This document shows, piece after piece, positions 1 through 45,350 of a DNA stretch of 45,350 nucleotides. Origin of the DNA: Lachnospiraceae bacterium (lineage in GTDB: Bacteria; Bacillota; Clostridia; Lachnospirales; Lachnospiraceae); assembly GCA_024405155.1 (NCBI GenBank), contig JAKSPC010000013.1, positions 1 through 45,350 of the forward strand, given 5' to 3'. The notes below the pieces were generated by a model. The model saw nothing but the letters and a program-made list of their open reading frames with translations, made no database searches and was not told the origin of the DNA. Made by a program: the position numbers and the translations under genes. The stretch's first letter is position 1. The number at the start of each line of letters is the position of its first letter.

Positions 1-3
1 TTG

Positions 4-30
4 ACAAAAAAAGTTCCACCCTGTGGAATT
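4..30 (-). terminator. possible intrinsic terminator at the left edge
   Basis: On the minus strand a TTCCAC / GTGGAA stem (arms 14-19 and 23-28, 3-nt loop) is followed by C and seven T residues. The stem is only 6 bp. It lies beyond the main terminator of the giant surface gene, so it may be a backup or chance. Confidence 0.35.
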
Positions 31-74
31 TAATCCTACAAGATGGAACTTACTCCTGCAAAGTGGAACTTACT
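15..74. repeat. three imperfect ~20-bp tandem units
   Basis: Two clear 20-bp units at 35-54 and 55-74 share CCT.CAA and TGGAACTTACT. A third, more diverged unit ends at 34 and contains TGTGGAATTTAAT. The exact 20-bp period places the units on the same face of the helix. No coding function is seen here. Confidence 0.5.
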
Positions 75-75
75 T

Positions 76-103
76 TTCCAAGTCACCAGAAAATTTATGG
101 TTG
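76..103. repeat. short intergenic repeat, left copy
   Basis: The 15-mer CCAGAAAATTTATGG (89-103), preceded by a TTTCC-AAGT tract, recurs at 9114-9128, preceded by TTTACTTTGAAAACTGG. Both copies have ATGCAAC/GTTGCAT palindromic sequence nearby. The two copies bracket the giant surface-protein gene. The origin is unknown; a decayed miniature element is one possibility. Confidence 0.45.
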
Positions 104-115
104 TAAATTTCCAGG

Positions 116-141
116 TAAATGCAACTTTGCCGTTGCATTTA
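116..141. repeat. 10-bp perfect inverted repeat (TAAATGCAAC)
   Basis: Arms TAAATGCAAC (116-125) and GTTGCATTTA (132-141) flank a 6-nt spacer. The ATGCAACG/CGTTGCAT word also occurs several times at 8934-9100. It could be an operator or part of a decayed element; there is no T-run, so a terminator is unlikely. Confidence 0.5.
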
Positions 142-172
142 AGTTGACGGACAGTTATGAACCAGTTATGAC

Positions 173-208
173 AATAAAAAAGGGAACCCTTCTGTGTGAG
201 TTCCCTTT
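173..208 (-). terminator. intrinsic terminator of the giant surface-protein gene
   Basis: A 9-bp perfect stem (arms 179-187 and 200-208, AAAGGGAAC / GTTCCCTTT) with a 12-nt loop is followed on the minus strand by TTTATT. It lies about 25 bp beyond the stop codon of the gene ending at 233. Confidence 0.85.
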
Positions 209-232
209 CTTTGTGAAAATCAAGTTTTTGAT

Positions 233-3200
233 TTACTTTCCTGTCCATGCGCCGGTCACATCTACTTCGTAGCCATCCGGCGTCTTTTCGTTCGCATACA
301 TGGACCCTGCCGCACGGCCTGTGCCGCTGTAGACCCATTCGCCCTTTTCGTTTTTGATCCAGGCGGGTACGGTACTGCCGGGTGACAGATAATACCACTT
401 GCCGCTTACCTGTACCCATCCGACGCACATCTCTCCTGTCTTCGGATCCAGGTAATACCACTTGCCGTCTTTTGCATCCAGCTGCCAGCCTCGCATCATG
501 GCGCCGAACCGGCCGTCGTGCTGCTCGTTCAGATAGTACCATTTCTTCAGCTTCTCATCATAGTACCAGCCGTAATCCATGATGCCGTCAGCCCTCAGAT
601 GGTAATAATCCCACCCATTCGCAGTCGAAATATATCCCCATCCGGTGAAAGCGCTTCCGTTGGAAGTGAGGAACTTCCAGCTTCCGTCTTCTGATTGCTG
701 CCAGCGGCCGATCATGCGCTGTGCGCCCTGCGGGCCGCTCTCTCTGTAAGAGGCACCTCCCGAAGAATGATCGACGGGATCGCTGTAGTCGTTGACTACA
801 CTGACGGTGATCGTGTCTGAGATCCCATACATCGGGTAGAAAGCCGTGACCGCTGCACTGCCGTTCTTCCTGCCGGTTACCGTTCCGTCCTGTGCAATAT
901 AGACGGTCTGCGGGTCGCTGCTGGAATACAGGATCGTTTCGTTGTCCCGGCCCATGGGGTAAGCCGCCGCGAGAAGCTTAGTCTTTTCTCCCTTAAGGAT
1001 CTCAACTTTTTCCGCGCCGCCATTGACCTCTGCTTTAACAGGTTCAGGACAGATCAGGGACATACAACCTGACTCAATGGTTTCTTCATTTCTGACTGCA
1101 CACAGCTTCAGGTACAGGATCCCAAATCCGTCGAAATCATCTTCAGTGAAATCAAAGGACAGATCAAAATCTTCTGTTTCTCCTGCCGCCAGGGCTTTTA
1201 CAGATGCCGTGCAGAACTCCTTTTCCAGATCCGCCTTCATGGCAGTGTTTCCGGAAAGAATGAGTCCGCAGGTTTCCCCGTCTTTATTTCCGGCATTCTT
1301 CACGTATCCGGTCAGATGCCCCTTTCCGTTTTCGTCCACGAAGGTCTTCAGATCGTGTAATTCGATCTTTTCCTCATATGGAACGGTGTATTCTGCCACA
1401 GATGTTCTGGGAAGCGCCACGTCCTTTTCGCTGACCTTCACCACGATCTTCGTATCTTCGAGATCCTCAGGCACTGTCCAGGACTGATATATCTCTCTTT
1501 CGGAGAGGGCGGCAATGTCATCTGAACTTTCTCCGCTTCCGAGAACTTTTGCTTCGCCGTTCTTTACCTCCTCGACCTGCCACGTGAACCCATGTGCGGT
1601 GAGCAGACCATTGTTTACAGCATCGCAGTAGATATCCACCATGTTTCCGGGAATCAGATCTCCGACGATCCGGATGGAACTTTCCTCTGCATCCATGCTG
1701 CCTTCCGGTATGAAGGCAAATGCGGTCAGCTCATTTTCATTGCGCAGCATTCCGCCGCTTACCGGTGTTTCCTGATAAAAGTTGGAAACAGCGGTAATAT
1801 CGCGTCCTGCATTCATCACGATGGCCAATTCGTCGATGGTCTTTCCGAGATTCGTGATCTTTACCGGTCTTGTGATCTTTGTGAAAGCTTGTTCGTCATT
1901 CCCTGATTCGTGTGCATTCCAATACAATTCACTGCCTGTATAGCACATTCCGTAAAGTTCTCTGCTGGTCTCTCCGAGCTCTGTTTCATAGGCTGTAAAG
2001 AAGATATAGATATCCTTGCCGTCTGTGACAAGCCGGTAATCATCCGGTGAACCCTTCAGGTCACCCTCATGGAAACGACCGCTGATATTGCCAAGATCGT
2101 TTTCGGCCAGCTGTCCGTAAATGCTTTCTTTGAATTTTTCTTCGTTTCCTTCGCCCATGACTGCCTCTGCTGTCTGGCGGAACCAGTCCGCTTTATCTGC
2201 GGAATCACGATATACCTTATTGTTAACTGTCTCATCCTTGCCAAACAATGCACGGATCAGGCTGTTCACGTTAAAGATATGGATCTTCTCGGAATCGCTG
2301 ACCCAGGTGAGATACAGCTGATCCCCAAGGGGCGTAAGCTTCACATTCTGAGTGAGAGGATCCGACTTATTTATCATGAACGGTGCAAAGACAGTCTTTG
2401 TGGTGCGATCCGTGATCTGCAGGAAGGCCTTTCTGTCACTTCCATCCTGTACGTTGCCGTCAAGGTCAACGGAGTACGCTCCGATCAGATAATCATGGTC
2501 ATCCAGCGCAACGGATCCGCTCGTATAATCAACGACCAGCGGGTCTTCCTGACCGGTGTTTACGCTGAAGGTAAGGATCTGAGGCGCTTTCGCGCTCGGC
2601 GCTGTGGTCTCTGACGCGCCGGAAATATCGATCTCCGACTGACGGATGACCCTGTAGTTTCCGGCAACATCAAGCAGTTCACTGATGTCTTTCGTGCTGT
2701 CTATGTCTCTTGTAAGGAAACTTAAAAGGATCGTATCACCGCACTCAGAAAGATGCGGGTTACAGTCAAACCAGCTGTCCTGATATGTTTCCTGCCCTAT
2801 CATAAAGTCTCTGCCGGAAACCTGACACTTCGGGCTCATGATCCCTGTTTCCGGATCATATACCGCCACGGAAACGATACAGCTGTTGAGGCTGTCATGG
2901 TAATCATCAAGATTGTCAATTTCCTCGTCGGTATCGATCCAGGCGATAACGACCTTTTCTTTTCCGTTCCCATCTGTCACTTTCAGATGTGCCGCATCGG
3001 AATCAAAGGTACCGCTTTCCGGATCCACCGGTTTCGGGGCTTCCCAGCCGTCTTTTGTTGAAACAGTGTAATACAGGCAGGCGCTGTCACCCTCCTCTTC
3101 CCTTTGCGCAATGAATGTCAGGAACAGCCTGCCGTCGTCAAGCTGTGTCAGCTCCGGTCGCGTATGCTCTGCTGCATTCTCCAGAAGAGCCGTTTTACTT

Positions 3201-6200
3201 ACCAGATGCGGTTGCGCTTTCACGGGCTTTTCTGTCTCAAACCCGCTCGCTTTGCTTCCGTATCCGTAATCAGCAGTTCTGAATGTAAGTGAATCTCCTT
3301 CTTCAACATCCGAAATCCCGTCGTTTCCGTTATTCAGGCTATTCTTGAACCAGTCACCGATATATGAGACTCCGGTCAGAGAACTAAGTGATCCCCAGCC
3401 CTTTGATGCAGTAACCATATCGATCAAAATAGAAGTAATGACAAGATCGAACCGAAGACCTCCGGATCCGAAAATCGCAAATCCTACACTGTCTCCGTCC
3501 TTATTCATATTTGGAGTACATACTTCAAACTGTATGCCCACGGACGCGTATCCGCCCATACCGATCACGCCAAAGACACCAGATCCTCCGGTAACTGTCA
3601 CCTGCACGACGTGATCGTAGCAGCATAGGAAATTACTGCCACCCTCAAGGATGTCAGCCATATCTCCTGCATAACTGTGAATGTCACTTTCGGTCATCGC
3701 CTCTTTGGCTCCGTCATAAACCTCACCAAACATAAGGCTTACCTGTCCGTCGCCCCTGACATTAAGATAGCATGGAATTCCTTCTACAAAATATACAAAG
3801 GTATTGGAAACGGTACCGATACCCGATATTGTGCCGCATGCACTCGAACAAACAAATTCTTCTGTCTCTGCAGATCTTACAAATTCCAGATCCAGGCATA
3901 TAATAATGTCGAAGTTGACCTTCGCATCCTGCCATTTTCCTTTTTTACCTTGTTCTCCTGCCGCTGCTTTATCGTCTCCGGCGTCGTCCTGCGGCAGTGC
4001 CTGTTTCTGCGCCTCCGAGTTTGCCTTTTCTTTGGCCGCTCCCTGCTTCTCGTCATCTCCCGGTTTTGGCACGTCCTGATCCATCAGACCGGCTGCCGCG
4101 TTTCCGGAAGATCCCGTTCCGTCGCTGGCCGGGAAACCATCCATCAATGAATCTTTTCCCTTGTTAAGAGCCTCCCTGACCGTATTCCGGTAATCGTTGA
4201 ATGCCTTCATTCTGTCCGAAAGCGGTGCCGCGCAATGCGAGTTTGAAAACATTGCATCCATATTTACCTGCAGGGCAAAACTGTCATCGTTCCATTTGAC
4301 TTTTGTAAGCGTAGTTGTGTTTGACCCTGCCGAGCCTACCACATCTCCCAGGAACGGAATGTTTACAGGTTTGATGTCTTCTGTCGTATCGACATGGAAC
4401 TCCTTGGGCATGGGTTTGACATTCTTCTCAAAAAAGCTGAGACCTGTCCTGACTTCCGGATATGTGATCTCCATTTCAATCAGGACATCCTGAGTCTCCT
4501 TAATCGTCACTTTTTCTTCGTCTACCAGATGCACGGTCATATAATCGCCCGTGTAAAGCTTCTTGTCCATGTCGTCGATATGGAACGAATAATTGTTTGG
4601 CTTGTCCGGATCTTCACAGACAGCTTCGTAGGTGAAACTGTCCCGTCCGTCCGAATGTTTCACACTGAAAACAGCTTTTTTGATCTTTCTTCCTTTCGGA
4701 TTGATCTCTGCCGTGAACTTTATGCTCTCATCGGCATATATCTGTATTTCATTTTCTGTATGGTCACATGCGTCATATTCAGAGCTGTCATAGTGATAGT
4801 CAAGCTGAACATAATCCGGTGCTTCAAATGGATAATCAAGTTTTACAGGCTCCGCATCGCATTTAAGCATTCCTGTTTCAGAATCCTTTTCCGCATCGCT
4901 TTCCGATGGCAATACGATATCAAACACCTGGGTGTCATTTAATCCGTTACTTATGATACAGCGTATTTTTTCGCCTTCTACGGTTTTGATTCCCGAAAGA
5001 GTATACTCGCCGTTTGTCAGCAGGGAAGATACATCCTGAACCACGGTTTTTCCGGTTTCCCCATTCCGGAAATACCCTGATCCCGCCTGAACAAAGTAAC
5101 CGGAAAGCGGCGTGTAGTACGGCGTCAGCACATCCTGACGGATGGACTGGGTATACATGCCTGCCGTTCCGCTGACAGACCAGGTCTTTACCTTGTCCGC
5201 CTTCACTTTTGTGATTGAAAGGGTGAGTACGTTATCCTCCTGGGCATTCCTGGCCGCAAAGGAATATCTTTCTCCACCGTAGGTTTGAGATCTGTCTTTG
5301 AATCTTGGCAGATATACATATCCGTTCTCTGATTTCTTTAAGACTTCAACATCAACAGAGTAAACCTTTCCGACTTCCGGGCTGATCCTCTTTGGAAGTG
5401 CTGTTTCCGAGGGATTCACATCCAGTATGTGTCGGCCTTCGAAAGCTGTATTCTTAAGGAGCTCCTGCGGGACTTCGTTTATGATACGTACGTCGCCGTC
5501 ACTTATAGAACTGTCTGTCTTTATTTCTATGTACTGTGTGCTTGACACTGCCGGACGGACAGTGATCTTGTTTCCTTTTTGCAGTACAGGGAACTCACCA
5601 TTGGTAACCGTATTAAATGTAACACCGTCGTAGGAGATCTCATAACCTTCAACGCGAAGACCTTCCCCTGTTTCAGCACTGAAATCCAGTCTGTCTCCCG
5701 CTTTAAATGTATATGTGTTTCCGGCTTTTAGGTTTTTGTCTTTAAACCATCCGGTTCCTGCTCCTAAAAGGGGCTCTTCAACGGTAACTGTTACCGGGCT
5801 TTCCTTGTAAACCGGCTTGATCACCAGCTCCTGATGATAGGAAATGCCGGACTCCTCTTTCACTGTGCAGTCTTTTCCGCTTTCAGCTTCGATTTCTCTC
5901 TGGACACTTTCGATCCAGTCTATAAAATATGTTCCGAATACGATGGAGTTTTCCGGGACTCCGTCTACATAGGTGCTTAAGTATTCCTGGATATTTTCTG
6001 CGGAATAATAGTCCTCTGATCCTTTTTTACTGTTCAGATATGTCTTAAGGTCCTCCGGATAATTCACCGTTTTTTTATGCTGCAGGTCACCGTTTATAGT
6101 GATATCGTATCCCGCTACCTCTGCAAAAATACCTTTTCCGTCAAACAGATCAGATTTATCTACGAACGGCACCTCGGTAAACGAGAAAAGCATCGTTGAT

Positions 6201-8512
6201 TTTTCAGGATCGGGATTGACATAGAAACGCCTTGCTTCAGGATTTTCCGGTTCTACGGCACCCGCGTCGATCTTGAACTCTGCCGGCAGCGCATCTCTGT
6301 AGATGTACTCGCCGGTATCCGGATTCATTCCGTTGATGAATTTCATGGTGGCGGCAGGTCCGTCGTTCATGACATAGGATTTTTCTGTCAGCACTATACC
6401 GTAAACGTCCAGTCTGCAGTCGGATTTTCCCGGCGCCTTTGCGCTTAATCTTATACTCATCGGTCCGTGATGATCTTTGATAGTATTATGTCCAAAAATT
6501 TTACCTGTCTCTACTAATCTTGATAACTCAGCGTTATAGGCAATTATCAAATCATCATTGACTCTAATAGAAGCGTGTGTCTCATTAACCGTTCCCCATT
6601 CAGGCATGAATCTTTGATAGAAGGCGGCATCATTTAAACTGGAAAACTCCGGTGACGATTTTAGATTATTATTCTCGCAGAGACTTTCTCTATCAGGGTG
6701 AGAGGATGATTCTGTCAGACGCAGTATACCTAACTGACTCCCGGGAGAATAATAAGCGTACTTAAGAAACGGCATAAAATCAATTGTAGTGCTATACTCA
6801 AACTGACCACCGTTTTCCGGGTCTGACACCAGCAGATACTTGCCAACCTCCAGCTTCGGGATAAATGCTGTATCATATATGGTTCCATAAACCTGCTCCG
6901 ATTTACTCAGTTCCAGCTGGTAGGTCTTATCTCCGATCTTTAAACTGCGAACATCAACTTCTTCATCACCTTCATCTCCCAGCAGCAGTTCAGAACTTAC
7001 AATTTCTCCTGCTTCGGCACCGGTAAATTCCGTAAGTTCCAGAGTTCCTGCCGTTTCTGCCGGAACTGCCACTGTAATCTCTTCCTGATATGGTGCGAAA
7101 GCCACTTCGCCTACAGGCTCTTCCTCTCCTGTCTCCTCATTGCGGCTGCTTAATACTGCTGTAACCAGGTTCTGCTCCAGACCGCTTCGCGTAAGCGTTA
7201 CCTCTGCCGCACCATTTTTGATCGTATAACTGTCTTTTACAAAAGAAACTTTGGGAAGCTCATACTCCTCATCGTCTTTTATTGTAAACGAAAAAGCTGC
7301 CGTCTCTCCGATCACGGCATTCTCTGCGGAAATGAGCATCAGAGAGAAATTCTCCGTTCCTTCCGAAAGGTCATCATCAAGCAGAAGGACATTCACATAG
7401 GCCACAGACTGCCCCTCTGTAAACTCCACGGCAAGCTCCGAGGAATACTTAAAGCTTTTCACGATCTCCGGCATCAGTATCATGCTCAGGTCCTGCGCAA
7501 AGCCGTTCAGTTTTTCAGTGTTCTCCGAAATAACAGCCTTTTCCCCCGTCGCCATTTCCTTTAACTCGGCAAGACTCACCTTTTTTGCCGCCGGGTCCCC
7601 TGTTGTTCCGGCGAGGACGATCTCACCGTCAACGGTTTCTTTCACGACCGTTTCCGTCACGGCTGACTCTGCTTCGTCTGAAGACGGCGCATCGGCTTTT
7701 TCCGCCGCTTCCTGCGCCGCGCTCTCGACTGCTTCGACAGCTTCCACAGCCTCTGCTGCTTCCTGTACAACTTCGACTTCGATGATCTCCGCAGATTCCT
7801 CTGCCGGTTCGACCTCCACGTTTTCAACTATCTCGGCGATTCCTTCTGAAGACCCTTCCGGCGCGGCTTCGACGACTTCTTCGCCTTCTTCTGTCAGAAG
7901 TGCCGCGTCCGCTGCCTGTAACAGTTCTGCGGCTTCCGCCTCCTCTATCAGCTCGACCGGCTCTGCCTCCTCATCACCGGAAAGTTCTTCTTCCGCCGTG
8001 TCTTCTGCCGCTTCTGAGGCCGCCTTCTCGATCTGCGGCATGACAGCGCTTTCTTCCTTAAACTCAATTTCCCCGGTAGACGGATCCAGCTCCACGTGCA
8101 GCACAGGGGCGTCCGAATCGCCGTCCTCTTCCGGTTCTTCTTCCTCTGCAGTGAGCGCCATTTCAAGGAATGTCTGCTCGCCGGCATCGGCTTCGACAGC
8201 CGCTTTCTTAAGACGATAATCTTTCCCGTAAAGTGCCGTCATATCGATGGTATGTACAATGACTGTATCCTTCACCGAAAGATCGCCAGTACGTACGATC
8301 GGCACCCGGTACAGGTGATCCTCCTCCGCAGCTTCGATTCCGACAGAACCAAAAATCACCACGGAACCCGTTTCCGAGGGTGTGGCCGATATCTCCGTCG
8401 GCACTACCGTTTCCGGCACACGGAAGACATCCGCCAGTGCCGCTGTGTTGGACGGCATCACCAGGATGCACGTCAGGATCGCTGCCAGTGTTTTCTTAAA
8501 AAAGCGCTTCAT
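233..8512 (-). CDS. giant secreted cell-wall-binding protein with Calx-beta-like domains
   Basis: A predicted 2759-aa exported protein. The start at 8512 is chosen because GGAGG lies 7 nt upstream and the protein then opens with a good signal peptide (MKRFFKK, a hydrophobic core, AALA). Residues ~45-110 and ~345-440 resemble Calx-beta modules (EGTENFSLML, then IKDDEEYELPKVSF). Between them is a very acidic Glu/Ala/Val-rich segment (~150-310). A long unrecognised central region follows, with a Gln/Ala/Lys/Asp linker near its middle. The C-terminus has a CARDB-like segment, a Big_2-like domain (SSDPQTVYIAQDGTVTG) and Trp/Tyr-rich cell-wall-binding repeats (GWYYDEKLKKWYYL, KWYYLDPKTGEM). The repeats suggest non-covalent wall attachment; no LPXTG motif is seen. 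Its own transcription unit is likely, with a TATACT-like box near 8612. The function is not known; adhesion or a scaffold role is only a guess. Confidence 0.85.
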   Translation of the reverse strand: MKRFFKKTLAAILTCILVMPSNTAALADVFRVPETVVPTEISATPSETGSVVIFGSVGIEAAEEDHLYRVPIVRTGDLSVKDTVIVHTIDMTALYGKDYRLKKAAVEADAGEQTFLEMALTAEEEEPEEDGDSDAPVLHVELDPSTGEIEFKEESAVMPQIEKAASEAAEDTAEEELSGDEEAEPVELIEEAEAAELLQAADAALLTEEGEEVVEAAPEGSSEGIAEIVENVEVEPAEESAEIIEVEVVQEAAEAVEAVEAVESAAQEAAEKADAPSSDEAESAVTETVVKETVDGEIVLAGTTGDPAAKKVSLAELKEMATGEKAVISENTEKLNGFAQDLSMILMPEIVKSFKYSSELAVEFTEGQSVAYVNVLLLDDDLSEGTENFSLMLISAENAVIGETAAFSFTIKDDEEYELPKVSFVKDSYTIKNGAAEVTLTRSGLEQNLVTAVLSSRNEETGEEEPVGEVAFAPYQEEITVAVPAETAGTLELTEFTGAEAGEIVSSELLLGDEGDEEVDVRSLKIGDKTYQLELSKSEQVYGTIYDTAFIPKLEVGKYLLVSDPENGGQFEYSTTIDFMPFLKYAYYSPGSQLGILRLTESSSHPDRESLCENNNLKSSPEFSSLNDAAFYQRFMPEWGTVNETHASIRVNDDLIIAYNAELSRLVETGKIFGHNTIKDHHGPMSIRLSAKAPGKSDCRLDVYGIVLTEKSYVMNDGPAATMKFINGMNPDTGEYIYRDALPAEFKIDAGAVEPENPEARRFYVNPDPEKSTMLFSFTEVPFVDKSDLFDGKGIFAEVAGYDITINGDLQHKKTVNYPEDLKTYLNSKKGSEDYYSAENIQEYLSTYVDGVPENSIVFGTYFIDWIESVQREIEAESGKDCTVKEESGISYHQELVIKPVYKESPVTVTVEEPLLGAGTGWFKDKNLKAGNTYTFKAGDRLDFSAETGEGLRVEGYEISYDGVTFNTVTNGEFPVLQKGNKITVRPAVSSTQYIEIKTDSSISDGDVRIINEVPQELLKNTAFEGRHILDVNPSETALPKRISPEVGKVYSVDVEVLKKSENGYVYLPRFKDRSQTYGGERYSFAARNAQEDNVLTLSITKVKADKVKTWSVSGTAGMYTQSIRQDVLTPYYTPLSGYFVQAGSGYFRNGETGKTVVQDVSSLLTNGEYTLSGIKTVEGEKIRCIISNGLNDTQVFDIVLPSESDAEKDSETGMLKCDAEPVKLDYPFEAPDYVQLDYHYDSSEYDACDHTENEIQIYADESIKFTAEINPKGRKIKKAVFSVKHSDGRDSFTYEAVCEDPDKPNNYSFHIDDMDKKLYTGDYMTVHLVDEEKVTIKETQDVLIEMEITYPEVRTGLSFFEKNVKPMPKEFHVDTTEDIKPVNIPFLGDVVGSAGSNTTTLTKVKWNDDSFALQVNMDAMFSNSHCAAPLSDRMKAFNDYRNTVREALNKGKDSLMDGFPASDGTGSSGNAAAGLMDQDVPKPGDDEKQGAAKEKANSEAQKQALPQDDAGDDKAAAGEQGKKGKWQDAKVNFDIIICLDLEFVRSAETEEFVCSSACGTISGIGTVSNTFVYFVEGIPCYLNVRGDGQVSLMFGEVYDGAKEAMTESDIHSYAGDMADILEGGSNFLCCYDHVVQVTVTGGSGVFGVIGMGGYASVGIQFEVCTPNMNKDGDSVGFAIFGSGGLRFDLVITSILIDMVTASKGWGSLSSLTGVSYIGDWFKNSLNNGNDGISDVEEGDSLTFRTADYGYGSKASGFETEKPVKAQPHLVSKTALLENAAEHTRPELTQLDDGRLFLTFIAQREEEGDSACLYYTVSTKDGWEAPKPVDPESGTFDSDAAHLKVTDGNGKEKVVIAWIDTDEEIDNLDDYHDSLNSCIVSVAVYDPETGIMSPKCQVSGRDFMIGQETYQDSWFDCNPHLSECGDTILLSFLTRDIDSTKDISELLDVAGNYRVIRQSEIDISGASETTAPSAKAPQILTFSVNTGQEDPLVVDYTSGSVALDDHDYLIGAYSVDLDGNVQDGSDRKAFLQITDRTTKTVFAPFMINKSDPLTQNVKLTPLGDQLYLTWVSDSEKIHIFNVNSLIRALFGKDETVNNKVYRDSADKADWFRQTAEAVMGEGNEEKFKESIYGQLAENDLGNISGRFHEGDLKGSPDDYRLVTDGKDIYIFFTAYETELGETSRELYGMCYTGSELYWNAHESGNDEQAFTKITRPVKITNLGKTIDELAIVMNAGRDITAVSNFYQETPVSGGMLRNENELTAFAFIPEGSMDAEESSIRIVGDLIPGNMVDIYCDAVNNGLLTAHGFTWQVEEVKNGEAKVLGSGESSDDIAALSEREIYQSWTVPEDLEDTKIVVKVSEKDVALPRTSVAEYTVPYEEKIELHDLKTFVDENGKGHLTGYVKNAGNKDGETCGLILSGNTAMKADLEKEFCTASVKALAAGETEDFDLSFDFTEDDFDGFGILYLKLCAVRNEETIESGCMSLICPEPVKAEVNGGAEKVEILKGEKTKLLAAAYPMGRDNETILYSSSDPQTVYIAQDGTVTGRKNGSAAVTAFYPMYGISDTITVSVVNDYSDPVDHSSGGASYRESGPQGAQRMIGRWQQSEDGSWKFLTSNGSAFTGWGYISTANGWDYYHLRADGIMDYGWYYDEKLKKWYYLNEQHDGRFGAMMRGWQLDAKDGKWYYLDPKTGEMCVGWVQVSGKWYYLSPGSTVPAWIKNEKGEWVYSGTGRAAGSMYANEKTPDGYEVDVTGAWTGK

Positions 8513-8668
8513 AGATATTCCTCCAGGAACATGCTTATTCTTCTCTGTGATTTCAGAATTATCGTTCAATTCATTTCCCTCTGCGAGATTTTACGTTCAT
8601 TTAATATTCAGTATACCACAATCAACGGAAGTTTGTCTCTCCAAACCGAGAAAAAGCCATACAAATCG

Positions 8669-8691
8669 AAAAAAGCACCTTCTTCAGGTGC
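8669..8691 (-). terminator. intrinsic terminator
   Basis: GCACCT (8675-8680) and AGGTGC (8686-8691) form a 6-bp stem with a 5-nt loop, followed by six T residues on the minus strand. It would end transcripts coming from the CPBP protease operon before the giant surface gene. Confidence 0.65.
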
Positions 8692-8828
8692 CTTTAATGA
8701 AAATCCCCCAACAAATTTTACAGAAACTCTCCATGAAAAAATGGGCTGATTCAGCCTCAACCCCCATCAAATTTTAGATAACCATCGTCAGTTTAAGCCT
8801 TTACAACTTACGAATAGGGGTACTAAAA

Positions 8829-8872
8829 CATAAATGCCACAGACTGACATTTGACAGCCTATGGCATTTATG
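8829..8872. repeat. 11-bp perfect inverted repeat (CATAAATGCCA)
   Basis: Arms 8829-8839 and 8862-8872 are exact complements with a 22-nt loop. There is no T-run, so it is not a standard terminator. It may be an mRNA 3' structure or a decayed element end. Confidence 0.5.
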
Positions 8873-9010
8873 ACATGATTTACTTATTTCCATTCGGAAT
8901 CTGATTCACTGTCTGCGAATCTGCCCTGCAAACCGTTGCATTAAAGTTGGCGGGGATTGATAAGACGGTGTTTTTGGCGTATAAAGGAACCGGAAAATAT
9001 CGCCTTGCGT

Positions 9011-9128
9011 CAAAGTAAATCGAACGTTCTTCAACTTATATGCAACGAAATAACGCAGAAAATCCTTATATTTCAATGCCTTTAGAATTCGTTGCATTTA
9101 CTTTGAAAACTGGCCAGAAAATTTATGG
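9011..9128. repeat. nested inverted repeats and right copy of the intergenic repeat
   Basis: CAAAGTAAAT (9011-9020) is complementary to ATTTACTTTG (9096-9105), and inside it ATGCAACGAA (9040-9049) is complementary to TTCGTTGCAT (9088-9097). The adjacent CCAGAAAATTTATGG (9114-9128) repeats the word at 89-103 and overlaps the TAA stop of the CPBP gene. The nested symmetry suggests a small palindromic element. Confidence 0.5.
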
Positions 9129-10079
9129 TCTTTCCCCTGGTCCTTCTGCTATCTGTATCGTCTCCTCTTCCGGCGCCCAGATATCCGCGGGCTTTCTGTG
9201 ATTCTTTCTGCCCCAGTAAATGATCACGGCGATCACGGCCGCCTCCACGATCACGGCAAACCAGGTTCCTTCAATGCCGAAAGCCGCATTATAGAAGAAA
9301 CTGTCCTTCACCGTGCCCTCATTCAGTTTGAAGACGGAAAAAGGCACCCTGAGCCCGCTGTTGGGCAGTCCGAAAATAATGTTCTGGGTATAGTTCCATG
9401 CCGTATGGGCGGCAAAGGCACACCAGATACTGTCCATGTAATAGACCATCAGAGAAAACATGAGCCCGGAAAGAAGCAGGTCGATAAAAGCCGGCGCATT
9501 GATCCCGGGATTCCCCAGATGGAGCATGGCAAAGAATAGGGAGTTCCCCGCGATGGCCACCACGGCGTTGTAACGGTGATACAGCTTCTGATAAAAATAA
9601 CTGCGGCACAGAAGTTCCTCGGAGGAAGACTGAATAAACACGCACACAAAGATGAACAGAAGCGGAAGGATATCCACACCGGAAAAGGCAAGAGAAATGT
9701 CGCCGTGCAGATAAGCGGCCAGGATACAAAGCCCGCTCATGCCGCCGCCTATCAGAAGGCCAAGCAGGAACTTCTTTACGGTATTTCCGCTGCAGTACGG
9801 CGTTATGCTGCGAAACAGCGGGCGGTTCCGCTTTTTCAGATAACACAAAAGCAGAACGATCCATACTCCGATGGTGGGAAGATACATGGTCACCGTGTCA
9901 AGGACCGGGGGAAGCGCAAGCTTTCCCTGTTCCATGATCACGTCTCCGCTGATGCCCATGAAGACGCCTACCGGCATCATCACCAGGACTGCTCCCAGCA
10001 CCTGGCCCGCCAGTGTCAGCAGTCCAGCTGCCAGCACGTAACAAAGCGCATTGTCATACCATTTCCATTTTTTTGCCAT
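9123..10079 (-). CDS. CPBP-family intramembrane glutamic protease
   Basis: A 318-aa polytopic membrane protein with about eight hydrophobic segments. It carries the CPBP (CAAX protease/bacteriocin-processing, Abi) signatures: EELLCR with Glu154, Glu155 and Arg159, a His in LFFAMLHLGN (~187), and a second His in FAAHTAWNYTQN. In this family these residues form the active site inside the membrane. The start at 10079 (MAKKWKWYD) has AAGGGGA upstream; a longer frame back to 10151 would overlap the preceding gene and lacks support. It follows the secreted glucosaminidase gene by 47 bp and is probably co-transcribed. The substrate is unknown; family members act in prenyl-protein processing, immunity or membrane-protein maturation. 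Confidence 0.85.
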   Translation of the reverse strand: MAKKWKWYDNALCYVLAAGLLTLAGQVLGAVLVMMPVGVFMGISGDVIMEQGKLALPPVLDTVTMYLPTIGVWIVLLLCYLKKRNRPLFRSITPYCSGNTVKKFLLGLLIGGGMSGLCILAAYLHGDISLAFSGVDILPLLFIFVCVFIQSSSEELLCRSYFYQKLYHRYNAVVAIAGNSLFFAMLHLGNPGINAPAFIDLLLSGLMFSLMVYYMDSIWCAFAAHTAWNYTQNIIFGLPNSGLRVPFSVFKLNEGTVKDSFFYNAAFGIEGTWFAVIVEAAVIAVIIYWGRKNHRKPADIWAPEEETIQIAEGPGERP

Positions 10080-10126
10080 TGCAGATTTTCCCCTTCGATC
10101 CTCTTCTTTTCCCAGGCACTCATTCC

Positions 10127-12115
10127 CTATAGATCTTTTGAATACACACAATTTTCGTTGCCGATACCGAATCCCGTCACGCCGTACTTTGCTTTCAGGG
10201 CGTCGATGGCGCTTTGATTTTTCAGGGCACCGAAGGTACCGTCGTGATTTCTGCTGAACTCCATGTAGATGCCGTCATAGATGCCGTCCACGTACCGCAG
10301 CATGCCGAAATACCCGTTGTGCTGTGTTTCCAGACTGTAGTAGTTTCCGGTGTTGTCCTGCACCAGTCCCGCTGCCAGCATGGTACCGTCGGTATTCAGC
10401 AGATACCACACGTTCTGCCCGTTTGCAGCCACGGCATCGTCACACAGCCAGGCGCTCTTTACAACGTTTCCTCTGCTGTCCCGGATGCGCCAGATCCCTG
10501 AAGCATCCTGGAACCATTTATCGGAGAACGTGGCACCGCCTGCTGCCGGCGCAGCTTTTCTCACGGAAGGACTTCCGCCGCCTCCGCCTGATGAGCCGCC
10601 GCCTCCGCCGGACGAACCGCCTCCGCCGGAATAGCCGCCGCCGGAACCCGAGCCGCCGGAGCTTTTTTCTTTCGCAGGCTTCTCCGTGGAACTTTCTTTT
10701 TCTGCAGGGCTTTCCGCCTCTGTACTTTCTTCCTCGGAGCTTTCTTCCTCCGAAAGGTCTGCGCGGATCACGCTGCGTCCCAGGAAGGTCCCTTCCGTCA
10801 TCTGTGAAAGCCCCTCTGTGGTCACGTAAGTATCCGTCTCCGCATCATATCCGTGGGTCACGAACTGGTACACCGCGGCACTATCCGTAAGGAAATTCCG
10901 GGGATCCATAAAATATGCCACGGCTTCCCGGGAAGCATCCACCCAGCCGCCGGAATCCCGTTCCACGGTCCCGCGGATATAAGCTTCCCCGTGATACTTC
11001 GGATCGGCCAGATTGAGGCCGTCGCCCATTTCCGCGGCAATAAGGGCATCCCAGTCGGTATCCGCACCGTCATAGGAAGCAGGCACTTCCACTTTCACAA
11101 AATTCCAGGAGGGGTGTTTTTCGTGCAAAGAAAGGAGCAGATCCGCATACCCGGGCACATCCGCAAAATCCTCACGGATCTTCTGTGCCGCATCGTCTTC
11201 TGCCTCACCAGAATAAGCAGCCACGGGGACCGCTGCCTTCCCCGGCTCCGGAGAAGGATCCTCCGGCATGTTTTCATACACGGGGATCAGAAACGTCAAG
11301 GCTTCCTTCTCTATTCCGCTTTTCTGATAAAAACTGCCCAGAATGGTACCTTCGCTCTTTGCCGCCTCCACATTGCTCATGTACTGATGGCTGGGCGAGT
11401 ACGCCCCGTTCTTTTTGTTCCAGTGAGGGCTGACGTCGTGTTCCGGATCTCCTGTCCACGATTTGGGATTTACGTCAAATTTCTTGAAGTAGTACGTTTC
11501 CTGGCCCTTCAGTACGTAATTGGCAGACATGATGCCCATGCCCCGAAGGATGGCCCTCTCCGGAGAGTTCCACGGTCTTCCGTAGCTCGTTTCAGAGGTG
11601 CTCTCCCCGGCTGCCCACCACAGGCCACGCTCTCTGGCAGACATGCCGCCATCCGCGTATGCCTGGAAATTGATGAAGTTATAGATGCCCCTGTACTTTC
11701 CATTCACGCCTTCCCCGGTGACCAGAGGGCTGGTGCCCTCCTTTCCCATTTCCTGCAGGATCATGGCCGCCATGACGTAGGGACTCATGCCGGTGACTCT
11801 CGCCGCCTCCATGAGCATTTCGTTGTAGCTGCCGTTTCTGGTGTAATCAAAGGCATCCACGTCTACGGATGTGACCGGCTTTCCCAGAAGCATGTCCGCC
11901 GACTGTTCCGCATCCCAAAGTTCCCCGTCCCACAGACCTTCCTCCCAGGGATCCGCATCCTCCGTTCCCATGGCCTCCGCCGTATGTACGTTGCCCCGGG
12001 CCTCCGAAGCCTTCGCCCAGACAGGCATTAAAGGAATGCCGTGCAGCAGGAAAAGCGCCGCGGCCAAAGCCACGGCGACGATCTTTTTCCTGATTTTTTC
12101 AAAACCAAATAACAT
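10127..12115 (-). CDS. secreted N-acetylglucosaminidase-like cell-wall hydrolase
   Basis: A 662-aa exported protein. A signal peptide covers ~1-35 (hydrophobic run ending VWAKA). Residues ~70-280 resemble a mannosyl-glycoprotein endo-beta-N-acetylglucosaminidase/GH73-type domain: NEMLMEAARVTGMSPYVMAA followed by ILQEMGKEG, with the probable catalytic Glu in the latter, and then GIYNFINFQAY. A second segment (~330-450) has HPSWNFV and AYFMDPRNFL, which commonly accompanies this domain in Clostridia. Then come a Ser/Glu linker, a Gly/Ser-rich linker (~500-535) and a C-terminal wall-binding region (NVWYLLNTDGTMLAAG, ETQHNGYFGMLRY). The C-terminal style matches the giant surface protein. It follows the symporter gene by 2 bp, so a cell-wall hydrolase is embedded in a catabolic operon, consistent with feeding amino sugars and peptides to the transporters upstream. 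Confidence 0.8.
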   Translation of the reverse strand: MLFGFEKIRKKIVAVALAAALFLLHGIPLMPVWAKASEARGNVHTAEAMGTEDADPWEEGLWDGELWDAEQSADMLLGKPVTSVDVDAFDYTRNGSYNEMLMEAARVTGMSPYVMAAMILQEMGKEGTSPLVTGEGVNGKYRGIYNFINFQAYADGGMSARERGLWWAAGESTSETSYGRPWNSPERAILRGMGIMSANYVLKGQETYYFKKFDVNPKSWTGDPEHDVSPHWNKKNGAYSPSHQYMSNVEAAKSEGTILGSFYQKSGIEKEALTFLIPVYENMPEDPSPEPGKAAVPVAAYSGEAEDDAAQKIREDFADVPGYADLLLSLHEKHPSWNFVKVEVPASYDGADTDWDALIAAEMGDGLNLADPKYHGEAYIRGTVERDSGGWVDASREAVAYFMDPRNFLTDSAAVYQFVTHGYDAETDTYVTTEGLSQMTEGTFLGRSVIRADLSEEESSEEESTEAESPAEKESSTEKPAKEKSSGGSGSGGGYSGGGGSSGGGGGSSGGGGGSPSVRKAAPAAGGATFSDKWFQDASGIWRIRDSRGNVVKSAWLCDDAVAANGQNVWYLLNTDGTMLAAGLVQDNTGNYYSLETQHNGYFGMLRYVDGIYDGIYMEFSRNHDGTFGALKNQSAIDALKAKYGVTGFGIGNENCVYSKDL

Positions 12116-12117
12116 CT

Positions 12118-13344
12118 TTACTTTGCCTGGGCTTTCCTGAACCAGTCCTTGCCGTCCGTTACGCGGGCAATGATCATGGCAAGGCCGGTGTCGCCGGTCA
12201 CGTTTATGGCCGTGGAGATGGCATCGGTAATGGTTCCCAGAAGTACCATGATCGGAATGGCAACTGCGGGATCGAAATCAAATGCGGAAAGGATGAATAG
12301 CTCGCCCACATATCCGCCGGCAGGGATACCGCCCATGACAACGGCTGCGATAACGGCAACCACCACAGACATGAAGATGTTTCTGGGAGTTGCATACTGT
12401 GTGCCCATAAGGCCGCACAGCAGCGCGATCTTAACGATCTGGATCATGCAGGAGCCGTCCTTGTGAAGGTTGGCACCCAGCGGGATGGCAACGTCTGCCA
12501 CATCCTCGGGAATGCCGATCTCACGGGCATGCTGCATGTTGACGGGAAGCGTTGCTGCAGAGGAGCAGGTACCGAGAGCGGTAAGTGCGGGAGCGACGCA
12601 GCCCTTCCACCATGTCTTGACGCCTTCCTTGCCGGCGCCGATGTAAGCCATGACGGTCTGAGAGATCACGAAGTACAGAATGGATACTACCAGGTAGATC
12701 ACGATGGAACGTCCCAGCGGTCCCACCACGGAACTGCCGTACTGTCCGATAAGCATTGCAAAGTAGCAGCCCAGTCCGATGGGAGCTATCTTCATGACGA
12801 TGTTGATCAGATTTACGATCACGGCAGTAAGTCTGTCCAGTGCTTCCACCACGGGGCGGCCCTTTTCACCGGTCTTGATGATCGCAAACGCGAACAGGAT
12901 GGTGAATACGATAAGAGCCATCAGGTTGCTCTTTGAGAACAGCTGCGGGAAGTCGCCAACCGTAAACATGCCCAGGATGTTCAGGCTTCCGGTGGCATCG
13001 GTCACTTTTTCGGTCATGTCGACGACGGCACCCTTGGCCGGGTCAAACAGGATGACGGATACTGCCTGGAACAGAGCGCTGATCACGCCGGTGGCAAAGG
13101 TAAGGGCCAGGAACGTAAGCAGGATCTTTCTCAGCTTCTTCATGTCCTGCATCTTGGCGATGGCCGATGACAGAGAACAGAAAATAAGCGGTACCACGCA
13201 GCAGTAGAGCAGGTGCAGGAAGATATCTGCCACGGGCTCCAGTACAGTCGCGCCTTCTCCCCAGATGGCACCGACGATGCCGCCGATGATCATGGACGCA
13301 AGAAGGATCACGGATGATTTGTAGTTGCTCCAGAATGTTTTCAT
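12118..13344 (-). CDS. dicarboxylate/amino acid:cation symporter (DAACS family)
   Basis: A 408-aa membrane protein of the glutamate/aspartate/serine:cation symporter family. It has about eight transmembrane segments and the conserved re-entrant and substrate-binding regions: SSAATLPVNMQHA (serine-rich hairpin loop), GANLHKDGSCM, a PAGGYVGELF segment and a DAISTAINVTGDTG motif near the C-terminus, where the Asp and Asn residues bind substrate and Na+. The ribosome site GGGGG lies just before ATG, inside the end of the C-S lyase gene. The family imports glutamate, aspartate, serine/threonine or C4-dicarboxylates. The serine dehydratase genes upstream make a neutral amino acid such as serine plausible, but substrate cannot be read from the sequence. 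Confidence 0.9.
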   Translation of the reverse strand: MKTFWSNYKSSVILLASMIIGGIVGAIWGEGATVLEPVADIFLHLLYCCVVPLIFCSLSSAIAKMQDMKKLRKILLTFLALTFATGVISALFQAVSVILFDPAKGAVVDMTEKVTDATGSLNILGMFTVGDFPQLFSKSNLMALIVFTILFAFAIIKTGEKGRPVVEALDRLTAVIVNLINIVMKIAPIGLGCYFAMLIGQYGSSVVGPLGRSIVIYLVVSILYFVISQTVMAYIGAGKEGVKTWWKGCVAPALTALGTCSSAATLPVNMQHAREIGIPEDVADVAIPLGANLHKDGSCMIQIVKIALLCGLMGTQYATPRNIFMSVVVAVIAAVVMGGIPAGGYVGELFILSAFDFDPAVAIPIMVLLGTITDAISTAINVTGDTGLAMIIARVTDGKDWFRKAQAK

Positions 13345-13345
13345 G

Positions 13346-14554
13346 TTAACCCCCTTTTATGCATAACCACTTAATGTGTTTATCAAATGCTTCTTTCAGC
13401 TGTGTGAAGCACTGTTTTACCGTCGTGAGCGGGCAGGCCGCGTTGAACCGCTCGAACTGTGCCGTTTCGGGTCCGAAGATCTTTCCGGAATCCAGCCACA
13501 GCTTTGCTTCCTCCAGCATGAGATGCTCCAGTTCCTCATCGGTGAAGCCGTAGCCGGAGAAATCGATCCATACCAGATACGTGCCTTCCGGCTTCACGAA
13601 GGTGGCCTTCGGGAAATTCTCCTTTACGAACCCTTCGATCCAGGCAATGTTCTTTTCAATGTATTCCACCAGCTGCTTTACCCACTCGTCGCCCAGCGTA
13701 TAGCACACTTTGGTTGCCAGCATGCCGAAGATGGGGGCATTGCTGTAGCCGGCCTGATCGTTGGCTCTTCTGTACTTTGCCCGCAGCTCCTCATTCGGAA
13801 TGATGATGTTGGACGGCTGCAGGCCTGCCACGTTGAAGGTCTTTCCGGGAGATACGAAGAAGCATACGTTCTGCAGGTATTTCTCCGGAAGGGTCATGTA
13901 GCTGGTAAGCTTGTGCCCGGTATACACGAAGTCCGCATGGATCTCGTCGCACATCACGATGACACCGTGCTTCAGGCAGATGTCGGCCACTTTCGTGATC
14001 TCCTCTTTCGTCCACACTCTTCCCACGGGATTGTGCGGGTTGCACAGGATATACACCTTCACGTCATTCTCCACGATCTTCTTTTCGAAGTCTTCGAAAT
14101 CGAAGGAGTATCTGCCGTTCTCGAAATGCAGCTGGTTGTTCACCAGTTTTCTTTCGTTGGTCACGATGGAATCACAGAAGGGGTAATATACCGGCTGTGA
14201 GATCATCACCGCGTCGCCCGGTTTTGTGTAAGCGTGGATGGCGGTAAAAATGCCGTAAACGATGCCGGCGCCCAGCGTTACCCATTCCGGTTTCACCGTA
14301 TAGCCGAAATGCTTTGAGAACCAGCGGTTCAGCGCCTCATAATAGCTGTCCAGCGGATCGGAATACCCGAAAATGCCATGGTCGATCCTTTTATGGAATT
14401 CTGCAAGGATCTCCTCCGGAAGCCTGAAGTCCATATCTGCCACCCACAGCGGCAGAAGGTCATCTCTTCCCTTCCGCTTCATCCCGAAATCGTATTTCAG
14501 GCAATCGGTACCGCGTCTGTCTATGACAGTGTCGAAATCATACTTCACACCCAT
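13346..14554 (-). CDS. PLP-dependent C-S lyase, MalY/PatB family
   Basis: A 402-aa fold-type I aminotransferase-like enzyme. The N-terminal signature KRKGRDDLLPLWVADMDF is typical of MalY/PatB cystathionine beta-lyases. The PLP-binding segments CNPHNPVGRVW and CDEIHADFVY are present, and Lys238 in SPGKTFNVAG is the Schiff-base lysine. It would split cysteine, cystathionine or related C-S conjugates into pyruvate, ammonia and a thiol in the cytoplasm. AAGGAGG lies upstream of the ATG. It starts its own transcription block 116 bp after sdaAA, with a TATAAT box and 20-bp-spaced direct repeats in the gap, and leads directly into the symporter gene. MalY proteins can also bind regulators; nothing here tests that. 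Confidence 0.88.
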   Translation of the reverse strand: MGVKYDFDTVIDRRGTDCLKYDFGMKRKGRDDLLPLWVADMDFRLPEEILAEFHKRIDHGIFGYSDPLDSYYEALNRWFSKHFGYTVKPEWVTLGAGIVYGIFTAIHAYTKPGDAVMISQPVYYPFCDSIVTNERKLVNNQLHFENGRYSFDFEDFEKKIVENDVKVYILCNPHNPVGRVWTKEEITKVADICLKHGVIVMCDEIHADFVYTGHKLTSYMTLPEKYLQNVCFFVSPGKTFNVAGLQPSNIIIPNEELRAKYRRANDQAGYSNAPIFGMLATKVCYTLGDEWVKQLVEYIEKNIAWIEGFVKENFPKATFVKPEGTYLVWIDFSGYGFTDEELEHLMLEEAKLWLDSGKIFGPETAQFERFNAACPLTTVKQCFTQLKEAFDKHIKWLCIKGG

Positions 14555-14590
14555 TCACAGTCCTCCTTCCGGGTCATTTTCTTTCGTAAC

Positions 14591-14668
14591 ATTATACGCA
14601 ACAAAAGCCGAAAAATACAGCAGTATTTTATCACTTTACGGAACTCGCTATATTATTACGGAACTCGC
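14591..14668 (-). promoter_or_regulatory. putative promoter and direct-repeat operator of the C-S lyase operon
   Basis: A consensus TATAAT (minus, 14596-14591) lies ~37 nt before the ATG; the -35 region (TGTATT) is weak. Upstream are two exact 13-bp direct repeats TTACGGAACTCGC (plus-strand reading) at 14636-14648 and 14656-14668, a 20-bp period. A weak -35 with helically phased repeats suggests activator control. Confidence 0.55.
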
Positions 14669-14670
14669 GT

Positions 14671-15552
14671 TCACAAAACACCATCCCCGCACGCCCTGCA
14701 GGCCCCGCAGGCGGATTCCGAAAGAGCGCAGCCTCCCAGTGCCGTCTCGCGAAGCTCCGCGGGGATCCGTTTTCCCACGGCGTACAGGATATCCAGCATC
14801 TCGTCAAAGGGGATGAGCTGACTGACGCCGGAAAGAGTGACTTCCGCAGCCACCAGGGCGTTCGCCGCCCCGGCAGCGTTCCGGTTCTGACAGGGGTATT
14901 CCACCAGGCCTCCCACGGGATCGCACACCAGTCCCAGCATGTTCATAAGCACCATGCTGGCGGCACTCAGGCACTGGGCAGGCGTTCCGCCTAAAAGTTC
15001 CACCGCGGCGGAAGCAGCCATGGCGGAAGCGATGCCCACCTCGGCCTGACAGCCGCCTACGGCACCTGCCACCGTGGCATTCCTCATGGCCAGGTACCCC
15101 ACGGCACCGGCGTTGAACAAAGCATTTCTCAGTTCTTCGTCCGAAAAGCCGTATTCCTCCTGAAGCACTAAAAGCACGCCGGGGACCACGCCGGAAGATC
15201 CCGCCGTAGGGGCCGCCACAATGAGCCCCATGCCCGCATTCACTTCCAGCACGCCCATGGCATAGGCGGCAGCCTTCGCCATCAGGGTGCCGCAGGCGCT
15301 CTTTCCTGCTGCCGCATGTTCCATGATCTTTTTCGCTTCGCCGCCGATCAGACCGCCCATGCTTCTTTTTGGGTCACTGATGGCGGAATTTGCGCTCTGT
15401 TTCATAATGGAAAGGGCTCTGTCCATTCTGGCAAGCACCGTTTCCCTGTCTGTCTCTCCCTCCGAGATCTCTCTCCGGATCATTGTCTCACTGATGGAGC
15501 ATCCCGCAGAGGCACACAGTTCCAGAAGTTCTTTTGCGTTCCTGAAATTCAT
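14671..15552 (-). CDS. sdaAA: L-serine ammonia-lyase, iron-sulfur dependent, alpha subunit
   Basis: A 293-aa protein matching the alpha (catalytic, [4Fe-4S]) subunit of the two-subunit serine dehydratase of Gram-positive anaerobes. It shows the conserved AAPTAGSSGVVPGVL, the Cys-containing GLVCDPVGGLVEYPC region and a Cys-rich end (ALGGCALSESACGACRACG) in keeping with Fe-S ligands. The complex deaminates L-serine to pyruvate in the cytoplasm; related enzymes also act on cysteine. AGGAGG precedes the ATG and lies in the 12-bp gap after sdaAB, so the two subunits are one operon. The following C-S lyase and amino-acid symporter genes suggest a Ser/Cys-to-pyruvate module. Confidence 0.93.
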   Translation of the reverse strand: MNFRNAKELLELCASAGCSISETMIRREISEGETDRETVLARMDRALSIMKQSANSAISDPKRSMGGLIGGEAKKIMEHAAAGKSACGTLMAKAAAYAMGVLEVNAGMGLIVAAPTAGSSGVVPGVLLVLQEEYGFSDEELRNALFNAGAVGYLAMRNATVAGAVGGCQAEVGIASAMAASAAVELLGGTPAQCLSAASMVLMNMLGLVCDPVGGLVEYPCQNRNAAGAANALVAAEVTLSGVSQLIPFDEMLDILYAVGKRIPAELRETALGGCALSESACGACRACGDGVL

Positions 15553-15564
15553 CTCTTACCTCCT

Positions 15565-16236
15565 TCAGATCGCGGGAATGATCACCACGTCGTGAACGTT
15601 TCTGTTGAGTTTTACCGCCGGCACTACTTCCTCCGGAATGAGATCGTCCGATTCCACGAAGGTATAGGCAATGTTCCCCTTTTCCTCGCGGAACAGACGC
15701 ATGAAGGCGATGTTCACCTTACTCTCGCTCAGGCAGTGGGTAATGTGCGCGATCACGCCGGGACGATCGTTCTGGATGACCAGCATAGCGTGATACTCGC
15801 CGGTAAAATCCACCTCAACACCGTCGATGCGGCAGATGCGCGCCCTGCCGCCGCCAAGCGATTCTCCCCGTACCGTCATGGTCTTTCCGTTTTTGCATTC
15901 CATCAGGATATCCGCCGTATTGGGGTGGACTTCCGTTTCCGAAAAGTCCGGTACGAAGGAAAATTCGATCCCTGCCTCCTTTGCCAGACGGAAGCTCTCC
16001 ACGATGCGCTCGTCGTCGGAACGGTATCCCAGGATGCCGCCCAGAAGAGCTCTGTCCGTACCGTGTCCGTGATAGGTCTTGGCAAAGCTGCCGTACAATT
16101 TGAAAGTGACTTTCGCGATCACGTCCGGCGCCAGCTGATGGGCCAGATAGCCGATCACGTTGGCTCCCGCCGTATGGCTGGAGCTGGGACCGATCATGTT
16201 GGGACCGATCACGTCAAACACGCTGTAGAATGCCAT
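15565..16236 (-). CDS. sdaAB: L-serine ammonia-lyase, iron-sulfur dependent, beta subunit
   Basis: A 223-aa beta subunit. The N-terminal SVFDVIGPNMIGPSSSHTAG is the serine dehydratase beta signature (serine-binding SSSHT), with FKLYGSFAKTYHGHGTD following. The C-terminal ~75 residues (HAMLVIQNDRPGVIAHITHC...) form an ACT domain, which in this family gives amino-acid sensing and subunit contact. It precedes sdaAA in the same transcript with GGGGGA upstream of the ATG, and begins 25 bp after the PTS fusion gene, so the amino-sugar and serine genes are probably read together. Confidence 0.93.
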   Translation of the reverse strand: MAFYSVFDVIGPNMIGPSSSHTAGANVIGYLAHQLAPDVIAKVTFKLYGSFAKTYHGHGTDRALLGGILGYRSDDERIVESFRLAKEAGIEFSFVPDFSETEVHPNTADILMECKNGKTMTVRGESLGGGRARICRIDGVEVDFTGEYHAMLVIQNDRPGVIAHITHCLSESKVNIAFMRLFREEKGNIAYTFVESDDLIPEEVVPAVKLNRNVHDVVIIPAI

Positions 16237-16261
16237 TTATGATTCCCCCTTCATCGTTTCC

Positions 16262-19200
16262 TCAGGAAAGTTCTGCCAGGACCACAACGGGAGAAAGTCC
16301 CGCCTCCCTGACCACGGAAAGGTCCATCCGCATCAAAAGTTTCCCCTTCTGCACTGTCTCTCCGTCCTTCACGGAAACCGTAAAGCCTTTTCCGTCAAGT
16401 TTTACCGTATCGATCCCCGCGTGGATCAGGTACTGTTTTCCCTCCGTGCTCTCCAGCGTAACGGCATGCTTTGTAGCTGCCACGCTGACGATCACGCCGT
16501 CGCAGGGCGCATAGATCTCTCCGTTTTCCGGGAAGATGCCCACGCAGCGCCCCAGTTCCCCTCCGGAAAACACCGGATCCGGGATCTGTTCCATGGGGAT
16601 CAGAGCGCCGTCTGCCGGAGCGCCAATCTCCGGAGCATCTGTCACCGCCGACACTGCAGGCGTCCCGTTCTTTTCCGTTTCTTCTGTGATGCGCGTCTTC
16701 GCTCCTGCCGCAGCTTTTTCAGCCAGAGCCCTCTTTGCCCGCGGGATGGAGGCCGGCGACATGGACAGCTCATCGATCCCTGCCGCAAGGAAGCGTTCCG
16801 CCATCGCCGGGTCTGCTCCCAGTTCCCCGCAGATACCGATCTCGATGCCGGCGGCATGAGCGTTTTCGGCACTGCGCTCAATAAGGCGCAGGATCCCCTC
16901 GTGATGCGGATCGTAGAACATGTCCAGGCCCTCTCCCTGCCGGTCAAGGGCCAGCGTATACTGTGTGAGATCGTTGGTCCCCACGCTGAAGAAATCCACC
17001 TTCTGCGCCAGGATATCACTGATCATCGCCGCTGCCGGGGTCTCTATCATGATCCCGCAGGGCGGAATGCAGTACTTTTCTCCTCTTTCTTCCAGTTCCC
17101 GTGCCGCCAGTTCCAGCTGTTCCCTTAAAAGTTCCAGCTCACGGACGGAAGTGATCATGGGATACATGATCTTCTCGTTTCCGAAGCACGCCGCTCTTAA
17201 CAGTGCTCTCAGCTGCACCCGGAACGTTTCCGGCTCCGATAGGGATATCCGGATGGCTCTTTTCCCCAGTGCCGGATTCTCTTCATGAAGAGGCGGCATA
17301 TAGGAAGGCATCTTGTCTGCTCCGATATCGGAAGTGCGGATAATGACCGGGTTCCCCTTCATTCCTTCCACCACCGTCCGGTATGCGTTAAACTGTTCTT
17401 CTTCATCGGGTGCGCTGTCCCGGTTCAGAAACAGGAATTCACTTCTGAAAAGCCCTATGCCTTCGGCTCCGGACTGAAGCACCGCCTCCAGTTCCGACGG
17501 ATCTCCGATATTGGCAAACAGCTTTACGGGAAGCGAAACGTCCGGAACGTCGGTTTCCGCTTCCCGGTCTTTTGTAAGGCGCGCCGCCATTTTTTCCTCT
17601 GCCTCTTTTACGGCCGCCGCATCCGGGCCGATCACGATCTCGCCGCGGTCCGTATCCACGATCACCATGGTGCCGTCCGCAAGGTCCATGACTGACCTGT
17701 CGGAACAGGTCACATACGGGATCCCCATGCCGCGCGCAATGATGGCAAGATGTGACGTCTGACTGCCTTTTCCCGTCACGATGGCCAGGATATCGGACCG
17801 GTCCATGCCGCTTATGTCCGTGGGCATCAGCGCTTCCCCCAGAACGATCGCGGGATGGGTAAGTTCAGACGTTTCCCCGCCGCCGAGTTCCCGGATCAGA
17901 TAATCATAAGCCGCGGTCACGTCATCCGCGCGGGACTTCAGATAGTCATCGTTTAAGGATGCCAGCATGTCGGCGCCGTACTTTCCGGCTCTTTCCGCCG
18001 CTTCCCCGGCACTTGCCCCCTCTTCAAACACAGCTCTGTGCGCTTCGTTGGTGGAATCCGGGTCCTCCAGGAACATTGCGTAGCTCTCCAGCACGTCTTT
18101 CATGTCTCCCGAACCGGAGGCTGCAAGCTTTTTCTCCGCGGCCTTCACCGCTTCGGTATAGACGCGCCACTCCTCTTCGGGGTCCCGTTCCGGCTTCGTG
18201 CCCGCTGAGCTTTCCTGTGAGTTTTCTTTGGGAGATGCAGCCTTACCGCCTGCCCGAAACACAGGGCCCACGGCGATCCCCATGCCCGCTGCCGGGATCT
18301 TTATGATCTTTGTGCCGCATTCTCCTTCTTTCGTTACGATCTTTTCCGTCATTACCCTACCTTTTGCCCTGCCCGTTTCTTCTGTTTCTTCTGCCTTTTC
18401 TGCTCCGACCGGCATCACAGTTTTTTCTGCCTCTTCTTCCTCGGCTGTCTCGCCGGCTGCTTCTTTCATGGCATCGCAGAGCTGCTGCACTTTCGGCCCG
18501 ATGATGACCTGGCAGGAGGTATCTCCCGTAAGCAGGCAGGCAATGCCGCCGGCGTTCTTTACCGCGTTCTGATCCACTTTTTTCGTATCACCAAGCTCCA
18601 GCCGCAGTCTCGTCGCACAGCAGCCCAGTTCCCGGATATTGGAACGTCCTCCCAGAGCACGGATCATTTCCGCCGCCTGAGCGGATACATCGTTCCCTCC
18701 GGCGCTGCCGCCTGCTTCCGGCACTTTTTCCGGCTCTGTTCCCCCGTTCTCCGTACTGCCGGCGTTTCCGGCACCTGTATCGGGAAAACTCACATGGAAC
18801 CTCCGGATGAAGAACGAAAAGACCAGGTAGAATACGATCGCCGCAGCGATGCCTAAAGGCAGGATCATCCAGGTCTTCTGTGCCGCCGGAAGCGACGACG
18901 AAAACAAGAGGTCAATGATACCTGCCGAGAAAGAGAATCCGGCCCGGAAACCGGAGTAATACGTGATCACGGTAAATATGCCGTAAAGCGCCGCATAGAT
19001 GACGTACAGCGGGAAGCACAGGAACATGAACGAAAACTCGAACGGTTCCGTCACGCCGCTGACAAAAGCGCATACGACCGATGAGATCAGAATGCCCTTT
19101 GCAGCCTTTTTGCTGTCGGAAGTACGGTACAGAGCCGCTGCGGCACCTGCGATCCCGAACATGGTGGGGGCAAAGAAGCCAGACATGTACATGCCCAGGC

Positions 19201-19951
19201 TCCAGCCCACGTCGGCGGAAGTTTTCCCCGCCCAGAACGCGGTCAGATCGCCGATCCCGATGGTATCGAACCAGAAAACGTTGTTCAGCGCGTGATGCAG
19301 TCCCAGCGGGATCAGAAGTCTGTTCAGAAACGCGTAGATCCCGGCCCCGATGCCGCCCGCCGACTGTATGGTCTTTCCCACCCAAACCAGTCCTTTGAAT
19401 GCCGCAGGCCACAGGAAACTGAAGATCACCGCGGCTGCCACGGAGATCAGTGCGGAAATGATAACGGCAAATCTTCTGCCGCTGAAAAACGCAAGATAAT
19501 CCGGAAGTTCCGTTTTCCGGAAACGGTTGTAGCTGAAGGCGCCGATGATACCGGTCACCATGGCAATAAAAGGATTCTGTATCTTCTCGAAAGCCAGCTT
19601 CACCGCGGGATCCCCGATCGCCTGCGGCCGTATCGCCCCCACGGTTGCCGGCGCCAGAAGCGTGATGAGCATCAGCCAGCTGACCAGTCCGCAGATGGCG
19701 GAAGATCCGTGGCCGTCATCACTCATCCCCACGGCAACACCCAGCACGAAAAGCCAGCTGATATTGTCGATAACGGCCCCGCCCGCCTTCACCAGAAAAA
19801 GGCCGGCCGTTTCCGCAAGCGTCGTGACGTCTCCGCCCTGCATCGACGCAGGACAGAGCAGATATCCGATCCCCATCAGGATCCCGCAGACCGGGAGTAC
19901 GGAGACCGGCAGCATCAGAGATCTGCCCAGTTTCTGGAAAAATTTCATCAT
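16262..19951 (-). CDS. four-domain PTS protein: EIIC-EIIB-EI-EIIA (GlcNAc/glucose family)
   Basis: A 1229-aa fusion. Residues ~1-385 are a GlcNAc/glucose-type EIIC ([31 protein letters not shown]). ~425-500 is EIIB with the phospho-Cys in GCCATRLRL (Cys445). ~550-1085 is a complete Enzyme I: His734 in [42 protein letters not shown], and Cys1041 in GICGELGAD. ~1115-1229 is EIIA-Glc with His1177 in [11 protein letters not shown] and His1162. The start at 19951 gives an ATGA overlap with the upstream EIIBC-HPr gene and has GGAG 8 nt before it; a longer frame to 20032 would sit inside that gene. Together the two proteins hold every PTS phosphorelay step. An EI in one chain with a membrane EIIC is unusual; known multiphosphoryl proteins are mostly soluble EIIA-HPr-EI. 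GlcNAc is the likely substrate by family and context. Confidence 0.9.
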   Translation of the reverse strand: [1229 protein letters not shown]

Positions 19952-21777
19952 AGCTTTTTCTCCATAAATTCCCTTGCCGCGCGTACTGCCTCTTTGGCAT
20001 CTTTTCCCTCTGCATGGCAGTGCAGTTCGCACCCGCCTGCCGCGCCGAGGCTCATCAGCTGCATCACGCTCTTTGCGTCGGCCGTTTTCCCGTTTGCTTC
20101 GATAACAAAATGACAGTCGAAGGGATCCAGCAGCTTTTTCAATTCTCCCGCAGGTCTTGCATGGATCCCCACCGGATCTTTGATGACATGGCTGAAATCT
20201 TCTGCCCCGACAGCGTCAAAAGAAATGGTATCTCCATGTTTTACTCGCGGGAACGTACTGAGATCCGGAGACTTCTCAGCTGACACGACTTCCTCTGAAG
20301 GTACCGTTTCCGGTGCCGTTTCCACGGCAGGAGCTGCCGTTTCAGGTGCCGTTTCCGCCTCCGGCAGAAATGTATTCGTGATCAGGAAGGCACACACATA
20401 ACTGATCACAAGACCGATGAGGTAACTTCCCATACTGACAAGCGGTCCCTTCGGTCCTGCCGTCATCACGAACACGCCCAGAAGACCGGACGGTCCCCAG
20501 GTGGTGGATGCCACCTGCATCAGCATGACAAAGGCGCCGCCGAAACCGGCACCGAGTCCCGCCAGTAAAAACGGCTTTCCCATGGGGAGCGTCACGCCGT
20601 AAATCAGCGGCTCGCCCACTCCCAGGAATCCTGCCGGCAGGGCACCGCGGATCACGGAGACCAGTCTGTCGTTTCCGGTCTTCTTTGCTTTTTTAAGGAT
20701 CGCCAGTGCCGCGCCCACCTGTCCGGCACCCGCCATGGCAAGAGCCGGATACAGCGTAATAAATCCCAGTTCCTGCAGCTGTACGGAATACAGTGCCACC
20801 ATGCCGTGATGCATGCCGGCAGCCACCATAGGCAGAAACAGCGCAGCAGAAAGAAATCCAGTAAGGATCCGAACGATGATACTTTCCGACATGCAGGCCT
20901 TTCCGAAGACCCACACGATGCCGGAGGAAACGTAACCAAAGACCGGCATCACCAGAAGGATATACGGTACTGAAACGATGAGCAGGGACAGAAACGGCGT
21001 GAAAATGATATCCATGCTGTCCGGCATGTGCTCACGGATCTTTTTTTCCGCTGCGGAAAGGAGCCAGGCTCCCAGTAAGACTGCCAGCACGCCGCCTCTT
21101 CCCTGACGAAGGATCGACTGCAGCGGCGCTGCATCGTTAAAAAGTCCCAGGATCTGTGCAATGGTATTGATGCCCTCCAGGGAGGTGATCAGTCCCAGCA
21201 TGCCGCCCAGGATCGGCGTACCGCCGAAGCGCTCCGCGGCGCGATATCCCGTCCAGGCGGTGATATACGTAGCCAGCGAGGTATTGATCAGAGAAAGAAG
21301 CGTATAAATAAGATTCCAGGCAGGGATCTCTGCGTAACCCGGTACCAGCTGAGAGATCAGAGAGGCGAATCCGGCGCAGAGTCCGGCGGCGATCACGCCG
21401 GGAATGAGCGGCACGAAGATCTCTCCGATCACTTTGAGGAAGGAGCGCACTTTGCTTTCCTTCTGCCCGCTCTTTATCCGTTCCTTGTTCTGCTGCCAGT
21501 CATTTTTCTCTTCTGCCCCGGCCGCCGGGACCCCTGCCTCATGACAGAGATCCACATATTTCCTGCTTTTTCCCGGACCTACGACCACCTCATAATAGTT
21601 CGCCCGGTCATGGACCAGACCCAGCACTTCGGGACACTCCCGCAGATCTTTTTCCCGGACTTTATTTTCGTCCCGCACCGTGACCCGCAGTCTTGTCATG
21701 CAGTTATTCACAGAAAGAAGATTTTCCTTTCCGCCCAGATGATCCATGATCTTTTTTACCGAATCCATTGCTTCCAT
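19948..21777 (-). CDS. murP: PTS EIIBC-HPr fusion, MurP-like (N-acetylmuramic acid)
   Basis: A 609-aa fusion. Residues ~1-85 are EIIB with phospho-Cys26 in LSVNNCMTRLRV; ~105-475 are an EIIC of the sucrose/trehalose/MurNAc type (GVIAAGLCAGFASLI, GAGQVGAALAIL, FLGVGEPLIYGVTLP). After a Pro/Thr/Glu-rich linker, ~520-609 is an HPr domain with His539 in VGIHARPAG and a Ser in the position of HPr Ser46 (ADAKSVMQLMSLG), so HPr-kinase control is possible. MurP proteins lack EIIA and borrow it; here the EIIA and EI are in the next gene, overlapping by 4 nt. It lies 15 bp after murQ, which strongly supports MurNAc uptake and phosphorylation to MurNAc-6-P. GGAG precedes the ATG. Confidence 0.88.
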   Translation of the reverse strand: MEAMDSVKKIMDHLGGKENLLSVNNCMTRLRVTVRDENKVREKDLRECPEVLGLVHDRANYYEVVVGPGKSRKYVDLCHEAGVPAAGAEEKNDWQQNKERIKSGQKESKVRSFLKVIGEIFVPLIPGVIAAGLCAGFASLISQLVPGYAEIPAWNLIYTLLSLINTSLATYITAWTGYRAAERFGGTPILGGMLGLITSLEGINTIAQILGLFNDAAPLQSILRQGRGGVLAVLLGAWLLSAAEKKIREHMPDSMDIIFTPFLSLLIVSVPYILLVMPVFGYVSSGIVWVFGKACMSESIIVRILTGFLSAALFLPMVAAGMHHGMVALYSVQLQELGFITLYPALAMAGAGQVGAALAILKKAKKTGNDRLVSVIRGALPAGFLGVGEPLIYGVTLPMGKPFLLAGLGAGFGGAFVMLMQVASTTWGPSGLLGVFVMTAGPKGPLVSMGSYLIGLVISYVCAFLITNTFLPEAETAPETAAPAVETAPETVPSEEVVSAEKSPDLSTFPRVKHGDTISFDAVGAEDFSHVIKDPVGIHARPAGELKKLLDPFDCHFVIEANGKTADAKSVMQLMSLGAAGGCELHCHAEGKDAKEAVRAAREFMEKKL

Positions 21778-21792
21778 TGCCCACTCCGTATC

Positions 21793-22692
21793 TTAACGTT
21801 TCAGATCGCGGATCGCGTTCCTGACGGAACCCTGTTCGTGATCCAGAGCTTCTTTTGCTTCTTTTGGTCCGCTGCCCGTCTCTATGGAAACGATGGACGT
21901 CTTCACGTCACCGCACTCAGAAAGCTTCTGTTCCGCCCCTTCACGGGGGACCCCGGTCGCCGTCTGGATCATGCGGACCGCCCTGTCGGTGAGTTTTTTA
22001 TTGGTGGGGACCATGTCGACCATCAGATTTCCGTATACTTTTCCGAAACGCACCATGGAGATGGTGGAAAGCATGTTTAAGATCAGCTTTGTCGCCGTCC
22101 CCGCACGCAGCCTGGTGGACCCCGTAAGGATCTCCGGTCCCACCACGGCAGAGATCACCGTACTGCAGTATTCGGCAAAGGCCGGTTTATCCACGCAGCA
22201 TACCCCGGCGGTATACGCGCCACATTCCTTCGCATATTTGAGTGCGCCGATGCAGTAAGGCGCGGAGCCGGTGGCGCTGATGGCGACCAGCACGTCTTTT
22301 TCACTGAAAGAAAGGTCTATAAGATCAGCCTCGCCAAGCTCCTCTCTGTCTTCGGCTCCTTCCACCGCGGTACAAAGTGCGGCATCACCGCCGGCGATCC
22401 TGGCATCCACCATCTCTTTTCCGGCACCGAACGTAGGCAGACACTCAGCTGCATCCAGCACGCCCAGCCTGCCGCTGGTCCCGGCACCTACATAGATGAG
22501 ACGCCCTCCGTTCCGAAAGGCGGCCGTGATGTGATCCACGGCTTCCGCCACCTGCGGCAGGGTCTTTTCCACCGCAAGGGGAACTTCCGCGTCCACGCGG
22601 TTCATGAGCCTTGCCACCTCCAGGGTAGACATCTCGTCCAGCCGCATGCTTTCCGGATTCTGATTCTCCGTAACAAGTTTTGAATAATCCAT
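21793..22692 (-). CDS. murQ: N-acetylmuramic acid 6-phosphate etherase
   Basis: A 299-aa SIS-domain lyase that cleaves the D-lactyl ether of MurNAc-6-P to give GlcNAc-6-P and D-lactate in the cytoplasm. The sugar-phosphate loop VGAGTSGRLGVLDAAECLP contains Glu83 and is followed by Glu114 (EGAEDREELG), the residues known as catalytic in E. coli MurQ. ISATGSAPYC and the closing GVPREGAEQKL region are also as in the family. Length is normal. No strong Shine-Dalgarno is visible at the ATG. It lies 34 bp after the alanine/glycine symporter gene and just before its MurP-like transporter, so it is the anchor for reading this operon as peptidoglycan recycling. Confidence 0.95.
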   Translation of the reverse strand: MDYSKLVTENQNPESMRLDEMSTLEVARLMNRVDAEVPLAVEKTLPQVAEAVDHITAAFRNGGRLIYVGAGTSGRLGVLDAAECLPTFGAGKEMVDARIAGGDAALCTAVEGAEDREELGEADLIDLSFSEKDVLVAISATGSAPYCIGALKYAKECGAYTAGVCCVDKPAFAEYCSTVISAVVGPEILTGSTRLRAGTATKLILNMLSTISMVRFGKVYGNLMVDMVPTNKKLTDRAVRMIQTATGVPREGAEQKLSECGDVKTSIVSIETGSGPKEAKEALDHEQGSVRNAIRDLKR

Positions 22693-22726
22693 TCCGTTTT
22701 TTTCGTCTGATCTTTGCCCGGATCTT

Positions 22727-24118
22727 TTAGTTCCAGAAATCCGTTGCCTCTTTTACGCCGACTTCCGAAGCCTTGAATTCGGGATCTTTGCCTTCTGCTC
22801 TCTTTGCCACGTAATCGTCAAGCGCCCGGTAGGCAACGCCACCCAGAATGATACATACGGGAATGTTGATGAACGCCAGGATGCACTGACAGATATCCGC
22901 CATGTCCCAGGCAAAGCCGAAGGAAACGATGGACCCCAGGAAAATGAGGACCGCACCGATAAAGCGGACCGCATTCATGAACATCTTTGACGGAGTCTTC
23001 TTTAAAATGTAGGCAAAGCAGTTTTCGATATAATAGAAATTGCCAAGCAACGTGGTGAAAGCAAACAGCAGCATGGCCACGGCAATGAATACCGGTCCGA
23101 TGGGACCGAATGTTGCGGAAAGGGATGCCTGCACATAACCGGCACCTGCCAGTTCTTCCGTCGGCGCAACGCCGGAGCAGAGGCACATAAATGCAGTTGC
23201 GGTGCAAAGCAGCAGGGTATCGATAAATACGGAAAGCATCTGTACCAGCCCCTGCTTTGCGGGGTGGCTCACATCGGCGGCCGCTGCCGCATTGGGCGCG
23301 GAACCGATACCTGCTTCATTGGAGTACAGACCTCTCTTGAAACCGTACATCAGGCAGGAACCCATGAAGCCGCCGAAAATGGCCTTGAAATCAAAAGCAT
23401 TGGAGAAGATCATTCCCAGCATGCCGGGGATGTTCCTGAAGTTGACGATCAGCGCAACAAGCGCAAGGAGCACATAAAGAGCACCCATCACAGGGACCAG
23501 GACACCGGTGATCTTTGCGATCCTTCTGCCGCCGCCCAGAAGACAGTACAGGGTGAGGAATGCAATGACGCCGCCGATGATGAGAGGGGTCTGCTCATTG
23601 TAGAAAGAGAATCCGGAAAAAGCGGACTGCAGATTGTAGGAAGCCAGCATGTTGTAGCCTACGCCGTAGGTGAAAATGAGGGCAACGGAGAACACGATGG
23701 CAAGCACTCTGCTGTGAAGGGCTGCTTCAATGTAATAAGCAGGTCCGCCGTAGGAACCGCCCTGAGGATCTTTTTTCTTGTAGATCTGCGCCAGAGTGGA
23801 CTCTACAAATGCGGAAGCACCGCCCAGAATGGCGGTCACCCACATCCAGAACACGGCACCGGGACCACCCATGCACAGAGCGGTGGATACGCCGACGATG
23901 TTGCCGGTCCCCACGCGGGAAGCGGTGGAGATCATCAAAGCGCCGAAAGAAGAAATGGACTCTTTATCCTTGGGTTTCTCCGAAACGACCCTGATGGACT
24001 CCTTAAAGAGCCGGAACTGAGGGAACTTCGTGCGGATGGTGAAATAAAGACCACCGCAGAAAAGGACCAGCGCCAGCGGCCAGCCGGTAAGGTAAAGAAG
24101 AAAATCATAAACAGACAT
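22727..24118 (-). CDS. alanine/glycine:cation symporter (AGCS family)
   Basis: A 463-aa sodium:alanine/glycine symporter with about eleven transmembrane segments and family motifs: FGALMISTASRVGTGNIVGV, GGPGAVFWMW, KKDPQGGSYGGPAYYIE and FKRGLYSNEAGIGSAPNAAA. The ATG at 24118 is preferred (AGGAAGGAG upstream, spacing ~11); a GTG four codons earlier overlaps the Shine-Dalgarno. The family imports alanine or glycine with Na+. Being followed by murQ and the amino-sugar PTS suggests uptake of alanine freed from peptidoglycan stem peptides, although D- versus L-specificity cannot be judged. No glycine riboswitch fits in the 57 bp upstream. Confidence 0.92.
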   Translation of the reverse strand: MSVYDFLLYLTGWPLALVLFCGGLYFTIRTKFPQFRLFKESIRVVSEKPKDKESISSFGALMISTASRVGTGNIVGVSTALCMGGPGAVFWMWVTAILGGASAFVESTLAQIYKKKDPQGGSYGGPAYYIEAALHSRVLAIVFSVALIFTYGVGYNMLASYNLQSAFSGFSFYNEQTPLIIGGVIAFLTLYCLLGGGRRIAKITGVLVPVMGALYVLLALVALIVNFRNIPGMLGMIFSNAFDFKAIFGGFMGSCLMYGFKRGLYSNEAGIGSAPNAAAAADVSHPAKQGLVQMLSVFIDTLLLCTATAFMCLCSGVAPTEELAGAGYVQASLSATFGPIGPVFIAVAMLLFAFTTLLGNFYYIENCFAYILKKTPSKMFMNAVRFIGAVLIFLGSIVSFGFAWDMADICQCILAFINIPVCIILGGVAYRALDDYVAKRAEGKDPEFKASEVGVKEATDFWN

Positions 24119-24175
24119 TACTTGGTACACTCCTTCCTTTTTTTTGAAACTTTTATATATTATTCCGTGCAGGAT

Positions 24176-25645
24176 TCACACCATACGGAACCGGTCCGTT
24201 TCCGGAGCACTGAAAATGCCCACGGAACTCATGTACTCATCCAGAGTATCCCGGTCGGATGTGGAGACCACCCGCTCCGGTCCGTTTTCCCGGATCTCCT
24301 CATTGGTGAGCCCCCACTTCTTTTTCATATTCACCCAGTAATACTGCAGCGTTCCCACGCGGAACAGCTGTTTGTCCTCAATGGGCTTTCCTTCAAAAGA
24401 GAACTTCGTGAGCTGATGTTTTGCCTTATCATATGTCACTTCCAGCCCCTCCGAGAACTGGAAGAAGGTGATCTCCTCGTCGGTCCAGGGCTCCTTTGCC
24501 ATAAAGTATTCTATCATTTTCCGAAGCTGTTCGCCCCGCATGGAAAACTCATAAAGCGGCGCGTTGCTGCCATAGGTCACCGTCAGATCCTTTAACGTCA
24601 CCACGGGTCCCAGTTCTTTCTTCTTAAGCATTGCCGATCCCAGAATGAACAGATCCGCGTGAAGGGCATCCTTCAGCATATCCGCAAACAGACATCCCAT
24701 TTCGGTGGTCATGTTGCGGCGGGGATGCGTCACCACCTTGTTGAACCGGGCCAGGGTACGGTGGTATTTGAAATCGGTCTTTTCCTTCAGATCCCGCAGG
24801 AATTCTTCGATCTTCTCATCTTTCGGACAGGTCTCTTCTGTAATGGGCACCGCTCTCCAGGTATAGCTGTCCACACAGTTGTTATCCGTATCCACAACGA
24901 TATCGAACCTGCCGATCTGATCGGTACCGGTCCCGGCCTGTACCACCAGGATATCATTTGTCTTTTCCGGGGCATCCATGAAAGTATGGGAATGGCCGCC
25001 GATGATCACGTCCACGCCCCACACCGGGTCCAGTGCCTGTGCCAGTTTCCTGTCGGCTTCAATGCCGATGTGAGTGAGCAGCACGGTGAAATCGATATCC
25101 ACCGTATTGAAAGCATTGCAGATTCTGCCCACTTCCTCTGCAGCGTCGGATACGTTGACAAAGGTGCCTACGGTCATATCCTGACGGGCGGTGTTCAGTA
25201 CTTCCTCCGTAAGGATCCCGATGAACAGGATCTTCATCCCGTCGATCTCGATGATCTTATAGGGAGAAAACATGCGCTTCCCGTTCTGGCGGATATGCAG
25301 ATTGGCGTTAATTATGGGGAAATTGGCGCATTTTTCCAGAAAAAGAAGGTGACTCACGCCGTAGTCAACTTCGTGATTGCCGATGGTGGCCACATCCGGC
25401 GCCAGCATATTCATAAGCTCGATGGTGGCAAAGCCCTTATACTCGCTGTCCAGGATGGATCCCCGGAACATGTCTCCGGCGATACAGTACAGTGTATTTT
25501 CCTCTTCCCGCCGCACCTTTTCCACATAACCGCTCAGCATGGAAACACCGCCTACAAGCTTTTTGTCCACATTTTCGGCCAGAAAGTCGCCATGCATGTC
25601 ATTGGAATGCAGAAGCACCAGTTTTTTAAATCTGTTCTCACTCAT
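24176..25645 (-). CDS. cytoplasmic metallophosphatase / 5'-nucleotidase family protein
   Basis: A 489-aa UshA/CpdB-type protein with an N-terminal calcineurin-like metallophosphoesterase domain: LLHSNDMHGDF, CIAGDMFRGS, VATIGNHEVDYG, LLTHIGIEAD and VIIGGHSHTFMD supply the two-metal site. The C-terminal 5'-nucleotidase domain (~300-489) includes TYGSNAPLYEFSMRGEQL. No signal peptide is present, unlike most UshA homologues, so it is likely intracellular. The start at 25645 is the only ATG that keeps the first metal motif; the promoter -10 box ends only 8 nt upstream, so the message may be nearly leaderless. It heads the amino-sugar/amino-acid run. The natural substrate is uncertain. Confidence 0.85.
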   Translation of the reverse strand: MSENRFKKLVLLHSNDMHGDFLAENVDKKLVGGVSMLSGYVEKVRREEENTLYCIAGDMFRGSILDSEYKGFATIELMNMLAPDVATIGNHEVDYGVSHLLFLEKCANFPIINANLHIRQNGKRMFSPYKIIEIDGMKILFIGILTEEVLNTARQDMTVGTFVNVSDAAEEVGRICNAFNTVDIDFTVLLTHIGIEADRKLAQALDPVWGVDVIIGGHSHTFMDAPEKTNDILVVQAGTGTDQIGRFDIVVDTDNNCVDSYTWRAVPITEETCPKDEKIEEFLRDLKEKTDFKYHRTLARFNKVVTHPRRNMTTEMGCLFADMLKDALHADLFILGSAMLKKKELGPVVTLKDLTVTYGSNAPLYEFSMRGEQLRKMIEYFMAKEPWTDEEITFFQFSEGLEVTYDKAKHQLTKFSFEGKPIEDKQLFRVGTLQYYWVNMKKKWGLTNEEIRENGPERVVSTSDRDTLDEYMSSVGIFSAPETDRFRMV

Positions 25646-25653
25646 AATGATTT

Positions 25654-25682
25654 ATTATACCCGAGCCGTGCACTCAAATCAA
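25654..25682 (-). promoter_or_regulatory. sigma-70/A-type promoter of the nucleotidase-AGCS-murQ-PTS run
   Basis: Minus strand: -35 TTGATT (25682-25677), 17-bp spacer, -10 TATAAT (25659-25654). The predicted transcript start falls within a few nucleotides of the ATG at 25645, implying little or no leader. Confidence 0.65.
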
Positions 25683-25725
25683 TTACAGAAAAGGCCCCTT
25701 TTCCTCGTTTTGAACGACATCGTGT

Positions 25726-26090
25726 AAAAACCGGCATGTGAGCCGGAGAGCTGTTTGAGCCGCATCCGGCTCACATAAATACTCAGGAAGTTTTTGCCGA
25801 TTTGGACCTCTGGCGCCCTGACCCCCTTTGCGGCTCACATTGCTTTCGAAAATTCTGCTGAAATGGCCCGAAAATAGTTTACATAACTTTATATTTGTGA
25901 GCCTGTCGGCGCCAAACCACGCCAGCGGCTCACATCGCAGTTTTTTGACTTTTTCAGCGTGTGAGCCGAAACGGCCTTAATGCGCCTAGCGGCTCACATC
26001 GCGGTTCTTGCCTTTAAGAAAAAGAGCATCCACGTGCTTGGCGGCGGCGGGCGGCTGCTATGTGGGAACGCCGCCCTGCCCCCGCTGCGC
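25726..26090 (+). repeat. hairpin-array repeat element, copy A
   Basis: A ~365-bp element recurs in inverted orientation at 35950-36309, with about four of five bases identical by eye. It contains three hairpins whose outer arms are the same word: TGTGAGCCGG/CCGGCTCACA (25737-25775), TGTGAGCC/GGCTCACA (25896-25934) and TGTGAGCC/GGCTCACA (25960-25998), plus one unpaired arm GCGGCTCACA (25830-25839). Hairpins 2 and 3 have inner GGC/GCC stems with 8-nt loops. The most conserved linkers are GATTTGGACCTCTGGCGCCC and the stretch between hairpins 2 and 3. It ends with a GC-rich tail containing GCGGCTGCTATGTG. It is not a CRISPR and no transposase is seen. A structured RNA, a protein-binding array or a non-autonomous mobile element are the main options. 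Confidence 0.85.
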
Positions 26091-26123
26091 AGTAAGGTGA
26101 GAGTACCGCGATAGAATCTAAAA

Positions 26124-26142
26124 AGGCCCCCGATGAGGGCCT
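26124..26142 (-). terminator. intrinsic terminator, second of a pair
   Basis: AGGCCC (26124-26129) and GGGCCT (26137-26142) form a 6-bp GC-rich stem, with a T-rich tail (TTTTTAG) on the minus strand. It backs up the terminator at 26148-26179. Confidence 0.7.
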
Positions 26143-26147
26143 GATTC

Positions 26148-26179
26148 AAAAAAAAGGCCGCCGCTTAGCGCGACAGCCT
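26148..26179 (-). terminator. intrinsic terminator of the dha-nagA-MATE operon
   Basis: A 10-bp stem (26155-26164 with 26170-26179, two G-T wobbles), 5-nt loop and eight T residues on the minus strand. It begins 8 bp after the MATE stop codon. Confidence 0.88.
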
Positions 26180-26186
26180 TTAGCTA

Positions 26187-27539
26187 TCACTGTCCTTTCC
26201 ACTTCCCGGAGAAGTAGAAGCAAAGAGCTATCAGGATGGGGACGAAACCTGCAAAGGCATCGCCGTACCAGTAACCCACGCAGCCCATGGAGAACACATT
26301 TCCCAGAAGATACGCGATCCCTACCCGGGCGATCATGCCGTCAATGATGGCCACGCAAAGGTTCAGCTTATAGTTGCCGGAACCGTTGATGAGAGCAAAT
26401 GCCGACGAGCGCGTGGTTGCACCAAGAAAGTTTACGATGGCCGGAGCAACGATAATGGACGCACTGGCAAGCACCCGGGGATCGTTGGTAAAGAACCCGA
26501 AGATCCTATCCTGTCCGAATACGAGTGCAGCGCCGGTGACTACGGTAATGGCCAGCATCACAAGGAAATTGGTGCGCATGATCTTCGGCACTCTGTCATA
26601 TTTCTCTGCGCCGATGCACTGCCCCGTCATGGCACTTCCCGCCGTGGTAAAGGAATTGGACACCACGCCGTACATGGTGTTCAGCTTGGAATACAGCCCT
26701 CCCACCGCCGACATGGTGACGCCGAAGGCATTGATCCAGGCTGTGAGCACGATCTTGGAAATGTTGACGGCCGCAGACTGAATGGCCATGGGGATCCCCA
26801 GTGCCAGAAGGCCCCGCAAAGCTCTCCCGGAAATGCGGAAACTGGAGGGCTTAAAATCAAAGCCAAAGGCATCCCGGTGGAAATACAGATAAATGAGGGA
26901 TGTTACGAAACTCACGCCCTGACCGATGACCGTGGCCAGCGCCGCGCCGTAGGCTTTCATGCCAAGCCCCGCCACGAACAAGATGTCCAGAACGATATTC
27001 AAAACGGCGGCTACCGCCACGAACACGAAGGGACGTTTGGAATCTCCCATGCCCCGCAGGATGGCGCTTACGATGTTGTAACCATAAATGAAGACCAGAC
27101 CGCAGATACAGGTCACGGCATAATCATAGGTGAGGGAATAGCTCTCCGCCGGCGTATTGAGCCAGGAAAGGATCTGATCCCGAAGCAGATAGCAGATCAC
27201 GGAAAGCACGATGCTGGTCACGAACAGGAACGTAAACATGGTGCCGATGGTCTTTTTTACATCCTCTTTCCTTCCGGCACCCACATGCTGGGAAATGATC
27301 ACCTGCCCGGCGGAAGAAAAACCCATGGCCAGGAAAGTAAGCAGATGAAGCAGCTCACCGCCGATATTCACTGCGCTCATGCCGGCACCGCCGATGACCT
27401 GTCCCGCCACGATCATGTCTACTACGTTATATATGGCCTGCAGAAGGTTGGACGCAAACAGGGGAAACGCAAATTTCAGGAGTTTTCCCGTCACACTGCC
27501 TTCTGTCAGATCAGTTATCATGGATCTCTTTTCTGCCAT
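26187..27539 (-). CDS. MATE-family efflux transporter
   Basis: A 450-aa membrane protein with twelve predicted transmembrane segments in two homologous halves. MATE features include GSVTGKLLKFAFPLFASNLL, NVVDMIVAGQVIGGAGMSAV and a second-half GIPMAIQSAAVNISKIVL with MTGQCIGAEKYDRV. These antiport drugs, organic cations or metabolites with Na+ or H+. The start at 27539 overlaps the TGA of the phosphatase gene (TGATG); ATG at 27521 with AGAGA upstream is an alternative, so the first six residues are uncertain. It is the last gene of the operon. Substrate not predictable; context leaves open export of a metabolite. Confidence 0.9.
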   Translation of the reverse strand: MAEKRSMITDLTEGSVTGKLLKFAFPLFASNLLQAIYNVVDMIVAGQVIGGAGMSAVNIGGELLHLLTFLAMGFSSAGQVIISQHVGAGRKEDVKKTIGTMFTFLFVTSIVLSVICYLLRDQILSWLNTPAESYSLTYDYAVTCICGLVFIYGYNIVSAILRGMGDSKRPFVFVAVAAVLNIVLDILFVAGLGMKAYGAALATVIGQGVSFVTSLIYLYFHRDAFGFDFKPSSFRISGRALRGLLALGIPMAIQSAAVNISKIVLTAWINAFGVTMSAVGGLYSKLNTMYGVVSNSFTTAGSAMTGQCIGAEKYDRVPKIMRTNFLVMLAITVVTGAALVFGQDRIFGFFTNDPRVLASASIIVAPAIVNFLGATTRSSAFALINGSGNYKLNLCVAIIDGMIARVGIAYLLGNVFSMGCVGYWYGDAFAGFVPILIALCFYFSGKWKGQ

Positions 27540-28195
27540 CACTGAAACCGGTCTATGCTGTAATGATCCACACATCTGGACTTATCGTACCATATGTGAT
27601 CCTGCTCGATGAGCTTAGCCGTTCCGTCCTTTACCTCAATGATATTCATGGAACAGTTGAGCGGCAGGTTTCCCCGCCAGAAATCCATGCTGTCGTCATC
27701 GTAGAGAAAGTCGCACATGGCTCTGACGGCGCATCCGTGGGTGGAGACAAGATAGGTCTTGTCATCGTCTCTGTCTATCAGTTCCTTTAAGAAGTCCTGG
27801 GTACGGTCACAGGTCTCCCGCATGGTCTCCCCGTCCAGCATTTCTTCTTTCGTTATGCCGAAAGGATCCGTCATGTACCGGAGCATGAACTCCTTCATCT
27901 CAGCCATGAGACGGTTGTCCCACCCGCCCACATCCGCCTCTTTCAGACGATCGTCATAAAAGATGGGAGTGTTTTCGTTCCCGCTCTCTGAAAGGAGGAT
28001 CTTCGCCGTATCGGCCGCCCGCGACAGGGGACTGGAATAGCACGCGTCAAAATGAATGCCGGCTTCCTTCAGGGCGGCAGCCGTCTCCTTTGCCAGAGCG
28101 ATGCCGTTTTCATTCAGTTCTCCGTCGAACCAGCCCTGCAGGCGTCCTTCCTTATTGCCCACGGTCTCCCCGTGGCGAATGGTATAAATAGTCAT
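27539..28195 (-). CDS. histidine phosphatase family protein
   Basis: A 218-aa protein of the phosphoglycerate-mutase-like superfamily. The N-terminal IRHGETVGNKEGRLQGW carries the phospho-accepting His and an Arg; YSSPLSRAADTA supplies a second Arg, DDRLKEADVGGWDN the acid and STHGCAVRAM the second His. Such proteins are mostly phosphatases of small metabolites (sugar phosphates, phosphoserine, nucleotides) rather than glycolytic mutases. It begins 30 bp after the hydrolase stop and its own stop overlaps the MATE start, so it is inside the operon. A phosphatase of an amino-sugar or triose phosphate would suit its position; this is inference. Confidence 0.85.
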   Translation of the reverse strand: MTIYTIRHGETVGNKEGRLQGWFDGELNENGIALAKETAAALKEAGIHFDACYSSPLSRAADTAKILLSESGNENTPIFYDDRLKEADVGGWDNRLMAEMKEFMLRYMTDPFGITKEEMLDGETMRETCDRTQDFLKELIDRDDDKTYLVSTHGCAVRAMCDFLYDDDSMDFWRGNLPLNCSMNIIEVKDGTAKLIEQDHIWYDKSRCVDHYSIDRFQ

Positions 28196-28224
28196 TTTCT
28201 GCCGATGTTCCTCTCAAGTAATTA

Positions 28225-29070
28225 TCATATTTCCGGGTCCGCGCCGGATACTAGAGCGGCCATCACCGCCTCCAGATTCTTCATGGTCTGCGGGGCGGAA
28301 AAAGTCTCATCTCCCGTCTGTGTCAGACCGTGGACCGTATCGGGAAGTGCCGTCAATCCGACAGTTCCCGGATATTTCAGTGCCAGGTCAAAAGAGCCGT
28401 CAAATACTATCTTCGGGTCTCTTTCACCGTGGAAAATAAGGATCCTCTGCTTTCTTCCCTCCGGATCCCGGCGATTCTGTTCGGATATGCGTTCGAAGGT
28501 CGCCGGAATATCCAGTTCTCTCAATTCTCGGATCAGCGCATTTCCCAGGAAATACGTATCAGAAAGCCGGTAACATACGCCGCCGGATCCGTCTGGGATC
28601 GCGGCAAAGGTCTCCTTCCCCCAGTTTGTATCCGGTGTCAGGATATTGCGGCGATAATCCGTAACGGGAGCGATCAGCATACAGGTACGGATCTCCCCGA
28701 AATGAGCCGCAGCGAGCCGCAGAGCCCCGGGGCCGCCGAAACTGATCCCCAGAGGGATGATCTCCCCGACTCCCTTTTCCTGCAGCCAGGAAAAAGCACT
28801 TTCCATATCCGCAAGCTGCGTGGAAGGCGTGAAAGAGCTCAAAGGCTCCCGGGAATCGCCATGGCCGCGGAAATCGATCCTCAGGCAGGCAATTCCTTTT
28901 TCTTCCAGTCGCTCTGCGATCCTTGCGGAGGTGTCATACCATTCGTTTTTGTCCCCGCAGATCCCGTGAGCGATCAGAACGGCCCGGCGGTCCGATCCCC
29001 CGGTAAATATCGCCGGGATCACTGCCCCGTCACGACCGATGATCTCCAGATTCTTTTTTCTGATCAGCAT
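28225..29070 (-). CDS. alpha/beta hydrolase
   Basis: A 281-aa alpha/beta-hydrolase-fold enzyme. The oxyanion region VLIAHGICGDKNEW is followed by CLRIDFRGHGDS and the nucleophile elbow GISFGG with Ser110; a late DTVHGLTQ supplies the probable catalytic His and IFHGERDPKI the probable acid. Length fits cytoplasmic esterases/peptidases of the BAAT/DLH-like type. The start at 29070 is chosen for GGAG 9 nt upstream; an ATG at 29175 lies inside the preceding nucleotidase gene. There is no signal peptide. It could be an esterase or deacylase acting on imported compounds; the substrate is unknown. Confidence 0.82.
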   Translation of the reverse strand: MLIRKKNLEIIGRDGAVIPAIFTGGSDRRAVLIAHGICGDKNEWYDTSARIAERLEEKGIACLRIDFRGHGDSREPLSSFTPSTQLADMESAFSWLQEKGVGEIIPLGISFGGPGALRLAAAHFGEIRTCMLIAPVTDYRRNILTPDTNWGKETFAAIPDGSGGVCYRLSDTYFLGNALIRELRELDIPATFERISEQNRRDPEGRKQRILIFHGERDPKIVFDGSFDLALKYPGTVGLTALPDTVHGLTQTGDETFSAPQTMKNLEAVMAALVSGADPEI

Positions 29071-29125
29071 GAAATCCGCTCTCCGTTCGCTGTGCCGGAT
29101 GACTGTGATGTGCTTTTCCGCCGGA

Positions 29126-30847
29126 TCACGGAGACCGGATGATATGGATCCTTCCGGCTCCTTCCGGATCTTCATAATTGATCCCGTAATCCGGGAAGGC
29201 GCTGAGCGGGCCGGTAAGGGAGGTGATCTCCGGGAATCCCTCCGCGTTTTTGTCAAATGCCGCCGAATAGCGGGCCAGCGCCGTATAGTCCACAAGCTTT
29301 CCGCTCTGGAGTACCGTGGTGTCTTTTTTAAACATATTGAACCCGCTGTTGCAGATCTCCAGGATGTAGGCCTGGCCGCTGACCGTGTAGTACCTTTCCG
29401 GATCCAGAGGTTCATAGGCACCGGTATGTCTGTTATAAACCATCACGTCCCTCACCCGCCGCTCTCCGGTGGGAGGACCGGCCCAGTTCCCTTCTGCGTC
29501 GGTCTGTATGGTGGAGGGAATGGTGGCGTCGATGGTGTAGGTAAGACCTGACACCTGCAGCAGAGAGGAGGATTCCATTTCCTTTCCGTCACTGCCGATA
29601 ACGCCGATCTTTTTGGCACCCCACTCCAGAGCGTCCAATATGTTCTGTCCGGTGGTCTCGATCATGCAGAGCTCGTTGCCGTAGGGAAGCGCGTCCATAC
29701 AGCTCATGAAACTGACGTCACCGGCGGGAATGCCGTTCTTTACGGCGCCGCTGTTTAACAGGGCAAGATCCGCCTCTGTATTCCATATTTTCTGCGTGTC
29801 ATAGAAATAGGCATCCGCCACAAAGTCGCCCAGAGCGATCTCACCGAACCGGATCAGCCGTCTTGACGGATCCTCCGGGTCCAAAAGCGCAAAGTCAAAG
29901 GGAAGGAAGGCGAACTTTGTTTCCAGATCATTCTTTACTTTCCTGACCCAGTCCGTTTCCAGCTTTGCCACCTTTTCATCCCGCTTTTCATAACCGTTTA
30001 TCAGTTCCGTGGTAATCTTTCCGTCCGCGGCGATGGTCATTTTTCCGATGTTTGCGAAAGCGGTGCCGGTCTGAGTGAGAGGAATCTCTTTTCCGTCGGC
30101 ATCCGTTATCATCTCGCACGCCATTACCGTGTGGGAGTGGGCGTCGATATAGGCATCCAGTCCCCGCACCTTTCCGATGATGTCAATGCTGCGCCAGGGC
30201 TCGACTTCTGCGTCCACGCCGGTATGGCCGATGGCGATCACATAGTCCGCCCCATCTGCCCTTGCCCCGTTAATGGCGCTCTGCACGGCGCTGTACAGTT
30301 CCTCCGGATCAGAGGCTCCCAGCATCCTCACATCCTCGAAACCGGTAAGTTTGGTATCCGGCGTAAGGATCCCCACGAAGGCGATCTTTTTGCCGCCGGC
30401 CGGAAGGATCACATAGGGCTCCAGATAGGTACATTCATTGAACGTATCATACAGGTTACAGCACACGTAGGGATATCGTGCCCTGGAAATCAGCTCGAAT
30501 CCGCCCTGGAACCCGTAATCGAAAACATGATTTCCGGGAGCAGCCGCGTCATATCCTGCTTCGTTCATCACGTGAATGACGGTCTTTCCTTCGTCAAACA
30601 TGCCGTAGCTCGTGCCCTGGGCAGCGTCTCCGGCGTCCACCAGGAGCACGTTTTCACCCTTTTCCATAAGCTCTTTTTTGAGAGCCGCCGCCGAGGCAAA
30701 CGACATGCCTTCTCCGTCCAGATACGTGTGGGTATCATTGGTGTACAAAATGACCGCAGTGTTCTTTTTCGGCGCGCAGGCCCCAAGCAGCAGGGCGCAG
30801 AATACCGCAGCCAGTATGACAGTAATTCGAATCTTTTTGGTGCTCAA
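29126..30847 (-). CDS. lipoprotein 5'-nucleotidase / metallophosphatase
   Basis: A 573-aa surface lipoprotein. With a TTG start at 30847, GGAGGT lies 6-7 nt upstream and the protein opens with a lipoprotein signal (basic STKKIR, hydrophobic core, LLGAC with lipidated Cys24). An in-frame ATG at 30865 sits before that Shine-Dalgarno and lacks one of its own. The metallophosphatase domain shows ILYTNDTHTYLD, LLVDAGDAAQGT, AAAPGNHVFDYG, IAIGHTGVD and DAHSHTVMA; the C-terminal 5'-nucleotidase domain includes NSGAVKNGIPAGDVSF and LPYGNELCMIETTGQ. Outside the membrane it would hydrolyse nucleotides or other phosphate esters. It is a distant paralogue of the cytoplasmic enzyme at 24176-25645. Confidence 0.85.
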   Translation of the reverse strand: MSTKKIRITVILAAVFCALLLGACAPKKNTAVILYTNDTHTYLDGEGMSFASAAALKKELMEKGENVLLVDAGDAAQGTSYGMFDEGKTVIHVMNEAGYDAAAPGNHVFDYGFQGGFELISRARYPYVCCNLYDTFNECTYLEPYVILPAGGKKIAFVGILTPDTKLTGFEDVRMLGASDPEELYSAVQSAINGARADGADYVIAIGHTGVDAEVEPWRSIDIIGKVRGLDAYIDAHSHTVMACEMITDADGKEIPLTQTGTAFANIGKMTIAADGKITTELINGYEKRDEKVAKLETDWVRKVKNDLETKFAFLPFDFALLDPEDPSRRLIRFGEIALGDFVADAYFYDTQKIWNTEADLALLNSGAVKNGIPAGDVSFMSCMDALPYGNELCMIETTGQNILDALEWGAKKIGVIGSDGKEMESSSLLQVSGLTYTIDATIPSTIQTDAEGNWAGPPTGERRVRDVMVYNRHTGAYEPLDPERYYTVSGQAYILEICNSGFNMFKKDTTVLQSGKLVDYTALARYSAAFDKNAEGFPEITSLTGPLSAFPDYGINYEDPEGAGRIHIIRSP

Positions 30848-30865
30848 AAACTTACCTCCATTCAT

Positions 30866-32056
30866 TCAGGGTAAATACATTTCCTGTTCTTTTCCTTCAA
30901 AAATCACCTTTTTTACGGTAAACGCCCCGTCTGTAAAGATGATGTTCGCCATCCTGCCCGGCAGGATGGATCCCACCCTGTCATCGATCCCCAGAGCTCT
31001 GGCCGCATTGGTGGACGCGCACTTGAACGTGACCCGGATATCCGCGCCGGTGGCGCGCATGAAATTGGCGGCGCCGTCGGCCACGGTGATGCGGCTTCCG
31101 AAAAGCTTTCCTTCCCGGTTCACGTTGATGTCACCGCCGCTTCCCAGGTCGGTCTGCGGATACTCCTCCGGATCCAGATCCGCCCGTTTGTGATACGTGC
31201 AGTCAGACACCAGAATGATATGATCCTCTCCCGCGCACCGAAGCGCCAGCCGCTGAGAAGCCGGTGTGACGTGCACACCGTTTTTATCCGAAATGATCTC
31301 ATAATAAAGCCCGGGAATGCTGAGCGCCACCATGGACACCCCATCCTGCGGGTCGCCGGTCAGATCAAACGCATGCACGCTCTGAAAATTTCCGGTGGCG
31401 TCAAACAGGTGGGTAATGATCTTTGCGCCCTTTTCCACCGCGCGGTACATGCTTGCCGGATCCGCCATGGTATGGCCGATATCCGCCGTCACGTGATACC
31501 GGTGGATCACATCCTCCACTTTTTCTGCAAAAGGCATTTCCGGCGCATAGGTACAGTGAAGAACGTTTCCCTTCCCCGCTTCGAAAAGCCTTGTAAAAGC
31601 TTCTTCCGAATACTTCCAGGCATACTTCCTGCCGGCCCCCATCCGCGGATTGATGTACGGTCCTTCCAGATGGATGCCGATGATGGAACTGCCGCCCTCC
31701 TCTATGGCTTTATTGCACTGTTCAATAATGGAAAGATACCGGTCCATCCGGAGGGAATAGGACGGGGAAGGCGTGACGGACGTAACGCCGTGCATTAAGT
31801 GGGCATCCGCCACGGCCCGGGTATTGTCGATGATGTCAAAGCCTTTTCCGTGCTGATGGTACCCATGCACATGTTCGTCGATGAGCCCCGGTCCCACAAA
31901 AAGTCCCGCCGCGTCGATGATCTCCGCATCCTCCGGCACCGGAAACGCACTGTCAGCAGTACAGGCTCCGACGATCCTGTCATCTTTAATAACAAGCGTT
32001 CCCTCCGTGATCCTGTCCGGAAAGACCAGTTTTCCGTTAACGATTGCCTTTGTCAT
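30866..32056 (-). CDS. nagA: N-acetylglucosamine-6-phosphate deacetylase
   Basis: A 396-aa amidohydrolase that converts GlcNAc-6-P to GlcN-6-P and acetate. Metal and substrate motifs are GPGLIDEHVHGYHQHG (His62, His64), IGIHLEGPYINPRMGAG, TADIGHTMA, ITHLFDATGNF and VSDCTYHK. Length is standard. It overlaps nothing, lying 4 bp after the HPr gene with GGAG upstream. It completes the route from MurQ, 8 kb away on the same strand; nagB is not in the window. Its place inside a dihydroxyacetone-kinase operon is unusual. Confidence 0.92.
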   Translation of the reverse strand: MTKAIVNGKLVFPDRITEGTLVIKDDRIVGACTADSAFPVPEDAEIIDAAGLFVGPGLIDEHVHGYHQHGKGFDIIDNTRAVADAHLMHGVTSVTPSPSYSLRMDRYLSIIEQCNKAIEEGGSSIIGIHLEGPYINPRMGAGRKYAWKYSEEAFTRLFEAGKGNVLHCTYAPEMPFAEKVEDVIHRYHVTADIGHTMADPASMYRAVEKGAKIITHLFDATGNFQSVHAFDLTGDPQDGVSMVALSIPGLYYEIISDKNGVHVTPASQRLALRCAGEDHIILVSDCTYHKRADLDPEEYPQTDLGSGGDINVNREGKLFGSRITVADGAANFMRATGADIRVTFKCASTNAARALGIDDRVGSILPGRMANIIFTDGAFTVKKVIFEGKEQEMYLP

Positions 32057-32060
32057 TATT

Positions 32061-32321
32061 CTATGCTCCGGATCCTTCTAAAAATGACTGCAATGCCGCG
32101 GCTGCGGCTGCTTCATCCTCTCCCTCCACGGAGAAAACAACCGTATCCCCCGCTTTTGTCCCCAGGCGCATTACCGCTATCAGACGCATGGCCTCCACCG
32201 TCTGTCCCTTTGCAGTGATTGTGATCTTTGACTTATATTTCCTTACCTCTTTTGCCAGGAGCCCCGCCGGCCTTACATGAAGCCCCATGGGGTCTTTCAG
32301 CGTATACGTAAACGAGATCAT
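32061..32321 (-). CDS. HPr-like phosphocarrier lacking the Ser46 regulatory site
   Basis: An 86-aa HPr-family protein. His15 in DPMGLHVRPAG is the phospho-accepting residue. At the position of the regulatory Ser46 there is Arg (VEAMRLIAVMRLG), so it cannot be phosphorylated by HPr kinase there and would not serve as a CcpA cofactor in the usual way. It is 10 bp after dhaM. In PTS-linked DHA kinases the phosphate passes EI, HPr, DhaM, DhaL; E. coli has the HPr domain fused to DhaM, and here it is a separate gene. It is probably a dedicated carrier for DhaM. Confidence 0.85.
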   Translation of the reverse strand: MISFTYTLKDPMGLHVRPAGLLAKEVRKYKSKITITAKGQTVEAMRLIAVMRLGTKAGDTVVFSVEGEDEAAAAAALQSFLEGSGA

Positions 32322-32331
32322 TTTCTATCCT

Positions 32332-32694
32332 TTACAGATGTTCCAGTTCTTCCATTATCTCATCCAGCGCGGCACCGGAAGCGGAAAGGACGGTCCCGGT
32401 CACGGCAGCTTCCACGATCGGACCTTCCGCCATTCTGACGTTTGAAAGATCCAGGCTTTCCAGTACCATTTCCGTTGTCATGACGGCGCTGCCAAGGTCT
32501 GTAAGAACGATTACTCCGTCGCTGCCGGACGCCTGTTCTATGGCCCGGGAGATCTTCTCAAAGCTTGTTCCGTAACTTCCGTCTTCCAGACCGCCCGCAG
32601 GAAACATGGGGACTTCCGGCGCAGACATTTTTGCCAGATCGATCACGCCGTCCGCCAGTTTTGCACTGTGAGAAACTACAACAAATGCGACCAT
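32332..32694 (-). CDS. dhaM: PTS-dependent dihydroxyacetone kinase, phosphotransferase subunit DhaM
   Basis: A 120-aa EIIA-mannose-like domain. His9 in FVVVSHSAKLADG is the phosphorylated residue; the acidic-loop VIVLTDLGSAVMTTEM is typical of DhaM. It accepts phosphate from HPr and recharges ADP bound on DhaL. It is the short Gram-positive form with no HPr or EI domains. Its ATG shares one base with the dhaL stop region (genes abut at 32694), and the HPr gene follows. Confidence 0.92.
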   Translation of the reverse strand: MVAFVVVSHSAKLADGVIDLAKMSAPEVPMFPAGGLEDGSYGTSFEKISRAIEQASGSDGVIVLTDLGSAVMTTEMVLESLDLSNVRMAEGPIVEAAVTGTVLSASGAALDEIMEELEHL

Positions 32695-33320
32695 TATACG
32701 ACCGCCTTTTTTACTTCTTCCAGCATCATGGTATAGGACGTGGCCCCCGGATCCTGATGCCCGATGGAGCGTTCGCCGATGTAACTGGCACGGCCTTTCG
32801 TTGCGGCGATCGTTTTTGTATATTCCACGCCCTCCCGGGCAGCATTCACACCTGCCTCCAATACGGCTTTTGTATCTTTCCCTTCGGCAAACGCGGCCTT
32901 CATTGCTTCCAGAGAAGGTACCATCGCGTCCAGCATGGTCTTTTCCCCCGTGGTGGACTTCCCGCGCATTTTTACACCTTCCACGGCGCCCTCCAGAGCT
33001 TTCAGAAAATCTTCCAGAGATAATTCCGTCCGGTCCTTCAACGCTTTTGCCATGTTCATAAATGCCGTCCCGTAAAGCGGACCCGCAGCACCGCCCACCG
33101 TAGACACAAGCGTCATTCCGACCAGTTTGAAAAGGTCTGCCGGAACAGCGATATCTGCGCCGGAAAGTTTTTCCTTTACCGCTTCAAAGCCACGGCTCAT
33201 GTTGATGCCATGGTCACCGTCCGCGATCGCGTTGTCCAGTTCCGTCAGGAACAGCTTTTCTTCACTGATCCGGTCCGCGATCTTCCCTACGATCTCAAGG
33301 ATCGTTTCGTTCTTCATCAT
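32694..33320 (-). CDS. dhaL: dihydroxyacetone kinase subunit DhaL
   Basis: A 208-aa ADP-binding subunit. The Mg-ADP site ELDNAIADGDHGINMSRGF contains Asp34, Asp36 and His37; VGGAAGPLYGTAFMNMA and SYIGERSIGHQDPGATS are also family-specific. It moves phosphate from DhaM to dihydroxyacetone held on DhaK. GGAGG precedes ATGATG; the first ATG overlaps the dhaK stop as ATGA, so the genes are translationally coupled. Confidence 0.94.
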   Translation of the reverse strand: MMKNETILEIVGKIADRISEEKLFLTELDNAIADGDHGINMSRGFEAVKEKLSGADIAVPADLFKLVGMTLVSTVGGAAGPLYGTAFMNMAKALKDRTELSLEDFLKALEGAVEGVKMRGKSTTGEKTMLDAMVPSLEAMKAAFAEGKDTKAVLEAGVNAAREGVEYTKTIAATKGRASYIGERSIGHQDPGATSYTMMLEEVKKAVV

Positions 33321-34321
33321 GATCTTCCTCCGAATTCTTTGAAAGCAATGGTGTCTGCGGCCGCGTTCAAAAGAGCCTTGCGCTCATCGTTCAGCCTTAA
33401 AAGGGTCACAGACAGGCCCTGCATCTCCAGAGACGTCATGTACTCTCCCACGTAGGAGCGATAAACTTTTACATTATTTTCGGCAAGTACATCCGCCAGA
33501 TGATCATACGCAATATAAAGCTCCATCAGCGGCGTTCCGCCGGAAGAATTGAGCATGACAGCGACTTCACTGCCGGCAAAATCCAGATCCGCCAGAATGT
33601 GATCCAGCAGTTCATCAATGATCTCATTGACCGGTTTCATTTTCTGCCGGTTCACACCGGGTTCTCCGTGAATGCCGATCCCCATCTCCAGTTCGTCTTC
33701 TCCAATGGAAAAGCCCGGAGTTCCTGCCGCAGGGACCGTACAGGGAGTAAGAGCCACACCCATGGTGCGGACGTTTGCGATCGTTTCCTTCGCTACACGC
33801 TCTACTTCCTCCAGAGATGCTCCTGTTTCCGCCATGGCGCCGGCGATCTTATGAACGAATATCGTTCCGGCCACACCGCGGCGCCCGGTGGTCCAGGTGG
33901 AATTCTGCACTGCCACGTCATCATCCACGACCACCCCGGCAACTTTAATGTCATCCATTTCTGCCATTTCCTGAGCCATCTCGAAGTTCATGATATCACC
34001 CGTATAGTTCTTGATGATCATCAGGACTCCTTCCGGCGTTGCGATCGCCTTGATACCCTCGTAGATCTGGTCCGGCGTGGGTGAGGTAAAAACGGCGCCC
34101 GGTACGGCACAGTCCAGCATTCCCGTTCCGACATACCCTGCGTGTGCGGGTTCGTGCCCGCTTCCGCCTCCGGAGATCAGAGCAACTTTATTCCTCTTCT
34201 TTTCAGAACGCACGATCACGTTCCCGCAGTCAAGTTTTTTCACATACCCGGGAAACGCCTTTACAAGCCCCTGTATCATTTCGTTTTCACAGTTTTCAGG
34301 TAAATTGATGAATTTTTTCAT
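33317..34321 (-). CDS. dhaK: dihydroxyacetone kinase subunit DhaK
   Basis: A 334-aa substrate-binding subunit. ISGGGSGHEPAHAGYVG and KNYTGDIMNFEMA line the site, and His218 in GIGIHGEPG is the residue that binds dihydroxyacetone covalently in E. coli DhaK, at the same number. First gene of the long operon that runs to the MATE gene; CGGAG lies 8 nt before the ATG. The upstream 336 bp contain no strong consensus promoter, and no DhaS/DhaR/DhaQ regulator is in the window. Confidence 0.95.
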   Translation of the reverse strand: MKKFINLPENCENEMIQGLVKAFPGYVKKLDCGNVIVRSEKKRNKVALISGGGSGHEPAHAGYVGTGMLDCAVPGAVFTSPTPDQIYEGIKAIATPEGVLMIIKNYTGDIMNFEMAQEMAEMDDIKVAGVVVDDDVAVQNSTWTTGRRGVAGTIFVHKIAGAMAETGASLEEVERVAKETIANVRTMGVALTPCTVPAAGTPGFSIGEDELEMGIGIHGEPGVNRQKMKPVNEIIDELLDHILADLDFAGSEVAVMLNSSGGTPLMELYIAYDHLADVLAENNVKVYRSYVGEYMTSLEMQGLSVTLLRLNDERKALLNAAADTIAFKEFGGRS

Positions 34322-34657
34322 GGTTTTTCTCCGTTGTTTTCTGATTATGAAAATAGCCTTCTTCTGAACGGCATTTATTCACTTTCGAATGTTTCTGATC
34401 AAATGAATGGTACTGATGAGGCATCCGAAGGCTGCTGCGATACCCAGCCATACCCGCATCAGATTTTGTTCTTCATCGTTTTTTGCCATGACTATAGCTA
34501 TTCTATCTTTCCGAAAAGCTTTTTTCTTTCGGTTTTTCGTATGCGAAAGAAACGGACCGAAAAAAAGAAACGGTCCGAACGCTTAATTCATTATAACAGA
34601 TATCTCATGAAAAGGAATGGATTTTTTATTTTTTTATTATCAAAAAGCGACGTATGC
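34322..34657. other. intergenic region upstream of dhaK
   Basis: No gene is seen. It holds the nahK terminator (34553-34577), a CCGAAA/TTTCGG hairpin at about 34511-34532 followed on the plus strand by T residues, and a small TTTCG/CGAAA palindrome. The dhaK promoter should lie here or read through from nahK; the best -10-like boxes (CATAAT, AATAAA) are weak. Confidence 0.55.
34553..34577 (-). terminator. intrinsic terminator after nahK
   Basis: CGGACCG (34553-34559) and CGGTCCG (34571-34577) form a 7-bp GC-rich stem with an 11-nt loop, followed on the minus strand by TTTCTTT. It lies 80 bp after the nahK stop. Confidence 0.65.
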
Positions 34658-35752
34658 TCAGAACGCCGCTTTTGCAATGATCTCCCGTATTTTATCTGCA
34701 TTTTCTTCCATTTCCTGCACCAGCTTCATCTGGGTATGGGTACGGACAAGATTATGCTTCGGGTAAGTGGTTTTGTAATAAACATCACCCTCCAGATAGT
34801 CCGCCAGAAAACGAAGTGCCTGTTCATAAGTGATCCCCAGCGCCCCCATCGGCAGGGTCTCGATTTCCTTTTCTGTGAGCTTGTCGCCGCAGCCCTTGAT
34901 AAATCCCTTCGCAAACTCTTCGTACAAATGAAGATCGCATTTCACTTTGCTCACATCCGGCTCGTCCTCCATCGCCGTGGAAGCCCCTGTCCGGATCGCA
35001 TCTCCGAAATCTGTCATGGCAAATCCCGGCATTACCGTATCGAGATCGACCACGCATACCGGTTTTCGTTCCTTTGTATCGAACAGCAGGTTGTTGATCT
35101 TTGTATCATTGTGGGTGACTCTTAACGGGATCTCCCCCTTCTCGTAACTCTCCATGGAGAAGTATGCCAGATCCTTTCTGCTGAGAATGAATTCGATCTC
35201 CTCCCTGCATTCCCCCACTCTTCCGGCCTTGTCTTCTTCCACTACTTTCAGGAAATTTATGAAGCGGGCACGGGTATTGTGGAAACCGGGGATCGTCTCA
35301 TAAAGAGTGTCTGCAGGATAATCTGAAAGAAGACTCTGAAAATGACCGAAAGCGGTCCCCGTGAGATAAAAATCTTCCGGCGTTTCTGATACCTCATAGC
35401 TGACCGTATTCTCTACAAAAGCAGTCACCCGCCAGTACTCTCCGTCTTCATCTATCACGTAATCAAGCCCATCCCTCGCCGGAATGATGGTAAGAGTCTC
35501 CCGCCCGGGGTCACCGCCTTCCAGCGCGATCTTTTTCTTCAGAAAGTCCGTAATGCCTCTCATGTTGGCCATGAGCTCGTCAGGGTGTTTGAAAACGTAC
35601 CTGTTGATCCTCTGAAGAACATACTTCTTTTCGGAACCATCCGCATCAAAAACCAGCAATACGGTATCATTGATATGACCGTTTCCGAACGGGGCCGCTT
35701 TTTTCAGTTCCCCGGGAATATCAAATTTTTTCGTAATCTTCTCGTAATTCAT
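34658..35752 (-). CDS. nahK: N-acetylhexosamine 1-kinase-like phosphotransferase
   Basis: A 364-aa aminoglycoside-phosphotransferase-fold kinase that closely resembles bifidobacterial NahK, which phosphorylates GlcNAc/GalNAc at C1. Shared segments are FGNGHINDTVLLV, KKYVLQRINRYVF, PLRVTHNDTKINNLLFD (catalytic loop), VVDLDTVMPG (Mg-binding Asp), FGDAIRTGASTA and FLADYLEGDVYY. The start at 35752 matches the family length; a longer open frame to 36037 runs into the upstream repeat and is not supported. No clear Shine-Dalgarno is visible. A fragment of a membrane protein ends 11 bp upstream. NahK works in salvage of host-glycan or milk-type sugars; here it may link free amino sugars to UDP-sugar synthesis. 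Confidence 0.88.
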   Translation of the reverse strand: MNYEKITKKFDIPGELKKAAPFGNGHINDTVLLVFDADGSEKKYVLQRINRYVFKHPDELMANMRGITDFLKKKIALEGGDPGRETLTIIPARDGLDYVIDEDGEYWRVTAFVENTVSYEVSETPEDFYLTGTAFGHFQSLLSDYPADTLYETIPGFHNTRARFINFLKVVEEDKAGRVGECREEIEFILSRKDLAYFSMESYEKGEIPLRVTHNDTKINNLLFDTKERKPVCVVDLDTVMPGFAMTDFGDAIRTGASTAMEDEPDVSKVKCDLHLYEEFAKGFIKGCGDKLTEKEIETLPMGALGITYEQALRFLADYLEGDVYYKTTYPKHNLVRTHTQMKLVQEMEENADKIREIIAKAAF

Positions 35753-35763
35753 CTCAGACTTAA

Positions 35764-35934
35764 TCACTTTCCGCTTGCCACATGCTTCGGATACCATTTC
35801 TGAAACCATGCGGTAAATATGCCCATGAGCGCAGGAAGGACCGAATTGATCGCGCCGACATAACTGCCGGCACCCGTCTGCATAATAGAATATGTCCAGA
35901 TAGGTGTCAATAGGTAAAGGATCCCCCATGCCGC
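35764..35934 (-). pseudogene. truncated C-terminal fragment of a membrane transporter
   Basis: About 56 codons (GILYLLTPIWTYSIMQTGAG..., ending KWYPKHVASGK) read like the last two transmembrane helices of a permease, possibly EamA/DMT type. Upstream of 35934 the frame continues only into the tail of hairpin-array copy B, with no start, signal or family match. The likely reading is a gene whose 5' part was lost when the element or a rearrangement arrived. The identity of the parent family is uncertain. Confidence 0.5.
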
Positions 35935-35949
35935 CGGCTGCAAGTCCGG

Positions 35950-36309
35950 TGCAGCGGGTCGCGGCGCCCTCACATAGCAGCCGCCTGCCGTCGTAAGTGC
36001 GTGAGATGACCTTTTTCTCAAAAGCAAAAGCGGTCATGTGAGCCGTTGGGCACTTTAAAGCCGCTTTGGCTCACACGCTGAAAAAGTCAAAAAACTGCGA
36101 TGTGAGCCGCAGGCGTGTTTTGACGCCACCAGGCTCACATACATAAAGTTATGTAAACCGTTTTAGGACGATATCAGTAGAATTTTCGGAAGCGATGTGA
36201 GCCGCAAGAGGGGTCAGGGCGCCAGAGGTCCAAATCAGCAAAAAATTTCTGAACATTTATGTGAGCCGGATGAGGCATAAACCGCTCACCGGCTCACATG
36301 CCGGTTTTT
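35950..36309 (-). repeat. hairpin-array repeat element, copy B (inverted)
   Basis: Read on the minus strand this matches copy A at 25726-26090 nearly end to end. Hairpins lie at 36298-36260 (10-bp arms), 36139-36101 and 36075-36037 (8-bp arms), with the unpaired arm at 36205-36196. Arms are identical to copy A, while loops and linkers differ; inner GGC/GCC stems are kept. In its tail the frame beginning TAFAFEKK corresponds to LAFKKK in copy A. It lies between the TetR-fusion gene and the truncated permease. Confidence 0.85.
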
Positions 36310-36319
36310 GAGGTGAACG

Positions 36320-36350
36320 AAAAAGTACCTATCGACAAAAAAGGCACTTT
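36320..36350 (-). terminator. intrinsic terminator of the TetR-fusion operon
   Basis: On the minus strand AAAGTGCC pairs with GGTACTTT (positions 36350-36343 and 36329-36322, one G-T pair), followed by T residues. It lies about 70 bp beyond the stop at 36418. Confidence 0.55.
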
Positions 36351-36417
36351 TTCAGAAAGAGTACTGCTTCATTGGTCAAATGTTTTCTCTTCTATTTTTT
36401 ATTCTGCCAGTATTGCG

Positions 36418-37773
36418 TCATTTCCATCGTTTCAGGGTCGGAAACAGTTTCTGGCAGTACGCTTTCATTTCTTCGTTGGTCATGCCTGCCTGCGCGCCGA
36501 ACTGACTGCACATTTCGATATACTCCTCCATCGACACCTTGTCGACGAATTCGCCGTTCGTATAGCAGTATTTGCAATAATCTTCATTGATGCTGCCGTC
36601 GGCGTTCGTGCCGAAAACTTCTTCCGATTCCATCGGCATTCCGCAGCTCTGACAGATCTTAAGATCTGCTTTTTTCCTGATCGGCACCCATATCCCGCAC
36701 TCGTAATCCGGCGACTGCGGATTCATTGCGGAATAGATCTCCAGGGATGACTGGTCGATCTCATACATTGTTTTAATGCTCGGTGCCCATTCATTCCACA
36801 CCCGGGCATTTAACGTCTGCAGGGATCCCGGAATCGGTCCCTTTGTGGAAAAGACCGCCCAGTCGCTTTCCGGGAAGGTGAAAAGCTCCAGTCCTTCCGG
36901 CACACCGCCGCCTTTGTAAAGTCCGGCGATCCAGTAAGCAAAGCCATTTTCACCGTCTGCGCAAATGGCATACATGCCGATACCGTTTTCAAGGATGGCC
37001 GCTTCCACCGGCGTTTCGGGCTTCATGGTCTGCCAGAGGCGGGCATACTTTTCGTTGTATTCTCTGTCCCAGAATTCCGGGCATTTCCGATTGCCCTCAT
37101 CCGGTGTGATCTGCGTATGAAAACCGATGAAGGTAAGTTCTTTTTTGTGTTCGTATGTTACATTCATTTTGTTTCTCCTTGATAAGACGCCATAGGTGCT
37201 GATAAAGTGCTCGACAAACGCTTCGATCTGCTTTGTCACTTCTTCATATCGTTCCGGCTCACGGTCACAAAGCTGCACCAGTGTGGATACGGGAACCGTA
37301 TAGACAAAGGCGAGCATGGAAGGGTCTCCTTTCCTCAGCGAGCCGTTCCCCATCATGCCGGCAAAGATCCCGGTAAAGAGCTCCCTGAGTCCGGTGTAAA
37401 AATGCTTTGTGGCAAGAGCGCGCACGCGCGCATCGCGAAACTGCTCGGTCAGCAGGATCTTTCGTGTCATGATGATCTTTTCATCGTGTATGGTAAAATC
37501 CAGCATCCGCAGTGTGAGCTTTTTCAGCTCGTCCGTGCTTTGGGGGATCGCAGGCAGGTTTTCGGGCGATCCGAACCGCTCGTTATAATAGCGTTCCATT
37601 TCATTAAGGACCGCGTTCCACAATTCTTCCTTACCGGCATAATGACGGTAAAAGCCGGACTTCACCACGCCGACTGCTTCTGCGATATCTTTCAGATTGG
37701 CACCGGCATAGCCGTCGCGGGAAAAAATTTCCAGTGCGGCTTTCAGGATCCTGTCTTTTGTATCGTTTGACAT
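36418..37773 (-). CDS. TetR regulator fused to GyrI-like effector domain and zinc ribbon
   Basis: A 451-aa frame from ATG 37773 (GGGAG upstream). Residues 1-195 are a TetR repressor with the HTH ILKAALEIFSRDGYAGANL...GVVKSGFYRHYAGKEEL. Residues ~203-355 resemble the AraC-effector/GyrI-like domain (NVTYEHKKELTFIGFHTQI, FTFPESDWAVFSTKGPIP, ECGIWVPIRKK). Residues ~360-451 hold a putative zinc-ribbon domain with CQSCGMPM and YCKYCYTNG. At the junction an internal ATG (37167, Met203) has its own AAGGAG 8 nt upstream, so the effector/zinc-ribbon part (249 aa) may also, or only, be made separately. TetR plus GyrI fusion is unusual; two genes merged by loss of a stop is the alternative. It is probably autoregulated through the dyad at 38107-38152. 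Confidence 0.8.
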   Translation of the reverse strand: MSNDTKDRILKAALEIFSRDGYAGANLKDIAEAVGVVKSGFYRHYAGKEELWNAVLNEMERYYNERFGSPENLPAIPQSTDELKKLTLRMLDFTIHDEKIIMTRKILLTEQFRDARVRALATKHFYTGLRELFTGIFAGMMGNGSLRKGDPSMLAFVYTVPVSTLVQLCDREPERYEEVTKQIEAFVEHFISTYGVLSRRNKMNVTYEHKKELTFIGFHTQITPDEGNRKCPEFWDREYNEKYARLWQTMKPETPVEAAILENGIGMYAICADGENGFAYWIAGLYKGGGVPEGLELFTFPESDWAVFSTKGPIPGSLQTLNARVWNEWAPSIKTMYEIDQSSLEIYSAMNPQSPDYECGIWVPIRKKADLKICQSCGMPMESEEVFGTNADGSINEDYCKYCYTNGEFVDKVSMEEYIEMCSQFGAQAGMTNEEMKAYCQKLFPTLKRWK

Positions 37774-37798
37774 CGTGCATCTCCCTCTGTATAAGCAT

Positions 37799-38074
37799 TC
37801 ATTCTTCGTCACCGTTTTTCTTTTTTTCGATGCAGGAACCGATGACCAGTCCTGCCAGCATTCCGAGCGTAAGTCCGATCCCGGTATTATTGCCGAAAGA
37901 GGTAGCGATTGCCGTACCAAAGCACATTCCGAGAGCCATTCCTTCGGTGCCGTAATCCTCATTCTTTTTGCTTCCGTTTTTCTTTCGGGCGCTCTTCGCA
38001 AAAAATATGGCAAGCAGCAGTCCGATGCTGATCCACGGCAGCGCTGCCGACAAAAAATCCAAAATACCTTTCAT
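37799..38074 (-). CDS. small two-helix membrane protein
   Basis: A 91-aa protein with a hydrophobic N-terminal helix (LPWISIGLLLAIFF), a charged middle (KKNGSKKNEDYG) and a Gly-rich second hydrophobic segment (GIGLTLGMLAGLVIGSC) resembling a glycine-zipper. AGGGG precedes the ATG. It is the first gene after the promoter/dyad at 38107-38157 and lies 25 bp before the TetR-fusion gene, so both are likely controlled by that regulator. Function unknown. Confidence 0.75.
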   Translation of the reverse strand: MKGILDFLSAALPWISIGLLLAIFFAKSARKKNGSKKNEDYGTEGMALGMCFGTAIATSFGNNTGIGLTLGMLAGLVIGSCIEKKKNGDEE

Positions 38075-38106
38075 CTTTTTCCCCTCACATCTCCTTTTAT
38101 ACGCAA

Positions 38107-38157
38107 ATGTGACCCGCGGTTCACATGAATTATAGTGAACTTTGGGTCACATGTCAA
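38107..38157 (-). promoter_or_regulatory. consensus promoter inside a long dyad (TetR operator)
   Basis: Minus strand: -35 TTGACA (38157-38152), 17-bp spacer, -10 TATAAT (38134-38129), both perfect consensus. A symmetric dyad centred at 38129.5 overlaps it: ATGTGACCC (38107-38115) with GGGTCACAT (38144-38152), and inner TTCAC (38120-38124) with GTGAA (38135-38139). A repressor here would block polymerase, and the TetR-fusion two genes downstream is the obvious candidate. Confidence 0.82.
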
Positions 38158-38180
38158 CAGAGTCACAGAATGATAAGCTA

Positions 38181-38960
38181 TTACTGTCCGCTGCTATTCT
38201 TTTCTTTTTTTCCGAAAAGCACCATGCACACGAGAGAAACGGGCATCGTTATGCCGATCAGCACGATCCCGATGATGTAGATGGTGTTCCAGATGTCATA
38301 AGTACCGATGGTCTTTCCCCCGGCATATATCGCTGCCGCCGCACCGACAACCAGGATCACCTGCACGGCTGACGTAATAATGATAATGATCTCGTTTCGC
38401 GTCAGTGTGCGGTCGGCTCCCGTACGTCGGGAAACGATCTGATTGATCACGATCATCAGGGGACATCCAAGCACCACGGAAGTAAAGAAATTATTCAGCA
38501 ACACAAAGAGAGCCGCCTGTGTGGGGTCAAAATGATAATTGACATACAGGAGCACACCGACGCCGAGTGCGCTGAGCAGTGAAAACACAAGGCATACCAG
38601 TGCATACTTGAGGACCCGCACGGCACTGTCAAGACGATGCTTGTGCCCCTCGCCGTTCGTCAGACGTCTCCACAGGTAATACGGCACCATGGTGTACAAT
38701 AGCTGCGGGATGAGCCCTTCAATAAGTACCGCGGGTGAGAAACCGTTCATGGCATCGCAAATGCAATTTGCAGTCATGATCCCGAGTGCCGCCGGCAGGC
38801 CGAAGCTGATGCCGAGAACCGGGTAAAGTACGGCAGACGGGCGCACCTCTGTTACGGTGAAGACCGCCAGCACTTTGTGAAATGGTATCGTCAGTAAAAA
38901 AAACACGATTCCCGATAACAAATAGATCAGAATAAAACGTAATACTTTTTTCTTTTCCAT
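38181..38960 (-). CDS. integral membrane protein with ECF/RsbU-N-terminus-like fold
   Basis: A 259-aa protein with about six transmembrane segments. VTEVRPSAVLYPVLGISFG followed by LPAALGIMTANCICDAMNG resembles the membrane module found in ECF-type S components and in the N-termini of RsbU-like PP2C phosphatases. No phosphatase domain follows; the protein ends with a Lys/Ser tail. The start at 38960 is chosen for AGGAGG 5 nt upstream; a longer frame to 39029 abuts the HipT-like stop and has no ribosome site. It is 68 bp after the hipT-like gene and could be read from the hip promoter. Role unknown. Confidence 0.7.
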   Translation of the reverse strand: MEKKKVLRFILIYLLSGIVFFLLTIPFHKVLAVFTVTEVRPSAVLYPVLGISFGLPAALGIMTANCICDAMNGFSPAVLIEGLIPQLLYTMVPYYLWRRLTNGEGHKHRLDSAVRVLKYALVCLVFSLLSALGVGVLLYVNYHFDPTQAALFVLLNNFFTSVVLGCPLMIVINQIVSRRTGADRTLTRNEIIIIITSAVQVILVVGAAAAIYAGGKTIGTYDIWNTIYIIGIVLIGITMPVSLVCMVLFGKKEKNSSGQ

Positions 38961-39028
38961 GCGAACCTCCTCTGCGGGCACTTCCTCAAGTGACACCTTC
39001 CATTTTAAACGGGACTTTAATATCCCCA

Positions 39029-39976
39029 TTACAGCATTGCAAGCCGGTCCCGGATCAGGGCGCTCAATGCATCTTTCATATCATCAGGCATAAAGGACAC
39101 TGCACAGATGTCCAGATACCTGCTTTCAAGTTTTCTGATTTTTTCGATCATTTTCCCGGCGATTTTTTCTTCAAGGCCTATTGTTCCGGCAAAAGCAAGA
39201 AAATCTTTTCGACGGATGTTTTGTTTTTTTCCATTGAGCGTCAGTGCCATTTGTTCCCTGTCAGCGGGAAGCACAACATTCGTTGAAAGCAGATCATACG
39301 CTGCAGAAAGCTGATAGTCTGAACTTCCTTCCTCCGTTTCTATCAAAGAGAAGTTTTTCAGATGCATATCGGAATTCCCGACTGCAAAGGAAAATACGAT
39401 CCTCAAAAAGAGCTCGGAAATGTCCAGTTTCGCCCGGTGAGAATACCTGTTTACGATCTTACCGCAGCGCTCATAAGAACCGCGGTACTTATCTTCGGTA
39501 AGACGGCCGTCAAGCTGACAAAAGTCCTCCATCGCAAGGGTTTTTCCGTTTTCACGATCGATCCGTTTTGTAATGTAAGCAAAGGAATCATCCTGGGAAG
39601 GCAATCTTACGAGAGCAAACGGAACCGTGGCGATCCCGCTTGCTTTTGCCATCTGCATTACCGCATATTCCATTTCCGGGAGTGCGATACAGTCTTCCGT
39701 CTGTGGTTTCAGAATATAGCCCGTAGGATAATTCACAAGGGTCAGGCGCGGCTTTTCACCCTCCGATAAATGAAGGGATAATTTCTTTTGGACGCCCGTC
39801 ACAGTGAATCCTTTGCCGGTACTGTCAAGCACCAACTGATAGAGGCCTTCTTTTGAGACGTCAATATCGGGAAAAACGGATGTGCCGAAAAACTTTTTTG
39901 TGCAGGAGGCATGCCAGCCGAATTTTTCTGAAGATTCACTGCGCAGCGGTTTTCCGCAGCATAAACAGAGTTTCAT
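39029..39976 (-). CDS. hipT: HipT/HipA-like serine/threonine kinase toxin
   Basis: A 315-aa HipA-C kinase that lacks the HipA N-terminal subdomain, which is encoded separately upstream. An N-terminal CLCCGKPL...WHASC motif suggests a small zinc site. The Gly-rich loop is FTVTGVQKKL; in E. coli HipT this loop has SIS with autophosphorylated Ser57/Ser59, here Thr58-Val59-Thr60. Kinase motifs AVGNSDMHLKNFSL (Asp203) and AAYDLLS (Asp228) are present. AGGAGG precedes the ATG, which overlaps the hipS-like stop as ATGA. In HipBST systems HipT phosphorylates TrpS and stops growth; the target here is not known. Confidence 0.85.
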   Translation of the reverse strand: MKLCLCCGKPLRSESSEKFGWHASCTKKFFGTSVFPDIDVSKEGLYQLVLDSTGKGFTVTGVQKKLSLHLSEGEKPRLTLVNYPTGYILKPQTEDCIALPEMEYAVMQMAKASGIATVPFALVRLPSQDDSFAYITKRIDRENGKTLAMEDFCQLDGRLTEDKYRGSYERCGKIVNRYSHRAKLDISELFLRIVFSFAVGNSDMHLKNFSLIETEEGSSDYQLSAAYDLLSTNVVLPADREQMALTLNGKKQNIRRKDFLAFAGTIGLEEKIAGKMIEKIRKLESRYLDICAVSFMPDDMKDALSALIRDRLAML

Positions 39977-40302
39977 TCACGCACCTCCTGAATGCTGACG
40001 TTGCCGATCGGATCCCTGCATGCAGCAAGCAGCAGCCCAAAACGATCTCTTCTGTCGATTTTCCAGTTCCTGCTGACAACATCCAAAAGCCAGCCTTCGG
40101 GGACCAGGCCATCAAAAAAGGAAAACAGTGTCTTTGAAACGTATGCTTCCTCCTTGAGCGGAAGGGTAAGACTGACGGCTGAAGGTTTTTCCGACTTCAG
40201 ATAACCATCGTCATAGCAAAAAGTATATCCGGCATCTGTTTCCTTTAATGCGCCGGCATAAGTGTTTCTCACATATACAAAAGCAGTTCTGAACGCACTC
40301 AT
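39973..40302 (-). CDS. hipS: HipS-like protein (separate HipA N-terminal subdomain)
   Basis: A 109-aa protein equal to the Couple_hipA subdomain: TYAGALKETDAGYTFCYDDG, SLTLPLKEEAY, FSFFDGLVPEGWLLD and FGLLLAACRDPIGNVSI. In full-length HipA this precedes the kinase in one chain; in HipBST it is a separate gene, HipS, which acts as the antitoxin. It overlaps both neighbours by ATGA, giving strict translational coupling B-S-T. Confidence 0.85.
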   Translation of the reverse strand: MSAFRTAFVYVRNTYAGALKETDAGYTFCYDDGYLKSEKPSAVSLTLPLKEEAYVSKTLFSFFDGLVPEGWLLDVVSRNWKIDRRDRFGLLLAACRDPIGNVSIQEVRE

Positions 40303-40502
40303 TGTTTTTCGATCCTTCCCGGCACAGCTTCTGCTCCGAACATGGCAAGAGCCTTGTTCACCTTATCCAGCCTCACGGTTTCTTTCCCCTGTTCCAATTC
40401 ACGGACAAAGCGCAAACCGAGCCCGGAACGCAAAGCAAATTCTTCCTGTGTAAGACCGGCCTTTTTTCTGTTTTCTTTCATAAACTCAGATATTACGCTC
40501 AT
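40299..40502 (-). CDS. hipB: HipB-like HTH regulator
   Basis: A 67-aa XRE-type protein: FMKENRKKAGLTQEEFALRSGLGLRFVRELEQGKETVRLDKVNKALAMFG. The start at 40502 is chosen because GAGGGG lies 7 nt upstream; ATGs six and thirty-three nt earlier overlap or precede that site. First gene of the hip operon. It should bind the palindromes just upstream (40540-40641) and autoregulate. Confidence 0.87.
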   Translation of the reverse strand: MSVISEFMKENRKKAGLTQEEFALRSGLGLRFVRELEQGKETVRLDKVNKALAMFGAEAVPGRIEKQ

Positions 40503-40539
40503 CAGCATTCCCCTCGACAATTGGATGGTATGCACACTA

Positions 40540-40641
40540 TATACCCTTTCGGGTATAATTGCAACAGAATTATACGGTATTCGTACCGTTCGGGTATAAT
40601 TTTGTGGTTTTGTTTCGCGATTATACCCGTACGGGTATAAT
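40540..40641. promoter_or_regulatory. cluster of three palindromic operators of the hip operon
   Basis: Site 1: TATACCC-N4-GGGTATA (40540-40557). Site 2: a wider dyad ATTATAC...GTATAAT at about 40570-40600, with an internal ACGGTA/TACCGT. Site 3: a perfect 22-bp palindrome (40620-40641) with half-site ATTATACCCGT. The half-site TATACCC contains TATAAT-like -10 boxes on both strands, so binding would mask promoters. E. coli HipB operators have a different but similarly spaced TATCC/GGATA design. Confidence 0.75.
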
Positions 40642-40744
40642 ATCCCCCGGCATTATTCCGCTTCCCAATCATTGCCGGTTCCTGCGAAATCGATCCTTGT
40701 TCCTATCGTTCTGCTGCGCAGCCCGATAAGCAGCGCTCTGTCTT

Positions 40745-41065
40745 TCACAGTTCATTGTATTTTTTGCAGTTTCCTCTTGCTTTTTCTACCGGGTATTTGG
40801 CTTCGTTTTTGTCCAGTTTGGCATTCACGATCTCATCGGCATCCAGATTCAGCCGATCCAGCATGTTTGCGCAATAAACGATCACATCCGCCAGTTCTTC
40901 CCTCACATGCCCGATGTCAAAATTCTCCTCATCCCACTGGAAGCACTCCAGCAGTTCATTGGCCTCAATGGAAATGGACTTGGCCAGGTTGGCCGGCGTA
41001 TGAAACTGCTCCCAATCCCGGTCTTCTACGATTTTACGGATCCTGTCTAACGTTTCTTTTTTCAT
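40745..41065 (-). CDS. MazG-like nucleotide pyrophosphohydrolase
   Basis: A 106-aa all-alpha NTP pyrophosphatase. The metal-binding pair is SIEANELLECFQW (EANEL, ExxE-type) and REELADVIVYCANMLDRL (EExxD). This size matches dCTPase/RS21-C6-like members that hydrolyse (d)NTPs to monophosphates. GGGGGTGAG lies upstream of the ATG. Such enzymes clean non-canonical nucleotides or alter nucleotide and ppGpp pools. Its position between two toxin-antitoxin-type units is notable but no direct link is shown; the 100 bp between its stop and the hip operators hold nothing recognisable. Confidence 0.87.
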   Translation of the reverse strand: MKKETLDRIRKIVEDRDWEQFHTPANLAKSISIEANELLECFQWDEENFDIGHVREELADVIVYCANMLDRLNLDADEIVNAKLDKNEAKYPVEKARGNCKKYNEL

Positions 41066-41292
41066 CCTGACTCACCCCCTTTATGTTTCTCTTCCTTATT
41101 GCTGCACTTCAGTCAGGGCCTGCAAGCCCCTCTTCTTCGCATGCTATAAAGCGTCGACAATACATGGTTTTTTCAAATAGTACCTTCAATTCCATTATCC
41201 GTCAACCGCATTCCCCCTCCAATGTATTTTATCACAGAGGGTATAATAATCCCCGGAAGGTACTCTTCCGCTGCATAAGCCGGATTATTTCT

Positions 41293-41322
41293 GTTGACTA
41301 TATATCGGTCAACCGTTATAAT
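41293..41322 (+). promoter_or_regulatory. promoter with dyad for the HTH-nucleotidyltransferase pair
   Basis: -35 TTGACT (41294-41299), exact 17-bp spacer, -10 TATAAT (41317-41322). GTTGAC (41293-41298) and GTCAAC (41308-41313) form an inverted repeat across the -35 and spacer, a likely site for the encoded HTH protein. The ATG follows 21 bp after the -10. Confidence 0.75.
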
Positions 41323-41343
41323 ATTTTCAGAGGTAAATATCCT

Positions 41344-41913
41344 ATGATTATACAGAACATTCTTAAAGAGAATAATATTTCCATATATAAGCTGTCAAAA
41401 ACCAGTTCTGTTCCGTATGCAACTTGTAACGATATCGTAAGCGGCAGGGCCCAGCTCGAAAAATGCAGCGCGGAAACTGTGTACAAAATTGCTCAGGCAC
41501 TTAACATCCCTATGGAATCCATACTTTCTCCATGCTTTGAGAAACGCAGTACCTTTGAAAACTTCAAAAGCACTATATGCCATCACGTGAAAGAACTTGG
41601 CGATATTGATTTCATTATAGACACCTTGCAGAGTCAGGATATTCGCAGATACTATGAACGGAAATGGTACCCGGAGAGTTTATATCTGCTTGCTATGCTT
41701 GATTATATCAGCAGGGAAAATGATGTCCCTATCTGTGATGAGTATGACGATATCCGTAAATGCAGACTTGAAAAACCTGTTTATCCGGCAAGCGTCCTTG
41801 CCATATCTGCTGCATCAAAAAAAGATTCTGTCTTACGACGCAGTGCAAAATCAGCTATTCCGGAGTTCAAAAGATTTAACATTATAGAAAATGAGGTAAG
41901 AAATGTCATCTGA
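41344..41913 (+). CDS. XRE-family HTH regulator paired with a nucleotidyltransferase
   Basis: A 189-aa protein. Residues ~1-65 are an XRE helix-turn-helix (ILKENNISIYKLSKTSSVPYATCNDIVSGRA...TVYKIAQALNIPMESIL). Residues ~95-180 hold a conserved extension with RRYYERKWYPESLYLLAMLDYISRENDVPICDEYDDIR. The start at 41344 has AGAGGT upstream and follows the promoter directly; frames reaching back to 41083 lack support. Its last 11 nt overlap the nucleotidyltransferase start, so the two are coupled. The arrangement (regulator first, NTase second, promoter dyad) is that of a type II or IV toxin-antitoxin unit; whether it neutralises its partner is inference. Confidence 0.8.
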   Translation: MIIQNILKENNISIYKLSKTSSVPYATCNDIVSGRAQLEKCSAETVYKIAQALNIPMESILSPCFEKRSTFENFKSTICHHVKELGDIDFIIDTLQSQDIRRYYERKWYPESLYLLAMLDYISRENDVPICDEYDDIRKCRLEKPVYPASVLAISAASKKDSVLRRSAKSAIPEFKRFNIIENEVRNVI

Positions 41914-42697
41914 TAGACCAATAGAATTTACAAAAGAAAACATAGATACATATTTGAAAGAGGTCGCCAAAGAATACAGAAAGCAGCTTGGAAAAGACAT
42001 GCCGGCTGAAATGATTCTCATCGGTGGTGCTTCTGTACTTATCAATTATGGTTTCAGAGATATAACTACTGATATTGATGCCATCATTCAGGCAGCATCA
42101 GCTATGAAGGATGTAATCAATCGTGTCGGAGACAGGTATAATCTTCCAAGCGGATGGCTTAATCAGGATTTTAAGAATACGGATTCCTATTCTCCAAAAC
42201 TTCTTCAGTTCTCCGAATACTATAAAGTTTATGCAAATGTACTCACTGTAAGAACTATTGCTGCTGAATATCTGGTAGCCATGAAGCTTCGTTCCGGAAG
42301 ACAGTATAAAAGCGATTTGTCAGATGTTTTAGGAATACTCGCTGAGCATGAAAAGAAAGGCTCTCCGATCACTCTGGAGCAAATACAAAAAGCGGTATCT
42401 GACTTGTATGGAAGCTGGGATGCTCTCTCAGAATCGTCCCGCAACTTTATCATGAATGCAATGGGCGATGGCCATTTCAATGATCTTTACATGAAGACAG
42501 TTGCCGGGGAAAAAGAAACCAAAGAACTACTGGTTGAATTTGAAAAGAACTATCCCGGCAAAGCCAAAGAAGCAAATGTCGATTACATAGCCGAAAATCT
42601 TCAGAAAAAAACAAACAGAGCATCAATACTGGCTGATCTTAGAAAAAAGAAAACAGATATGCTTTACAGAAAAAACAATGGCCAAAGTTCAGCCTAA
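41903..42697 (+). CDS. DUF6036-like nucleotidyltransferase
   Basis: A 264-aa protein with a minimal nucleotidyltransferase core: MILIGGASVLINYGFRDITTDIDAI carries the GG(x)S motif and the Asp-x-Asp metal pair, and YLVAMKLRSGRQYKSDLSD resembles the second conserved helix. The C-terminal ~90 residues are Lys/Glu-rich helices. Related NTases (AbiEii, MenT) are toxins that modify tRNA or proteins; DUF6036 members are poorly characterised. GAGGT lies 5 nt before the ATG. Codon use is more A/T-rich than the metabolic genes, in keeping with an acquired module. Confidence 0.78.
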   Translation: MSSDRPIEFTKENIDTYLKEVAKEYRKQLGKDMPAEMILIGGASVLINYGFRDITTDIDAIIQAASAMKDVINRVGDRYNLPSGWLNQDFKNTDSYSPKLLQFSEYYKVYANVLTVRTIAAEYLVAMKLRSGRQYKSDLSDVLGILAEHEKKGSPITLEQIQKAVSDLYGSWDALSESSRNFIMNAMGDGHFNDLYMKTVAGEKETKELLVEFEKNYPGKAKEANVDYIAENLQKKTNRASILADLRKKKTDMLYRKNNGQSSA

Positions 42698-42777
42698 ATG
42701 CCCTGTTTCATCATTTTTCTGAGGGACAAAAGGATCGTGATCACACACAGCAGTAAGTTCATCTTTATCATAAACAT
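42694..42777 (-). CDS. possible 27-aa hydrophobic peptide
   Basis: ATG at 42777 with AGGAAG 4 nt upstream opens a 27-codon frame: start MFMIKM, hydrophobic core NLLLCVITILLSL, basic end RKMMKQGI. It converges on and overlaps the NTase stop by 4 nt. Size and character recall type I toxin or small membrane peptides. An alternative overlapping frame on the same strand (42689-42814, 41 codons, start MSIVVSIEVRKK) is more protein-like in composition but has a weaker ribosome site. Only one, or neither, is likely real. Confidence 0.25.
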   Translation of the reverse strand: MFMIKMNLLLCVITILLSLRKMMKQGI

Positions 42778-42837
42778 TTTTCTTCCTGACTTCAATCGAA
42801 ACAACGATAGACATTTCTTCTATCCTGATCCCTGCCG

Positions 42838-42875
42838 AAAAAATATCCGGGCGGTTCCAATCCACCCGGATATTT
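42838..42875 (-). terminator. intrinsic terminator of the BspA-like gene
   Basis: An 11-bp perfect stem AAATATCCGGG (42841-42851) / CCCGGATATTT (42865-42875), 13-nt loop, with a six-T run on the minus strand that overlaps the stem base. It lies about 30 bp after the stop at 42907. Confidence 0.88.
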
Positions 42876-42906
42876 GATAATGTTTTCGTTCTTTCTCTGA
42901 CGCGGT

Positions 42907-45350
42907 TTACGGAGCAGCTTCTTCTGCCACGGCTTCCGCAGGCTCGATCAGTTCTTCGGGCTTTGCTTCCTCAAACTTCTCCGGCTCGAACTCCGGTTCG
43001 AACACTTCTGCGGTCGGTTCACTTACTTCCGTTTCAGCCATCGGAGCATCGTTGACCGGATCGGAAGAAGTTCCGGAAGCCTTATAGAGTGGCGAACCCG
43101 AAACAGGGAGCCTTTCATAAGCGTTATTGCCTGAATTGTATTTCCAGCCGTCGCCGAGTGCATTTTTTATCTTCTCATTTTCATCACTGATGATTTTGAC
43201 CGATGTAAGCTTTGAACAGTCTTTGAACATATCCTCTACTGTAGTTTCATTTCTAACAGTAAAACCATCAAGGCCAATTGTTTCAAGACTTCCACATCCA
43301 TTAAACATATTCTTCATTGTTGTAACCTCTGAAGTATCAAAACTACTTAGGTCAAGAGTCGTCAGGGTTTCACAATTTTGGAACATATTGGTCATTTTTG
43401 TAACATTTGAAGTATTAAAACTACTTAGGCCAAGTGATTGAAGTTTAGTACAACCGTTGAACATATCTCCCATATCAGTAACCTTTGATGTATCAAAACT
43501 GTTGCCAAATGTTATTGTTTCAAGGGCTGAACAATCTTTGAACATACCGCTCATATTTCCAACTTCACTTGTATTAAAACTGCTAATGTTAAGTGCTGTA
43601 AGCTTCTTACAATTTAAGAACATACTTGACATATTAGTAACTTTTGAAGTTTCAAAGTTGCTCAAATCAAGTGAAGAGAGCTCATCACAGTTATTAAACA
43701 TACTTTGCATATTAGTAACAATTGAAGTATCAAACCCGCTTACGTCAAGTGATGAAAGAGCATGGCAGAAAGCAAACATACCTGTCATATCAGTAACTTT
43801 TGAAGTATCAAAGTTACTTAGATTAAGTGATGAAAGCGCCTTGCAGCTATAAAACATACCTGTCATATTAGTAACTTTTGAAGTATTCAGGTTTCCTGTG
43901 CCACTGATGTTTCCTGCATTTTGCATTCCCTGGAACATGTATGCTGTGGATGTAAGACCATCATATCCTGCAACGGAACTGTCGATGACAACGCTTTTGA
44001 TGTTACTACGATTACCGTAACCCCAATCAGATTGTTTCGTTGCCGCAGTAGGAAGGTTGTTGTAAACAGTGATATTATCTCCGCTGTGGTCTTTATTGTC
44101 ATAGTAGAATGTCAGGGTATTTGCATCATTAGTGGTGTCGTATACTGCCTTGAAGGTTGGCGCTGCCGGTGCGGTGTAGGTGCCGTCGAAGATTGAAGAG
44201 TCCATTACTCCTAACGCCGACAAATCAATACCCGCAAACGTCAGTGACGTGAATTTGCCGTCGGTCATTGTGCAGGTAGCCGTAAATTGGGCGGTTGATA
44301 ATACATATGTGTCACCGACCTTGGTGAAGGTATCGGTGTCATCTAAGCCGAAAACTTGAATTATCGTTTGATCTTCTGTCACGGTCGTATGCAATATAGC
44401 GAAGCCGCCATTGTCTCCCGGTACCCAGAATGCCTTTTTTCCGTCGTCCGTTACCCAGGCATTTTCCGGAATGCTTGCAGTAGCCGGATTAGACCAGTCA
44501 AAGTTAGCCACGGTCGGGATGCCTGTGTTCGTCCCGACGATTTTGCTGATTATCGTCGTCCACTGTGCGTACAGCGTCATATCCGCTGTTACTGTGTAAT
44601 TGTCGAAATCCCACGGGTCAGACAACATACCGGTGGTGGCGTCCTTGGTCTTGTACCAGTCGGCGAAGGTGTGAATCGTGTCCGTCGGATCGGCAGGCTT
44701 GGTGACCTTCCCACCGTCTTTAATCGTCTGCGCCGTCGGTTCTGTGCCGCTAATACCGTTCAGGTCGAAAGTTACCGTATATTCTGTTGGTGACGGTGCT
44801 GTTACAGTCACCGTGCATGTATTTGTCTTGCCGCCGTCAACAGTGGTCACAGTAATAGTTGCGTTTCCTGCTGCAACAGCATGAACATTTCCTTCATCAT
44901 CTACAGTTGCAACATTTGTATTGTTGCTTGTCCATGTTACAGCCTTATTTGTAGCATTATCAGGAAGAACGGTTGCGATAAGCTCTACGTCAGAATCACC
45001 AACAGTAATTGACAATTCTGCCTTGTCCAAAAAAACACTTGTTACGGATACTAACGGCGCTGCCGGTGCGTAGGTGCCGTCACTGCCGCTTGAACCTGTT
45101 ACGGTGATGCTCTCTGCCGCTCCATCCTTTACGTTGAACGTTACTGCGGCATCTCCGGACTTGCATACGTAGTTATCTCCCGACTTGGTTACGGTAGTAT
45201 CTTTGCCAAGTGTGAGATTGCCAACCTTAATATTATCCCCGTCTTTATATGCCTTCTTGCCGCCTGCATTTACCCATGCTGAATCAGCCGAAGACGGGAA
45301 ACCGGAAGGCAGGATCTCTGAGAGCTTCTTTGTTTCCGGTGCGGTATAGG
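42907..45350 (-). CDS. BspA-like surface protein with DUF285 repeats (5' end beyond window)
   Basis: Partial: the frame is open to the right edge (>=813 codons) and the true start is outside; a TTG at 45030 is internal. In order from the edge: a module ending SGSDGTYAPAAP; a Big_2-like domain (VTSVFLDKAELSITVGDSD to GNATITVT); an InlB-B/Flg_new repeat (YTVTFDLNGISG to MTLYAQW); a second APAAP-ending module; then about eight ~23-26-residue BspA/DUF285 repeats (FDTSKVTDMTGMFAFC..LSSL). The end is a Pro/Glu-rich acidic tail (EPEFEPEKFEEAKPEE) with no LPXTG or wall-binding repeat. Such proteins are exported adhesin-like surface molecules. How it is anchored cannot be told from the part in view. 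Confidence 0.88.
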   Translation of the reverse strand, partial: YTAPETKKLSEILPSGFPSSADSAWVNAGGKKAYKDGDNIKVGNLTLGKDTTVTKSGDNYVCKSGDAAVTFNVKDGAAESITVTGSSGSDGTYAPAAPLVSVTSVFLDKAELSITVGDSDVELIATVLPDNATNKAVTWTSNNTNVATVDDEGNVHAVAAGNATITVTTVDGGKTNTCTVTVTAPSPTEYTVTFDLNGISGTEPTAQTIKDGGKVTKPADPTDTIHTFADWYKTKDATTGMLSDPWDFDNYTVTADMTLYAQWTTIISKIVGTNTGIPTVANFDWSNPATASIPENAWVTDDGKKAFWVPGDNGGFAILHTTVTEDQTIIQVFGLDDTDTFTKVGDTYVLSTAQFTATCTMTDGKFTSLTFAGIDLSALGVMDSSIFDGTYTAPAAPTFKAVYDTTNDANTLTFYYDNKDHSGDNITVYNNLPTAATKQSDWGYGNRSNIKSVVIDSSVAGYDGLTSTAYMFQGMQNAGNISGTGNLNTSKVTNMTGMFYSCKALSSLNLSNFDTSKVTDMTGMFAFCHALSSLDVSGFDTSIVTNMQSMFNNCDELSSLDLSNFETSKVTNMSSMFLNCKKLTALNISSFNTSEVGNMSGMFKDCSALETITFGNSFDTSKVTDMGDMFNGCTKLQSLGLSSFNTSNVTKMTNMFQNCETLTTLDLSSFDTSEVTTMKNMFNGCGSLETIGLDGFTVRNETTVEDMFKDCSKLTSVKIISDENEKIKNALGDGWKYNSGNNAYERLPVSGSPLYKASGTSSDPVNDAPMAETEVSEPTAEVFEPEFEPEKFEEAKPEELIEPAEAVAEEAAP

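What the first reader, a model, noticed from the sequence alone, without database searches (positions are those of the whole stretch)
25726..36309. Two inverted copies of a ~360-bp hairpin-array element bound a 10-kb metabolic block
Seen: copies at 25726-26090 (+) and 35950-36309 (-) share nearly full-length identity, and each has three hairpins whose outer arms are the same word (TGTGAGCC/GGCTCACA) plus one lone arm in the same place. Between them lies a self-contained nahK/dha/nagA/MATE block. Known: inverted repeats can drive inversion or mark non-autonomous elements. Inference: an uncharacterised repeat family, either mobile or RNA-encoding, that may have carried or can invert the block. 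No transposase or integrase is present.
Basis: partly seen in the sequence, partly recalled or inferred. Interest (0 to 1): 0.75.

Follow-up and report, generated by a model that had tools for sequence, protein, structure and literature searches.

The report
Dispersed arrays of phased DNA dyads
The two matching repeats belong to a large family of non-coding DNA elements scattered through this bacterium, mostly between genes; their fixed 8-letter arms and helix-matched spacing look like docking sites for DNA-binding proteins, and nothing seen here shows that they carry or flip the genes between them.

Summary
In detail: the copies at 25726-26090 (+) and 35961-36309 (-) are real and 85-86% alike. 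They are not a special pair. The same 2.03-Mb draft genome holds at least 38 loci with the element body and 88 perfect TGTGAGCC-N23-GGCTCACA dyads, reversed control 0. A second, unrelated arm word (W2, TACATATAAT-N17-ATTATATGTA) makes arrays of mostly 3-5 dyads at 63-64 nt (20 arrays, 71 units in 832 kb). Dyad spacings fall near multiples of 10.5 nt. W1 arms are 93-100% conserved, interiors 71-83%, and interiors pair no better than chimeras. This favours double-stranded protein-binding arrays over RNA or ssDNA hairpins; the protein is unknown. W1 shows no target-site duplication except inside a separate MITE. No W1 copy lies inside a called ORF (0 of 33), but 1 of 20 W2 arrays does (ORFs of 200 aa or more). 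Flanking of the 10-kb block looks incidental. A new variant of bacterial interspersed palindromic repeats.

The parts
25726..25736 (+). copy 1, left end (AAAAACCGGCA; 94% conserved over 33 copies)
25737..25775 (+). copy 1, dyad A (TGTGAGCC-N23-GGCTCACA)
25896..25934 (+). copy 1, dyad C
25960..25998 (+). copy 1, dyad D; followed by the right end TCGCGGTTCTTG, roughly the inverse of the left end
26042..26090 (+). copy 1, G+C-rich 'tail' module, also found some hundred bases away from the body in other copies
36299..36309 (-). copy 2, left end
36260..36298 (-). copy 2, dyad A
36196..36234 (-). copy 2, dyad B with degenerate left arm
36101..36139 (-). copy 2, dyad C
36037..36075 (-). copy 2, dyad D
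35961..35993 (-). copy 2, tail module

Best explanation
Shown: the finding is two of at least 38 dispersed copies of an element (W1) built of four dyads with nearly invariant 8-bp inverted arms. The same genome carries a second large family (W2), and hints of further ones, with unrelated arm words but nearly the same geometry: 37-39-nt dyads at 62-64 nt and other near-integral numbers of helical turns. Inferred: each dyad is a double-stranded binding site for a dimer (or pair of dimers) of a sequence-specific DNA-binding protein. The arrays put several such complexes on one face of the helix so that they act together, as architectural or topological sites or as titration or regulatory arrays. 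Different words serve different (perhaps paralogous) proteins. Arrays spread by local duplication and by riding on other mobile elements, one shown carrier being a GTTACTGTTCAGAG-ended MITE. The two window copies do not act together on the block between them.
For: 88 perfect W1 dyads, control 0; 33 perfect W2 dyads, control 0. W1 arms conserved 0.927-1.000 against interiors 0.708-0.834 over 33 distinct copies (dyad A arms were part of how copies were picked, the arms of B right, C and D were not). W2 linkers (26-27 nt) and 17-nt interiors vary in sequence but hardly in length. In 20 W2 arrays the 51 consecutive start-to-start spacings all lie within 1.5 nt of a multiple of 10.5: 45 are 63 or 64, the others 52, 74, 74, 75, 85 and 126; 9 of the 20 arrays are in stretches fetched afterwards as a hold-out. 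Collapsing the spacing classes of all words to six clusters (43.5, 51.8, 63.2, 73.6, 85.5, 95.0), 24 of 20,000 random sets are as well phased. W2 interiors pair less than chimeras of different units (2.12 against 2.68 of 8 positions; 2000 of 2000 shuffles at or above the observed value), and W1 dyads A, C and D fold no better than chimeras (59, 93 and 95 of 100 shuffles as stable or more). Same-word dyad pairs: 110 in 832 kb of the own genome against 2 low-complexity ones in 380 kb of six congeners. Gene orientation around W1 is mixed.
Against: No binding protein was identified and nothing was measured. W2 units were found by their arms (at most 1 mismatch per arm), so W2 arm conservation is no independent evidence. 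One W1 copy has an A-C distance of 161 nt, 3.5 nt off phase. W1 A/T tracts are not phased (mean cosine -0.048); those of W2 are (0.537), but this partly restates the dyad spacing. The further words (W3, W5, W6, W8) rest on one array each and were defined after seeing them; the 95-nt class uses dyad B, which lacks a left arm; classes are not all independent. Linker 1 and the left end of W1 are also well conserved (0.935, 0.939), so arms are not the only constrained part. High arm conservation could also come from recent spread of a few active lineages. Constant-length spacers of differing sequence are also reported for REP dimers (PMC3733652, passage). Half-site separation differs between the words (28 in W2, 31 in W1).
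Confidence: 0.47

Rival explanations
1. REP/REPIN/BIME-type selfish palindromes: the dyads fold as single-strand hairpins and were copied by a RAYT or another HUH (Y1) transposase, which would insert without target-site duplication (recalled).
For: Palindromic, 37-41 nt, arrayed with linkers of near-constant length, several families in one genome, no TSD. The genome encodes an IS200-type Y1 transposase (C3:238-600) and a RAYT-like 251-aa Y1 protein (C14:3007-3762).
Against: I see no GTAG/CGTC-like tag shared at either end in the flanks listed (by eye). The RAYT-like gene is flanked by other inverted repeats (GGGACGGTTCTTC), not W1 or W2. Interiors show no pairing beyond the arms. Helical phasing is not expected of ssDNA hairpins.
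Confidence: 0.24
2. Ordinary MITE: a non-autonomous DDE-transposon derivative with terminal inverted repeats (AAAAACCGGCATGTGAGCC...), mobilised by an IS transposase.
For: W1 is about 285 bp, symmetric, with ends that match each other in inverse orientation at 76-86% (self-matches). A W1 subfamily sits inside MITEs ending in GTTACTGTTCAGAG, one with an exact 8-bp TSD (CCTATTGC) and two with 7 of 8 matching.
Against: Over 29 copies outside that subfamily no pair of offsets gives clearly more flank matches than 12 shuffles of partners, for lengths 4-9. The right boundary is ragged. Neutral copies should lose arms as fast as linkers. W2 arrays vary in unit number.
Confidence: 0.13
3. Structured non-coding RNA or mRNA-end element: hairpins act in transcripts as terminators, stabilisers or ncRNA.
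For: Arms of W1 can form strong RNA hairpins.
Against: No Rfam match at gathering scores; no consistent pairing inside the units; mixed orientation (12 tandem-opposite, 7 tandem-same, 6 divergent, 5 convergent, 3 undetermined of 33); W2 arms are A+T apart from one G/C pair; truncated copies occur.
Confidence: 0.06
4. One reading: the inverted pair is a recombination cassette that carried in, or inverts, the 10-kb block.
For: Inverted 86% repeats of 305 bp are there. Two inverted MITE copies on C11 show flanks (CTTTATAG/CTATAAAG) that an inversion would leave.
Against: At least 38 copies of either orientation make such pairs expected. The genes named inside and next to the block are on one strand, with no recombinase among the 11 window ORFs scanned. 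The C11 case may be an assembly join through a near-identical repeat.
Confidence: 0.05

Closest known systems
Repetitive extragenic palindromes, BIMEs and REPINs
   Same: [quoted passage not shown] PMC2817692, start of the abstract in the listing).
   Different: No GTAG/CGTC tag seen, not next to the RAYT-like gene, no pairing inside the arms, symmetric units, helical phasing, and unrelated arm words sharing one geometry.
Miniature inverted-repeat transposable elements (MITEs)
   Same: About 100-400 bp, inverted ends, no coding content, dispersed (size range from PMC3116915, passage).
   Different: No TSD for W1 outside a carrier MITE; internal arms more conserved than the rest.
Multi-dyad protein-binding sites such as resolvase res sites (recalled, from no call)
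   Same: Several dyads of about 25-35 bp with inverted arms, spaced by whole helical turns.
   Different: Here many dispersed, mostly evenly spaced, equivalent dyads; no recombinase known to be linked to them.

Membership tests
REP (broad definition: short, extragenic, palindromic, repeated; PMC12306157, passage) | Palindromes of 14-40 nt in many copies, seldom in coding sequence | tested here: met
   88 W1 and 33 W2 perfect dyads. Inside called ORFs of 200 aa or more: 0 of 33 W1, 1 of 20 W2 arrays; overlapping an ORF of that size by more than 5 nt: 2 of 33 and 4 of 20. Crude ORF calls.
REP with RAYT (GTAG/CGTC super-families, PMC3733652) | GTAG or CGTC tetranucleotide at one end | tested here: not met
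   Flanks and array ends listed show no such shared tag, judged by eye
REP with RAYT (GTAG/CGTC super-families, PMC3733652) | Same palindrome flanks a RAYT gene | tested here: not met
   The RAYT-like gene at C14:3007-3762 has GGGACGGTTCTTC inverted repeats at its sides; the nearest W1 copy is 1.9 kb away. The same paper notes RAYT-like genes without REPs, so this is not strict.
REP / REPIN | Stem-loop maintained by pairing | tested here: inconclusive
   Arms are complementary, also across unrelated words; interiors pair no better than chimeras. Arm symmetry fits a hairpin and a protein dyad alike.
MITE | Terminal inverted repeats, 100-400 bp, no long ORF of its own | tested here: met
   Ends match each other in inverse orientation; about 285 bp
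MITE | Target-site duplication | tested here: not met
   W1: none over 29 copies. Of 8 carrier-MITE places looked at: 1 exact 8-bp TSD, 2 with 7 of 8, 2 explained only by an inversion between them, 2 without, 1 with no left end found
MITE | Related autonomous transposon | tested here: inconclusive
   None noticed in the stretches fetched; no dedicated search, and only part of the genome was read
Structured RNA family | Covariation of paired positions or a match in Rfam | tested here: not met
   (gathering scores only)
Multi-site dsDNA protein-binding array | Conserved dyad half-sites with helically phased spacing | tested here: met
   one W1 copy off phase
Multi-site dsDNA protein-binding array | A protein that binds the dyads | not testable with these tools
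   No candidate identified; needs pull-down or EMSA

The most novel reading that the evidence does not exclude
The genome uses a family of paralogous architectural DNA-binding proteins, each with its own dyad word, that load on helically phased arrays spread through the chromosome: a modular, multi-specificity chromosome-organising or segregation system, with array elements that propagate as DNA parasites of that system.
Probability: 0.15. Interest if true: 0.8.

Novelty: new variant of a known kind. Interest (0 to 1): 0.5.

Why it matters
Palindrome arrays in bacterial intergenic DNA are often read as products of ssDNA transposition or as RNA hairpins. Here unrelated arm words share one geometry set by the pitch of the double helix, and the interiors are free of pairing, so the unit under constraint appears to be a dsDNA site. 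If a binding protein is found, these arrays become a ready-made genome-wide map of an unknown nucleoid or regulatory protein, and spacing phase becomes a simple test to separate protein-site arrays from REP-type hairpins elsewhere.

Tried and rejected
Tried without result: Rfam on the window (no match at gathering scores). W1 core in GTDB-220 contigs (one hit in a Campylobacterales MAG contig, taken as chance; records of or near the own genome may be left out). W1 in plasmids and phages (none). A W1 dyad pattern in IMG/VR (two isolated dyads, taken as chance) and the W1 core there (none). W2 in IMG/VR (12 stretches, none with a second unit). W3 in IMG/VR (none). Palindromes with 11-nt arms of the RAYT-side repeat in the own genome (0). 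DnaA was located (contig C10) in the hope of ordering contigs relative to the origin; not useful. Two literature searches with combined terms gave 0 and 1 papers; no paper describing these arrays was met in the listings, which is not proof that none exists.

Rejected: a larger segmental duplication with coding content (flanks of most copies differ; a few, such as those on C15 and L013/L042, do share flanks); an RNA leader or terminator; a full MITE reading for W1. In congeners and other relatives W1 DNA had no full match in 60 other genomes (3 weak short hits, which when read show no dyads); W2 exact dyads were in 0 of 24 congeners. These congeners are distant: DhaK was found in 3 of 24, at 56-61% identity, so absence says little about age. 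A first de novo search for paired dyads in congeners was spoilt by a stretch that reads N and was cut; repeated without it: 2 low-complexity pairs in 19 stretches, 380,000 bases, from six congeners.

Full report
Observation. The inverted pair is real: 25726-26030 pairs with 36005-36309 (305 nt, 86%), and 26042-26074 with 35961-35993 (33 nt, 85%). Reading both copies confirms three TGTGAGCC-N23-GGCTCACA dyads and a lone GGCTCACA in each. The window is one whole contig (C5) of a 46-contig, 2,027,948-base genome.

Copy number and spread. A blast of copy 1 against that genome gives at least 38 loci that contain the body of the element, some truncated, plus two with only its right part or tail (my count from its 71 rows, many of which are self-matches between the arms; 40 of 68 first-look candidates were scored, so 38 is a lower bound). 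The dyad pattern occurs 88 times, the reversed control 0 times. W1 was not met in 60 other genomes of genus to order rank apart from 3 weak short hits, which when read show no dyads. It was not met in plasmid or phage records nor, as a 19-mer, in IMG/VR. One exact 20-mer in the GTDB-220 contigs is an isolated match in a Campylobacterales MAG, taken as chance. Near relatives are missing from the held data: DhaK is at 56-61% identity in the 3 of 24 congeners that have it, so the absence cannot date the family.

Anatomy of W1. Aligning 33 distinct copies gives: left end AAAAACCGGCA; dyad A at 0-38; a 25-nt linker; dyad B at 64-102, whose left arm reads TTTGGACC in 99.6% of cells; a 56-nt linker; dyad C at 159-197; a 25-nt linker; dyad D at 223-261; right end about TCGCGGTTTTT (0.686 conserved). 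Half-site starts at 0, 31, 64, 95, 159, 190, 223 and 254 make the element symmetric about its centre. Arms are 0.927-1.000 conserved, interiors 0.708-0.834, linkers 0.797-0.935, the left end 0.939. Copies were picked by the sequence before dyad B and by the arms of dyad A (at least 11 of 16 letters), so arm A is favoured by the method while C and D are not. A G+C-rich tail (positions about 308-365) is a separate module, next to the body or some hundred bases away.

A second word with the same design. A scan for inverted arms in 439 kb of the genome showed another family, W2: TACATATAAT-N17-ATTATATGTA, 37 nt. It has 33 perfect dyads genome-wide, 0 in the control and 0 in 24 congeners. In 832 kb (the first sample including the window, plus 392,913 bases fetched later as a hold-out) I find 20 arrays and 71 units, 11 arrays in the first part and 9 in the hold-out. 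Linkers are 26-27 nt in nearly all cases whatever their sequence. Further words appear in one array each: TGTCACGAAA (62 nt apart), TGGCATCGAAA (74 nt), TTCCATCC (74 nt). Same-word dyad pairs number 67 and 43 in the two own samples and 2, both low-complexity, in 380,000 bases of six congeners.

Helical phasing. All 51 consecutive W2 spacings in the 20 arrays are within 1.5 nt of a multiple of 10.5: 45 are 63 or 64, the rest 52, 74, 74, 75, 85 and 126, the last spanning a degenerate unit. Over all words the spacing classes are 43.5, 51.5-52, 62-64, 72-74.5, 85.5 and 95. With classes collapsed to six clusters, 24 of 20,000 random sets are as well phased at 10.5; uncollapsed, 0 of 20,000. The period was taken from B-DNA, not fitted; the best fitted periods were 10.6-10.95. 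Against it: one W1 copy has an A-C distance of 161, 3.5 nt off (the others are 158 or 159); several classes rest on one array; the 95-nt class uses the incomplete dyad B. A/T tracts are phased in W2 arrays (mean cosine 0.537, flanks 0.080, 0 of 200 shuffles), which partly restates the dyad spacing, but not in W1 (-0.048), while the W1 flanks show a weak signal (0.102, 0 of 200 shuffles). A shared curvature mechanism is therefore not supported.

Hairpin or double strand? If the units worked as ssDNA or RNA hairpins, the interiors might be expected to extend the stem. In 66 distinct W2 units the interior has 2.12 symmetric pairs of 8, fewer than chimeras of different units (2.68; 2000 of 2000 shuffles at or above the observed value). 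Folding energies are no better than chimeras: W2 -4.94 against -5.28 (58 of 60 shuffles as stable or more), W1 dyads A, C and D 59, 93 and 95 of 100 (see also the pair table). The design is therefore 'fixed arms, free interior, fixed distance', which fits protein binding to duplex DNA. This is inference; no protein is known, and a hairpin that needs only its arms is not excluded.

Mobility. For 29 W1 copies outside the carrier MITE no pair of flank offsets shows a target-site duplication beyond 12 shuffles of partners. A subfamily of W1 lies inside 369-453-bp elements with GTTACTGTTCAGAG ends. Of 8 such places looked at, one has the exact 8-bp TSD CCTATTGC, two match at 7 of 8 (CTTTTTTT/CTTTTTTG, TGGGGGAG/TGGGGAAG), two have none on their own, two on C11 have none singly but share CTTTATAG/CTATAAAG in their right flanks, as an inversion of the 3.9 kb between them would leave, and for one no left end was found; one of the eight, 508 bp long, holds other hairpin words. 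An assembly join through the repeat is not excluded on C11. A RAYT-like gene and an IS200 transposase exist, but the RAYT-like gene has its own, different inverted repeats.

Context. A crude longest-ORF annotation puts no W1 copy (0 of 33) wholly inside an ORF; 2 of 33 overlap the end of an ORF of at least 200 aa by more than 5 nt, and 14 of 33 if ORFs down to 80 aa are counted. For the 20 W2 arrays the figures are 1 inside and 4 overlapping at 200 aa, 4 and 9 at 80 aa, those inside included. So the arrays are mainly, not strictly, extragenic by this measure. Gene orientation around W1 is mixed. The block between the window copies encodes MATE, a cobC/PGM-like phosphatase, an alpha/beta hydrolase, a 5'-nucleotidase-domain protein, a NagA-like deacetylase, DhaL, DhaK and an APH-type kinase, on the minus strand like the genes on either side. 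With a copy every 53 kb or so on average, and clusters such as six on C15, flanking needs no special explanation.

Comparison. In the passages I read, REPs are described as short extragenic palindromes (PMC12306157), mostly with a GTAG or CGTC end and linked to RAYT transposases (PMC3733652), often as inverted doublets (PMC3116915); REP spacers may keep length while changing sequence (PMC3733652). The broad description is met here; the tag and the RAYT neighbourhood are not. MITEs need TSDs; W1 lacks them. The resemblance to multi-dyad protein sites such as resolvase res sites is recalled, not tested.

Noticed in passing
G000 contig C11, 66-518 and 4444-4896 (L048, L080, L081): Two inverted GTTACTGTTCAGAG-ended MITEs whose right flanks are reverse complements (CTTTATAG/CTATAAAG), as if the 3.9 kb between them had inverted, or the assembly was joined through the repeat.
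   Followed up: partly
G000 contig C1, 180196-180703 (L078): A 508-bp MITE with the same ends but other internal hairpin words, next to a TnpB/OrfB-like reading frame (that name recalled, no family search).
   Followed up: partly
G000 contig C14, 3007-3762 (L052): RAYT-like 251-aa Y1 transposase flanked by GGGACGGTTCTTC inverted repeats.
   Followed up: partly
G000 contig C15, 15893-17660 (L044): Two W1 copies in direct orientation with similar right flanks enclose an ORF of unknown function (no family search).
   Followed up: no
G000 contig C18, about 28890-29360 (L045): A W1 copy whose middle dyads are replaced by dyads with another word (TGGCATCGAAA...TTTCGATGCCA), again 39 nt: a hybrid array.
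   Followed up: partly
window 40591-40629: A lone 39-nt dyad CGGGTATAAT...ATTATACCCG of the same size class; no search for its word was made.
   Followed up: no
window 43304-43886: Direct repeats spaced 78 nt (one gap of 159) inside the ORF 42907-45030 (-).
   Followed up: no
G000 contigs C12, C23, C34: No W1 match among those listed for these large contigs (206, 113 and 108 kb); may reflect chromosomal position, the unscored candidates, or assembly bias, as repeats tend to end contigs.
   Followed up: no
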